Assembly (NCBI GenBank): GCA_030525795.1
Contig: JAUNEB010000011.1
Coordinates: 1 to 38,897, forward strand
Origin: Aerococcaceae bacterium
GTDB taxonomy: Bacteria > Bacillota > Bacilli > Lactobacillales > Aerococcaceae
Direction of reading: 5' to 3'
DNA: 38,897 bases
Shown here: positions 1 through 38,897 of the stretch, piece by piece
Position numbering within the stretch: position 1 is the first letter of the stretch
Layout of the letters: each line of letters opens with the position of its first letter
The notes under the pieces: model-generated
Told to the model about the DNA's origin: nothing
What the model saw: only the letters and a program-made list of their open reading frames with translations
Database searches by the model: none
Position numbers and translations under genes: made by a program

Positions 1-58
1 TTTTTTGCAAGTTTTTCTTAACATTTATTTTATTTTTTAGGTTTTGTAAAGAAAACAA

Positions 59-91
59 CAAAAAAAGCCCCGCTAGATAGACTTGCGAGGC
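59..91 (-). terminator. Rho-independent terminator (distal of two)
   Basis: On the minus strand, GCCTCGC pairs with GCGGGGC (one T-G pair) and is followed by a run of seven T. It lies behind the 101-132 hairpin, so the minus-strand gene at 141-1664 ends in two tandem terminators. Positions 1-58 are AT-rich and I see no gene in them. Confidence 0.65.
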
Positions 92-100
92 AAAACAGAC

Positions 101-132
101 AAAAACCAGCAACTTATAAAAGCTGCTGGTTT
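101..132 (-). terminator. Rho-independent terminator after the zinc-ribbon gene
   Basis: AAACCAGC at 103-110 pairs with GCTGGTTT at 125-132, just downstream of the stop codon at 141-143 on the minus strand. On that strand the stem runs into a T-rich stretch. Confidence 0.75.
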
Positions 133-140
133 CTTAATGA

Positions 141-1664
141 TTAAGGTTCGCTTGGCGCAACAGGTTCTTCGGTGTACGTTTCTGCTACGGGTTGTTCTTC
201 GTAGACTTCTTCGTAAACTTGAACGGGTTCTTCATAGATTTCTACTTGCGCTTCTTCGATTACTTCTTCTTGTGCTACTTCCAATTTTGCGACTTTTTCG
301 AGAAGGGATTGGATAGTAGTTGCCACTTGGCTGACGACGGTTGGTGCGTCATTGACTTGGTCGACTAACACTACCACGATGTAGTGTTTGCCTTCTGTTT
401 CATAAATGGCTGCGTAATGTTGATGTTTAGTGTCTGTATCTAAGGTTGCTAATTCATAGCGTCGTGCTACCGCTGCGGTTGCAGGGAATTTCTCGGTGAG
501 GCTAGATTGTAACAACGCTTCTTTCAATTGTGCATCTGCGGTTTGGCTGACGAGTGTGTTTCGGTCGAGCGCGACGAGCACTTTGGCGATGTCTTGAACG
601 TTCGTGTTCGCGCCAGTAATGCTGCCCTGTTCCGTTACGTCCAATTGTCCGACTAATTCTGTTGCGAAGTAATCTTTTTGTTTGAGCCATTGGTTGAACG
701 CGTTTGGACCGCCGACTGCTTGAATCAAGTGGTTCATCGCGGTAACGTCTTGCGCTTGGATAACGGCGTTCACTAATTCTTGTACCGTTGCGGTTTCTTG
801 CTCTTTGAGGACGCTGTTTTCGTTAGCGACCGTAAGCGATGCTTCGATTTGGATTGCTTTATCCAAGGTCAATTCGTTTGCTTGTACGGCTTCAAAAACA
901 CGATGTAACACAAACCAGCTAATAGTGCTAGACGCTTCTGTTGAAGCTGTGTTGGTATAGACAATTTTGCCATCTGCTTCTCCGAAAGCTACTTTGGCAT
1001 TCGGAATTTCGGCAAGAATTTCGTTAATTGTCGTCAATGTTTCTGCTTGTGCTGTTTGGTCTGGAAGTTCGTAATTGATTGTGTTAGTAAATCCGAATTC
1101 CGATGCAAAAATTTCTAAAGTTTGTGCTTTTGGTGCGTTTGCTAAGTTTGCATCGTTAAAACGCAAGGTTAATGTGTTGCCGTCTTTGACGAGGCTATAA
1201 TGTGAGAGTGCTTTTTGTTCGCCGTTTACTTTAGTTGCGAATTCAAACGTTTCTTTTGTGACGTCGTCTAATGGTTGTTCAAATTCCATTTGCACTTGTA
1301 CGATTGGATACGCGGCAGTATCAACTTTGTGCGACGTTAGTTTCAGCGTATTTTCTGCGACGAGTTCTTGCGAAGATTCCTCAACAGATTCGCTTTCTGG
1401 TTGCGTTTGTTGCTGATTCATTCCAAAATAGTTCATCACTTTTGTGACGTAGCGCGGTCCGTATAAAAACATCACAAACACGACTAATAATGCCAGTACA
1501 ATTTTCAAAATACTTAAAATTGCTGAAAAAATACCTTTTTTACGTTTAGATTTTGTTTTAGGGACAACAGGTTCTTGTTCAAATGTTTTGCTAGTAAACA
1601 CTTCTCCACAATGCGCACATTGGTGGGTACTTCTAACGGTTTTACCACAACTTGAGCATTTCAT
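141..1664 (-). CDS. Membrane-anchored zinc-ribbon protein with degenerate beta-lactamase-like domain
   Basis: About 507 residues. Residues 1-22 form a zinc ribbon with CxxC pairs at C3/C6 and C16/C19. A basic stretch and one membrane segment follow at about 44-67, then an extracytoplasmic part. Residues of about 230-450 resemble the class A beta-lactamase / serine hydrolase fold: a helix reading ASSTISWFVLHRVFEAV sits where the SxxK helix would be, followed by NHLIQAVGG as after an SDN loop. The catalytic Lys is replaced and no clear SDN or KTG is present, so it is probably a non-catalytic pseudoenzyme. The C-terminus is a long Glu/Val/Tyr/Pro-rich tail. The start is placed at the ATG before KCSSCGK because AAAGGAATG lies just upstream; the longer frame adds 15 unlikely residues. 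The gene is monocistronic. The fold assignment is inferred from pattern only. Confidence 0.75.
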   Translation of the reverse strand: MKCSSCGKTVRSTHQCAHCGEVFTSKTFEQEPVVPKTKSKRKKGIFSAILSILKIVLALLVVFVMFLYGPRYVTKVMNYFGMNQQQTQPESESVEESSQELVAENTLKLTSHKVDTAAYPIVQVQMEFEQPLDDVTKETFEFATKVNGEQKALSHYSLVKDGNTLTLRFNDANLANAPKAQTLEIFASEFGFTNTINYELPDQTAQAETLTTINEILAEIPNAKVAFGEADGKIVYTNTASTEASSTISWFVLHRVFEAVQANELTLDKAIQIEASLTVANENSVLKEQETATVQELVNAVIQAQDVTAMNHLIQAVGGPNAFNQWLKQKDYFATELVGQLDVTEQGSITGANTNVQDIAKVLVALDRNTLVSQTADAQLKEALLQSSLTEKFPATAAVARRYELATLDTDTKHQHYAAIYETEGKHYIVVVLVDQVNDAPTVVSQVATTIQSLLEKVAKLEVAQEEVIEEAQVEIYEEPVQVYEEVYEEQPVAETYTEEPVAPSEP

Positions 1665-1707
1665 GATTGCTTCATTCCTTTCTTTAGCCAAAAAATAAGC
1701 TTTATTC

Positions 1708-1736
1708 ATTTTAACATAGTTTGAGTCATTTGTCAG
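1708..1736 (-). promoter_or_regulatory. Sigma-A promoter of the zinc-ribbon gene
   Basis: Minus strand: -35 CTGACA (plus 1731-1736), 17-bp spacer, extended -10 TGT-TAAAAT (plus 1708-1713). It lies about 45 bp before the chosen ATG, which supports the shorter start. Confidence 0.6.
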
Positions 1737-1783
1737 TTGTTTTGGTGTTACAAGCCGATTGTTATGTTACATTCGGTAATCAA

Positions 1784-2929
1784 TTAAAGACTCATCAACA
1801 AATGGGCGACCGTTCCTGCAATGAATCCGCCAACTGTATGTGACAAAATGGCTTTTGATGCGAGTTTACGCACGCCAAGTGCGTCCATCATGCCGATATG
1901 CGTGCTCAAATAGCCACTCCAACACATGCCCATCGCGGTAAAAACGGCAATATCATTGGCGGTGACGAGTCCGTTTTTGACGAATTCGGGAACGAGCGAC
2001 ATAGCGCCTCCAACTGCTCCTAAGGCAGTTACAGGAAAGGCAATCGCTTCTGGTGACTGAAATCCAAACAGCGGCTCAATAATAAAGCTTAATTTTTCGC
2101 CAATCCATGGCAATAAGGCAATCCCTTCGTAAGCGCCACCTGTATAGCCGCCTGCGGGCATTTTGAACGTGAACATCATAACGAGCGTGCATACCGTAAT
2201 CACGCCTGGAATAATCGCCAAGCCCATATCGACGCCGACTTTGCCACCCTCAAGAATCGCATCCAAAATACGTTGTGCCGCATTGCCGTCGCGTATTTCG
2301 CGCATATCTGACGGCGTTTGCGTATCGCTATTCGTAGCGTTGAACGGCTCGAATGCTGCGTCGCCATAATAGCGCTTCGTTTGCACTAACATTAAACGTA
2401 CGCTCACAATACTGCCGATAATCGCCGCCAAATTTCCGATCAATGCCGCTTTGAAAAAGTCACTGCCGCCTTGTCCCATCATGAACACCGTCACCAGTAA
2501 TCCCATCCCAAATGCCGTTCCTAAATTACATAAAGCAGGTACTTGATATTTTTTGAAATAGCGTGTGAATTGTGCGTCTTTTGCTAAGGGGATGATTGCA
2601 GGATTATCCGACAAGTAAGTCGCAATCACGCCGGTAATGCTCGCGCCTGGCATGCCCCACAACGGTTGCATCAAAGGCGCTGCTAATTTGTTGATGAGCG
2701 CGATGACGCCGAATTCTGACAACAATGCGCTAATGGCTCCCGTCAACACCGACATCGCCATCAAAAAAAATACCGTATTTAATAACAAATCGTGCGCCGT
2801 TGCCATCATCGTTTTAAACATCAATGCCACGCCCATTTTGCTTGCCAACAGCGAGAAAATCCCAATTAACCCCGCCAAAAATAGATAGGTTTCCAAGCTA
2901 ATGGCTTTCTTAAATCGTTTCTGTTCCAT
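1784..2929 (-). CDS. Multi-pass membrane protein with nucleoside-recognition (Gate) domain, CD0519/CD1768-like
   Basis: 381 residues with about nine hydrophobic segments. The sequence matches my memory of the CD0519/CD1768 family of Gate-domain membrane proteins, with conserved stretches such as TGVIATYLSDNPAIIPLAKD and MGMCWSGYLSTHIGMMDALG. These are presumed transporters or spore/nucleoside-recognition-type proteins, and no substrate is known to me. Start ATG has AAGGAG at good spacing. Upstream is an extended -10 TGT-TATGCT (plus 2964-2969). It diverges from the flavoprotein gene at 3051 and is followed by a 75-bp gap before the promoter of the next minus-strand gene. The function remains unassigned. 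Confidence 0.8.
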   Translation of the reverse strand: MEQKRFKKAISLETYLFLAGLIGIFSLLASKMGVALMFKTMMATAHDLLLNTVFFLMAMSVLTGAISALLSEFGVIALINKLAAPLMQPLWGMPGASITGVIATYLSDNPAIIPLAKDAQFTRYFKKYQVPALCNLGTAFGMGLLVTVFMMGQGGSDFFKAALIGNLAAIIGSIVSVRLMLVQTKRYYGDAAFEPFNATNSDTQTPSDMREIRDGNAAQRILDAILEGGKVGVDMGLAIIPGVITVCTLVMMFTFKMPAGGYTGGAYEGIALLPWIGEKLSFIIEPLFGFQSPEAIAFPVTALGAVGGAMSLVPEFVKNGLVTANDIAVFTAMGMCWSGYLSTHIGMMDALGVRKLASKAILSHTVGGFIAGTVAHLLMSL

Positions 2930-3050
2930 AGACAGACTCCTTTTTTACGAATGTTTCCTACTAAGCATAACAAAAAATGTTGTGTTTGCCTACTGATTTT
3001 TGGAAAATATGGTACAATAGTGGTGAAGATTTGAGCAAAGGGGATAACCT

Positions 3051-4307
3051 ATGGAATTTCAAGTAATTGTGGTCGGCGGCGGGTCGAGCGGATTGATGGC
3101 CGCTATCAACGCCGCTCAACAAGGTGCCAGTGTGCTACTCATCGAAAAAAACGCCAAACTCGGACGCAAACTGCTTTTATCAGGCGGCGGACGCTGTAAT
3201 GTGACGAATCGAACTTCTAAAGAAGCACTCATTCACCACATTCCTGGCAATGGCAAATTTTTGTATAGTGCGCTGGAGCAATTTAATCAAGAAGATATTG
3301 TTGACTTTTTTGAGAGTCGTGGCGTTGCTTTGAAAGAAGAAGACCACGGCCGGATGTTTCCGGTAACGGATAGCGCGCGGACGATTTTGGAGACGTTGGC
3401 GAATGAATTGGCTGAGTTGGACGTGACTATTTTGACCCAGACGTCAGTGGCAAGTTTATTGTTCGACCGTGAGAGTGCCTCCGTTATCGGCGTCAAAACT
3501 GAAGATGGCAAACATTATCACGCGAAGTCCGTTGTGCTCGCCGTTGGCGGGCGCGCTTATCCTAAAACAGGCGCCACTGGCGATGGCTACGCGTGGGCAA
3601 AAGCTGCCGGCCACACAATCGAACGCCTTTATCCAACGGAATCTCCCCTTTTATCTAATGACACATTCATTACGTCAAAAGCATTGCAAGGCGTTTCTTT
3701 ACGCGATGTCAATGTGACCGTCTGGGACGACCATTATAAGCCGATTACGCAACATCGTATGGACATGATTTTTACGCATTTTGGGTATTCGGGCCCGGCA
3801 ATTTTGCGCTGTTCAGGTCATGTGAATCAATGGCTTCACACCTCGCAAAAAACACCGTGTCGCTTGACGATTGATTTGCAACCTGACTTGACGATTGAAC
3901 AACTGACAGCCGCAGCCGAAACCCATCGCGACAAAATGATTATCACTTTGCTTAAACAATGGGTGCCCGAACGCTTGGCAGAGACGATTTGCACGCTTAA
4001 TCATCTTTCATCTACGGCACCATTCAAACAACTTACCCATGCCGAGCAAGCGCAACTTTTGGCACAGCTGAAATCCTTCGAGCTGACCGCTTACGGCTCC
4101 CAACCCATCGAAAAAGGATTCGTTACAGGTGGCGGTGTTTCTACAAAAGAAGTTCATCCTAAAACGATGGAATCCAAATTGATGAAAGGATTATTTTTCT
4201 GCGGGGAATTGTTGGATATTAACGGCTACACAGGTGGCTACAATATTACCGCCGCTTTCGTAACGGGGACGATTGCTGGCCGCTACGCCGCATGGCATAG
4301 TTTTTAA
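3051..4307 (+). CDS. NAD(P)/FAD-dependent oxidoreductase, HI0933/YhiN (BaiN-like) family
   Basis: 418 residues, full length for the family. The N-terminal Rossmann motif is VVGGGSSGLMAAINAAQQG (about residues 6-24), followed by LLLSGGGRCNVTN (about 43-55), a hallmark of HI0933-like flavoproteins. A second nucleotide-contacting block is AVGGRAYPKTGATGDGYAWA, and the C-terminal FAD closure is GELLDINGYTGGYNITAAFVTG. The family is soluble and flavin-binding; the physiological substrate is unknown for most members. RBS AAAGGGG precedes the ATG, and an extended -10 (TGG-TACAAT, about 3010-3018) precedes that. The aminotransferase gene starts 52 bp downstream with its own RBS, so the two may share a transcript. 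Confidence 0.88.
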   Translation: MEFQVIVVGGGSSGLMAAINAAQQGASVLLIEKNAKLGRKLLLSGGGRCNVTNRTSKEALIHHIPGNGKFLYSALEQFNQEDIVDFFESRGVALKEEDHGRMFPVTDSARTILETLANELAELDVTILTQTSVASLLFDRESASVIGVKTEDGKHYHAKSVVLAVGGRAYPKTGATGDGYAWAKAAGHTIERLYPTESPLLSNDTFITSKALQGVSLRDVNVTVWDDHYKPITQHRMDMIFTHFGYSGPAILRCSGHVNQWLHTSQKTPCRLTIDLQPDLTIEQLTAAAETHRDKMIITLLKQWVPERLAETICTLNHLSSTAPFKQLTHAEQAQLLAQLKSFELTAYGSQPIEKGFVTGGGVSTKEVHPKTMESKLMKGLFFCGELLDINGYTGGYNITAAFVTGTIAGRYAAWHSF

Positions 4308-4359
4308 TGCAACCCCGCTTAAAATGTGTTACACTATTTTTTTGAAAGGACGTGACTTT

Positions 4360-5520
4360 ATGACATTAAACAAACGTGTACAAGCGCTGGAATCGAGCCC
4401 AATTCGCCGATTCAACGATCGTATTAGCAACATTGACGGTATCATTAAGTTGACCATTGGAGAGCCCGATTTTGCGACGCCTGATTTTATTAAAAAAGCG
4501 GCAATTCAAGCTATTGAAGCTGACTTGAATGGTTACACGCATTCTCGCGGTTTACTTGAATTGCGCCAAGCGATTGCGCGCTTTTTGGAACGTAGATATG
4601 CCCTTCACTATGACGCCGAAACCGAAGTGATTGTAACGGTTGGCGCAACTGAAGCCCTTTTTGCAAGTTTCATGGCGATTTTGAATGAAGGCGATAAAGT
4701 CATTGTCCCATCGCCAAATTATGTTATCTACGACACCCACATCACCCTTTCTGGTGGCAAAATGGTCGCGGTAGACGTCAGTCATGATGACGGCATTTTG
4801 ACACCGACATCCTTAGAAAAAGCGTTGCAAGAAAACCCCGAAACAAAAGTACTATTACTCAATCATCCTTGCAATCCAACAGGCGTCACTTATACACGCG
4901 AAGAACTTGAAGCGCTCGTTCCAATCATTGAGCGTTACCAACTTCTCGTAGTATCCGACGAAATTTATAGCGAATTGACTTACGGACAACAACACGTTTC
5001 GATGGCAAGCTTGTTGCCTGAGCGTACCATTTTGATTAACGGCGCGTCCAAATCGCACTCCATGACAGGATGGCGTTCATGCTTTATCGCCGCTCGAAAA
5101 TTATATATCGACCAAATTTTCAAATCACATCAAGCGATGGTCAACACGCCGACCTCTGTATCGCAATACGCAAGTATCGCTGCCTACGATCACGGAGATG
5201 CCGCCATTGAAGCAATGCGCACAGCTTACCAAGAGCGCCTCACTTTATTAAAACAGCGCTTTGCTGAATTAGGCTACGACACGCTCAGTCCAAAAGGTGC
5301 CTTTTACTTATTCGTTAAAGTTCCTGAATGGTTTGACGGCGATGACGTCGCATTCGGTGTCGCACTTGCCGAAAAAGCAAAAGTCGGTATCGTCCCAGGG
5401 AGCTCTTTTGGCGAAGCAGGAAAAGGTTACTTCCGCATGAGTTACGCCGCAAGCATTGACATTCTCATTGAAGCGATGAACCGTATTGAACAATTTACCG
5501 CACAGAAAGGAGATTACTAA
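4360..5520 (+). CDS. Class I/II PLP-dependent aminotransferase (PatA-like)
   Basis: 386 residues. The start is set at MTLNKRVQALESSP, with GAAAGGA upstream; the longer open frame would overlap the preceding flavoprotein gene. Fold-type I features: LTIGEPDFATPDFI near the N-terminus, NHPCNPTGVTYTREEL in the middle, SDEIYSELTY for the PLP-ring aspartate, and the PLP-lysine motif GASKSHSMTGWR, followed by the C-terminal FRMSYAAS arginine. This branch includes PatA (N-acetyl-L,L-diaminopimelate aminotransferase) and aromatic aminotransferases; sequence alone does not separate them. Its stop codon overlaps the start of the tautomerase gene by one base (TAATG), implying translational coupling. Confidence 0.88.
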   Translation: MTLNKRVQALESSPIRRFNDRISNIDGIIKLTIGEPDFATPDFIKKAAIQAIEADLNGYTHSRGLLELRQAIARFLERRYALHYDAETEVIVTVGATEALFASFMAILNEGDKVIVPSPNYVIYDTHITLSGGKMVAVDVSHDDGILTPTSLEKALQENPETKVLLLNHPCNPTGVTYTREELEALVPIIERYQLLVVSDEIYSELTYGQQHVSMASLLPERTILINGASKSHSMTGWRSCFIAARKLYIDQIFKSHQAMVNTPTSVSQYASIAAYDHGDAAIEAMRTAYQERLTLLKQRFAELGYDTLSPKGAFYLFVKVPEWFDGDDVAFGVALAEKAKVGIVPGSSFGEAGKGYFRMSYAASIDILIEAMNRIEQFTAQKGDY

Positions 5521-5696
5521 TGCCATTTATTCACATTGAATTATTAGAAGGCCGCTCCCCCGAAGCCAAAAAAGCTATGGCAGACGAAATTATCGAAACC
5601 GTCGCAAAACATAGTGGCGCGCCTAAAGAACGTATTCACGTAATTTTCCGTGATATGAAACAAGAAAACTATCATCACCAACCAAAACAATCTTAA
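5520..5696 (+). CDS. 4-oxalocrotonate tautomerase family enzyme
   Basis: 58 residues, the usual length for this family. The sequence begins Met-Pro-Phe-Ile-His-Ile-Glu with GRSPEAKK following. After Met removal Pro1 is the catalytic base of 4-OT enzymes, and the Arg in EGRS is in the usual place. It overlaps the aminotransferase stop by one base, with AGAAAGGAG as the RBS inside the upstream gene, so the two are one operon. It may handle enol/keto tautomers of aminotransferase products, but this is inference. A strong terminator follows directly. Confidence 0.88.
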   Translation: MPFIHIELLEGRSPEAKKAMADEIIETVAKHSGAPKERIHVIFRDMKQENYHHQPKQS

Positions 5697-5706
5697 TTGC
5701 CTTACC

Positions 5707-5733
5707 GCCGTTGCCTTTGCAGCGGCTTTTTTT
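5707..5733 (+). terminator. Rho-independent terminator after the tautomerase gene
   Basis: GCCGTTGC (5707-5714) pairs with GCAGCGGC (5719-5726) across a CTTT loop, followed by seven T. It closes the aminotransferase-tautomerase operon. Confidence 0.9.
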
Positions 5734-5753
5734 GAGTGTACACAAAAGTTTTT

Positions 5754-5822
5754 TGTCATATATAATTGACACACGACTAGAATTGCGCTATGATACTTAT
5801 GCGGAGTCATTTATATATGACA
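5754..5822 (+). promoter_or_regulatory. Promoter of the XRE/DUF3278 operon flanked by a 12-bp inverted repeat
   Basis: -35 TTGACA (5766-5771), 17-bp spacer and -10 TATGAT (5789-5794). Perfect 12-bp inverted arms TGTCATATATAA (5754-5765) and TTATATATGACA (5811-5822) flank it, one directly upstream of the -35 and one just past the expected start of transcription. This is the layout expected of a two-site operator for the XRE repressor encoded next. The operator role is inference. Confidence 0.75.
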
Positions 5823-5869
5823 CCAACGCTTAACGGACGTCCCATTCAACTACAAGAAAGGAGTTTATT

Positions 5870-6073
5870 TTGAATAAAGTAAAACAATTTAGAACGGCGC
5901 TCGGACTTTCGCAACTCGAACTCGCCAAGCGGATTGAAGTCGCTCGACAAACCATCAATTTAATCGAAAACGACAAGTACAACCCGACACTCGATTTGTG
6001 CATTCGATTAGCCAAAACACTCAACACTGACTTAAACACACTCTTTTGGGAGGAAACACATCATGACAACTAA
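5870..6073 (+). CDS. Small XRE-family HTH regulator
   Basis: 67 residues, TTG start with AGAAAGGAG upstream. The protein is essentially a single HTH_3 domain: FRTALGLSQLELAKRIEVAR then QTINLIENDKYNPTLDLCIRLAKTLN. It resembles the short Cro/CI-like regulators (YgzD/YozG type) that sit before a small membrane protein. It overlaps the DUF3278 gene by 11 bases, so the pair is coupled. The inverted repeat around its promoter suggests autoregulation. Confidence 0.88.
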   Translation: MNKVKQFRTALGLSQLELAKRIEVARQTINLIENDKYNPTLDLCIRLAKTLNTDLNTLFWEETHHDN

Positions 6074-6599
6074 AAACACTTTATGGCAAACACTGACTCA
6101 ACGATTTTACGGCATTGACGGGCCGCTTGACGAATACAAAGAACGCGAATTGCACGCTATCGGCAGCCGCATTCATTTTATTTTGTGGTGGTACATGCTC
6201 CTCAGCTCCCTTATCGCCTTAATTGCCAGCGCTTATTTTCCCGCCGAAATGGTTTTATACGTCCTAATCGGCTCTAATTTTCTATTGCAATTTTTGTCAA
6301 ACATTTACATCGCCAAAAAAATTAAGGAAAAACAGTTGTCCGACATTGACATCGCACCGCAAGATTTTGAAACGCGCAAAAAAATGCTCGGCAAACAAAC
6401 TATTAAAGCTGGCGTTGTCTTCGGACTTCTCATGGGAATCCAGCAAATTATTTGGAAACTGATTCTCGACAAAACTCCGATGCTCGAAACCATCCAAACC
6501 CCTCGCTTCATCCTCACATGCTTATTATCAGGAATTTTCTTTGGCGTATTTATCTACATCCAACTCATTAACCGCTTAAAAATTGACGATTCAGAGTAG
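6063..6599 (+). CDS. DUF3278-type membrane protein paired with XRE regulator
   Basis: 178 residues with four hydrophobic segments (about 38-60, 66-86, 116-136 and 148-168). The N-terminal YGIDGPLDEYKERELHAIG is the signature I associate with DUF3278, a family common in Lactobacillales and regularly preceded by a small XRE gene. Function is unknown; the pairing suggests a membrane sensor or partner of the regulator. RBS GGGAGGAAA lies inside the XRE gene. The stretch between its stop and 6661 holds the promoter region of the next gene. Confidence 0.8.
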   Translation: MTTKNTLWQTLTQRFYGIDGPLDEYKERELHAIGSRIHFILWWYMLLSSLIALIASAYFPAEMVLYVLIGSNFLLQFLSNIYIAKKIKEKQLSDIDIAPQDFETRKKMLGKQTIKAGVVFGLLMGIQQIIWKLILDKTPMLETIQTPRFILTCLLSGIFFGVFIYIQLINRLKIDDSE

Positions 6600-6660
6600 A
6601 TTTTGTGCACTTAATCACTTATAATAGTGGCAAACATTTTTTCAAGAAAGTTGGGATTTT

Positions 6661-7791
6661 ATGACCTCTCCTAAGATTGCTATTATCGGCGGCGGCATCG
6701 TCGGATCAACAGCCGCTTATTATTTAAGTCGCGCGGGATTTTCGGTGACGCTTTTTGATGAAGGAACGGGACAAGCGACAAAGGCGGCAGCTGGCATTAT
6801 TTGCCCGTGGTTCACACTGCGCCGCAATAAACCTTGGTATTTTCTCGTGTCTAATGGCGCTGAATTTTATCGCAAAATGATGGCTGATCTTGCAGAAGAT
6901 GGCTTTCATACGGAGGCTATTTTTCAAGAAGACGGCGCCCTCATCATCCGCAAAAATCAAGAAAGCCTTGACCGCGATCTCGTGCAAGGTGCGATCAAAC
7001 GCGAATTATCGCCCTCTATCGGCGAACTGCATAGCGTTACTTCTAGCGACCTTCCTACTTATTTCCCCTTACTCGACACTCCTCACGGCGCGACCTACGT
7101 CCAAGGCGGTGGCAAATTAGACGGTGAAGCCCTTATCGAAACGCTCCACCAAGCCGTTCTCAAATTTGGCGGTACCATCCTCCACGAAAATGCCCAACTT
7201 ACGTTACACGAACGCCAGCTCGGCATCGAATCCCCTAATCATCCTCACCAACAATACGACCGCATCTTGTTAGCGGTCGGTGCATGGTTACCCCATTTGC
7301 TAACGCCACTTGGCTATCACGTCGATATTCGCCCACAAAAAGGACAATTATATAGTATCTTCAACCCCGAATGGCAAGACAAACATTACCCTGTCGTCAT
7401 GCCGCCTGGAAAAGTCGACATTATTCCTTTTAATAACGGTGAAATTGTTATCGGCGCTTCACATGAAGACGACAAAGGCTACGACTTGTCAATTGATGAC
7501 ACACAGCTTGATGAATTAGCGACTCAAGCCAATCAATGGATTTCAAACGTATCACACGACGTACACCACCGCACAAAAGTCGGAATTCGCGCCTACACTT
7601 CAGACGCATCTGTCATTGTAGGCCCCGTTCCACATTTGGATCACGTTTGGGCAGTGAGCGGACTTGGCTCATCAGGACTTACAAGCGGCCCATTTTTGGG
7701 GTATCAATGGAGCCAACTCATCCAAACAGGCCGTTGGGATATTTCACAAGAAGATTTCCCAATTGAGCGCTATATCAAAAAAGATATGTGA
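6661..7791 (+). CDS. FAD-dependent amino-acid oxidase/dehydrogenase (DadA/ThiO-like DAO family)
   Basis: 376 residues. The N-terminal dinucleotide motif is IIGGGIVGSTAAYYLSRAGF followed by VTLFDE. ATKAAAGIICPWF matches the DAO-family motif after the first strand. GGGKLDGEALIETL and the C-terminal WAVSGLGSSGLTSGP complete the fold. Members oxidise D-amino acids, glycine or sarcosine; the substrate cannot be read from the sequence. RBS GAAAGTTGGGA is weak; a -10 TATAAT stands at 6620-6625 without a good -35. It is probably a single-gene unit, as mscL has a separate leader. Confidence 0.85.
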   Translation: MTSPKIAIIGGGIVGSTAAYYLSRAGFSVTLFDEGTGQATKAAAGIICPWFTLRRNKPWYFLVSNGAEFYRKMMADLAEDGFHTEAIFQEDGALIIRKNQESLDRDLVQGAIKRELSPSIGELHSVTSSDLPTYFPLLDTPHGATYVQGGGKLDGEALIETLHQAVLKFGGTILHENAQLTLHERQLGIESPNHPHQQYDRILLAVGAWLPHLLTPLGYHVDIRPQKGQLYSIFNPEWQDKHYPVVMPPGKVDIIPFNNGEIVIGASHEDDKGYDLSIDDTQLDELATQANQWISNVSHDVHHRTKVGIRAYTSDASVIVGPVPHLDHVWAVSGLGSSGLTSGPFLGYQWSQLIQTGRWDISQEDFPIERYIKKDM

Positions 7792-7888
7792 AAACGATTT
7801 TATTCATTTTTCAATACATATTCATTGAAGGATACTATATAATCCATCTTGGAACTAAAATAAAACGAGAAAAAGAGGAAATTATCTT

Positions 7889-8251
7889 ATGTTAAAAGAT
7901 TTAAAAGCATTTTTATTACGTGGTAATATTTTAGACTTAGCCGTTGCCGTTGTTATCGGTGGCGCATTCGGTGCAATCGTTGCATCTTTCGTAGCAGACA
8001 TCGTTACACCAATTATCGGTATGATTTTTGGCCAACCAGATTTCTCTGCAATCAAATTAGGTTCAATTATGATCGGTAACTTCATCAACGCAGTTATCAA
8101 CTTCCTCATCATTGGTACAACATTATTCTTCGTTGTAAAAGCTGCTGAAAAAGCAATGCCTAAAAAAGTTGAAGAGCCAGCTGCACCAGCAGGCCCAACT
8201 CAAGAAGAATTATTAGCAGAAATTCGCGACTTATTAGCAAAAAACAACTAA
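7889..8251 (+). CDS. mscL: Large-conductance mechanosensitive channel MscL
   Basis: 120 residues. MLKDLKAFLLRGNILDLAVA is the MscL N-terminal amphipathic helix leading into TM1, with the conserved VVIGGAFGAIV pore motif. TM2 is about residues 68-92 (FINAVINFLIIGTTLFFVVK), and the C-terminal helix is PTQEELLAEIRDLLA. It is a homopentameric channel that opens on hypo-osmotic shock. RBS AGAGGAAA; -10 TATAAT at 7838-7843. It is closed by a strong bidirectional terminator facing the regulator gene. Confidence 0.97.
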   Translation: MLKDLKAFLLRGNILDLAVAVVIGGAFGAIVASFVADIVTPIIGMIFGQPDFSAIKLGSIMIGNFINAVINFLIIGTTLFFVVKAAEKAMPKKVEEPAAPAGPTQEELLAEIRDLLAKNN

Positions 8252-8271
8252 TCACACACTTACATAGTTCC

Positions 8272-8309
8272 AAAAAAAGATACTCTACATCTTTGTAGAG
8301 TATCTTTTT
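8272..8309. terminator. Bidirectional terminator between mscL and the PlcR-like regulator
   Basis: AAGATACTCTACA (8277-8289) pairs with TGTAGAGTATCTT (8294-8306) across TCTT, with A/T runs on both sides, so it can serve both convergent genes. Confidence 0.9.
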
Positions 8310-8311
8310 AT

Positions 8312-9163
8312 TTATGCTTTATCTAATTTAGATTGCAAGCGTTCAATATACACTTTCAATTGCACATTATTCTTTAAATCCGCCACGAGAGAGGCTTTAG
8401 CTAAATATTTTTTAGCTTCGTCATATTTTTTGTCGGCTTCATACGCATCTGCGATTAAAAATAGCAAATCATCAACTAAATATAAGCTGGATTTTTCAAC
8501 GGCTAATTGTAATGCGAGTTGTGCATTAAAAACAGAATCAACATAGTCGGCAAGATAAAACTTCACCAATGAAGCAGTATAATGAAGTTTTTGTCTTACG
8601 TGAAATTTAACGGGAATACGTTTAACAAGCTCAATACCTTTATCTACATATTCCGCAGCCTTCTTGTAATTGTTAATGCGAGTATAATTACCTGCAATTC
8701 CATTATAGAGATTAACTTTTAAATCCATATCCGCTTCCGTTTGCTTTTCTAATTTAGTCACTAGATTAGTCATTTTATTAATTGCTTCCTCTATTTTGCC
8801 ATAATTTTCTGCTAAAATGACGCCTTCTAACCACTCGCGATGAAAACTTTCTAATACATACACATTTTGTGAGTCAGTTGTATTCAAGTATGTTTCAAGC
8901 ATATCATACTGTCTAAATTCAAGCATATTATTGATATAATCCGTCAGTTTTTCTTGGTAATTTTCAGGTGCTTCCCCAATTAATTCAGATACAGATACAC
9001 CCAATCGCTTCGCAATTAAAATTAATAAATCAATGTCAGGACGCAGTTGTTTCTTTTCGATTTTTGAAATCATTCCTTGACTACAAATTCCTTCGGCCAA
9101 TTCAGCTTGTCTAATCTCCTTTTGGCGACGAATACGTTTAATATTATCAGCATAATGCCCCAT
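8312..9163 (-). CDS. PlcR-like (RRNPP-type) HTH-TPR regulator, probable peptide-pheromone receptor
   Basis: 283 residues. Residues 7-61 are an XRE-type HTH (IKRIRRQKEIRQAELAEGI, then SQGMISKIEKKQLRPDIDLL). Residues of about 70-280 are all-helical and read as TPR-like repeats, for example KVNLYNGIAGNYTRINNYKKA, AAEYVDKGIELV and FLIADAYEADKKYDEAKKYL. Length and layout match the RRNPP family (PlcR, NprR, PrgX, Rgg), whose TPR domain binds a short secreted peptide; the HTH ending resembles PlcR most. RBS GAGGAGG; own promoter at 9205-9233. It is divergent from the 39-codon peptide gene at 9310. The peptide-receptor role is inferred from architecture plus that neighbour. Confidence 0.85.
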   Translation of the reverse strand: MGHYADNIKRIRRQKEIRQAELAEGICSQGMISKIEKKQLRPDIDLLILIAKRLGVSVSELIGEAPENYQEKLTDYINNMLEFRQYDMLETYLNTTDSQNVYVLESFHREWLEGVILAENYGKIEEAINKMTNLVTKLEKQTEADMDLKVNLYNGIAGNYTRINNYKKAAEYVDKGIELVKRIPVKFHVRQKLHYTASLVKFYLADYVDSVFNAQLALQLAVEKSSLYLVDDLLFLIADAYEADKKYDEAKKYLAKASLVADLKNNVQLKVYIERLQSKLDKA

Positions 9164-9186
9164 TTTTATTCCTCCTCAAATATTTT

Positions 9187-9234
9187 TATGTATTCAATGG
9201 TTAGATTATATATTTTTTTATGCTCATTGGCAAG
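9187..9234. repeat. Imperfect direct repeat in the regulator/peptide intergenic region
   Basis: TATGTATTCAATGGTTAG (9187-9204) and TATGCTCATTGGCAAG (9219-9234) share TATG, then TCAxTGG, then AG. One copy covers the -35 of the regulator promoter and the other lies just beyond its -10. This could be the regulator's own binding site. The match is imperfect and AT-rich. Confidence 0.4.
9205..9233 (-). promoter_or_regulatory. Sigma-A promoter of the PlcR-like regulator
   Basis: Minus strand: -35 TTGCCA (plus 9228-9233), exactly 17 bp, -10 TATAAT (plus 9205-9210). It is placed about 40 bp ahead of the regulator ATG. Confidence 0.75.
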
Positions 9235-9250
9235 TTTTTTGATTTTTTTC

Positions 9251-9279
9251 TTGAAATTTTATAATCGTTATTGTATAAT
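9251..9279 (+). promoter_or_regulatory. Sigma-A promoter of the signal-peptide gene
   Basis: -35 TTGAAA (9251-9256), exactly 17 bp, -10 TATAAT (9274-9279). Near consensus, it drives the short TTG-started frame at 9310, about 24 bp after the predicted transcription start. Divergent from the regulator promoter, with 17 bp between the two -35 boxes. Confidence 0.8.
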
Positions 9280-9309
9280 TTATTCATAAAATAAGAAAGG
9301 TGGATTTTT

Positions 9310-9429
9310 TTGTTAAAACGATCTATTAAATTTGCAATAGTTTTATCAATAAGTGCTGTATTTGTAGGTAGCATCCAAAAATCTGGAGGCCCTGTTACAC
9401 CACCAATTGTCAACAAAGCAAATCTTTAA
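9310..9429 (+). CDS. Small exported peptide, candidate pheromone precursor of the PlcR-like regulator
   Basis: 39 codons beginning with TTG. RBS AAAGGTGG (9296-9303) is at good spacing. The product starts MLKRSIK (basic), continues FAIVLSISAVFVG (hydrophobic core) and ends SIQKSGGPVTPPIVNKANL (polar, Gly/Pro-rich), the shape of an exported pro-peptide such as PapR or the PrgX pheromone precursors. It has its own consensus promoter and terminator and is divergent from a PlcR-like receptor gene. I do not recognise the peptide itself. The active form is unknown; in related systems it is a short C-terminal or internal fragment imported by an Opp permease. That it is translated and is the ligand of the neighbouring regulator is inference from context. 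Confidence 0.75.
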   Translation: MLKRSIKFAIVLSISAVFVGSIQKSGGPVTPPIVNKANL

Positions 9430-9437
9430 TTTTATTT

Positions 9438-9470
9438 CCCCATCTCAAACTTGAGATGGGGATCTCTTAT
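9438..9470 (+). terminator. Terminator of the peptide gene
   Basis: CCCCATCTCA (9438-9447) pairs with TGAGATGGGG (9452-9461), followed by a T-rich but interrupted tail. It makes the peptide gene a single-gene transcript of about 175 nt. Confidence 0.75.
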
Positions 9471-9479
9471 ATTTTCCTC

Positions 9480-9507
9480 TTGCTTTTTTGTGCAAGATAA
9501 GTATAAT
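9480..9507 (+). promoter_or_regulatory. Promoter of the tRNA gene
   Basis: -35-like TTGCTT (9480-9485), 16 bp, -10 TATAAT (9502-9507); transcription would begin only a few bases before the tRNA at 9518. Confidence 0.6.
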
Positions 9508-9517
9508 ATAGAGGTAA

Positions 9518-9590
9518 GGTTCATTAGCTCAGTTGGGAGAGCACTAGCTCGACAAGCTAGGGGTCGCTGGTTCGAGCCCGGCATGGACCA
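9518..9590 (+). tRNA. tRNA-Val (GAC anticodon), unusual C33
   Basis: A full cloverleaf: acceptor GGTTCAT with ATGGACC (one T-G pair), D stem GCTC/GAGC, anticodon stem CTAGC/GCTAG, loop TCGACAA, T arm GCTGG-TTCGAGC-CCGGC, discriminator A. The middle of the seven-base loop reads GAC, for valine. Position 33, almost always U, is C here. The 3' CCA is not encoded. It stands alone between its own promoter and a terminator. Gene type is clear; isoacceptor is fairly sure; whether it is fully functional is open. Confidence 0.85.
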
Positions 9591-9597
9591 TTTGATT

Positions 9598-9627
9598 CCA
9601 GTCATTTGATGGCTGGATTTTTATTTT
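9598..9627 (+). terminator. Terminator of the tRNA gene
   Basis: CCAGTCA pairs with TGGCTGG (ending 9616), followed by a T-rich tract, eight bases after the tRNA end. Confidence 0.8.
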
Positions 9628-9630
9628 GCC

Positions 9631-9665
9631 AAAAAAAAACAGTAGCGGATGGCTACTGTTTTTTG
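9631..9665 (-). terminator. Terminator of the sugar ABC transporter operon
   Basis: ACAGTAGC (9639-9646) pairs with GCTACTGT (9652-9659). On the minus strand the stem is followed by nine T. It stands seven bases past the permease stop codon. Confidence 0.85.
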
Positions 9666-9671
9666 GCTATA

Positions 9672-10544
9672 TTATTTAATTGCCCCATCAACCATTCCTT
9701 TGAGGATTTGTTTTTGGGCTAATAAGAATACGATAATAATTGGAATCATGACGAGCAATGCTGATGTCAAAATCATATCCCATTGCTTCGTGAAAGCTCC
9801 CGCAAAGTTAGAAACTGCGATTGGAAGTGTTTGAATGTCATTTCCTTTACCCAATAGCAATAATGGTAACAAGAAGTCATTCCAAATCCAAATGCCGTTC
9901 AAAATAATAATCGTAATGTAAATTGGTTTCAAAATAGGTAATACCACATAGAAGAACGTTTGCAACTTGTTACAGCCGTCAATTTCAGCCGCTTCTTCAA
10001 TTTCTAAAGGCACACCTTTAATAAAGCCGTGGAACATGAAAATGGATAATCCCATGCCAAAGCCTGTGTACGCCAAAATAATACCTGGATAAGAGCGCAA
10101 CAAACTGAACCCAAAAAGCGGCATCGTAATCGCATCGCTCAATGTTCTAAACCAAGAAATTAGCGGATACATGACCACTTGGAACGGAATGACCATTGAT
10201 GCTACGAACACTAAGAAAATAACAGTTGACCATTTTGAACGGTAACGTACTAAGCCCCAAGCCGCAAGCGAAGACACAATGGTAATGACCAATAGCGACA
10301 CGACCGTAATGATAATTGACGCCAAAAAGCTTTCGCCGTAATTGATGGCTGGATTATTCCAAATTGATACGATATTTTCCCAAAGATTGCCCCAATTTTC
10401 TGGTAAAGAAAATGGATTCAACAAAATTTGTTGTGAAGACTTCGCTGAGTTAATGACGAGCAAAATGAGCGGGCTAATGAACAATACGAACACTAATGCT
10501 GCAAAAATTTCTAACACCCATTTACTAATTCGTTTGTTTGTCAT
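9672..10544 (-). CDS. Carbohydrate ABC transporter permease (MalG-type)
   Basis: 290 residues with six hydrophobic segments, typical of the MalG/LacG branch. The cytoplasmic loop that docks on the ATPase has the EAA motif EEAAEIDGCNKLQTFFYVVLPILKP. The N-terminal start MTNKRISKWVLEIFAALVFVLF is usual for the group. It overlaps the stop of the MalF-type gene by one base (TAATG), so both permeases are translated together. It forms the translocation pore with the upstream permease. The transported sugar cannot be told from the sequence; no glycosidase or ATPase gene is next to it, so a shared MsmK-like ATPase elsewhere is likely. Confidence 0.93.
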   Translation of the reverse strand: MTNKRISKWVLEIFAALVFVLFISPLILLVINSAKSSQQILLNPFSLPENWGNLWENIVSIWNNPAINYGESFLASIIITVVSLLVITIVSSLAAWGLVRYRSKWSTVIFLVFVASMVIPFQVVMYPLISWFRTLSDAITMPLFGFSLLRSYPGIILAYTGFGMGLSIFMFHGFIKGVPLEIEEAAEIDGCNKLQTFFYVVLPILKPIYITIIILNGIWIWNDFLLPLLLLGKGNDIQTLPIAVSNFAGAFTKQWDMILTSALLVMIPIIIVFLLAQKQILKGMVDGAIK

Positions 10545-11464
10545 TATAGTTCAACCTCCCGTTTTTTCGTAATGGTTGTTTGCGTAATACTAATGAATAC
10601 TAATATCACGAACAAAATAACCGCACGTGCTTGTCCGCGTGCCAATTGGTTTTCGACGGATGCCGTATTATAAATATTCATTGTTAAAAATTCTGTACTC
10701 TTAATGGCTTGATCTGCCCATAACATAGACGGGCCGCCGCCTGTTAAGGAGAAGTTCACGTCGAAAATTTTGAATGAATTGTTGATGGTTAAGAATAATG
10801 ACACTGTGAAGGCTGGCATAATCATTGGAATGATAATCGCACGCATTTTGTCCCACCAGTTAGCGCCGTCCAATGATGCCGCTTCTAATAGAGATTCGGG
10901 CACATTTTGTAAGCCAGCAAAGTAAATCATCATAATATACCCTGCGTATTGCCAAGTGTTCGTCATGACTAAAGCCGAAATCGCCAAGTTAGGTTGCCCT
11001 AAGAAAAGATTCGTTTGTAAAAATTCGCTACCGATTACTTTTCCTAATTGCGGAAAAACACTGTTAAAGACGAATTGCCAAATATAACCTAAGACTAACC
11101 CACCGATTAAGTTCGGTACAAAAAAGCCTGCTCGATACATATCGCGTAATTTGATTTGGCTTGAAACTAACAGCGCCAGGCCGAACGACACAATATTGAC
11201 TATCACGACGTTAATCAGCGCAAAAATAAACGTTACTAAAATCGAATATTGGAAACGTGTATCCATTAAGCTATCGATATAGTTTTTGAAACCAATGAAG
11301 TTTGCTTGTGGCTTAATAATGCCACCCCAATCAGTGAACGAATAATAAACGCCCAAGAAAAACGGCACAACAATGACGAGCGAAAATACAATCAATGCAG
11401 GTGCAACAAGCCACACAAAATGGCGACGTTCACGTTTACGTCTATCAAATTTTTTAGTTGCCAT
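10544..11464 (-). CDS. Carbohydrate ABC transporter permease (MalF-type)
   Basis: 306 residues, six membrane segments. The N-terminal RRKRERRHFVWLVAPALIVF and the EAA loop PESLLEAASLDGANWWDKMRAIIIP mark the short MalF/LacF branch found in Firmicutes. A GGGPSMLWAD segment in a late periplasmic-side loop is typical. RBS AGAAAGGAAATG-like sequence precedes the ATG. It is separated from the binding-protein gene by a 75-bp spacer with a stable hairpin, which may reduce permease expression relative to the binding protein. Confidence 0.93.
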   Translation of the reverse strand: MATKKFDRRKRERRHFVWLVAPALIVFSLVIVVPFFLGVYYSFTDWGGIIKPQANFIGFKNYIDSLMDTRFQYSILVTFIFALINVVIVNIVSFGLALLVSSQIKLRDMYRAGFFVPNLIGGLVLGYIWQFVFNSVFPQLGKVIGSEFLQTNLFLGQPNLAISALVMTNTWQYAGYIMMIYFAGLQNVPESLLEAASLDGANWWDKMRAIIIPMIMPAFTVSLFLTINNSFKIFDVNFSLTGGGPSMLWADQAIKSTEFLTMNIYNTASVENQLARGQARAVILFVILVFISITQTTITKKREVEL

Positions 11465-11493
11465 AACTCATTTCCTTTCTGTAATAAAGCACC

Positions 11494-11522
11494 AAAAGGT
11501 GCTGATTTGACTAGCACCTTTT
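11494..11522 (-). terminator. Intercistronic hairpin between binding protein and permeases
   Basis: AAAAGGTGCT (11494-11503) and AGCACCTTTT (11513-11522) form a perfect 10-bp stem. Only four T follow on the minus strand, so it is likely a partial terminator or a 3' stabiliser. Confidence 0.65.
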
Positions 11523-11539
11523 GACACTTACTCCATAAA

Positions 11540-12829
11540 TTATTGTTGTAATAAGCTTGGAACTTTCGCGATTTCTTTTGTTAACAAGTCGATAAATTGT
11601 GCTTTATCGATGCTACCTTGTGCGAATTGTCCGTAAATTGGTCCCAAGTTGTTCATTCCGTAACCATCTGGCATGAAGTATGGGTTGTCGAATGAGTAAA
11701 CTGGTTTGCCGTCTGCTACCCATTGTGAGATGAATGCTGCTAATGGTGCAGTTGGTTTTGCTTCTGTTGTAGTGAAAGCAGAAATCATGTTTGCTTTTTC
11801 AACCATGTATGCTTGACCTTCTTTTGTTGCAACCATGTCATCAAAGAATTTAGTAATGGTTTCTGTTGCGGCAGTGTCCTTGTTAACAACGTAGTAAGAT
11901 GGTGCGCCTACGAACAAGCCTTCTGAGTTGCCTGTTGTTCCTAATGCTTGGTGAGGCACAAAGCCCATTTCAAAATTAGCTTGCAATTCTTTTAGGTTAG
12001 GGTCTTTCCAAGAACCTTGGTGTAAGAATGCTGCTTGGCCACTTGCGAACGCGATGTCCATGTCTTCTTGAGTTCCGACCGTTAACATGTTCTTTTCAGT
12101 GTGGTTGAATAATAATTCTACCCAGTCTGCATACGCTGCGATACGTTCTGCGTCTACTTCACCTTTTAAGAATTTTTCAGTAACAGTGCGGTCGCCATTT
12201 GGTAAGCCTACGCCTAAGTATCCGTTGAAGTTGTGGATACCCATAATCCAAGTTTCGCCTTCTTTTGTTGCGGTTGCGACAACTGTTTTCAAGCCTAATT
12301 CATCTTTTTTAGCTTCTAATGTTTCCATTGCTGTTTTCAAAGCATCAAATGATGTTAAAGTTGTTGGGTCGATGCCTGCTTTTTCCAAAATTTCTTTGTT
12401 GTAAGCTAAGCCATAACCTTCAACAGCTACTGGGAAACCGAAAACTTCTTCACCTTGCTTGAATTCGAATTCTGTTTGGTCTACCCATGCGCCTGAAATT
12501 GGTTGTAACATATCTTTCCATAGGTCATAACCTTGTTGGCCTTCGATAACGAATACGTCTGGACCATCGCCAGCTGTGAAGTCTGCTTTTAATTGGTCGC
12601 CCAATGTACATGAACCAGAACATACTTTGATGTTAACTTTAACGCCGTTTGCTTCGCCCCATTGTGCTGCGTATTCTGTCAACGCTTGTTGGGTTTCACT
12701 CTTGTTTGAGTAAAGAGTAAATTCCTTAGGATCGTTTGATGCCGCATTTACAATGGTTTGGCCTGCCAAACTTGCAAATGTTGTAGCTGCTAAGCTCACT
12801 AAGGCAAATTTTTTGAGTGCTTTTTTCAT
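11540..12829 (-). CDS. Extracellular sugar-binding protein of ABC transporter (family 1), no lipobox
   Basis: 429 residues. The N-terminus has a type I signal peptide (MKKALKKFALVSLAATTFAS, cleavage likely after VNA). Most Gram-positive binding proteins are lipoproteins with an LxxC motif, but no cysteine is present near the cleavage site. The mature part has the SBP family 1 pattern: KEFTLYSNKSETQQALTEYAAQW, then ADFTAGDGPDVFVIEG, and AFLHQGSWKDPNL. Two close cysteines (about residues 69 and 73 of the precursor, C-x3-C) may form a disulfide. RBS GGAGG; promoter and probable repressor site at 12863-12891. The ligand is unknown. Confidence 0.9.
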   Translation of the reverse strand: MKKALKKFALVSLAATTFASLAGQTIVNAASNDPKEFTLYSNKSETQQALTEYAAQWGEANGVKVNIKVCSGSCTLGDQLKADFTAGDGPDVFVIEGQQGYDLWKDMLQPISGAWVDQTEFEFKQGEEVFGFPVAVEGYGLAYNKEILEKAGIDPTTLTSFDALKTAMETLEAKKDELGLKTVVATATKEGETWIMGIHNFNGYLGVGLPNGDRTVTEKFLKGEVDAERIAAYADWVELLFNHTEKNMLTVGTQEDMDIAFASGQAAFLHQGSWKDPNLKELQANFEMGFVPHQALGTTGNSEGLFVGAPSYYVVNKDTAATETITKFFDDMVATKEGQAYMVEKANMISAFTTTEAKPTAPLAAFISQWVADGKPVYSFDNPYFMPDGYGMNNLGPIYGQFAQGSIDKAQFIDLLTKEIAKVPSLLQQ

Positions 12830-12862
12830 GTGAATTCCTCCATGTATTTTGATTATGGATTT

Positions 12863-12891
12863 ATCATAGCAAATTTTTGTAAACGTTTCAA
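12863..12891 (-). promoter_or_regulatory. Promoter of the sugar ABC operon with overlapping LacI-type operator/cre
   Basis: Minus strand: -35 TTGAAA (plus 12886-12891), 17 bp, -10 TATGAT (plus 12863-12868). The plus-strand sequence TGTAAACGTTTCAA (12878-12891) matches the LacI/CcpA pattern at 13 of 14 positions and covers the -35, a position suited to repression. It could be the site of the adjacent LacI protein, of CcpA, or both. A further palindrome TACCGGTA lies at about 12905-12912. Confidence 0.75.
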
Positions 12892-12921
12892 GTGGTTTAG
12901 TGTGTTACCGGTACCAAATTA

Positions 12922-13863
12922 TTATTTCGTACTTTCTCTCACGACTAATTCCGCGTCAAAATAGCTTTTCGTCTGCGTTAGCGGCTTGTGATTGATGAGG
13001 TGCATGAGTTGTTCAGCGCATTGTTCTCCCATGCCGACAATGTCTTGTTTCATTGTCGTTAGGGGCAAACTCGCCATTCGGTCAAGAAACACGCCGTCAA
13101 AACCGATAATGCCGTAATCGTGCGGTATTTTTTTGCCGAGCGTTAATAAAGCGCGTTCGATTCCGACGCCGATGCGGTCAGACGCGCAAATAAAGCATGT
13201 ATTGTCGTGCAACGTCAATTGTTCCAAAAATTGTGCGGTAAACGAGGAGCTGTTACGCACATGATAAATGTGCACGTCTTTATTATGTGCGAGCATTGTT
13301 TCTAAGTAGCCTTTTTCTCGGGATTGCTCAAAAGGTTCGTCAATATCAATTCCTACGAAAACAATGTGCTCGTAGCCGCGCTGGATGGCATATTGCGTTG
13401 CTTGTGCGGTTGCTTGATAATTGTTTGAATCTACGAAAGGAACACCGTGCGTATTTTCACCAAAAATGACGACGGGCTGCTTGAGCGATTGAATCCATTC
13501 GTAATCCGATTGGCGTGTTCCTGCAATAATGTAGCCGTCGCTGCCACCTGAATCAATCGTATTCTCGGTGACGAGTTGCAAGGCGTACTGGTATTTGTCC
13601 AACGCACGCGCAATGCCTGTCATCAAGTGCATATAATGCGGTTCGGCCACATCCAACTCTTCCAAAATGAGTAACTTGACGACGAGCGTTTTATTTTTGG
13701 CAAGTGCTTTGGCTGCGACGTTCGGTTTGTAATCCAATTCGGCCATGGCTTTGTAGACCAATTCTTTCAACTCGTCAGTGACCAATTCAGGATGATTGAT
13801 GACGCGTGAAACGGTCATTTTGGATACGTTGGCTTTGAACGCGACGTCTTTGAGTGTTGTCAT
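12922..13863 (-). CDS. LacI-family transcriptional regulator
   Basis: 313 residues. The N-terminal HTH is MTTLKDVAFKANVSKMTVSR with hinge helix YKPNVAAKALAKNK. The rest is a periplasmic-binding-protein-like effector domain ending with GIIGFDGVFLDRMASLPLTTMKQD. RBS AAAGGAG. It lies 15 bp after the HAD phosphatase gene and directly upstream of the sugar ABC genes, and a LacI-type operator overlaps their promoter, so it probably controls them. The effector domain is slightly short (typical total 330-340) at the region around the first ligand loop. Confidence 0.92.
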   Translation of the reverse strand: MTTLKDVAFKANVSKMTVSRVINHPELVTDELKELVYKAMAELDYKPNVAAKALAKNKTLVVKLLILEELDVAEPHYMHLMTGIARALDKYQYALQLVTENTIDSGGSDGYIIAGTRQSDYEWIQSLKQPVVIFGENTHGVPFVDSNNYQATAQATQYAIQRGYEHIVFVGIDIDEPFEQSREKGYLETMLAHNKDVHIYHVRNSSSFTAQFLEQLTLHDNTCFICASDRIGVGIERALLTLGKKIPHDYGIIGFDGVFLDRMASLPLTTMKQDIVGMGEQCAEQLMHLINHKPLTQTKSYFDAELVVRESTK

Positions 13864-13878
13864 AAATGACTCCTTTCT

Positions 13879-14640
13879 TTACGATTGAGCTAGTTGGCGA
13901 ATGGTCATTGCAATATCGCTTTCGAGCGTTTGAGTGGCCTTTAATTGTTGGTTGGCGTATGGCGTTAGTGGCTCATAGTCGCCAATTTGTATGGCATATT
14001 GGGCATTGCGAAACATTTCCAAATCATTTTTGTCGTTGCCGAAACAAATATACGGTTGTTGTAATACGTGTTGCAAGGCGCTCGCTTTATGAACATCTTT
14101 TGCATTGACGTAAAAACAGTGTTCCCCTTCGTGATACATCATCGAAAGGGTAGCATCTTCTTGAACAAAAGTAGAGAGTGCCTGCAAATGTTCGGTATGT
14201 TCTCCTAAATAAATAACTAATTTAATCGGGTTTTCAAGGTCACGAACAGCGACTTTTTTGGCGAGTTTTAGTGGATCGACGTGCGGATAAAATGGCATTT
14301 TTTCTTCTTGGAAACTCGCGTAATCAAACACGTTATCTACGAAAAAAGGAATGCCTTTTTGTTGGCAATAAGCGGTGAGCTGTTGATAGCCGTGTCCTGC
14401 AATGTTCGTTTGATAAATGACGCGCGCTTGATGATAGACGACGCCACCATTGAGTCCGATGACATATTGATTCGCAAAATCTTCACCAATAACCGGCAGA
14501 CAATCGCGATACGACCGCGCCGACGCAAAAAGAACGGTGTGTCCATTTTGAATGAGTGCGTGCAGCGCTTCGCGAATGATTGGAGCAATGGTTTGTCCGT
14601 CAAAGCAGAGCGTTCCGTCTAAATCAAAGACTACGTTCAT
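13879..14640 (-). CDS. HAD-superfamily phosphatase (Cof/YkrA-like)
   Basis: 253 residues. Motif I is MNVVFDLDGTLCFDG (D6/D8), motif II FASARSY, and motifs III/IV are near CFGNDKNDLEMFRNAQYAIQIG; the cap between about residues 80 and 180 is of the C2 type. Such enzymes act on sugar phosphates or similar phosphoesters. The ATG overlaps the stop of the M42 peptidase gene by four bases (ATGA) with AAAGGAG upstream, and the LacI gene follows 15 bp on. The operon placement suggests a role in disposal of phosphorylated sugars, but this is inference. Confidence 0.88.
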   Translation of the reverse strand: MNVVFDLDGTLCFDGQTIAPIIREALHALIQNGHTVLFASARSYRDCLPVIGEDFANQYVIGLNGGVVYHQARVIYQTNIAGHGYQQLTAYCQQKGIPFFVDNVFDYASFQEEKMPFYPHVDPLKLAKKVAVRDLENPIKLVIYLGEHTEHLQALSTFVQEDATLSMMYHEGEHCFYVNAKDVHKASALQHVLQQPYICFGNDKNDLEMFRNAQYAIQIGDYEPLTPYANQQLKATQTLESDIAMTIRQLAQS

Positions 14641-15686
14641 GCAGAAACTCCTTTTGGCATGGGGCTTAATAAATAAGCTTCCACAAGACGTTCGGTGGCT
14701 TCAACCGATTCCATGTGCGTGCGTTCGTAAGAATGGCTTGATTCGATTCCTGCGCCGATCAGGCCGTGGCGCACTTCTGCACCAGCGCTCAATGCGGCTG
14801 AGGCGTCTGAGCCGTAATATGGATAAATGTCGATTTGGTAAGGGATGTTGTTTTCGTTGGCGAGCGCAACTAAATGCTGACGCAAGCCGTAATGGTAAGG
14901 TCCTGAACTATCTTTTGCGCAAATAGACACGCTATATTCATCCGTTTGTTGCCCGTCTCCCATCGCGCCCATGTCCACTGCCAAAAATTCCACAACTTCT
15001 TGAGGAATGCTTGAATTGGCACCGTGTCCTACTTCTTCAAACGGACTGAAATAAAAGTGCGTCGTATGCGATAATGCGGTCCCATTTTGGGCGTATTGGC
15101 GTAATTGATTCAACAAAATTGCCGCACTCACTTTGTCGTCTAAGTGGCGACTTTTAATAAAGCCGCTGTCTGTTACGATAGTGCGGGTGTCAAACGAAAT
15201 AAAGTCGCCAACTTCGATTCCTAATGCGCGCGTTTCTTCAGCAGTCGTTACTTTTTCGTCGAGACGCACTTCCATGTTTGCTTGATTGCGTTCGGCTGTT
15301 CTTGCGTCCGAATAGACGTGGACGCTCGCTTGGTGCATCAAAATTGTGCCTGAAATTTGACGATTATTTTTGGCAACATGAATGATACAATTTTCGCCTT
15401 CGATTGACGCATAAGCAAAGCCACCAATCAAAACGAGTTTCAAACGTCCATCAGGCTGAATGCTTTTGACCATGGCTCCTAACGTGTCTACGTGTGCGGT
15501 AATCATACGCTGCTCGGTCTTATTTTGGCCTTCGACGGTCACGATAACGCCGCCTTTTGCTGTGCGCGTGACAGCGTACCCGAATTGAGTCAGTTCTTGC
15601 GTGATATAGTCCATCACCAAATGCGTGTAGCCCGTCGGTGACGGAATTGCGGTTAATGCTTGAATATAATCGATTGTTTGTTTCAT
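14637..15686 (-). CDS. M42-family metallopeptidase (glutamyl aminopeptidase-like)
   Basis: 349 residues, full length. Metal ligands and catalytic residues are in place: H65 in ITAHVDTLGAM, the bridging Asp in SRHLDDKVSAA (about 180), the catalytic Glu pair in SPFEEVGHGAN, an Asp in AVDMGAMG, and His in ESSHSYERTHMES. The family forms large tetrahedral complexes that trim peptides from the N-terminus; some members are sold under the names PepA or endoglucanase M by older annotation. RBS AAAGGAGTGG; extended -10 TGT-TATAAT (plus 15707-15712). It begins the operon peptidase - HAD - LacI. Confidence 0.93.
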   Translation of the reverse strand: MKQTIDYIQALTAIPSPTGYTHLVMDYITQELTQFGYAVTRTAKGGVIVTVEGQNKTEQRMITAHVDTLGAMVKSIQPDGRLKLVLIGGFAYASIEGENCIIHVAKNNRQISGTILMHQASVHVYSDARTAERNQANMEVRLDEKVTTAEETRALGIEVGDFISFDTRTIVTDSGFIKSRHLDDKVSAAILLNQLRQYAQNGTALSHTTHFYFSPFEEVGHGANSSIPQEVVEFLAVDMGAMGDGQQTDEYSVSICAKDSSGPYHYGLRQHLVALANENNIPYQIDIYPYYGSDASAALSAGAEVRHGLIGAGIESSHSYERTHMESVEATERLVEAYLLSPMPKGVSA

Positions 15687-15714
15687 AATTCCACTCCTTT
15701 TAGCCTATTATAAC

Positions 15715-15739
15715 ACAAAAAACTGAGCTTGCGCCCAGT
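15715..15739 (-). terminator. Terminator of the carboxypeptidase-DUF4298 operon
   Basis: Minus strand ACTGGGC and GCTCAGT pair across a GCAA-type loop and run into six T, right after the stop at 15741. The next gene's extended -10 (15707-15712) follows immediately. Confidence 0.75.
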
Positions 15740-15740
15740 A

Positions 15741-16049
15741 TTAGCTTTCTTTCAAAATCGCAGTCGCAGTTTCAATTAGTTGAAAATTGAGCGTGCGATA
15801 CTCCGTCAATAAATTGTAAATCAAGTCTTCTGACAAAACGCCGCGTCGCAGTGTCGTTGGCAATGCGCTTTTTTCGTCGGATTCACGGTCTTGATACCAA
15901 TCATCGCTGCCGTAATAATACGATAAAGCTTGTACGTCTTGTTGAACGGCTACGAATTGTTCGAGCGCTTTTTCGAGTTGTAGGATTGCGGCTTGTGCGC
16001 GATTTAAGTGTTGTTCCATCGTTTCAATGCGTTGAATTTGTTCAGTCAT
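15741..16049 (-). CDS. DUF4298 domain protein
   Basis: 102 residues. An N-terminal coiled-coil-like helix (MEQHLNRAQAAILQLEKALE) is followed by YYGSDDWYQDRESDE and LPTTLRRGVLSEDLIYNLL, which I recognise as the DUF4298 pattern. It is cytoplasmic with no membrane segment, and its function is unknown. RBS AAGGTGG. It lies 13 bp after the carboxypeptidase gene, so it is in the same transcript. Confidence 0.82.
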   Translation of the reverse strand: MTEQIQRIETMEQHLNRAQAAILQLEKALEQFVAVQQDVQALSYYYGSDDWYQDRESDEKSALPTTLRRGVLSEDLIYNLLTEYRTLNFQLIETATAILKES

Positions 16050-16062
16050 CTTTTTTCCACCT

Positions 16063-16803
16063 TTATTGGGTTGCCTCGCGTTGCAACAACAAGGCGATAT
16101 ATTCTTCTAACGTCAGTTGGTGTTCGTACATGAATGCCGCGCTTTCTTTTCCGACATAACGAAAATGCCACGGCTCGTAATGATAGCCTGTAATGTCTGT
16201 TTTGCCTTCTGTATAGCGCAAAATAAAGCCAAAACGATGCGCATTTTCAGCAAGCCATTGTGCGGACGGGAAGGTCGCATAGGCCACATCTAAGTCGCCC
16301 AAACCTCCATACAACCAATCGGTCCCCAAAATATCTAGCGCAAGCCCTGTCGTATGTTCCGACGCATTAGCTGGCGCATAAAACAAGTCCGTTAAACGCA
16401 GCGCTTCCTCGGCAGAATAGCCTTCGCTAAGATACGTTTGATAGCGATTTTCGCGGTTAAATCCTTGTTCTTCCATCGAACGATAGCCCGATACCACTTG
16501 ATAATAGAAGCCATCTTGCGCAGCGGCTGCCAACAATTCTTGATACGGCTGCGCGATTATTTCGCTATAATATTGGCCCGATTCATCGTAAAAAAACGCC
16601 ATTGGCCATTCTTCTTGAATACGATTTTCACGATTGACTAACACTAATAATTCATCATTGGAATGTACATTTTTTGGTAATTTATTCAATAACTGTTCTT
16701 TTTGTGGCAAGTGTTGAATATCGGGAACCGAAATCGCCAACACAGGATTTGCCATTAGCATCACTAAGCTCAGCGCGCATACAAATCGGATGATTTTTTT
16801 CAA
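16063..16803 (-). CDS. M15-family D-alanyl-D-alanine carboxypeptidase (VanY/DdcY-like)
   Basis: 246 residues with a signal peptide (LKKIIRFVCALSLVMLMANPVLA). The start is a TTG with AAGGAGG seven bases upstream; the longer frame reads through the promoter region. Zinc-peptidase motifs of M15B: YRSMEEQGFN, SEHTTGLALDI (SxHxxGxAxD) and YEPWHFRYVG (ExWHxRY). It removes the terminal D-Ala of peptidoglycan stem peptides outside the cell. No lipobox and no C-terminal anchor. Extended -10 TGC-TATACT (plus 16835-16840) precedes the RBS. Confidence 0.92.
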   Translation of the reverse strand: MKKIIRFVCALSLVMLMANPVLAISVPDIQHLPQKEQLLNKLPKNVHSNDELLVLVNRENRIQEEWPMAFFYDESGQYYSEIIAQPYQELLAAAAQDGFYYQVVSGYRSMEEQGFNRENRYQTYLSEGYSAEEALRLTDLFYAPANASEHTTGLALDILGTDWLYGGLGDLDVAYATFPSAQWLAENAHRFGFILRYTEGKTDITGYHYEPWHFRYVGKESAAFMYEHQLTLEEYIALLLQREATQ

Positions 16804-16925
16804 AACGCGTCCTCCTTTTTCTAAACATACGACTAGTATAGCATATTTTTGAAAAAGGTGGAAATAAAGGCTGCCGTCTATCAAACCCTAAAAAAATAAT
16901 GGTGGGAATTTTGCTAAAAATCGTC

Positions 16926-16959
16926 AAAAAAACACCCCATGGTATGAACCATAAGGTGC
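16926..16959 (-). terminator. Strong rho-independent terminator with no assigned gene
   Basis: Minus strand CACC..ATGGT pairs with ACCAT..GGTG around a TCAT loop, followed by seven T. It ends a transcript coming from the 16960-17080 stretch, beyond the rpsI terminator. Confidence 0.75.
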
Positions 16960-17077
16960 TTGAAACGTTGATATAACAACGATTAACGTTTTGAGGCAGG
17001 CTCTGACGAGCTCTGCAGCCGCATCTGTAAGCGCCTAAAGCCGCAACAGCTGCGTCAATTGTGCCGCCAATTTAGAC
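16960..17077 (-). other. Unexplained GC-richer strip between two minus-strand terminators
   Basis: About 118 bases lying between the rpsI terminator and a second strong terminator. The minus strand has a protein-like but start-less frame (IGGTIDAAVAALGAYRC after a stop codon) and short inverted repeats (CGTTG/CAACG). I recognise neither a gene nor an RNA family. It may be a small RNA, a decayed small gene or a 3' read-through zone. Confidence 0.35.
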
Positions 17078-17109
17078 ACAAAAACACTCCCCAAATCCGA
17101 GGAGTGTTT
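17078..17109 (-). terminator. Terminator of rplM-rpsI
   Basis: AAACACTCC (17082-17090) pairs with GGAGTGTTT (17101-17109). On the minus strand it is followed by a T-rich stretch, about 28 bases past the rpsI stop. Confidence 0.85.
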
Positions 17110-17136
17110 GAGATAGACGATAATCTGACCAGCAGA

Positions 17137-17529
17137 TTAACGTTTACTAAATTGACTCGCTTTACGAGCTTTTTTAAGACCTGGTTTTTTACGTTCAACC
17201 ATACGTGGGTCACGTGTTAACAAGCCAGCTGCTTTTAATGCTGGGCGGAAATCAGGTTCAACTGTTAACAATGCACGTGCGATACCGTGACGGATAGCAC
17301 CTGATTGACCATTGAAGCCACCACCATGTGTTGATACTAATACATCATATGCTCCTAATGTTTCAGTAACTGCAAATGGTTGTTTGATTACTTCGTGTAA
17401 GTGAGGGAATGGAATGTATTCTTCCAATGTTTTACCATTGATAGTGAACGCTCCTGTTCCTGGCACTAAGCGTACACGAGCAACTGAGTTTTTACGACGA
17501 CCTGTTCCTAAGTATTGAGCTTTAGCCAA
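17137..17529 (-). CDS. rpsI: 30S ribosomal protein S9
   Basis: 130 residues. Begins [21 protein letters not shown] and ends with the conserved [18 protein letters not shown], whose final Arg reaches the P-site t[22 protein letters not shown] is the central signature. RBS GGAGGGAAAC. Thirteen bases after rplM, the universal bacterial pair; both share the leader at 18014-18067. Confidence 0.99.
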
Positions 17530-17542
17530 TGTGTTTCCCTCC

Positions 17543-17986
17543 TTAAATTAATGATTGGATGTCTAACTCTTTTGGTTGTTGAGCAGCGTGATTGTGCTCA
17601 GCACCTGAGTAAACATGTAATTTAGTAAATTGTTTACGACCTAAACGGCTGTTTGGTAACATTCCTTTGATTGATTGCTCTACCAAACGTTGTGAGTTTT
17701 TAGTACGTAATTCGCCTGCAGTGATGGATTTGATTCCACCTGGGTGACCTGAGTGACGGTAGTAAACTTTATCTGTTGCTTTCTTTCCAGTTAAAGCGAC
17801 TTTATCCGCATTGATAATGACGACAAAATCACCTGTATCTACGTGAGGTGTGAATGTCGGTTTGTTTTTGCCACGTAATACAGAAGCTGCTACTGCTGAA
17901 AGACGACCTAATGGCACATCTGTCGCATCGATTAGCACCCAGTTACGTTCAACTTCGTTTTTCTTAGCCATGTATGTTTGACGCAC
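17543..17986 (-). CDS. rplM: 50S ribosomal protein L13
   Basis: 147 residues from a GTG start ([20 protein letters not shown]), the normal Firmicute N-terminus and length; GGAGG precedes it by the usual distance. The longer ATG frame adds five residues that include the ribosome site. Signature [10 protein letters not shown] and [20 protein letters not shown] are intact. First gene of the L13-S9 operon, with a structured leader that suggests autoregulation by L13. Confidence 0.98.
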
Positions 17987-18013
17987 GATAATTTCCTCCA
18001 TTTATAAATCTAG

Positions 18014-18067
18014 TTGTTTGACAATACTATTGAGTTTCCGGGGCTCATAGTGGGGCAAACAATACCG
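18014..18067 (-). ncRNA. L13-type ribosomal leader RNA
   Basis: Between the promoter and rplM, the minus strand forms an outer helix TTGTTTG/CAAACAA (plus 18056-18062 and 18014-18020) and an inner helix CTATGAG/CTCAATAG around a CCCCGGAAA loop. The nested layout and the conserved-looking GCCCC and CCCCGGAAA parts fit the Firmicute L13 leader, where L13 is thought to bind and limit its own expression. Family name from memory; the helices are seen directly. Confidence 0.72.
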
Positions 18068-18073
18068 TCTTAC

Positions 18074-18102
18074 ATAATACCTTTCTTTTTTGGAAAAGTC
18101 AA
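18074..18102 (-). promoter_or_regulatory. Sigma-A promoter of rplM-rpsI
   Basis: Minus strand: -35 TTGACT (plus 18097-18102), 17 bp, -10 TATTAT (plus 18074-18079). Transcription would start near 18067, at the 5' edge of the leader. Confidence 0.8.
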
Positions 18103-18136
18103 GCGTTTCTTTACGGTTTGTACGGCTGCAATCTAT

Positions 18137-19324
18137 TTAATTTTCCCGATAAAAAACGACGACTTTCAAATAGTGACTTTCTTCGTCTGAACTTGTGCGA
18201 AAATCTTCTGGTAAGCCAAATGTTTGAATCAAATGGAAGGTTCCTGTGTGTTGACGCGCGACTTCTGTCAAATCTTGTATGAATTTTTGGCGCGAGTAGC
18301 CGCTGTGATTCGTGCTCAAGATGCACATGCCACCTACTGCGGTTAAGTTAAATACGCTTTTGGCTAGGCGAGTGTAATCTTTTTCGGCGCGGAATTGGGA
18401 AGCTTTGGTACGCGCAAAACTGGGTGGATCGCACACAATCAATCCGAATTGCAACGCATGACGATTCGCGTAGTCCACGTAGTCAAATACGTCCATAACG
18501 CGAATTTCGTGCGCGTCGCTATCTAAATGATTAATCGCAAAATTTTCTTGCGTTTTGGGTAAGCTGCGATTGGCAACGTCAACGCTCACTGTTTTAGATG
18601 CGCCACCAACCGCTGCCGCCACCGAAAATCCACCTGTATAACTAAACAAATTCAGCATGGAAAGCCCTTGGCTTTGTGCTTGTACGAATTGGCGCACATC
18701 GTGCTGGTCTAGAAACAGTCCCGTCATCCACTCTTCGCCCAAATGAATGGCGTAATGCACATTGTTTTCGCGGATGATTAAAGGAGTTGGCGCTAATTCG
18801 CCTTGTGTGTGTTCGATTGGAAGTTCCCCTTCTGAAAGCTCAAAACGTTTTGTTTCGTAAATGCCTTGAAGTTGCGGGAGATTTTTGGTCAGGGCCGCAA
18901 TGAACCAGTCGCGATATTGATGAACACCGCGCGAATACCAGTTGATTTGGATGAAACTTGCGTACCAATCAATAGTGACGCCGCCAATTCCGTCGCCTTC
19001 GCCGTTAAACACGCGAAATGCGTTGGTATGCGTTTGTTCAAAGTAATCGCATCTTGCCTCAATGGCTTCTTGCATTATTTCTTCAACAAATTCGAGTGAC
19101 CACGGGTCGTATTTGACAAGTGTAAACACCCACGCGATGCCTTTATGTTGTCTGCCGATAAGCGCTTTTGCAACAAAGTCGTGCGCTTCATCGCAAATTG
19201 CAATGACTTCCCCTTCTTGTTCACGTTCAATTTGCCCTACTTGCACAAAATCGCTCACTTTCAATAGCCGACCGCCATTGAATAGCCGTTCTGCTGCGTT
19301 ATCGTAAATCATGTATGTTTTCAT
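18137..19324 (-). CDS. Class I SAM-dependent rRNA methyltransferase (RlmI-like)
   Basis: 395 residues. An N-terminal PUA-like domain (about 1-80) is followed by an RlmI-type linker domain (RVFNGEGDGIGGVTIDWY) and a Rossmann methyltransferase domain: LNLFSYTGGFSVAAAVGGA for SAM binding, SVDVANRSL for the ribose-binding acid, and the catalytic-side CDPPSFARTK. This is the YccW/RlmI group that makes m5C in 23S rRNA; the Firmicute homologue is not proven to have the same target. RBS AGAAAGGA. It lies 60 bp after metK, past a terminator. Confidence 0.88.
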   Translation of the reverse strand: MKTYMIYDNAAERLFNGGRLLKVSDFVQVGQIEREQEGEVIAICDEAHDFVAKALIGRQHKGIAWVFTLVKYDPWSLEFVEEIMQEAIEARCDYFEQTHTNAFRVFNGEGDGIGGVTIDWYASFIQINWYSRGVHQYRDWFIAALTKNLPQLQGIYETKRFELSEGELPIEHTQGELAPTPLIIRENNVHYAIHLGEEWMTGLFLDQHDVRQFVQAQSQGLSMLNLFSYTGGFSVAAAVGGASKTVSVDVANRSLPKTQENFAINHLDSDAHEIRVMDVFDYVDYANRHALQFGLIVCDPPSFARTKASQFRAEKDYTRLAKSVFNLTAVGGMCILSTNHSGYSRQKFIQDLTEVARQHTGTFHLIQTFGLPEDFRTSSDEESHYLKVVVFYREN

Positions 19325-19344
19325 AAGGTGTCCTTTCTTATTAC

Positions 19345-19376
19345 AAACAAAGACATTGCAGACGAGCTACAATGCC
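19345..19376 (-). terminator. Terminator of metK
   Basis: GACATTGCAG (19352-19361) pairs with CTACAATGCC (19367-19376), ten pairs with two G-T, followed on the minus strand by TTTGTTTG. Probably efficient but not perfect. Confidence 0.65.
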
Positions 19377-19384
19377 TTCAAGAC

Positions 19385-20569
19385 TTATTGAAGTGCTTTT
19401 TTCAACAATTCAACTTTATCCGTTTTTTCCCATGTAAAAGCGTCGTCTTCGCGGCCAAAATGTCCGTACGCTGATGTTTTGCTAAAAATTGGGCGACGCA
19501 ACTGCAACATGTCGATAATGCCACTCGGCGTTAATTTGAATACTTGGCGAACGGCAGACACTAATGCTGTTTCAGATACCGTTCCTGTCCCGAATGTGTC
19601 CACACGAATGGAAACAGGTTCTGCAACCCCAATTGCGTAAGCCAACTGCACTTCGCAACGTTTCGCTAGGCCGGCTGCGACAATATTTTTGGCGATGTAA
19701 CGCGCTGCATAGCTCGCGGAACGGTCAACTTTCGTGGCATCTTTTCCTGAAAATGCACCGCCACCATGACGTGCGTAGCCGCCGTAAGTGTCCACAATAA
19801 TTTTGCGGCCGGTTAAGCCAGAGTCCCCTTTTGGTCCGCCGATAATAAAGCGCCCTGTCGGATTGACAAAAATACGCGTTGCATCGTCAAGCCATTCAGC
19901 TTTGATAACAGGACAAATGACGTGTTCGATTACGTCTGCACGTAATTGTTCTAATGTGACGTCTTCGCTATGCTGTGTGCTGACAACAATCGTATCTACA
20001 CGACGCACTTGTTGCGCTTCGTCGTATTCTACGGTTACTTGCGTTTTGCCGTCTGGTCGCAAATAAGGTAACTTGCCTGTTTTGCGCATTTCGGTTAAAC
20101 GCTGTGCGAGTTGATGACTTAACGCGATTGGGAGCGGCATCAATTCGGGTGTTTCATCACAAGCAAAGCCAAACATTAACCCTTGGTCGCCAGCGCCTAA
20201 TTCTTTTGGTGCAGTTGCGTCATCGCGTGTTTCGAGCGCATCATCAACACCTAAAGCGATGTCTGGAGATTGCTCGTCTAAAGACACAAGCACCGCTACG
20301 TTGCTTGCATCAAATCCATACTTGCCACGATCATAGCCGATTTCCGCAATTTTTTGGCGGACAATTTGTTGAATATCTACGTATGCTTCGGTCGTCACTT
20401 CACCAAAAACGAGCACTAACCCTGTATTGACGGCTGTTTCACACGCAACACGCGCCATCGGATCTTGCGCTAAAATCGCATCTAACACCGCGTCACTAAT
20501 TTGGTCAGCAATTTTATCAGGATGCCCTTCCGTAACCGATTCTGATGTAAATAACTTTCTTTCTTCCAT
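19385..20569 (-). CDS. metK: S-adenosylmethionine synthetase
   Basis: 394 residues from the ATG before [21 protein letters not shown]; the frame could extend 15 codons into the riboswitch, but GGGGGA is at the right distance here. ATP and methionine motifs: GHPDK near the N-terminus, [10 protein letters not shown] (about 115-124), and [18 protein letters not shown] (P-loop-like, about 255). It makes SAM from ATP and methionine. The SMK-box riboswitch in its leader makes it repressed when SAM is high. Monocistronic. Confidence 0.98.
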
Positions 20570-20576
20570 GTTTATT

Positions 20577-20656
20577 CCCCCATTTATTACATATTGGTTA
20601 CAAGGCATATCCAACTATATTACAAGTGGACCCTATCGGGATATTTATGTTGTAAC
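20577..20656 (-). promoter_or_regulatory. SMK-box (SAM-III) riboswitch of metK
   Basis: On the minus strand GTTACAA (plus 20650-20656) pairs perfectly with TTGTAAC (plus 20597-20603), and the aptamer contains ATCCCGATAGGG and GATATGCCTTGTAACC, closely resembling the Enterococcus metK SMK box. The GGGGG of the metK ribosome site (plus 20577-20581) is the element sequestered on SAM binding in this family. It acts at translation initiation. Confidence 0.85.
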
Positions 20657-20678
20657 TCTTTCCATTATACATTACTAT
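20650..20678 (+). promoter_or_regulatory. Candidate promoter of the orphan membrane protein, overlapping the metK leader
   Basis: Plus strand: TTGTAA (20650-20655), 17 bp, TACTAT (20673-20678). The -35 is also one arm of the riboswitch helix read on the other strand. The metK -10 TATAAT (plus 20664-20669) lies inside this spacer, so the two divergent promoters occupy the same DNA and probably exclude each other. Confidence 0.5.
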
Positions 20679-20720
20679 AGAGAATAGAGAAAGTTTTTTC
20701 ATAAAGAAAGGTTTATTTTT

Positions 20721-21518
20721 ATGCAACAACTGAGTTATTTTTTGAAACATCCTTTGTTAAAAATTTTTGTGTCGCCTTTTGCTTATGTTTTGTTTGGGAT
20801 TATTGCCGGAATTGCAAATGGTTCTTTGCATTTGGTAAGCATTGCGCTATTGTACGCGATTACGATTAGTACGCATATGATTGATCATTATTTCTTTGTT
20901 AAGCATCAGCTCAATCGTCCTCATGAAGCGCCCGAATTTATTTTGTACGCAAGTGAGATTGTTTTGTTGATGAGTACGCTGATTTTTTTGATGGTGCATC
21001 ATTGGGCGTTAAGTATGATTTTGTTTATGTATGTTATTTTTGTGCATATTCAATATTTTCCGTATGATTTGACGCAGACGCCGTATTCTGCGTTGTTGAG
21101 TATTTTTTTCCAAGCGATTGTCTTGAATAGTTTAGCTTTTTTTACACAAGCAAAAAGCATTCAGACGACATTCATGATTGCGCTCGTTCCGCTTGTGGTG
21201 ATGCAAGTCTTTATCCAAAATGAAAGTCGTCTTTTGAAAGAAGCGTTGCTGGCGACACCGCCTGTCAAATGGCTCGTGCGTGTGCCGTTGCTGTCTTTGA
21301 TCGTTGCTGCTGGCGCAATTATTTCAGGCGTTGCAACGTCGTTGCCATCACGTTCATTTGGATTGATGCAGGCCGTATTTTTAGGTGTTTGCGGATTTTT
21401 GTTATTGCCGTTATTAGTCACTACCACGCAAGAAAAACATATCCAAAATAAACAAAATTACTTAAGCGCGATTTATTTAGTGTTCGCGTTCATGTATGGA
21501 TTGAGTTATATTTTTTGA
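20721..21518 (+). CDS. Polytopic membrane protein of unknown function
   Basis: 265 residues with about eight hydrophobic segments and short loops. The N-terminal half holds two His/Asp-containing stretches (STHMIDHYFFVKHQ and HIQYFPYDLTQTP). The general layout recalls UbiA-type prenyltransferases, but the expected NxxxDxxxD pair is absent, so I do not assign it. RBS AAGAAAGG. It is divergent from metK and convergent with deoC; nothing nearby points to a role. Confidence 0.75.
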   Translation: MQQLSYFLKHPLLKIFVSPFAYVLFGIIAGIANGSLHLVSIALLYAITISTHMIDHYFFVKHQLNRPHEAPEFILYASEIVLLMSTLIFLMVHHWALSMILFMYVIFVHIQYFPYDLTQTPYSALLSIFFQAIVLNSLAFFTQAKSIQTTFMIALVPLVVMQVFIQNESRLLKEALLATPPVKWLVRVPLLSLIVAAGAIISGVATSLPSRSFGLMQAVFLGVCGFLLLPLLVTTTQEKHIQNKQNYLSAIYLVFAFMYGLSYIF

Positions 21519-21530
21519 TTGTCCGATGAA

Positions 21531-21580
21531 AAAAAGCCCTCCGTTCTTCTCATACGAGAAAAGTTCGGAGAGCTTTTTTA
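21531..21580. terminator. Bidirectional terminator between the membrane protein gene and deoC
   Basis: AGCCCTCCG (21535-21543) pairs with CGGAGAGCT (21566-21574) with an inner CTTCTC/GAGAA extension; A run on the left, T run on the right. It serves both converging genes. Confidence 0.85.
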
Positions 21581-21585
21581 TTTTT

Positions 21586-22251
21586 TTAGTAGCCGCCTGA
21601 TGTGCTTGCGGTGCCTGTGACGATGGCGATGCCTTTTGAAGCGCCGATACGGGTCGCGCCAGCTTCAATCATTGCCAATGCTCCTTCGCGTGTAGATACG
21701 CCGCCACTTGCTTTGACGCCTACTTCTGCACCCACGGTTTGGCGCATTAAGCGAATATCTTCGACGGTTGCGCCGCCTGTTGAGAATCCTGTGGATGTTT
21801 TGACAAAATCTGCACCTGCCCCCACAGCTGCTTGACAGGCTTTGACTTTTTCGTCGTCGGTGAGTAAGCATGTTTCGATAATGACTTTTACTAATGTGCC
21901 TGCGGCTGAGTCAACAACGGCTTTGATGTCAGATTCCACTAGCTCCCAGTTGCCGTCTTTCGCAGCGCCAACGTTGATAACCATGTCGATTTCTTGCGCC
22001 CCTTCGTCAATTGCTTGAGCCGTCTCAAATGCTTTGACAGCTGAAGTATTCGCGCCCAAAGGAAACCCGATAACGGTACAGACTTTAACGTCCGTGCCTG
22101 CTAACAATTCGCTTGCTGTTGCCACCCAGGTTGGGTTGACGCAAACGGACATGAAGTCGTATTCGCGTGCTTCTTGGCAAAGCACTTCGATTTGGGATAA
22201 AGTTGTGTCTGCTTTTAACGCTGTGTGGTCAATGTATTTGTTTAATTTCAT
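21586..22251 (-). CDS. deoC: Deoxyribose-phosphate aldolase
   Basis: 221 residues from the ATG before [14 protein letters not shown], the standard Firmicute N-terminus, with AAGGAG upstream; a longer frame would overlap rsmE. Active-site lysines are in DFVKTSTGF (Schiff base) and [23 protein letters not shown] is the phosphate-side block. It cleaves 2-deoxyribose-5-phosphate to acetaldehyde and glyceraldehyde-3-phosphate in deoxynucleoside breakdown. It lies 20 bp after rsmE, so it is probably the last gene of prmA-rsmE-deoC. Confidence 0.97.
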
Positions 22252-22271
22252 CTTAAAAATACTCCTTTTTT

Positions 22272-23000
22272 TTATAATTCTAATGCATAACTGAGTGCGC
22301 TTAGCGCGTAAATTGGTGCAGTTTCCGCTCGTAAAATGCGTGGTCCTAAACTGCAACATTGAAACCCGTGTTGTTCGAGTTGTTCGACTTCCGTAGCGGT
22401 TAAGCCGCCTTCTGACCCAAACACCATTAACACGCGTTGTCCATGTTTCAATTGCAAAATGCTCTCTTTGAAAGTCGAATGGCGGCCTTGTTTGGCTGTT
22501 TCTTCATAGGCAACTAGCTTCACGTCGTAATCTTGAGCTGCGCTTAGCAACTGTTTGAATGCGTGCAAATCGTGGATGTGCGGCACGGCGACACGATGGC
22601 TTTGTTCCGCAGCTTCTTTGGCGATTTTGGCGAGGCGTTCAGTGCGTTGTGTCGCTTTTTTGGCGTCCCATTTGACGACATCGCGTTGCATCACGACAGG
22701 AATAAAAGCGTTCATGCCACATTCGGTCGCTTTTTGGACAATGGTTTCAATCTTGTCGTTTTTGGATAGGCCGCACGCAATCGTCACTTGAACGGGCAAT
22801 TCACTTTCTTGTGCAAAAGGCTCCGTCAACGCTAAAATTGCAGTTTGTGTATCTACTAAAGTTGCCAAATAAGGCTGGTTGCCTGCCACCACGATGACTT
22901 GTGTGCCGATTTTGGCGCGCATGACGTTCAATAAATGATGGCTATCTTCCTTAGAAAGTTCGATTGTTGGCGCATATTCCGAAACAAAATATCGTTGCAT
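22272..23000 (-). CDS. rsmE: 16S rRNA (uracil-1498-N3)-methyltransferase
   Basis: 242 residues. An N-terminal PUA-like part ([33 protein letters not shown]) is followed by a SPOUT knot: [40 protein letters not shown] and [19 protein letters not shown], all RsmE hallmarks. It adds the N3 methyl at U1498 of 16S rRNA. Its ATG abuts the stop codon of prmA without a gap, the usual pairing with PrmA. Confidence 0.97.
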
Positions 23001-23957
23001 CTAAGCTTTCTCCTGTTTTTGGACGACGTAGCCGACCCAGCCATTGAGTTGATTTTTTTGGATAATGCGCCATTCATGCACTATTAAGTCCGCTTCTAAT
23101 TCCGCCGCTTTTTCTGCCAAAATACCGCCTAAAATCATGTAGCCGTCGTCGTTTAATAATTTGCGCGCGTCATCAAACATATTCACCAAAATATGCGGCA
23201 AAATATTTGCGACGATGACATCGACTTGATGCGTCACGCCTTTTAGCAAATCGTTGACCGAAAACTCAATCGGACACGCTTCAAATTTGTCTGCCCAGCC
23301 GCGTTCTAATTGGTAAACGTGATTTTGCTTGGCACTTTCGACCGCTTGCGGATCCAAATCGTAGCCCCACACTTGACTAGCGCCGTACATCGCCGCCACA
23401 AAAGCTAACACACCCGAACCTGTTCCGACATCCAAAACTTTTTCGCCGCCACGCAAATACATCTCCAATGCTTGAACACCAAGTTGCGTCGTCGGATGAT
23501 TGCCCGTGCCGAACGCCAAACCTGGATCCAAATAAATGCAATGTTCGTCCGTTTGCGCTTGATAATCTTCCCAAACAGGAACAATCGTCAAGTAACGGCT
23601 AATGCGCTGCGGATGGTAATGTTGCATCCAATTTTCTTGCCAATTTTCGTTCGGAATTATCGTTTGCGTCACGCTAAATGGCTCATCAGCCACCAACAAA
23701 CGCAGGCGTGCTTCAAGCGCTTCGACATCTTGTTCCTCTTCAAAATAAGCAATAATTTCAGTAGGATGTTCTAGCCGCTCTTTTGGTAAAGGTTCCGCCA
23801 ACTCTCCAAAAAGGTTCGGATGATTTTCCAAGTAACCTTGTGCGTAATCAACTTCCACACCGATGGCGCCCGCATCAAATAGCGTATGGCTCAGTAAATC
23901 AATCGTTGTCGGATCGAGAACGTCTAGCGTCACGACCACTTTAATCCAATTTTCCAT
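23001..23957 (-). CDS. prmA: Ribosomal protein L11 methyltransferase
   Basis: 318 residues. The N-terminal L11-recognition domain is followed by the PrmA signature YLDPGLAFGTGNHPTTQLGVQAL, SAM motif VLDVGTGSGVLAFVAAMYGA and DVIVANILPHILVNM (NxxP-type motif). It methylates L11 at several amino groups. RBS GAGGTG, promoter at 23980-24008. Heads the prmA-rsmE-deoC unit. Confidence 0.97.
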   Translation of the reverse strand: MENWIKVVVTLDVLDPTTIDLLSHTLFDAGAIGVEVDYAQGYLENHPNLFGELAEPLPKERLEHPTEIIAYFEEEQDVEALEARLRLLVADEPFSVTQTIIPNENWQENWMQHYHPQRISRYLTIVPVWEDYQAQTDEHCIYLDPGLAFGTGNHPTTQLGVQALEMYLRGGEKVLDVGTGSGVLAFVAAMYGASQVWGYDLDPQAVESAKQNHVYQLERGWADKFEACPIEFSVNDLLKGVTHQVDVIVANILPHILVNMFDDARKLLNDDGYMILGGILAEKAAELEADLIVHEWRIIQKNQLNGWVGYVVQKQEKA

Positions 23958-23979
23958 AAAACACCTCTTTCACCTTTCT

Positions 23980-24008
23980 ATTATGACGGACAACGGCGAA
24001 AATTTCAA
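23980..24008 (-). promoter_or_regulatory. Promoter of prmA-rsmE-deoC
   Basis: Minus strand: -35 TTGAAA (plus 24003-24008), 17 bp, -10 CATAAT (plus 23980-23985), about 22 bp before the prmA start codon. Confidence 0.65.
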
Positions 24009-24021
24009 CAGCTGAACAAAT

Positions 24022-24087
24022 TTTCGCTAGTAAATCCCTACGAAAAATGGCATAATGGGTAAGTGATATTTGCTATTCCTAGCGAAA
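24022..24087. repeat. 9-bp inverted repeat between prmA and gpsB
   Basis: TTTCGCTAG (24022-24030) and CTAGCGAAA (24079-24087) are perfect inverted copies 48 bp apart. The right arm sits in the spacer of the gpsB promoter; the left arm lies just upstream of the prmA -35. It looks like a two-site operator for a shared regulator, but no candidate is encoded next to it. Confidence 0.55.
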
Positions 24088-24098
24088 CATAGTACACT
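24070..24098 (+). promoter_or_regulatory. Promoter of gpsB
   Basis: -35 TTGCTA (24070-24075), 17 bp, -10 TACACT (24093-24098), about 50 bp before the gpsB RBS. Confidence 0.6.
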
Positions 24099-24155
24099 AT
24101 AGACGAAAGAACATTGAATCAATCATTTTAACACTATATACGAGAGGTGATTTTC

Positions 24156-24512
24156 ATGGCTGAAAAAAATTTGACAGCTAAAGATATTTTACAAAAAGAA
24201 TTCACTCGCGGTTTGCGCGGTTATAACACGGCTGAGGTGGATGAATATTTAGACATGATTATTCGTGACTACGATGCTTACCAAAAAGATGTGGCGTACT
24301 TGAAAACCGAAAACGAACGGCTTATTAGCAAAGTTGACGAATTAACGAAGCAACTTTCCCTCGCTAAAAAGACCGTCCCAACAACGCCAGGTAGTGGCGT
24401 AACGAACTTTGACATTTTGAAACGTTTATCGAATTTAGAAAAACACGTTTTTGGTGCTAAAATTAACAATTTAGACAACACCATTAACTATTCAGACGTT
24501 ACACAAGCATAA
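24156..24512 (+). CDS. gpsB: Cell-division/elongation coordinator GpsB (DivIVA family)
   Basis: 118 residues. The N-terminal DivIVA-like block is LTAKDILQKEFTRGLRGYNTAEVDEYLDMIIRDYDAY, followed by a coiled coil (about 45-70: LKTENERLISKVDELTKQLS) and the short C-terminal trimerisation part FDILKRLSNLEKHVFG. GpsB shuttles penicillin-binding proteins between side wall and septum. The ATG at 24156 is chosen over an in-frame GTG three codons earlier because GAGAGGTGA is placed for it. Synteny with rnpB and ypsC is as in Bacillus. Confidence 0.96.
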   Translation: MAEKNLTAKDILQKEFTRGLRGYNTAEVDEYLDMIIRDYDAYQKDVAYLKTENERLISKVDELTKQLSLAKKTVPTTPGSGVTNFDILKRLSNLEKHVFGAKINNLDNTINYSDVTQA

Positions 24513-24513
24513 T
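24484..24513 (+). promoter_or_regulatory. Candidate rnpB promoter inside the gpsB 3' end
   Basis: TTAACT (24484-24489), 18 bp, CATAAT (24508-24513); the -10 includes the gpsB stop codon. Transcription start would fall at about 24519, exactly where the RNase P P1 helix begins. It departs from consensus, so co-transcription with gpsB is an alternative. Confidence 0.4.
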
Positions 24514-24518
24514 CACCA

Positions 24519-24892
24519 AGTAAATTTTAGGTAATCGCGGCTAGAAATAGTTGAGGAAAGTCCATGCTCGCACGCGCTGAGATGCGTGTAGTGTTCGTGC
24601 TTAGCGAAACAATAAGCTAAGGCAACGTGAATCGTTGACGGCAGGAAAAATGACTACGGCTTTGCTATGTCAAAGTATTCTTGAAAGTGCCACAGTGACG
24701 AAGCAATATTGGAAACGGTATTGGTGGAACGCGGTAAACCCCTCGAGCGAGCAACCCAAACTTTGGTAGGGGCACTTTTTCTAGTAGGAAATGAACGAAC
24801 GAAAGAGGCAGTAATTGCAGATAGATGATTACCCAATGGCGCGAGTGCCTATATCGCGTCATTTGACAAAACATGGCTTATCGAAATTTACT
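24519..24892 (+). ncRNA. rnpB: RNase P RNA (class B)
   Basis: Catalytic RNA that matures tRNA 5' ends. The 5' core GAGGAAAGTCCATGCTCGCAC (shown in part) and the GTAGTGTTCGTGC that follows are diagnostic of class B RNase P RNA. The ends pair: AGTAAATTT at 24519-24527 with AAATTTACT at 24884-24892 (P1). The length of about 374 is slightly shorter than the Bacillus subtilis RNA. It starts only six bases after gpsB and is followed by its own terminator. Confidence 0.95.
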
Positions 24893-24902
24893 TTAATAGG
24901 TT

Positions 24903-24927
24903 TAGGCTCATTACGAGCCTATTTTTA
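24903..24927 (+). terminator. Terminator of rnpB
   Basis: TAGGCTC (24903-24909) pairs with GAGCCTA (24915-24921), then five T. The ypsC ribosome site comes next. Confidence 0.8.
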
Positions 24928-24946
24928 TACACAGAAAGGAATTATG

Positions 24947-26071
24947 ATGAAAACTTATAACTTAATTGCGACGGCTGCTGCCGGTATCGAGTCGCTCGTC
25001 GCCAACGAACTCAAGCAACACGGCTACACCGTCCAAACCGAAAATGGTCGCGTCAACTTCACTGGAAATGCGCGTGATATCGCCTTTACTAACTTATGGC
25101 TACGAACTGCCGACCGCATCAAAATTAACTACGGCTCTTTTACCGCGAAAGCATTCGAACAATTGTATGACCAAACTTACGCGTTGCCGTGGGAAGATAT
25201 TTTGCCACTGGATGCTGAATTTCCCGTCAGCGGAAAATCTGTCAAATCGCAATTGCATAGCGTGCCGAACTGCCAGCGTATCGTCAAAAAAGCCATTGCT
25301 AACCGCTTGATGAATTATTATCATCGCCGCACAAACCTCGCTGAAACGGGCGCCCTTTACCCGATTGAAGTATCGATTCTCAAAGACACCGTCACCTTGA
25401 CGTTGGATACGAGCGGCACCAGTTTATTCAAACGTGGCTACCGTGCCGAAAAAGGTGGCGCGCCACTCAAAGAAAACATGGCGGCTGCGCTCGTGATGTT
25501 GACGACTTGGCACCCTGACCGTCCACTTTACGACCCATGTTGCGGTTCAGGCACCATCCTCATCGAAGCCGCACTCATCGGACACAACATCGCACCTGGA
25601 TTTAACCGTTCTTTTGCCGCCGAAAAATGGACAATGCTTCATCCAGAAGTTTGGCAAACCGTCCGCGACGAAGCAGAAGCGCTCGCTAACTACGACATCG
25701 AACTCGATTTACTCGGAACGGATATTGACCACCGCATGATTGAAATCGCCAAACAAAATGCTCTAGAAGCAGGCGTAGCCGACAGTATCCAATTCAAACA
25801 AATGCAGTTGAGCGACTATCGTCCCGACAAAGAATACGGCATTTTAATTGCGAATCCGCCTTACGGCGATCGTCTTTTGACCGAAGAAAAAGTCCATCAA
25901 CTCTACAAGCAAATGGGCGAAGTGTACCGCAACATGCCTACTTGGAGCAAATATATTTTGACGAGCGACGAAACGTTCGAAACACACTACGGCGAAAAAG
26001 CCACCAAAAAACGCAAACTATATAACGGCGCCATCAAAGTTGACTATTATCAATATTGGGGCAAAAAATAG
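24947..26071 (+). CDS. ypsC: THUMP-domain class I RNA methyltransferase (YpsC/RlmL-like)
   Basis: 374 residues. The start is at MKTYNLIATAAAGIESLV, six bases after AAAGGA; an ATG one codon earlier is too close to it, and the longest frame would run into rnpB. The THUMP domain (about 45-155) precedes a methyltransferase fold with YDPCCGSGTILIEAALIGHN (SAM site) and ANPPYGDRL, the N-MTase NPPY motif. It probably makes m2G in 23S rRNA as RlmL does; the exact site is inferred. Place next to gpsB-rnpB is as in Bacillus subtilis. Confidence 0.92.
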   Translation: MKTYNLIATAAAGIESLVANELKQHGYTVQTENGRVNFTGNARDIAFTNLWLRTADRIKINYGSFTAKAFEQLYDQTYALPWEDILPLDAEFPVSGKSVKSQLHSVPNCQRIVKKAIANRLMNYYHRRTNLAETGALYPIEVSILKDTVTLTLDTSGTSLFKRGYRAEKGGAPLKENMAAALVMLTTWHPDRPLYDPCCGSGTILIEAALIGHNIAPGFNRSFAAEKWTMLHPEVWQTVRDEAEALANYDIELDLLGTDIDHRMIEIAKQNALEAGVADSIQFKQMQLSDYRPDKEYGILIANPPYGDRLLTEEKVHQLYKQMGEVYRNMPTWSKYILTSDETFETHYGEKATKKRKLYNGAIKVDYYQYWGKK

Positions 26072-26100
26072 AGGCTGGTTATCCAACCTCTATTTTTTTT
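26069..26100 (+). terminator. Terminator of ypsC (also faces the secreted-protein gene)
   Basis: TAGAGGCTGG pairs with CCAACCTCTA (one mismatch) across TTAT, then eight T. The stem includes the ypsC stop codon. Confidence 0.85.
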
Positions 26101-27049
26101 AATTGGTATATTCGCCAACTTCCACGAATAGCTGTGGCATATCAAGACGGGTACTAGAGATTATACAATAAGCGACCACTTCGTCATACAGAGCAGGATG
26201 GCTATTCGCCACTTCCGTATAAAACAAAAAATATTGCTCACCACTATTTGCCGTGATGATGAACACGTATTCCTCACGCCCATTTCTAATCCACGATCCC
26301 CAGTCTTCTGTCACCATTCCTTCGACTTTAACGCGTTCTCCTGGATTCCAACTGCGGAATTTTTTGGTTCTTTCGGGGTAGTCGTTCACATCAAAGTCGC
26401 TCATGTCGGGTTTTTCTACAAAAAAGACGCCTTTGCGCGATAATTGGACTCGCGCTTGATGTTCGTCGAGTTCAGACGCGAGCAATTCGGCCCCATAACT
26501 AGCCTCTTCCTCACTCAAAAATCGCGTCATCAATACGTTTGCTTCTACTTGATTGGACGGGAAGCCTTCGTCTGAAATGTGCATATTTTCAATTTCTGAA
26601 TATTCTACAAATGCACCTTTTGCCGTTTCAACTTGCACAATGAAATCGCTAATTTGCTCTTCCGTGACTTGATGATTTAATGCTTTCATCAAATGCGATA
26701 TATAGTGCCCATAGTCAATCTTATCACGGCGTCTTTTGCTAAAAGCGAAGTCAATTTTGACATGGTCTTCTTCGGTGTCAATCTGCAGTGATTTGATTTC
26801 GGGGTCAAATTTTTGTGCGTCAATTGCGATTTTCCCGCCAGACAGCGTAAGGTCTTCTGCCGTAATATCCCATCCTAATTGTTGCTCAATTTCGTAAATT
26901 AAGCGGTTGGCAACAGCGCTATCGACGAACACTTCGTATTGTGGCGCGTAGTCCTTTTCAAAAACATCGTGCGCTTCCTGAGCGGCCACCGGTTGCGATA
27001 AGCAAAGGATTCCGAATACGGTGCTCATGATTTTTTGCCAGTATTTCAT
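26099..27049 (-). CDS. Secreted protein of unknown function
   Basis: 316 residues from an ATG with GGAGGAAAAATA upstream. A signal peptide (MKYWQKIMSTVFGILCLSQP, cleavage near VAAQEA) is followed by an acidic mixed alpha/beta body. The middle region (about 80-190) alternates strands and helices, including YGHYISHLMKALNHQVTEEQ; the C-terminal third begins GERVKVEGMVTEDWGSWIR and resembles a small beta-barrel, but I do not recognise a family. Its ATG overlaps the stop of the HAD gene by one base (TAATG). No lipobox or sorting motif, so it is presumably released or wall-associated. Confidence 0.75.
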   Translation of the reverse strand: MKYWQKIMSTVFGILCLSQPVAAQEAHDVFEKDYAPQYEVFVDSAVANRLIYEIEQQLGWDITAEDLTLSGGKIAIDAQKFDPEIKSLQIDTEEDHVKIDFAFSKRRRDKIDYGHYISHLMKALNHQVTEEQISDFIVQVETAKGAFVEYSEIENMHISDEGFPSNQVEANVLMTRFLSEEEASYGAELLASELDEHQARVQLSRKGVFFVEKPDMSDFDVNDYPERTKKFRSWNPGERVKVEGMVTEDWGSWIRNGREEYVFIITANSGEQYFLFYTEVANSHPALYDEVVAYCIISSTRLDMPQLFVEVGEYTN

Positions 27050-27861
27050 TATTTTTCCTCCTCGCAATTTAGTAAATAGTTTTCCATCCATTGTGCGACA
27101 CCGTCTTCATTGTTCGTTGCCGTTATGTAGCGGCACAACGCTTGAATGTCTTGCGGTGCGTTCCCCATTGCGACGGAATGGTGGACGTAAGACAGCATGG
27201 GCACATCGTTGTAGCCGTCGCCGAATGCTGCTGCGTTACTTACGGACATGCCATTTTGAGTGAGGATCCACTCGATGCCTTTGGCTTTCGTGGCGTCTGC
27301 TGCGGTAATTTCCATATAAGTACTCGTCGATTGGTGCACATGAATGCCCAAATTTAGCGCATCAAGGCGTTTTTTGGCTTGCGAAAGACGTTCAGAATCA
27401 AAGCCAATGAGCATAATTTTGAATACGCGATGCGTTTTATTTTGACAAAAAGTTACATAATCACTCCAAACAGGCGTCAAGCCCGTCGCTTGCATTTCTA
27501 AGCGCGTGCCGTCATCCAGCCGATCGGTGTACCACGTATCTCGATCGTAATAATGCACACTCATCTCCGAAAATTCCCGCGCCAAAATATCTAGCACCTT
27601 GTACGCCGTTTGCGTATCCATCGCGGATTCCTTTAAGATTGTCCCGTCCAGCTGAAAAATCAGTCCGCCATTGTAAGCCACTTGCGGCCCTGTCAAATTC
27701 AATTGGCGCATCGTAGCCGTCATTTCCATTGGCGAGCGTGCCGACACTAACGTAAACGGAATCGCACACGCCAAAATAGTTCGCTGATTCCGCTCAGAAA
27801 GTGTGCCATCGCTTCGCAACAACGTCCCATCCATATCACAAAAAAGATGCTCAATTCGCAT
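27049..27861 (-). CDS. HAD-superfamily phosphatase, Cof-type
   Basis: 270 residues from MRIEHLFCDMDGTLLRSDG (motif I D10/D12), with GAGGGG upstream. Motif II is TLVSARSPMEM, the C2 cap spans about 85-190, the lysine is in ATKAKGIEWIL, and motif IV is AAFGDGYNDVPMLSYVHHSVAMGNA. These phosphatases act on sugar phosphates, FMN or PLP-like substrates with wide overlap. It overlaps both neighbours (RNase HI-like by 11 bases, secreted protein by one), so the three are translationally coupled. Confidence 0.92.
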   Translation of the reverse strand: MRIEHLFCDMDGTLLRSDGTLSERNQRTILACAIPFTLVSARSPMEMTATMRQLNLTGPQVAYNGGLIFQLDGTILKESAMDTQTAYKVLDILAREFSEMSVHYYDRDTWYTDRLDDGTRLEMQATGLTPVWSDYVTFCQNKTHRVFKIMLIGFDSERLSQAKKRLDALNLGIHVHQSTSTYMEITAADATKAKGIEWILTQNGMSVSNAAAFGDGYNDVPMLSYVHHSVAMGNAPQDIQALCRYITATNNEDGVAQWMENYLLNCEEEK

Positions 27862-28261
27862 GTAAATCCCCCTCGTATAAGGCTTGACGTGCCAAATGGT
27901 CGGCCGCTTTATTATCCTTGTCGGCAATCCAGTTAATGAACAACAACTGATGTCGATCCATTTTTTCTAAAATTTCGGTTAGCCATTTTGCATAAACTTC
28001 ATCTTTGGCGTAACGTTTTTCGATGGATTGGACGACAATTTTGCTGTCGCTATAAAGCGTGACTAATTCTTGCGTCGCGTCCAAAGTTTCCAATAATTGC
28101 AGCGCCAACAACATCGCTTGAAATTCCGCTTCATGATTATCTTGAACGTGCGGCAAATAGTGCGTTTGCGTATGCTGCTTGCCGTCTTTAATGGCGTTAC
28201 AAGCAATCGCAGCCGACTGTTGCTTCGGATTGTACGCGGCATCGACATAAACTTTATACAT
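27851..28261 (-). CDS. RNase HI-family protein
   Basis: 136 residues from MYKVYVDAAYNP, preceded by AAGGTGGG. The acidic active-site set is present: D7 in YVDAAY, E46 in HEAEFQAM, D72 in LYSDSKIVVQS and D121 in NKAADHLAR. It lacks the basic protrusion of Escherichia coli RNase HI, as do YpdQ/YpeP-type Firmicute proteins, and it may be a ribonuclease H acting on RNA/DNA hybrids. First gene of a three-gene unit. Extended -10 TGT-TATACT (plus 28298-28303) overlaps the promoter of the divergent gene. Confidence 0.87.
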   Translation of the reverse strand: MYKVYVDAAYNPKQQSAAIACNAIKDGKQHTQTHYLPHVQDNHEAEFQAMLLALQLLETLDATQELVTLYSDSKIVVQSIEKRYAKDEVYAKWLTEILEKMDRHQLLFINWIADKDNKAADHLARQALYEGDLHAN

Positions 28262-28290
28262 TAAAACTACCCACCTTCTATCAATTATGT

Positions 28291-28303
28291 TACAATCAGT
28301 ATA
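28291..28303. promoter_or_regulatory. Overlapping divergent extended -10 elements
   Basis: Plus strand TGT-TACAAT with TACAAT at 28291-28296; minus strand TGT-TATACT with its -10 on plus 28298-28303. The two promoters, for the helical-repeat gene and the RNase HI unit, are one base apart and so are probably mutually exclusive. No strong -35 on either side. Confidence 0.5.
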
Positions 28304-28321
28304 ACATATTTTGGAGGTGCT

Positions 28322-29266
28322 ATGATGAGTGAGATTGTTCCTTTTCCTAATAATTCCGAACATTTTTTCCGAAAAGCTATGAACGCGTTATCCAACCAAC
28401 AATTCGAGCAAGGCGAGCAATTGTTACACAAAAGTTTGGAGCAAGGTTACGACGAGGCGTTTTTTGAATTAGTGAATGTGTACGTCCTTTTCAAAAAAAA
28501 ATCGACTTTGCAAGCGTTGTGGGACACGTATTATCCAGCTGAAGAAAGCCGCATTGAGACGGAGCCTTTGCTCATGGCGTATGCTTTTAGTGCGCCTGTT
28601 TTGTACGACACAACGCAAGCGCTCATCATGCTCTACCGTCTAAAAGACGTCGCGCTTACACGCCAATGGTCTGCCTTATCGATTGAGCACGCCATCCAAA
28701 AACTCAACACCCTACAATCCTTCGAACAAAAATTAGACCAGTCTGTTCAAACGCAACACGTCGAGCAATTTGTCACGCAACTCAACAACACCAGCCCGTT
28801 CACATTGCTTGAACACCTTAAACATTTATACACGCTTCCTTACGAAAAAGGCGCCCTTTTTTATGAAGCGGTGCTAGCACATCCTCAAATCACTCATTAC
28901 ATTAAAAGCGATGTGCTCCATTATTTGTTGAACCTGTCGCTGGCGCAATCGGTCACTGTTCACTGGCAAAACGACTTGCGCACAGTCCCCCTCAACACCT
29001 TGAAACCTTATACAGAATGCGCGCCTTTTATTGCGGCTGTACGCGCGATTCGTCAACATTGCGAGCGCAATGATCCGCATCTCTACGACATTCTCATTCA
29101 GCAACTGACGTTGCATACGATGGTATTTTACTTGGATTTGGATGCTGTTTTAGCGGAGGCGCAAGATTGGCTCGACTACATGACGACGGGCGAAACATCG
29201 TCTGAATTATTGCAGCAAGCCGTTCAACAAGCCGAAATCGAGCTGCAATCTTTATTTGAACTTTAA
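28322..29266 (+). CDS. Helical-repeat (TPR-like) protein of unknown function
   Basis: 314 residues, nearly all helical, no signal or membrane segment. The N-terminal part (FFRKAMNALSNQQFEQGEQLLHKSLEQGYDEAFFELVNVYVL) reads as one to two TPR/Sel1-like repeats; the rest is Leu/His/Gln-rich helices without clear motif. The first ATG is four bases after GGAGG; the next ATG (28325) has better spacing, so the product may begin one residue later. Function not assigned. Confidence 0.78.
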   Translation: MMSEIVPFPNNSEHFFRKAMNALSNQQFEQGEQLLHKSLEQGYDEAFFELVNVYVLFKKKSTLQALWDTYYPAEESRIETEPLLMAYAFSAPVLYDTTQALIMLYRLKDVALTRQWSALSIEHAIQKLNTLQSFEQKLDQSVQTQHVEQFVTQLNNTSPFTLLEHLKHLYTLPYEKGALFYEAVLAHPQITHYIKSDVLHYLLNLSLAQSVTVHWQNDLRTVPLNTLKPYTECAPFIAAVRAIRQHCERNDPHLYDILIQQLTLHTMVFYLDLDAVLAEAQDWLDYMTTGETSSELLQQAVQQAEIELQSLFEL

Positions 29267-29267
29267 C

Positions 29268-29302
29268 AAAAAAAGTCGTCTCTTTTTACGGAGACGATTT
29301 TT
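29268..29302. terminator. Bidirectional terminator between the helical-repeat gene and the SemiSWEET-like gene
   Basis: GTCGTCTC (29275-29282) pairs with GAGACGAT (29291-29298), last pair G-T, with A run before and T run after. Confidence 0.85.
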
Positions 29303-29584
29303 TTAGCGGAATAGAATAACGGCAACTAACATTGACAGCGCCAAAAAGACGTTCACGCAAGCGAATACGAGTCCAAATTTGGACACGCCTTTTTTGACCG
29401 CTTGGTATTGTTGCACAACCATCGTGCTTAACGACACGGTCAATAGCACCCAAAACTCGAGCGATTGGCCGGCCACATTGCGCGTGGTGTAAGTTAAATA
29501 TAATTGTGGCATATAAGACGCAATCATCGTGGCAATGCCAATAATTGGCAAAATATCTTCCATAAAATTCCAAGAACGTTTCAT
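29303..29584 (-). CDS. SemiSWEET/PQ-loop family small transporter
   Basis: 93 residues with three membrane helices (about 11-29, 41-60 and 68-91), the size of a bacterial SemiSWEET. The PQ motif is in IASYMPQLYLTYTTRNVAGQSLEFWVL, in helix 1 and the following loop. Such proteins dimerise to make a six-helix sugar carrier. RBS GAGGAGG. Monocistronic; substrate unknown. Confidence 0.86.
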   Translation of the reverse strand: MKRSWNFMEDILPIIGIATMIASYMPQLYLTYTTRNVAGQSLEFWVLLTVSLSTMVVQQYQAVKKGVSKFGLVFACVNVFLALSMLVAVILFR

Positions 29585-29746
29585 TGAATTTTCCTCCTCA
29601 CTTTTAACACAAGGATTTCATTATACCGAGATAGGCAAAAACTGTCAATTTCTTACGGGAAAACAATTAAAAAACATTCCCATTTTTACAAAAAAAGTGT
29701 AAACTAGAACTGTTGAAAATTTTTATATTAAAGGGGTTATGATAAC

Positions 29747-30730
29747 ATGGTAATGTTTAAGCGTTTAGCAGGGAACATTGAAGGAAAAGGGATTAAAATT
29801 GTTTTCCCTGAAGCAAACGACAAGCGTGTATTGGGCGCGGCGGTACGTTTGAAAGTAGACAATCTTGTTGAGCCAATTTTGTTAGGAAACGTGGAAGAAG
29901 TGCGCGCGTTGGCAGCAAGTTCTGCTTGGAATATTGATAATTTTACAATTATTGATCCTGAAAATTACGAGGCGTTCGATGATATGGTTGCGTCTTTTGT
30001 AGAGCGTCGTAAAGGCAAGGCAACGGCTGAAGAAGCACAAACGATTTTGAAAGATGTGTCTTATTTTGGCACGATGTTGGTGCACATGGGCTTAGCAGAC
30101 GGATTAGTGAGTGGCGCGATTCACTCAACAGGCGATACCGTGCGTCCAGCGCTCCAAATTATTAAAACAAAACCTGGCATTACACGCACAAGCGGTGCAT
30201 TCATCATGGTGCCATCTGAAAGCGACGGTCAAAAATTAGTATTTGCCGATTGCGCCATCAACATTGATCCAAACGCGCAAGAATTGGCTGAAATCGCGGT
30301 TGAATCTGCTCATACAGCGAAAATTTTTGATATTGAACCTCGTGTGGCAATGTTGAGCTTTTCAACAAAAGGTTCTGCTAAAGCGGAGCAAGTGGACAAA
30401 GTCGTTGAAGCAACGCGTATTGCTCAAGAAATGGCCCCTGAATTTGAAATCGACGGCGAATTGCAATTCGACGCGGCTTATTCTGAAATTGTTGCTGACC
30501 AAAAAGCGCCTGAATCAAAAGTTGCCGGTCACGCAACCGTCTATGTGTTCCCAGATTTGCAATCAGGTAACATCGGCTACAAAATTGCACAACGTTTAGG
30601 TCACTATCAAGCAGTCGGTCCGATTTTGCAAGGATTGAACAAGCCCATTTCTGACTTATCACGCGGCTGTGTGGAAGAAGATGTTTATAAAGTAGCGATT
30701 ATTACTGCGAACCAAGCATTGAATAACTAA
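29747..30730 (+). CDS. pta: Phosphate acetyltransferase
   Basis: 327 residues, the short (catalytic-domain-only) Pta of Firmicutes. Signatures: KIVFPEANDKRVLGAAVRL, GLADGLVSGAIHSTGDTVRPALQII, SGAFIMVPS, AMLSFSTKGSA and GELQFDAAYSE near the C-terminal half. It interconverts acetyl-CoA and acetyl phosphate, giving ATP with acetate kinase. RBS AAAGGGG ten bases before the first ATG; a second ATG two codons on is possible. Strong terminator after it. Confidence 0.97.
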   Translation: MVMFKRLAGNIEGKGIKIVFPEANDKRVLGAAVRLKVDNLVEPILLGNVEEVRALAASSAWNIDNFTIIDPENYEAFDDMVASFVERRKGKATAEEAQTILKDVSYFGTMLVHMGLADGLVSGAIHSTGDTVRPALQIIKTKPGITRTSGAFIMVPSESDGQKLVFADCAINIDPNAQELAEIAVESAHTAKIFDIEPRVAMLSFSTKGSAKAEQVDKVVEATRIAQEMAPEFEIDGELQFDAAYSEIVADQKAPESKVAGHATVYVFPDLQSGNIGYKIAQRLGHYQAVGPILQGLNKPISDLSRGCVEEDVYKVAIITANQALNN

Positions 30731-30743
30731 TTGAAATAGAAAC

Positions 30744-30775
30744 AAACGGTCAAGGAAGTTCCTTGACCGTTTTGC
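30744..30775. terminator. Terminator after pta
   Basis: AAACGGTCAAGGA pairs with TCCTTGACCGTTT across a three-base loop, followed by a T-rich stretch. It also separates pta from the convergent htrA. Confidence 0.88.
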
Positions 30776-30781
30776 TTTTTT

Positions 30782-32020
30782 TTATTCGTCAACGGTTTCG
30801 ATAAGTTCGTCTAATTTAACGGAAATAACTTGCTCCGTTCCTTTGCGCAATAATGTTACTTGGACGGTGTCGCCTACGTTATAATTATATAACGCGCGAA
30901 TAAGCGATTGCGTATTATCGACGATAGTGTCATCAATTTTGATAATGACATCATACGGCTCGATCCCTGCTTTGCTTGCCGCTCCATTCGGCTCTAATTC
31001 AGCAACTGCTACGCCCGAAACAATGTCTTCTGGCAATTTCAAAATATCCGTGCGCGAACGGTAAGATAATTCTGCCACATCTCGCGATACGATACCTAAT
31101 TTTGGTCGGAGAACTTCTCCGTGTGTTTCTAATTGCGTCACAATGTCTTGGACGTCGTTACTTGGAATGGCAAATCCCATCCCTTCTATGCCGTATTCGC
31201 CATTTTTAATGGTGTTGATGCCGACTAAATGACCATTTTTGTCGAGGAGTGCGCCGCCTGAGTTACCAGGGTTAATGGCTGCATCTGTTTGTATTAAGGT
31301 TGCTGACCAATCTGCAATGCCGTCGTAATCGGTGTCCATGTCAATTTTGCGGTCCAATCCCGAAATAATCCCTTGCGTGACTGTGTTAGAATATTGAATA
31401 CCGAGTGGCGACCCAATCGCGATGGCTAAGCTCCCGATTTTGACAGCGGAAGAATCCGCAAATGGAATCGTCGCCGTAGCGTGCTGCGCGTCAATGGTAA
31501 CGAGCGCCAAATCGGTCACACTATCTTGTCCAACTAAGGTGCCCTCTACCATTGTTCCGTCCGCCAAAATGATTTCGACCGCTTCGGCATTTTCGATAAC
31601 GTGGAAATTGGTCACAATATACGCTTTTTGTTCGTCAATTTTGTAAACGACGCCGCTACCTTCGCCTACAATTAGCAGACCCGATTCATCTGCTGGAAAT
31701 TCGCTCTGCTGGCTAAAAACATTAAACGGATCGTACGTAGATTGCTTGTTGACGACGGTTACGACTGCATTTTTGGATTGTTCGGCCACTTTCATTACGG
31801 CGGACTCAAAATCCGTCAATGCCGCAGTGTCTTGTGCGGTCATTTCTGTAGAAGTTGAACTGTCAGGCGCTGGTTGCGATACATTACTTTGTCCCGCTAA
31901 CCCCCACAATCCTAATACCACCGCGCAACCTAAAGCGCCGCCCAAAACACTTTTTCCAAAAGTAGAACGCTTCGGTTCAGTCGGTTCCGTTACCGTTGAT
32001 TCCAATAAAGGTTCTGTCAT
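30782..32020 (-). CDS. htrA: HtrA/DegP-type membrane-anchored serine protease
   Basis: 412 residues from the ATG before TEPLLESTV; AAGGAAGGA is nine bases upstream, and the earlier GTG/ATG in frame are too near or before it. One TM anchor (about 23-43), then a trypsin-like domain with triad H140 (IVTNFHVIEN), D170 (DSVTDLALV) and S254 (INPGNSGGALLD), and one PDZ domain (about 310-400: GVAVAELEPNGAASKAGIEPYDVI). Degrades misfolded exported proteins. C32 in the TM is unusual but not a lipobox. An extended -10 (TGG-TAATAT) lies about 35 bp upstream. Confidence 0.96.
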   Translation of the reverse strand: MTEPLLESTVTEPTEPKRSTFGKSVLGGALGCAVVLGLWGLAGQSNVSQPAPDSSTSTEMTAQDTAALTDFESAVMKVAEQSKNAVVTVVNKQSTYDPFNVFSQQSEFPADESGLLIVGEGSGVVYKIDEQKAYIVTNFHVIENAEAVEIILADGTMVEGTLVGQDSVTDLALVTIDAQHATATIPFADSSAVKIGSLAIAIGSPLGIQYSNTVTQGIISGLDRKIDMDTDYDGIADWSATLIQTDAAINPGNSGGALLDKNGHLVGINTIKNGEYGIEGMGFAIPSNDVQDIVTQLETHGEVLRPKLGIVSRDVAELSYRSRTDILKLPEDIVSGVAVAELEPNGAASKAGIEPYDVIIKIDDTIVDNTQSLIRALYNYNVGDTVQVTLLRKGTEQVISVKLDELIETVDE

Positions 32021-32085
32021 TTTAATCATTCCTTCCTTCACTCATCAGATACCTTTATATTACCATATTTTTTTGAAAAAATTGA

Positions 32086-32121
32086 GAAAAATAAACGACT
32101 CTTTTTTCAAAAGTCGTTTAT
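32086..32121 (-). terminator. Terminator of the TPP-controlled transporter operon
   Basis: ATAAACGACT (32091-32100) pairs perfectly with AGTCGTTTAT (32112-32121), followed on the minus strand by TTTTTC. It lies 11 bases past the amidase stop. Confidence 0.85.
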
Positions 32122-32131
32122 CGTAATTCAT

Positions 32132-33592
32132 TTAATAACCGAGTTGTTGCGCTAATTGCAACAGTACATATTCTTGCCCTTTAGCTGCTGAAAATTGCGC
32201 ACCGATTGGCAAGCCGTTTGGCGCTGTGTATGTTGGCAAACTAATGGACGGTTGTCCCGCGATATTTTGCAAGAAATTAAACGGCGTCAACGTCATTCCT
32301 TTATCAAACATTTTCCAAATGAGCGCCAATTTTTCCGAAAAAGTAAGCTGTTCAATCGCTGACGCACTCGGTCGAATTGCTTTGTCCATATCTAACGATT
32401 GATGCAACGGCGCCACGTCAGAAGCCGACGGCACTAACCACACATCAAAAGTATCATAAAAATCATGTAACTGCGCTGAAAGCTTGTCGTAGCGCGCTAA
32501 CAACCGCGAATAATCCACCGCCGAAACAGACAAACCCAACTGATAAATGGCCCACGTCGTCCATTCAACATCATTAACGGTCAGTGGGCGTTGTAGTTGC
32601 TGCTCAATTCCATAAAACATCGCCGCAGTTTCCACACCATTCACGACAAAATAATCGTCCCAAGCCGTTTTGCCGTCTATATTAGGCGCCGCTTCGACTA
32701 CGATATGCCCTAGTTGTCGCAAACGTTCTACGGTTTGTTGAACGGCTTGAATGGCACGCTCGCTGACTGGCACATCAATCGGCGGTTGCGTCGAATAGGC
32801 AATGCGCAACGGTCTATCTAACGGACACAACGTTGTCTGGGGGATTTTTGGTACCATAAAAGGCGCTTCATATTGTTCTGTCTGCAAACATTTGAGCAAT
32901 TCCCATGTGTCACGCACACTTTTTGTTAGGGCAAAATTGACCGAAGACCCTTGCCAACCACGATAGCTGCCTTTGCCAACAGGAATTCGCCCGCGCGAAG
33001 GTTTCAAACCGATTAAGCCGTTGAAACTTGCAGGAATACGAATAGAGCCGCCGCCATCGCTCGCCGTTACAATCGGAACAATGCCCGCTGAAAGAGCCGC
33101 TGCTGCTCCGCCGCTTGAGCCACCCGCATTGCGCGTTACATCTAGCGGCAAATTAACTGCGCCATTTGCATGGCTATCGCTAATATTTTTGAACCCAAAT
33201 TCAGGCGTATTCGTGCGCCCTACCACAACAAAACCCGCTGCTTCAATCGCTTGAACAAAACAATCCGTGTGCGCACTACGAAAATCTTGAAATAGCGCCG
33301 AACCTTCTGTCGAACGTTCGCCAGCTTGATGTTGTCCCAAATCTTTCAACAAAATCGGCACACCCCAAAAAGTTGGCAATTGTTCTTTTTGCGCGGCGGA
33401 AAGTGTCTGAAAATGGGCATCGTATTGTGCAGCCAATTCGCGCGCAGACTGAGCTTGCACTACCGATACTGCGTTCAAAGTCGGATTCAATTGCTCAATA
33501 TTATGCAGCGCCCGTTCAACCAACTCCAAAACCGTCACGCGCCCTTGTTTAATTGCTTGCGCATAATGCAGCGCATCTTGCGTAAATAACAT
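32132..33592 (-). CDS. Amidase-signature enzyme in the thiamin-precursor transporter operon
   Basis: 486 residues, full length for the GatA-like amidase family. The Ser-cisSer-Lys triad is present: K83 in PILLKDLG, S159 in NAGGSSGGAAAAL and S183 in SDGGGSIRIPAS. No GatB or GatC gene is near, and the C-terminal part (GLPIGAQFSAAKGQEYVLLQLAQ) is that of free-standing amidases. The ATG overlaps the stop of the ABC ATPase gene by one base (TAATG), so it is tied to the transporter. In Bacillus the equivalent context has YlmB, an M20-type deformylase of N-formyl-aminomethylpyrimidine; this enzyme may do that job with another fold. That role is inference. Confidence 0.92.
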   Translation of the reverse strand: MLFTQDALHYAQAIKQGRVTVLELVERALHNIEQLNPTLNAVSVVQAQSARELAAQYDAHFQTLSAAQKEQLPTFWGVPILLKDLGQHQAGERSTEGSALFQDFRSAHTDCFVQAIEAAGFVVVGRTNTPEFGFKNISDSHANGAVNLPLDVTRNAGGSSGGAAAALSAGIVPIVTASDGGGSIRIPASFNGLIGLKPSRGRIPVGKGSYRGWQGSSVNFALTKSVRDTWELLKCLQTEQYEAPFMVPKIPQTTLCPLDRPLRIAYSTQPPIDVPVSERAIQAVQQTVERLRQLGHIVVEAAPNIDGKTAWDDYFVVNGVETAAMFYGIEQQLQRPLTVNDVEWTTWAIYQLGLSVSAVDYSRLLARYDKLSAQLHDFYDTFDVWLVPSASDVAPLHQSLDMDKAIRPSASAIEQLTFSEKLALIWKMFDKGMTLTPFNFLQNIAGQPSISLPTYTAPNGLPIGAQFSAAKGQEYVLLQLAQQLGY

Positions 33593-34323
33593 TATTCTCC
33601 TCCTAACACCGTCAACAACTGTTGCTTATACGCCAAAAATTCCGGCTGAAAAATCAACGCTCCGAAATCTGTTTTGTCTAATTCAATCGGCAATTCTAAA
33701 ATCATGCGGCCTGGCTTGCCTGCGATGACATAAATTTTGTCGGCTAATAATAGCGCTTCGTCCACATCATGCGTAATCAATAACGTCGACCATTGTTGCG
33801 CTTGGCGATAACGATTGAACCATTGATACATTTGGCGGCGCGTAATCGCATCGAGCGCCCCGAACGCTTCATCCAACAGCACCCACTCGCGTTCAAAACA
33901 AGCCGTCCGCAAAAAAGCAACACGCTGACGCATCCCACCACTCAATGCGCTTGGATAGTGATGTGCCCATTCTGACAACCCCACTTCTTCCAACAACGCC
34001 AACGCTTTTTGGTTGGCAACTGCTTTGGAATCGCCTTTAATCAATAGAGGCAATGCAACGTTGCCGAGTACCGTTTTGTGTTGAAAAAGCATGTCTTTTT
34101 GAAGCATGTAGCTGATTTTGCCTGCAATATGCGGCGAGTCGTCAATCGTAATGTGTCCTGTTTGCAACGCCAATTTTGAGGCGATTAAGTTGAATAGCGT
34201 ACTTTTTCCGACGCCGCTGGCACCCAATATTGCTACCGTTTGGCCTTTTTCGACGGATAAGTTGAGCGTATCCAGCACGGGGTAGTCGTTGTAGCGATAC
34301 GAGACATCTTTTACTTTTAACAT
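33592..34323 (-). CDS. ABC transporter ATPase (ThiZ/SsuB-like)
   Basis: 243 residues. Walker A GASGVGKST (about 34-42), Q-loop YMLQKDMLF, signature ALSGGMRQR, Walker B WVLLDEAFGALDA and switch His in LITHDVDEALLLAD are all intact. It belongs to the SsuB/TauB/ThiZ group. Three bases after the binding-protein gene. Powers uptake of, probably, a thiamin pyrimidine precursor, judged by the TPP riboswitch and the ThiY-like partner. Confidence 0.93.
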   Translation of the reverse strand: MLKVKDVSYRYNDYPVLDTLNLSVEKGQTVAILGASGVGKSTLFNLIASKLALQTGHITIDDSPHIAGKISYMLQKDMLFQHKTVLGNVALPLLIKGDSKAVANQKALALLEEVGLSEWAHHYPSALSGGMRQRVAFLRTACFEREWVLLDEAFGALDAITRRQMYQWFNRYRQAQQWSTLLITHDVDEALLLADKIYVIAGKPGRMILELPIELDKTDFGALIFQPEFLAYKQQLLTVLGGE

Positions 34324-34326
34324 GCG

Positions 34327-35292
34327 TTACTCCAAGTAATCATTTGAAAAAAGAACTTCCTTCGTCAAGTCTTTTTCAATGAGTTTTTGTTCGAACAGCC
34401 ATTGATAAAACGCATTCCAGCGACTTTCTTCAATGTGTCCCCATTTGGACGCGTCGCTTGCGTAGTGTTCACTGAGCCATTTTTGTGAGGCAACCACAAA
34501 GTCGCGTTGATCTTTCAATTCAGGCGCCGCTTCGATCAAAATATCGGCCGCTTCTTCAGGATGTTCCATCGCGTATTGATAACCTTTTTTGATTGCAGAA
34601 AGGATTTTCTTCGCTTGTTCAGCATTTTTCGCTAAATAATCATTGTTGGCAATAATCACTGGCGAATAAAAATCCAGCGCGTCAGAGTAATCACGCAAAT
34701 TGAAATAATGGGTGGCTACTTGCTGATGTTCCGCCATAATGCCGTCCCAAGCGTAGTACACCCACGCGCTATCAAATTGTTTGGTGACTAACCCGACGAC
34801 GGAATTATCTGCTTGATTGGGTACTAATTTTACTTTGTCAAATTCAGAAACAATCGCTTGCAACATCGCCAATTCAATCGGGTCATTCCATGTACCGTAG
34901 CTGCGGTCTGCCATCAACGCCGGCTCTGTGATGCCCGCTTCTTTTGCCGAAATGACGCCAGACGTATTATGTTCGATAATCGCCGCCACCGCTGTTACAG
35001 GCAATCCCCCTGCAAAACGGTTCGCTAATGAATCTTGGAAACTAATACCGAACGGCGCTTTGCCTAACCCAATCAATTCGGTCGTGCTACCTTCTGGTGG
35101 ACGTTTGACATCTAATTCAATCCCGACTTCTGCAAAATAACCCTTCGCTTGCGCCACATATAAGCCGGTGTGATTCGTATTCGGCACCCAATCCAAAATA
35201 AACTCCACTTTTTCTAGCGGTGCTGCCACACTTGTTTGCACCGGCAAAAATGCTACAACTAACGTCAATAATAAAGTCATCCATTTTTTCAT
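34327..35292 (-). CDS. ThiY-like substrate-binding protein (NMT1/THI5 family)
   Basis: 321 residues with a signal peptide (MKKWMTLLLTLVVAFLPVQT, cleavage near SVAA). The mature start VEFILDWVPNTNHTGLYVAQAKGYFAEVGIEL is the hallmark of ThiY/THI5-like proteins that bind aminomethyl- or hydroxymethyl-pyrimidines. As with the sugar-binding protein in this window, there is no lipobox cysteine, so how it stays at the surface is unclear. The start overlaps the permease stop by four bases (ATGA). Ligand inferred from family and riboswitch. Confidence 0.9.
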   Translation of the reverse strand: MKKWMTLLLTLVVAFLPVQTSVAAPLEKVEFILDWVPNTNHTGLYVAQAKGYFAEVGIELDVKRPPEGSTTELIGLGKAPFGISFQDSLANRFAGGLPVTAVAAIIEHNTSGVISAKEAGITEPALMADRSYGTWNDPIELAMLQAIVSEFDKVKLVPNQADNSVVGLVTKQFDSAWVYYAWDGIMAEHQQVATHYFNLRDYSDALDFYSPVIIANNDYLAKNAEQAKKILSAIKKGYQYAMEHPEEAADILIEAAPELKDQRDFVVASQKWLSEHYASDASKWGHIEESRWNAFYQWLFEQKLIEKDLTKEVLFSNDYLE

Positions 35293-36041
35293 TGTTTATC
35301 TTCCTTTCTCTTTAACTGCCAAGGCAATGCTAGACGCTCGATTAACGATACGCCGCTCATTCCTAATAAACTAATTACCGAAATTACTAAAATTACAGCA
35401 AACATTTTGTCGTAAGCAAACGCACGCTTCGTTTGAATCATGTAGACGCCCAATCCTTGAAAGCCGCCTAACCATTCGGCAACGACAGATCCTACAAACG
35501 CATACGAAACACTCACTTTTAGCCCCGCAAAAAAATACGGCAAACTAAACGGAAGTTTGACATGCCACAAAATTTGGCGTTTCGATGCGCCCATGAGCCG
35601 TAACAAGTCAATCGCTTCTTGATCGCATTGCGCAAACCCACTCAAAATACTCATCACGACTGGAAACAGCGTCGTCAACGCTACTAAGACGATTTTTGGG
35701 GTCATTTCATATCCTAATGCCAACACCAAAATCGGCGCAATCGCCACCGTCGGAATCGTCTGTGAAATGATCAATAGCGGGTAGAGCGCCGCATGAACCA
35801 ACCGCCAACAATCCATCCAAATTGCTAGCACAAATGCAATGCCAACACCAATCAATAAGCCCGCTAGCGCTTGTACGAGCGTTACTTGGCTATGAAACAG
35901 TAAATTTTGCCAATCTTTGCCTAATGCAACGATGATTTGGCTCGGCACCGGCAACACAAAAGGCGGCAACCACTTGAGATGACCCGCTAATTCCCACAAC
36001 AAAATGCCACTAACGACACTAATCAATGAATGTTTTTTCAT
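35289..36041 (-). CDS. ABC transporter permease (ThiX/SsuC-like)
   Basis: 250 residues, six hydrophobic segments. The EAA-type loop is LLRLMGASKRQILWHVKLPFSLPYFFAGLKV; the start MKKHSLISVVSGILLWELAGHLKWLPPFVLPVPSQI is typical of the SsuC/TauC/ThiX family. RBS AAGGAGG. First gene of the operon, 70 bases after the TPP aptamer. Confidence 0.92.
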   Translation of the reverse strand: MKKHSLISVVSGILLWELAGHLKWLPPFVLPVPSQIIVALGKDWQNLLFHSQVTLVQALAGLLIGVGIAFVLAIWMDCWRLVHAALYPLLIISQTIPTVAIAPILVLALGYEMTPKIVLVALTTLFPVVMSILSGFAQCDQEAIDLLRLMGASKRQILWHVKLPFSLPYFFAGLKVSVSYAFVGSVVAEWLGGFQGLGVYMIQTKRAFAYDKMFAVILVISVISLLGMSGVSLIERLALPWQLKRKEDKQ

Positions 36042-36110
36042 ACATAAAAAATAACCTCCTTATTCTATCACACACAGAGTAAGCAAGTTTTTTTGAATAT
36101 TTCAAAAAAA

Positions 36111-36190
36111 GCCACATCCCTACGTAGGTACTAACCTAATCAGGTACGAAGAGTTCGGCAAGCCGTCTCAGCCATAAAGGCACCCCTTGT
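36111..36190 (-). promoter_or_regulatory. TPP riboswitch (THI element)
   Basis: The minus strand carries the conserved parts in order: AGGGGTGCC, GGCTGAGA, ACCTGATTAGGTTAGTACC and CTACGTAGGGA, the standard thiamin-pyrophosphate aptamer. P1 is short (CACA with TGTG), and a run of seven T begins directly after it, followed by an A-rich stretch that can pair with those T. It represses the transporter-amidase operon when TPP is high. Confidence 0.95.
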
Positions 36191-36201
36191 GATATGCCTT
36201 C

Positions 36202-36230
36202 ATTGTAACATATCTCCTCTACCCCTTCAA
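36202..36230 (-). promoter_or_regulatory. Promoter of the TPP-controlled operon
   Basis: Minus strand: -35 TTGAAG (plus 36225-36230), 17 bp, extended -10 TGT-TACAAT (plus 36202-36207). Transcription starts just before the aptamer. Confidence 0.75.
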
Positions 36231-36239
36231 GACAAATGC

Positions 36240-36272
36240 CAAAAAGGTTTGCACATAAACGTACAAACCTTC
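36240..36272 (-). terminator. Terminator of pbuX-xpt
   Basis: AAGGTTTG (36244-36251) pairs with CAAACCTT (36264-36271), then five T on the minus strand. A second weak hairpin AATAAGAA/TTCTTATT lies nearer the xpt stop, at about 36321-36346. From 36042 to 36343 there is no gene, only the riboswitch, its promoter and these hairpins. Confidence 0.8.
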
Positions 36273-36343
36273 GTAAAAATTGTTCTGTGAAAATTATAAC
36301 AAACTCCCTATCAAACTTCAATAAGAACTTAGAATCATTCTTA

Positions 36344-36922
36344 TTATTTTTCTAGAAAGACAATTTGCTCATTTTCCAATGACGCAATGCGACAAATGGA
36401 ATGAATCGGAATACCCGTTGCTTCCAATTTAGCGCGGCCTGCTTGGAATGATTTTTCGATACAAATGCCGATGCCTGCTGGTGTTGCGCCAGCTTGACGC
36501 ACTAATTCAATTAAGCCCAATGCCGCTTCGCCATTCGCCAAAAAGTCATCAATTACTAACACCACATCATCTTTTGACAAATATTGTTTCGAAATAATAA
36601 CGCGACTCGTCACATTTTTGGTGTAACTATGCACATCGACTTCGTAGCGCTCTTGATTCGCCAATGTCGACGGCTGTGTTTTTTTGGCAAAAAGCATCGG
36701 AACTCCGAGCAAGCCTGCCGTTACAATCGCAGGCGCAATGCCAGACGCTTCAATCGTCAATACTTTCGTGATGCCCGCATCTTTGAACGTTTCGTAAAAC
36801 TCTTTACCAATTTCTTGCATGACATTTGGGTCAATTTGATGATTCATGAACGAATCGACTTTCAAAACGTTATTCGGAAACACTTTCCCGTCTTGTAAAA
36901 TTCTTGCTTTCAAATATCCCAT
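36344..36922 (-). CDS. xpt: Xanthine phosphoribosyltransferase
   Basis: 192 residues from the ATG before GYLKARILQDGKVFP, with AAGGAG upstream; the longer frame would reach into pbuX. VLKVDSFMNHQIDP and TIEASGIAPAIVTAGLLGVP are Xpt signatures, and the PRPP-binding loop is VVLVIDDFLANGEAALGL. It converts xanthine and PRPP to XMP. Ten bases after pbuX, its transporter partner; the order pbuX-xpt is reversed relative to Bacillus xpt-pbuX. Confidence 0.97.
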   Translation of the reverse strand: MGYLKARILQDGKVFPNNVLKVDSFMNHQIDPNVMQEIGKEFYETFKDAGITKVLTIEASGIAPAIVTAGLLGVPMLFAKKTQPSTLANQERYEVDVHSYTKNVTSRVIISKQYLSKDDVVLVIDDFLANGEAALGLIELVRQAGATPAGIGICIEKSFQAGRAKLEATGIPIHSICRIASLENEQIVFLEK

Positions 36923-36932
36923 AATAAACTCC

Positions 36933-38246
36933 TTATTTTTTGGCAGGAAGTGCAATGTTTAAGATTAACGCTGCCAATGTTCCTGTTGAAATACCTGAAG
37001 ATAAAATCATTTTGACTGCTTCTGGCAAATGCGCTAACACATCTGGACGAACGGTTACGCCAATCCCTAACGCAAACGCCACTGAAATAATTAACAATTC
37101 GCGGTCGCCCAAATGAATCGCAGATAAAGCTTTCAAACCTTGAGCTGCTACTAACCCGAACATGATGACTCCAACGCCACCCAAAACAGGTTGCGGCATC
37201 ACAGAAATTAACGCAGATAATTTAGGAAACACCCCTAATATGGTCAAGATAATTCCCGCCACAATCATCACGTGCGTACTTGCAACTTTTGTTAAAGCAA
37301 TTAAGCCAACGTTTTGTGAGAAGGCTGTGTTTGGACCCGCTCCAAAAATACCCGAAATCATTGAGCCGACGCCGTCTGCTAATACCCCAGCCGCTGCACG
37401 TTCGCTCGATACTTTGACGCGTGACGCTTCGCCAATCGCCATCATAATTCCGACTGTCCCAATGGTTGAAACAATATACGCAGGCACGAATGACAACGTA
37501 GACGCCAAGTCAAAATGAAACCCGTAACGCAAGACGTTTGGAATTGCAATCCAGTCTGCTTTTGCGACAACGGACAAATCGACCATCCCTAACGGAATAC
37601 ATACAATATAACCGAACACCATACCGATGAATACAGATGCTGTACTCAACATCCCTTTTCCAAAATGCGTCAACAACAATGTGAATAACATAATGACAAA
37701 TGCAACACTAATATTTTTGATAGAACCGTAGTCCGCAACGCCGTAACCACCCGCAGCCCAGTCAATACTTACTGGCAACAACGTGACCCCGATTAACGAC
37801 ACGACAATCCCTGTAATCAACGGTGGGAAAAATTTCATTAACGGCTTAATAAAACGGCTTAGAATAATTTCCACAAAAGAACCTGTAATCGTCGCCGCAA
37901 CAATCCCTGCTACCCCGAATTTTGCACCGACACTAATCGACGGATTCACAAACGTAAAGTCCGTTCCCATCATCCCCGCAACGCGTGAGCCGATTGGGCC
38001 GATACCTTTAGATTGAATGATTGTCGTAATTCCTGATGCAAAAATCGTCGCACCAATCATAAATGACGTTTCTTCTGGACTAAACTTCAACACACTTCCA
38101 ATAACGAGCGGAACTGCAATAATTCCCGCAAACGCCGCTAAAATATGTTGCAACGCTAAAATTAACGTTACGCCAAAAGGTGGTTTATCATCAATTCCGT
38201 AAACCATTTCTGATGTTTCTACATTGACAACTTCTTCTTGTGACAT
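36933..38246 (-). CDS. pbuX: Xanthine permease, NCS2 (uracil/xanthine permease) family
   Basis: 437 residues with 12-14 membrane segments. NCS2 signatures include PPFGVTLILALQHILAAFAGIIAVPLVIG at the N-terminus, SKGIGPIGSRVAGMMGTDF, and FGAGPNTAFSQNVGLIALTKVAS, the QN-containing NCS2 motif. The conserved early His in LQHILA is present. RBS AGAGGTG. Promoter at 38307-38335; no purine riboswitch is seen in the leader. Paired with xpt, so xanthine is the likely substrate. Confidence 0.96.
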   Translation of the reverse strand: MSQEEVVNVETSEMVYGIDDKPPFGVTLILALQHILAAFAGIIAVPLVIGSVLKFSPEETSFMIGATIFASGITTIIQSKGIGPIGSRVAGMMGTDFTFVNPSISVGAKFGVAGIVAATITGSFVEIILSRFIKPLMKFFPPLITGIVVSLIGVTLLPVSIDWAAGGYGVADYGSIKNISVAFVIMLFTLLLTHFGKGMLSTASVFIGMVFGYIVCIPLGMVDLSVVAKADWIAIPNVLRYGFHFDLASTLSFVPAYIVSTIGTVGIMMAIGEASRVKVSSERAAAGVLADGVGSMISGIFGAGPNTAFSQNVGLIALTKVASTHVMIVAGIILTILGVFPKLSALISVMPQPVLGGVGVIMFGLVAAQGLKALSAIHLGDRELLIISVAFALGIGVTVRPDVLAHLPEAVKMILSSGISTGTLAALILNIALPAKK

Positions 38247-38306
38247 TGTACACCTCTAATTTTAATTTTTTTCACGCGAGTGGATTTCCTGTCGCTTGAT
38301 ACGTTC

Positions 38307-38335
38307 ATTGTACCTTGTTCAAAAAGGTTTATCAA
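38307..38335 (-). promoter_or_regulatory. Promoter of pbuX-xpt
   Basis: Minus strand: -35 TTGATA (plus 38330-38335), 17 bp, -10 TACAAT (plus 38307-38312). A CGTTC half-site overlaps the downstream edge of the -10. Confidence 0.75.
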
Positions 38336-38358
38336 TGTTTTTGTTGATTTTTATAGGT

Positions 38359-38377
38359 CGAACGCAAGTAACGTTCG
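38359..38377. repeat. Inverted repeat upstream of pbuX (PurR-box-like half-sites)
   Basis: CGAACG (38359-38364) and CGTTCG (38372-38377) are perfect inverted arms separated by seven bases, about 24 bp upstream of the pbuX -35. The CGAAC core recalls the PurR box, but the spacing differs from the usual 16-17 bp arrangement. Confidence 0.5.
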
Positions 38378-38385
38378 TGTTTTAT

Positions 38386-38422
38386 TAAAAAATAGCCTCC
38401 ACTATATTTCGTGGAAGCTATT
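38386..38422 (-). terminator. Terminator of the LPXTG protein gene
   Basis: Minus strand AATAGC..TCCAC pairs with GTGGA..GCTATT around an AT-rich loop, then six T. A further 9-bp hairpin (CAACTTATG/CATAAGTTG, 38423-38456) lies between it and the stop codon. Confidence 0.85.
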
Positions 38423-38500
38423 CAACTTATGTAGAAGATTTAACTCGCATAAGTTGTTAAAAGTGAGAATGTATATTTTTGTGTGTGAATTAGAGGAAGA

Positions 38501-38897
38501 TTATTTTTCTTCTTCTTTTTTCTTTAATCCCATTGCTAACATCATTGCAGACAAGCTTGCGATTGCTGCTAATGGAAGCAAGTTCATTTGGCTTTCGCCA
38601 GTGTTTGGTAACATTGCACCTGATTGGCGTGTGATTGGTTTTGGTTGTGTGCCAACAACATTCAAATCTCTTACTGGGATGAAGTTTGAGCCATTAGTGC
38701 TGTTGCTTTGATTGCCGCCACCGTTGTTATTTGTGTTGGTGTTTGTGCTATTGCCACCACCATTGTTGTTGGTGTTGGTATTTGTTCCACCGTTGTTGCC
38801 ACCATTAGTGTTTGTATTGGTGTTTGTACCTTGACTGTCACGTCCTGGCTGACCTGGTTTGCCTGGTTCACCCGCTGGTCCTTGTGGTCCAGTTGCG
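38501..38897 (-). CDS. LPXTG-anchored surface protein with collagen-like and Asn/Thr/Gly-rich linker (3' part only)
   Basis: The last 131 codons of a gene whose 5' part lies beyond the window. The visible product begins with a collagen-like stretch (GPQGPAGEPGKPGQPG), continues into an Asn/Thr/Gly-rich low-complexity linker built of repeated TNTNT and NNNGGG units, then a short spacer (FIPVRDLNVVGTQPKP) and a full sortase signal: LPNTG, a hydrophobic segment (LLPLAAIASLSAMMLAMGL) and the charged tail KKKEEEK. Sortase A would attach it to peptidoglycan after the Thr. Collagen-like tails are common in surface adhesins; the N-terminal domains needed to name it are not here. Confidence 0.9.
   Translation of the reverse strand, partial: ATGPQGPAGEPGKPGQPGRDSQGTNTNTNTNGGNNGGTNTNTNNNGGGNSTNTNTNNNGGGNQSNSTNGSNFIPVRDLNVVGTQPKPITRQSGAMLPNTGESQMNLLPLAAIASLSAMMLAMGLKKKEEEK

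Follow-up and report, generated by a model that had tools for sequence, protein, structure and literature searches.

A candidate PlcR/TprA-type peptide-pheromone module with a TTG-started peptide gene in an Aerococcaceae bacterium

A PlcR-like receptor gene and a short divergent reading frame lie side by side in the 38,897-nucleotide stretch of Aerococcaceae DNA analyzed here (the window; contig C17 of an assembly of 1.30 Mb with 78% completeness). The best explanation of this pair is a peptide-pheromone module of the PlcR/TprA type, to which we assign a probability of about 0.68. What the sequences show is that the receptor gene is intact, that the divergent peptide frame carries expression signals of its own, that the two promoters stand back to back and that relatives have a pair of this kind. 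The module is probably real and working; secretion of the peptide, its mature form, its binding and a regulon are inferred. It appears to be related to known Bacillus and Streptococcus systems, from which it differs in the core of the peptide and in one residue that binds the peptide.

Organization of the locus

The receptor gene (8,312–9,163, minus strand) is an intact, ATG-started open reading frame encoding 283 residues. On the plus strand, the pro-peptide gene (9,310–9,429) starts with TTG and has 39 codons (MLKRSIKFAIVLSISAVFVGSIQKSGGPVTPPIVNKANL); comparable frames are found in relatives. Its predicted product has the sequence features of a small pro-peptide encoded next to its receptor, with a basic start (KR), a hydrophobic N-terminal stretch, Gly20 and the C-terminal tail GGPVTPPIVNKANL. 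The proposed mature-signal region, approximately PPIVNKANL (9,400–9,426, plus strand), is suggested by the C-terminal signals of PapR and PhrA2 (PMC5007282, PMC5436883). The receptor and peptide reading frames have a G+C content of 33%, compared to 43% for the window, and the 146-bp spacer between the two genes has 20%.

Two back-to-back promoter-like sites are located in this spacer, each matching the consensus at 11 of 12 positions with a 17-bp spacing: TTGAAA-17-TATAAT for the peptide gene (9,251–9,279, plus strand) and TTGCCA-17-TATAAT for the receptor gene (9,205–9,233, minus strand). A plus-strand site of at least 11/12 occurred in 4 of 2,000 first-order Markov copies of the spacer, and sites of 11/12 or better on both strands, as in the real spacer, in none of the 2,000. 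The 1.5-kb region as a whole holds no more promoter-like sites than shuffled sequence does (5, compared to a mean of 6.7). A ribosome-binding site, AAAGGTGG (9,296–9,303, plus strand), is read from the sequence 6 bases before the TTG. Starting 7 bases past the peptide stop codon, a terminator-like stem of 11 pairs, six of them GC (9,437–9,462, plus strand), is followed by TCTCTTATAT, a weak T-tract. Such stems number three in the 1.5-kb region, compared to a mean of 0.8 in shuffled sequences. Another stem, listed on the plus strand by the terminator scan, lies in the interval between mscL and the receptor gene (8,274–8,309) and possibly serves both genes. The short divergent TTG frame with promoter, ribosome site, signal-like N-terminus and terminator-like stem is confirmed as originally described. 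The peptide gene has no Rfam match at gathering thresholds.

The receptor is most similar to PlcR

The receptor combines an N-terminal HTH domain (HTH_3, E = 1.6e-11) with a C-terminal TPR fold in a length class of about 280–300 residues; TPR models match, though under their cut-offs. PlcR was the best match in the PDB with the single receptor sequence (4.4e-4), with a profile of 10 receptor rows (3.2e-24) and with a 21-row profile that contains 17 Bacillales relatives (3.5e-57). The AlphaFold2 model (pLDDT 89.9, pTM 0.74) likewise retrieved PlcR first in Foldseek (3u3w, 1.5e-10, TM 0.65; 2qfc, 7.7e-9, TM 0.71), ahead of ComR (1.0e-5), Rgg3 (5.6e-5) and PrgX (2.7e-4). By both profile and fold, the receptor is nearer to PlcR/TprA than to ComR, Rgg or PrgX, and the original assignment to a PlcR-like HTH-TPR receptor is upheld. 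The Pfam model RNPP_C does not match the window receptor and matches two of the ten members of its clade.

Of the 76 family genomes, 46 contain receptor homologues at E≤1e-3. Full-length homologues with E below 1e-25 are confined, among these 76, to the window genome, G036–G039 and G048, which include Globicatella sanguinis (G036), G. sulfidifaciens (G038) and Ignavigranum ruoffiae (G048; Aerococcaceae, Lactobacillales). Ten receptors, the window's included, form an Aerococcaceae clade (SH-aLRT 99). This placement, separate from the streptococcal receptor clade, and a tail different from that of PhrA set the locus apart from TprA/PhrA proper. A single-protein scan of genome contigs and a scan of viral contigs with the receptor revealed no relative, and a plasmid search returned five records whose regulators are 24–30% identical to it.

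Peptides beside related receptors

Exported-like peptides with a Pro-Pro tail adjoin five of the ten clade receptors, including the window's, and relatives with a comparable peptide beside a homologous receptor belong to Globicatella and Ignavigranum. The tails are GGPVTPPIVNKANL in the window, DTGQKPPIIYATY at L035, DTGQKPPIIYVTQ at L036, DGTLPPSTFERI at L032 and GDGLPPVIWKAPTR at L037; two Globicatella loci share the Pro-Pro core PPII, the window has PPIV, and the remaining two loci have PPST and PPVI. The short frame is neither constant in relatives, being found beside half of the clade receptors, nor always divergent: four of the five peptide genes are divergent, and that of L037 lies upstream of its receptor on the same strand. 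No peptide was found by scanning beside the receptors of L031, L034, L038 and L039, the last two of which sit at contig ends. At L033, the expected place is occupied by a lipoprotein-like frame of 34 residues, which repeats the N-terminus of a lipoprotein. A lipoprotein gene (MKKILLLIALFFIAGCSE...) adjoins paralogous receptors at L031 (343–1473) and L033 (3060–4341) and is a possible target or signal source.

A profile of the peptides matched seven places in the 76 family genomes at E≤1.5e-11, all beside clade receptors; six of the seven had themselves been in the profile. Beyond these, matches begin at 0.0027 and fall mostly on the signal-like N-termini of longer frames. Among 398 genomes drawn from the class, the profile matched the window alone at E≤1e-4; this draw cannot have included G037, G039 or G048, all of which were matched in the family search.

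Genome G037, of the genus Globicatella, carries three tandem pro-peptide copies beside a single receptor (L035 and L114; G037:C1:1639290, 1639701, 1640111), the third with its own terminator-like stem. Copies 2 and 3 differ by four synonymous and no other codon changes, and copies 1 and 2 by one nonsynonymous change. Between the peptide genes of G037 and G039, dN is 0.31–0.32 and dS 1.06–1.75. The Globicatella copies look constrained at the protein level. The window tail is not significantly like those of its relatives, which speaks against a simple pheromone reading. With a profile of the relatives' peptides from which the window peptide was left out, a search of the window genome did not report that peptide at E≤10, and the one match (0.049) lies elsewhere. 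Among 5,000 shuffled window tails, 1,096 scored as well as the real one against the Aerococcaceae profile, 4,774 against the profile of family f6 (Lactobacillales, described below) and 1,764 against both together; Pro-Pro 5–9 residues from the end arose in 407 of 5,000 shuffles. Homology of the window tail with those of its relatives is unsupported by the leave-one-out and tail-shuffle tests, and the case for the window peptide therefore rests on position, signals and context.

Pro-Pro occurs in 19 of 88 exported-like frames near receptors and in 6 of 77 elsewhere (Fisher p = 0.016; rows related). One of these six is a tandem copy belonging to a receptor, and two of the 19 (L082, L086) are PapR-type with Pro-Pro outside the LPYE tail. 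The enrichment near receptors is weak.

Peptide-contact residues

In RNPP proteins, an Asn (RapF N227) fixes the peptide backbone and has been termed strictly conserved (PMC3601957); K197 of PlcR holds the peptide C-terminus (PMC5007282). We matched RapF N227 to PlcR N201 on spacing: RapF R223 and PlcR K197, which clamp the C-terminus, each precede the matched Asn by four residues. The window receptor has Thr196 at this position, and one of the ten Aerococcaceae clade rows has Asn. This loss, which the original description did not mention, also speaks against a simple pheromone reading. Outside the clade, Asn is found in 62 of 64 rows: 17/18 in Bacillales, 11/11 in the f6 receptors with Pro-Pro peptides, 9/9 on the PhrA side, 7/7 in the DPG group, and 18 of 19 in a set made up of 17 f6 rows without a peptide and two misplaced f4 rows (L057, L061). 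The clamp lysine is kept as K192 (PlcR K197) in the window receptor, and Lys is present in nine of the ten clade rows. Replacement of the Asn by Thr196 while K192 is kept suggests that the clade probably anchors its peptide in another way. A lineage that lacks the supposedly invariant Asn, yet has a peptide gene beside half of its receptors, makes the role of this residue directly testable.

PlcR K87 and K89 meet the Glu of PapR. In their place the window receptor has Glu and Arg, and a tail that lacks the PapR Glu would fit these altered positions, a correspondence that does not amount to a test.

Peptide types on the receptor tree

As a positive control, the Bacillales loci showed a divergent exported-like frame in 10 of 17 cases, and in six of these the frame has the ending LP(F/Y)E(H/N). 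Two Alkalihalobacterium loci with Bacillales PlcR-like receptors (L075, L076) have divergent exported-like peptides ending in GKPGYVHSD and GKPPYIHSD, unlike PapR tails. A second positive control, genus g24, has divergent PhrA-type tails at five loci, of which two are the published heptapeptide LDVGKAD (PMC5436883) and one is VDLGLAD. Other loci have downstream IDPG tails like the S. thermophilus peptide described in PMC12445099. Its peptides suggest that g24 is Streptococcus.

In family f6, one receptor group has a downstream, same-strand exported-like peptide with an (L/I)PP(V/L/F) core at 11 of 12 fetched loci (L139, L140, L152–L155, L170–L174). These cores, together with the DPG core of streptococcal PapR/TprA-like peptides (PMC12445099), overturn the earlier impression that the tail had no known parallel. 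For a second f6 receptor group of 17 rows (L047–L056, L058–L060, L062–L064, L067), no convincing peptide gene was found nearby; small frames are present at L048, L058 and L063, and Pro-Pro frames overlap other genes or the receptor.

The five peptide types require five changes on a receptor tree of 108 rows, compared to a possible minimum of four and a mean of 20.9 after shuffling, and the Pro-Pro type alone requires three. This tree omits L009–L030 (except L011, L014, L020 and L026) and the re-fetched L128, L129, L132, L133 and L175. Peptide type follows the receptor tree, in a comparison whose labels were assigned after the peptides had been read and which was not blind. Support is 99 for the Aerococcaceae clade, 100 for f6, 100 for g24 and 97 for Bacillales; the tree does not resolve the order in which these lineages branch.

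Comparison with known systems and proposed mechanism

The module resembles PlcR/PapR of the Bacillus cereus group (2qfc, 3u3w) in its receptor of HTH and five TPRs, which is the best profile and fold match, in the small exported-type pro-peptide gene adjoining the receptor (10 of the 17 Bacillales relatives have it in divergent orientation), and in the retained clamp lysine. In B. cereus itself, papR is downstream of plcR (PMC9765709). Unlike in PlcR/PapR, the window tail has no LP(F/Y)E core, and the receptor has Glu at K87 and Thr at N201. The PlcR box TATGNANNNNTNCATA is absent from the window spacer, where the best site has three mismatches. A comparison of 11 spacers revealed no PlcR box or shared operator; the best box sites have one mismatch at L034 and two at L031, L036, L074 and L085, and spacer palindromes vary from locus to locus.

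With TprA/PhrA and TprA2/PhrA2 of Streptococcus pneumoniae, the module shares a PlcR-family receptor in Lactobacillales and a peptide gene on the opposite strand; the signal in those systems is C-terminal (PMC5436883). It differs from them in its tail, the PhrA ending being (L/V)D(V/L)G(K/L)AD, and in the Asn, which PhrA-side receptors keep. The PapR/TprA-like system of S. thermophilus and S. salivarius, also a PlcR-family receptor in Lactobacillales, has an exported pro-peptide of ~45 residues whose C-terminal peptide was detected by LC-MS/MS (PMC12445099). Unlike the window peptide, it has the core IDPGPAN, and in comparable loci of our set the peptide gene follows the receptor gene in the same orientation.

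In the proposed mechanism, Sec would export the pro-peptide via its N-terminus, processing would leave a C-terminal piece near PPIVNKANL, and an oligopeptide permease would bring this piece back into the cell; the window genome encodes three SBP_bac_5 (OppA-type) proteins. The imported peptide would then enter the TPR groove and alter the action of the receptor on the shared spacer. TprA2 is reported to keep its own peptide gene repressed in the absence of the peptide (PMC5436883). Since the promoter of the window peptide gene is near consensus, we favor a TprA2/PhrA2-like mode, in which the peptide lifts repression, over activation as in PlcR/PapR. For PlcR, the proline of PapR and its final two residues are described as critical (PMC6568020), and the Pro-rich core is in keeping with the groove.

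Alternative explanations

The receptor could be a genuine PlcR-type protein whose signal does not come from the short frame: the frame would then specify a different small peptide, exported or membrane-bound, or the receptor would now sense some other ligand. In favor of this are the loss of the peptide-gripping Asn in nine of the ten clade rows, the five clade receptors for which no peptide was found, the f6 receptor group lacking a convincing one, and a window tail without significant similarity to those of relatives. We nevertheless consider it unlikely, since peptide and receptor co-occur in Globicatella and Ignavigranum at the position used by the PapR and PhrA types, and the clamp lysine is kept in nine of the ten rows.

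A chance, untranslated open frame in an A+T-rich spacer is more improbable still. The TTG start, the length of 39 codons, the lack of a close homologue for a codon test and the 20% G+C of the spacer are compatible with it; against it, promoter, ribosome site, signal-like N-terminus, stop codon and terminator-like stem are in register, and exported-like frames with a ribosome-binding site are uncommon, with 68 distinct ones in 539 kb of fetched, partly redundant DNA and 61 in 600 kb of simulated sequence. None of the 61 simulated frames has Pro-Pro 3–9 residues from its end. As the best reading we retain the original one, in which the divergent gene encodes the pro-peptide of a PlcR-like receptor, given the Globicatella and Ignavigranum pairs and the divergent PapR and PhrA types elsewhere.

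A further proposal is that Aerococcaceae speak a distinct dialect of PlcR/TprA-kind pheromones, in which the signals have Pro-Pro cores, alike in kind to the (L/I)PP(V/L/F) cores of f6, the receptors have dropped an otherwise near-universal Asn, and a stiff peptide is held by another anchor. We regard this as tentative and, on balance, doubtful.

Host range and genomic context

A 2022 survey reported no PlcR systems in Lactobacillales (PMC9765709); in other papers, streptococcal TprA has been grouped with PlcR (PMC12700828, PMC12445099). Among the papers listed by literature searches, none was on a PlcR-type system in Aerococcaceae. The main texts of PMC9765709, PMC10075063 and PMC12700828 contain no mention of 'aerococc', and a supplement may list such hosts. 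The module would add Aerococcaceae, and probably one more family, to the hosts of PlcR-type systems. Small-gene calling restricted to ATG would miss the peptide, and in line with the prediction that the TTG start hides it, RRNPP_detector would pass over it at its default ATG setting (PMC10075063).

The same-genus genome G003 has the oxidase and mscL genes adjacent, as in the window. After mscL, up to the contig end, no receptor-peptide module was found in G003, where mscL is instead followed by a tRNA-Leu gene in the opposite orientation. This one genome suggests that the module may have been inserted next to a tRNA gene. When L184 (G003:C9, contig end) is compared to window positions 6,661–9,590, the oxidase-mscL pair is kept without the module and adjoins a different tRNA gene. 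Elsewhere in the window, Rfam matches correspond to an L13 leader (18,011–18,066, minus strand), a SAM-III riboswitch (20,567–20,660, minus strand), RNase P class B (24,523–24,885, plus strand) and a TPP riboswitch (36,100–36,197, minus strand).
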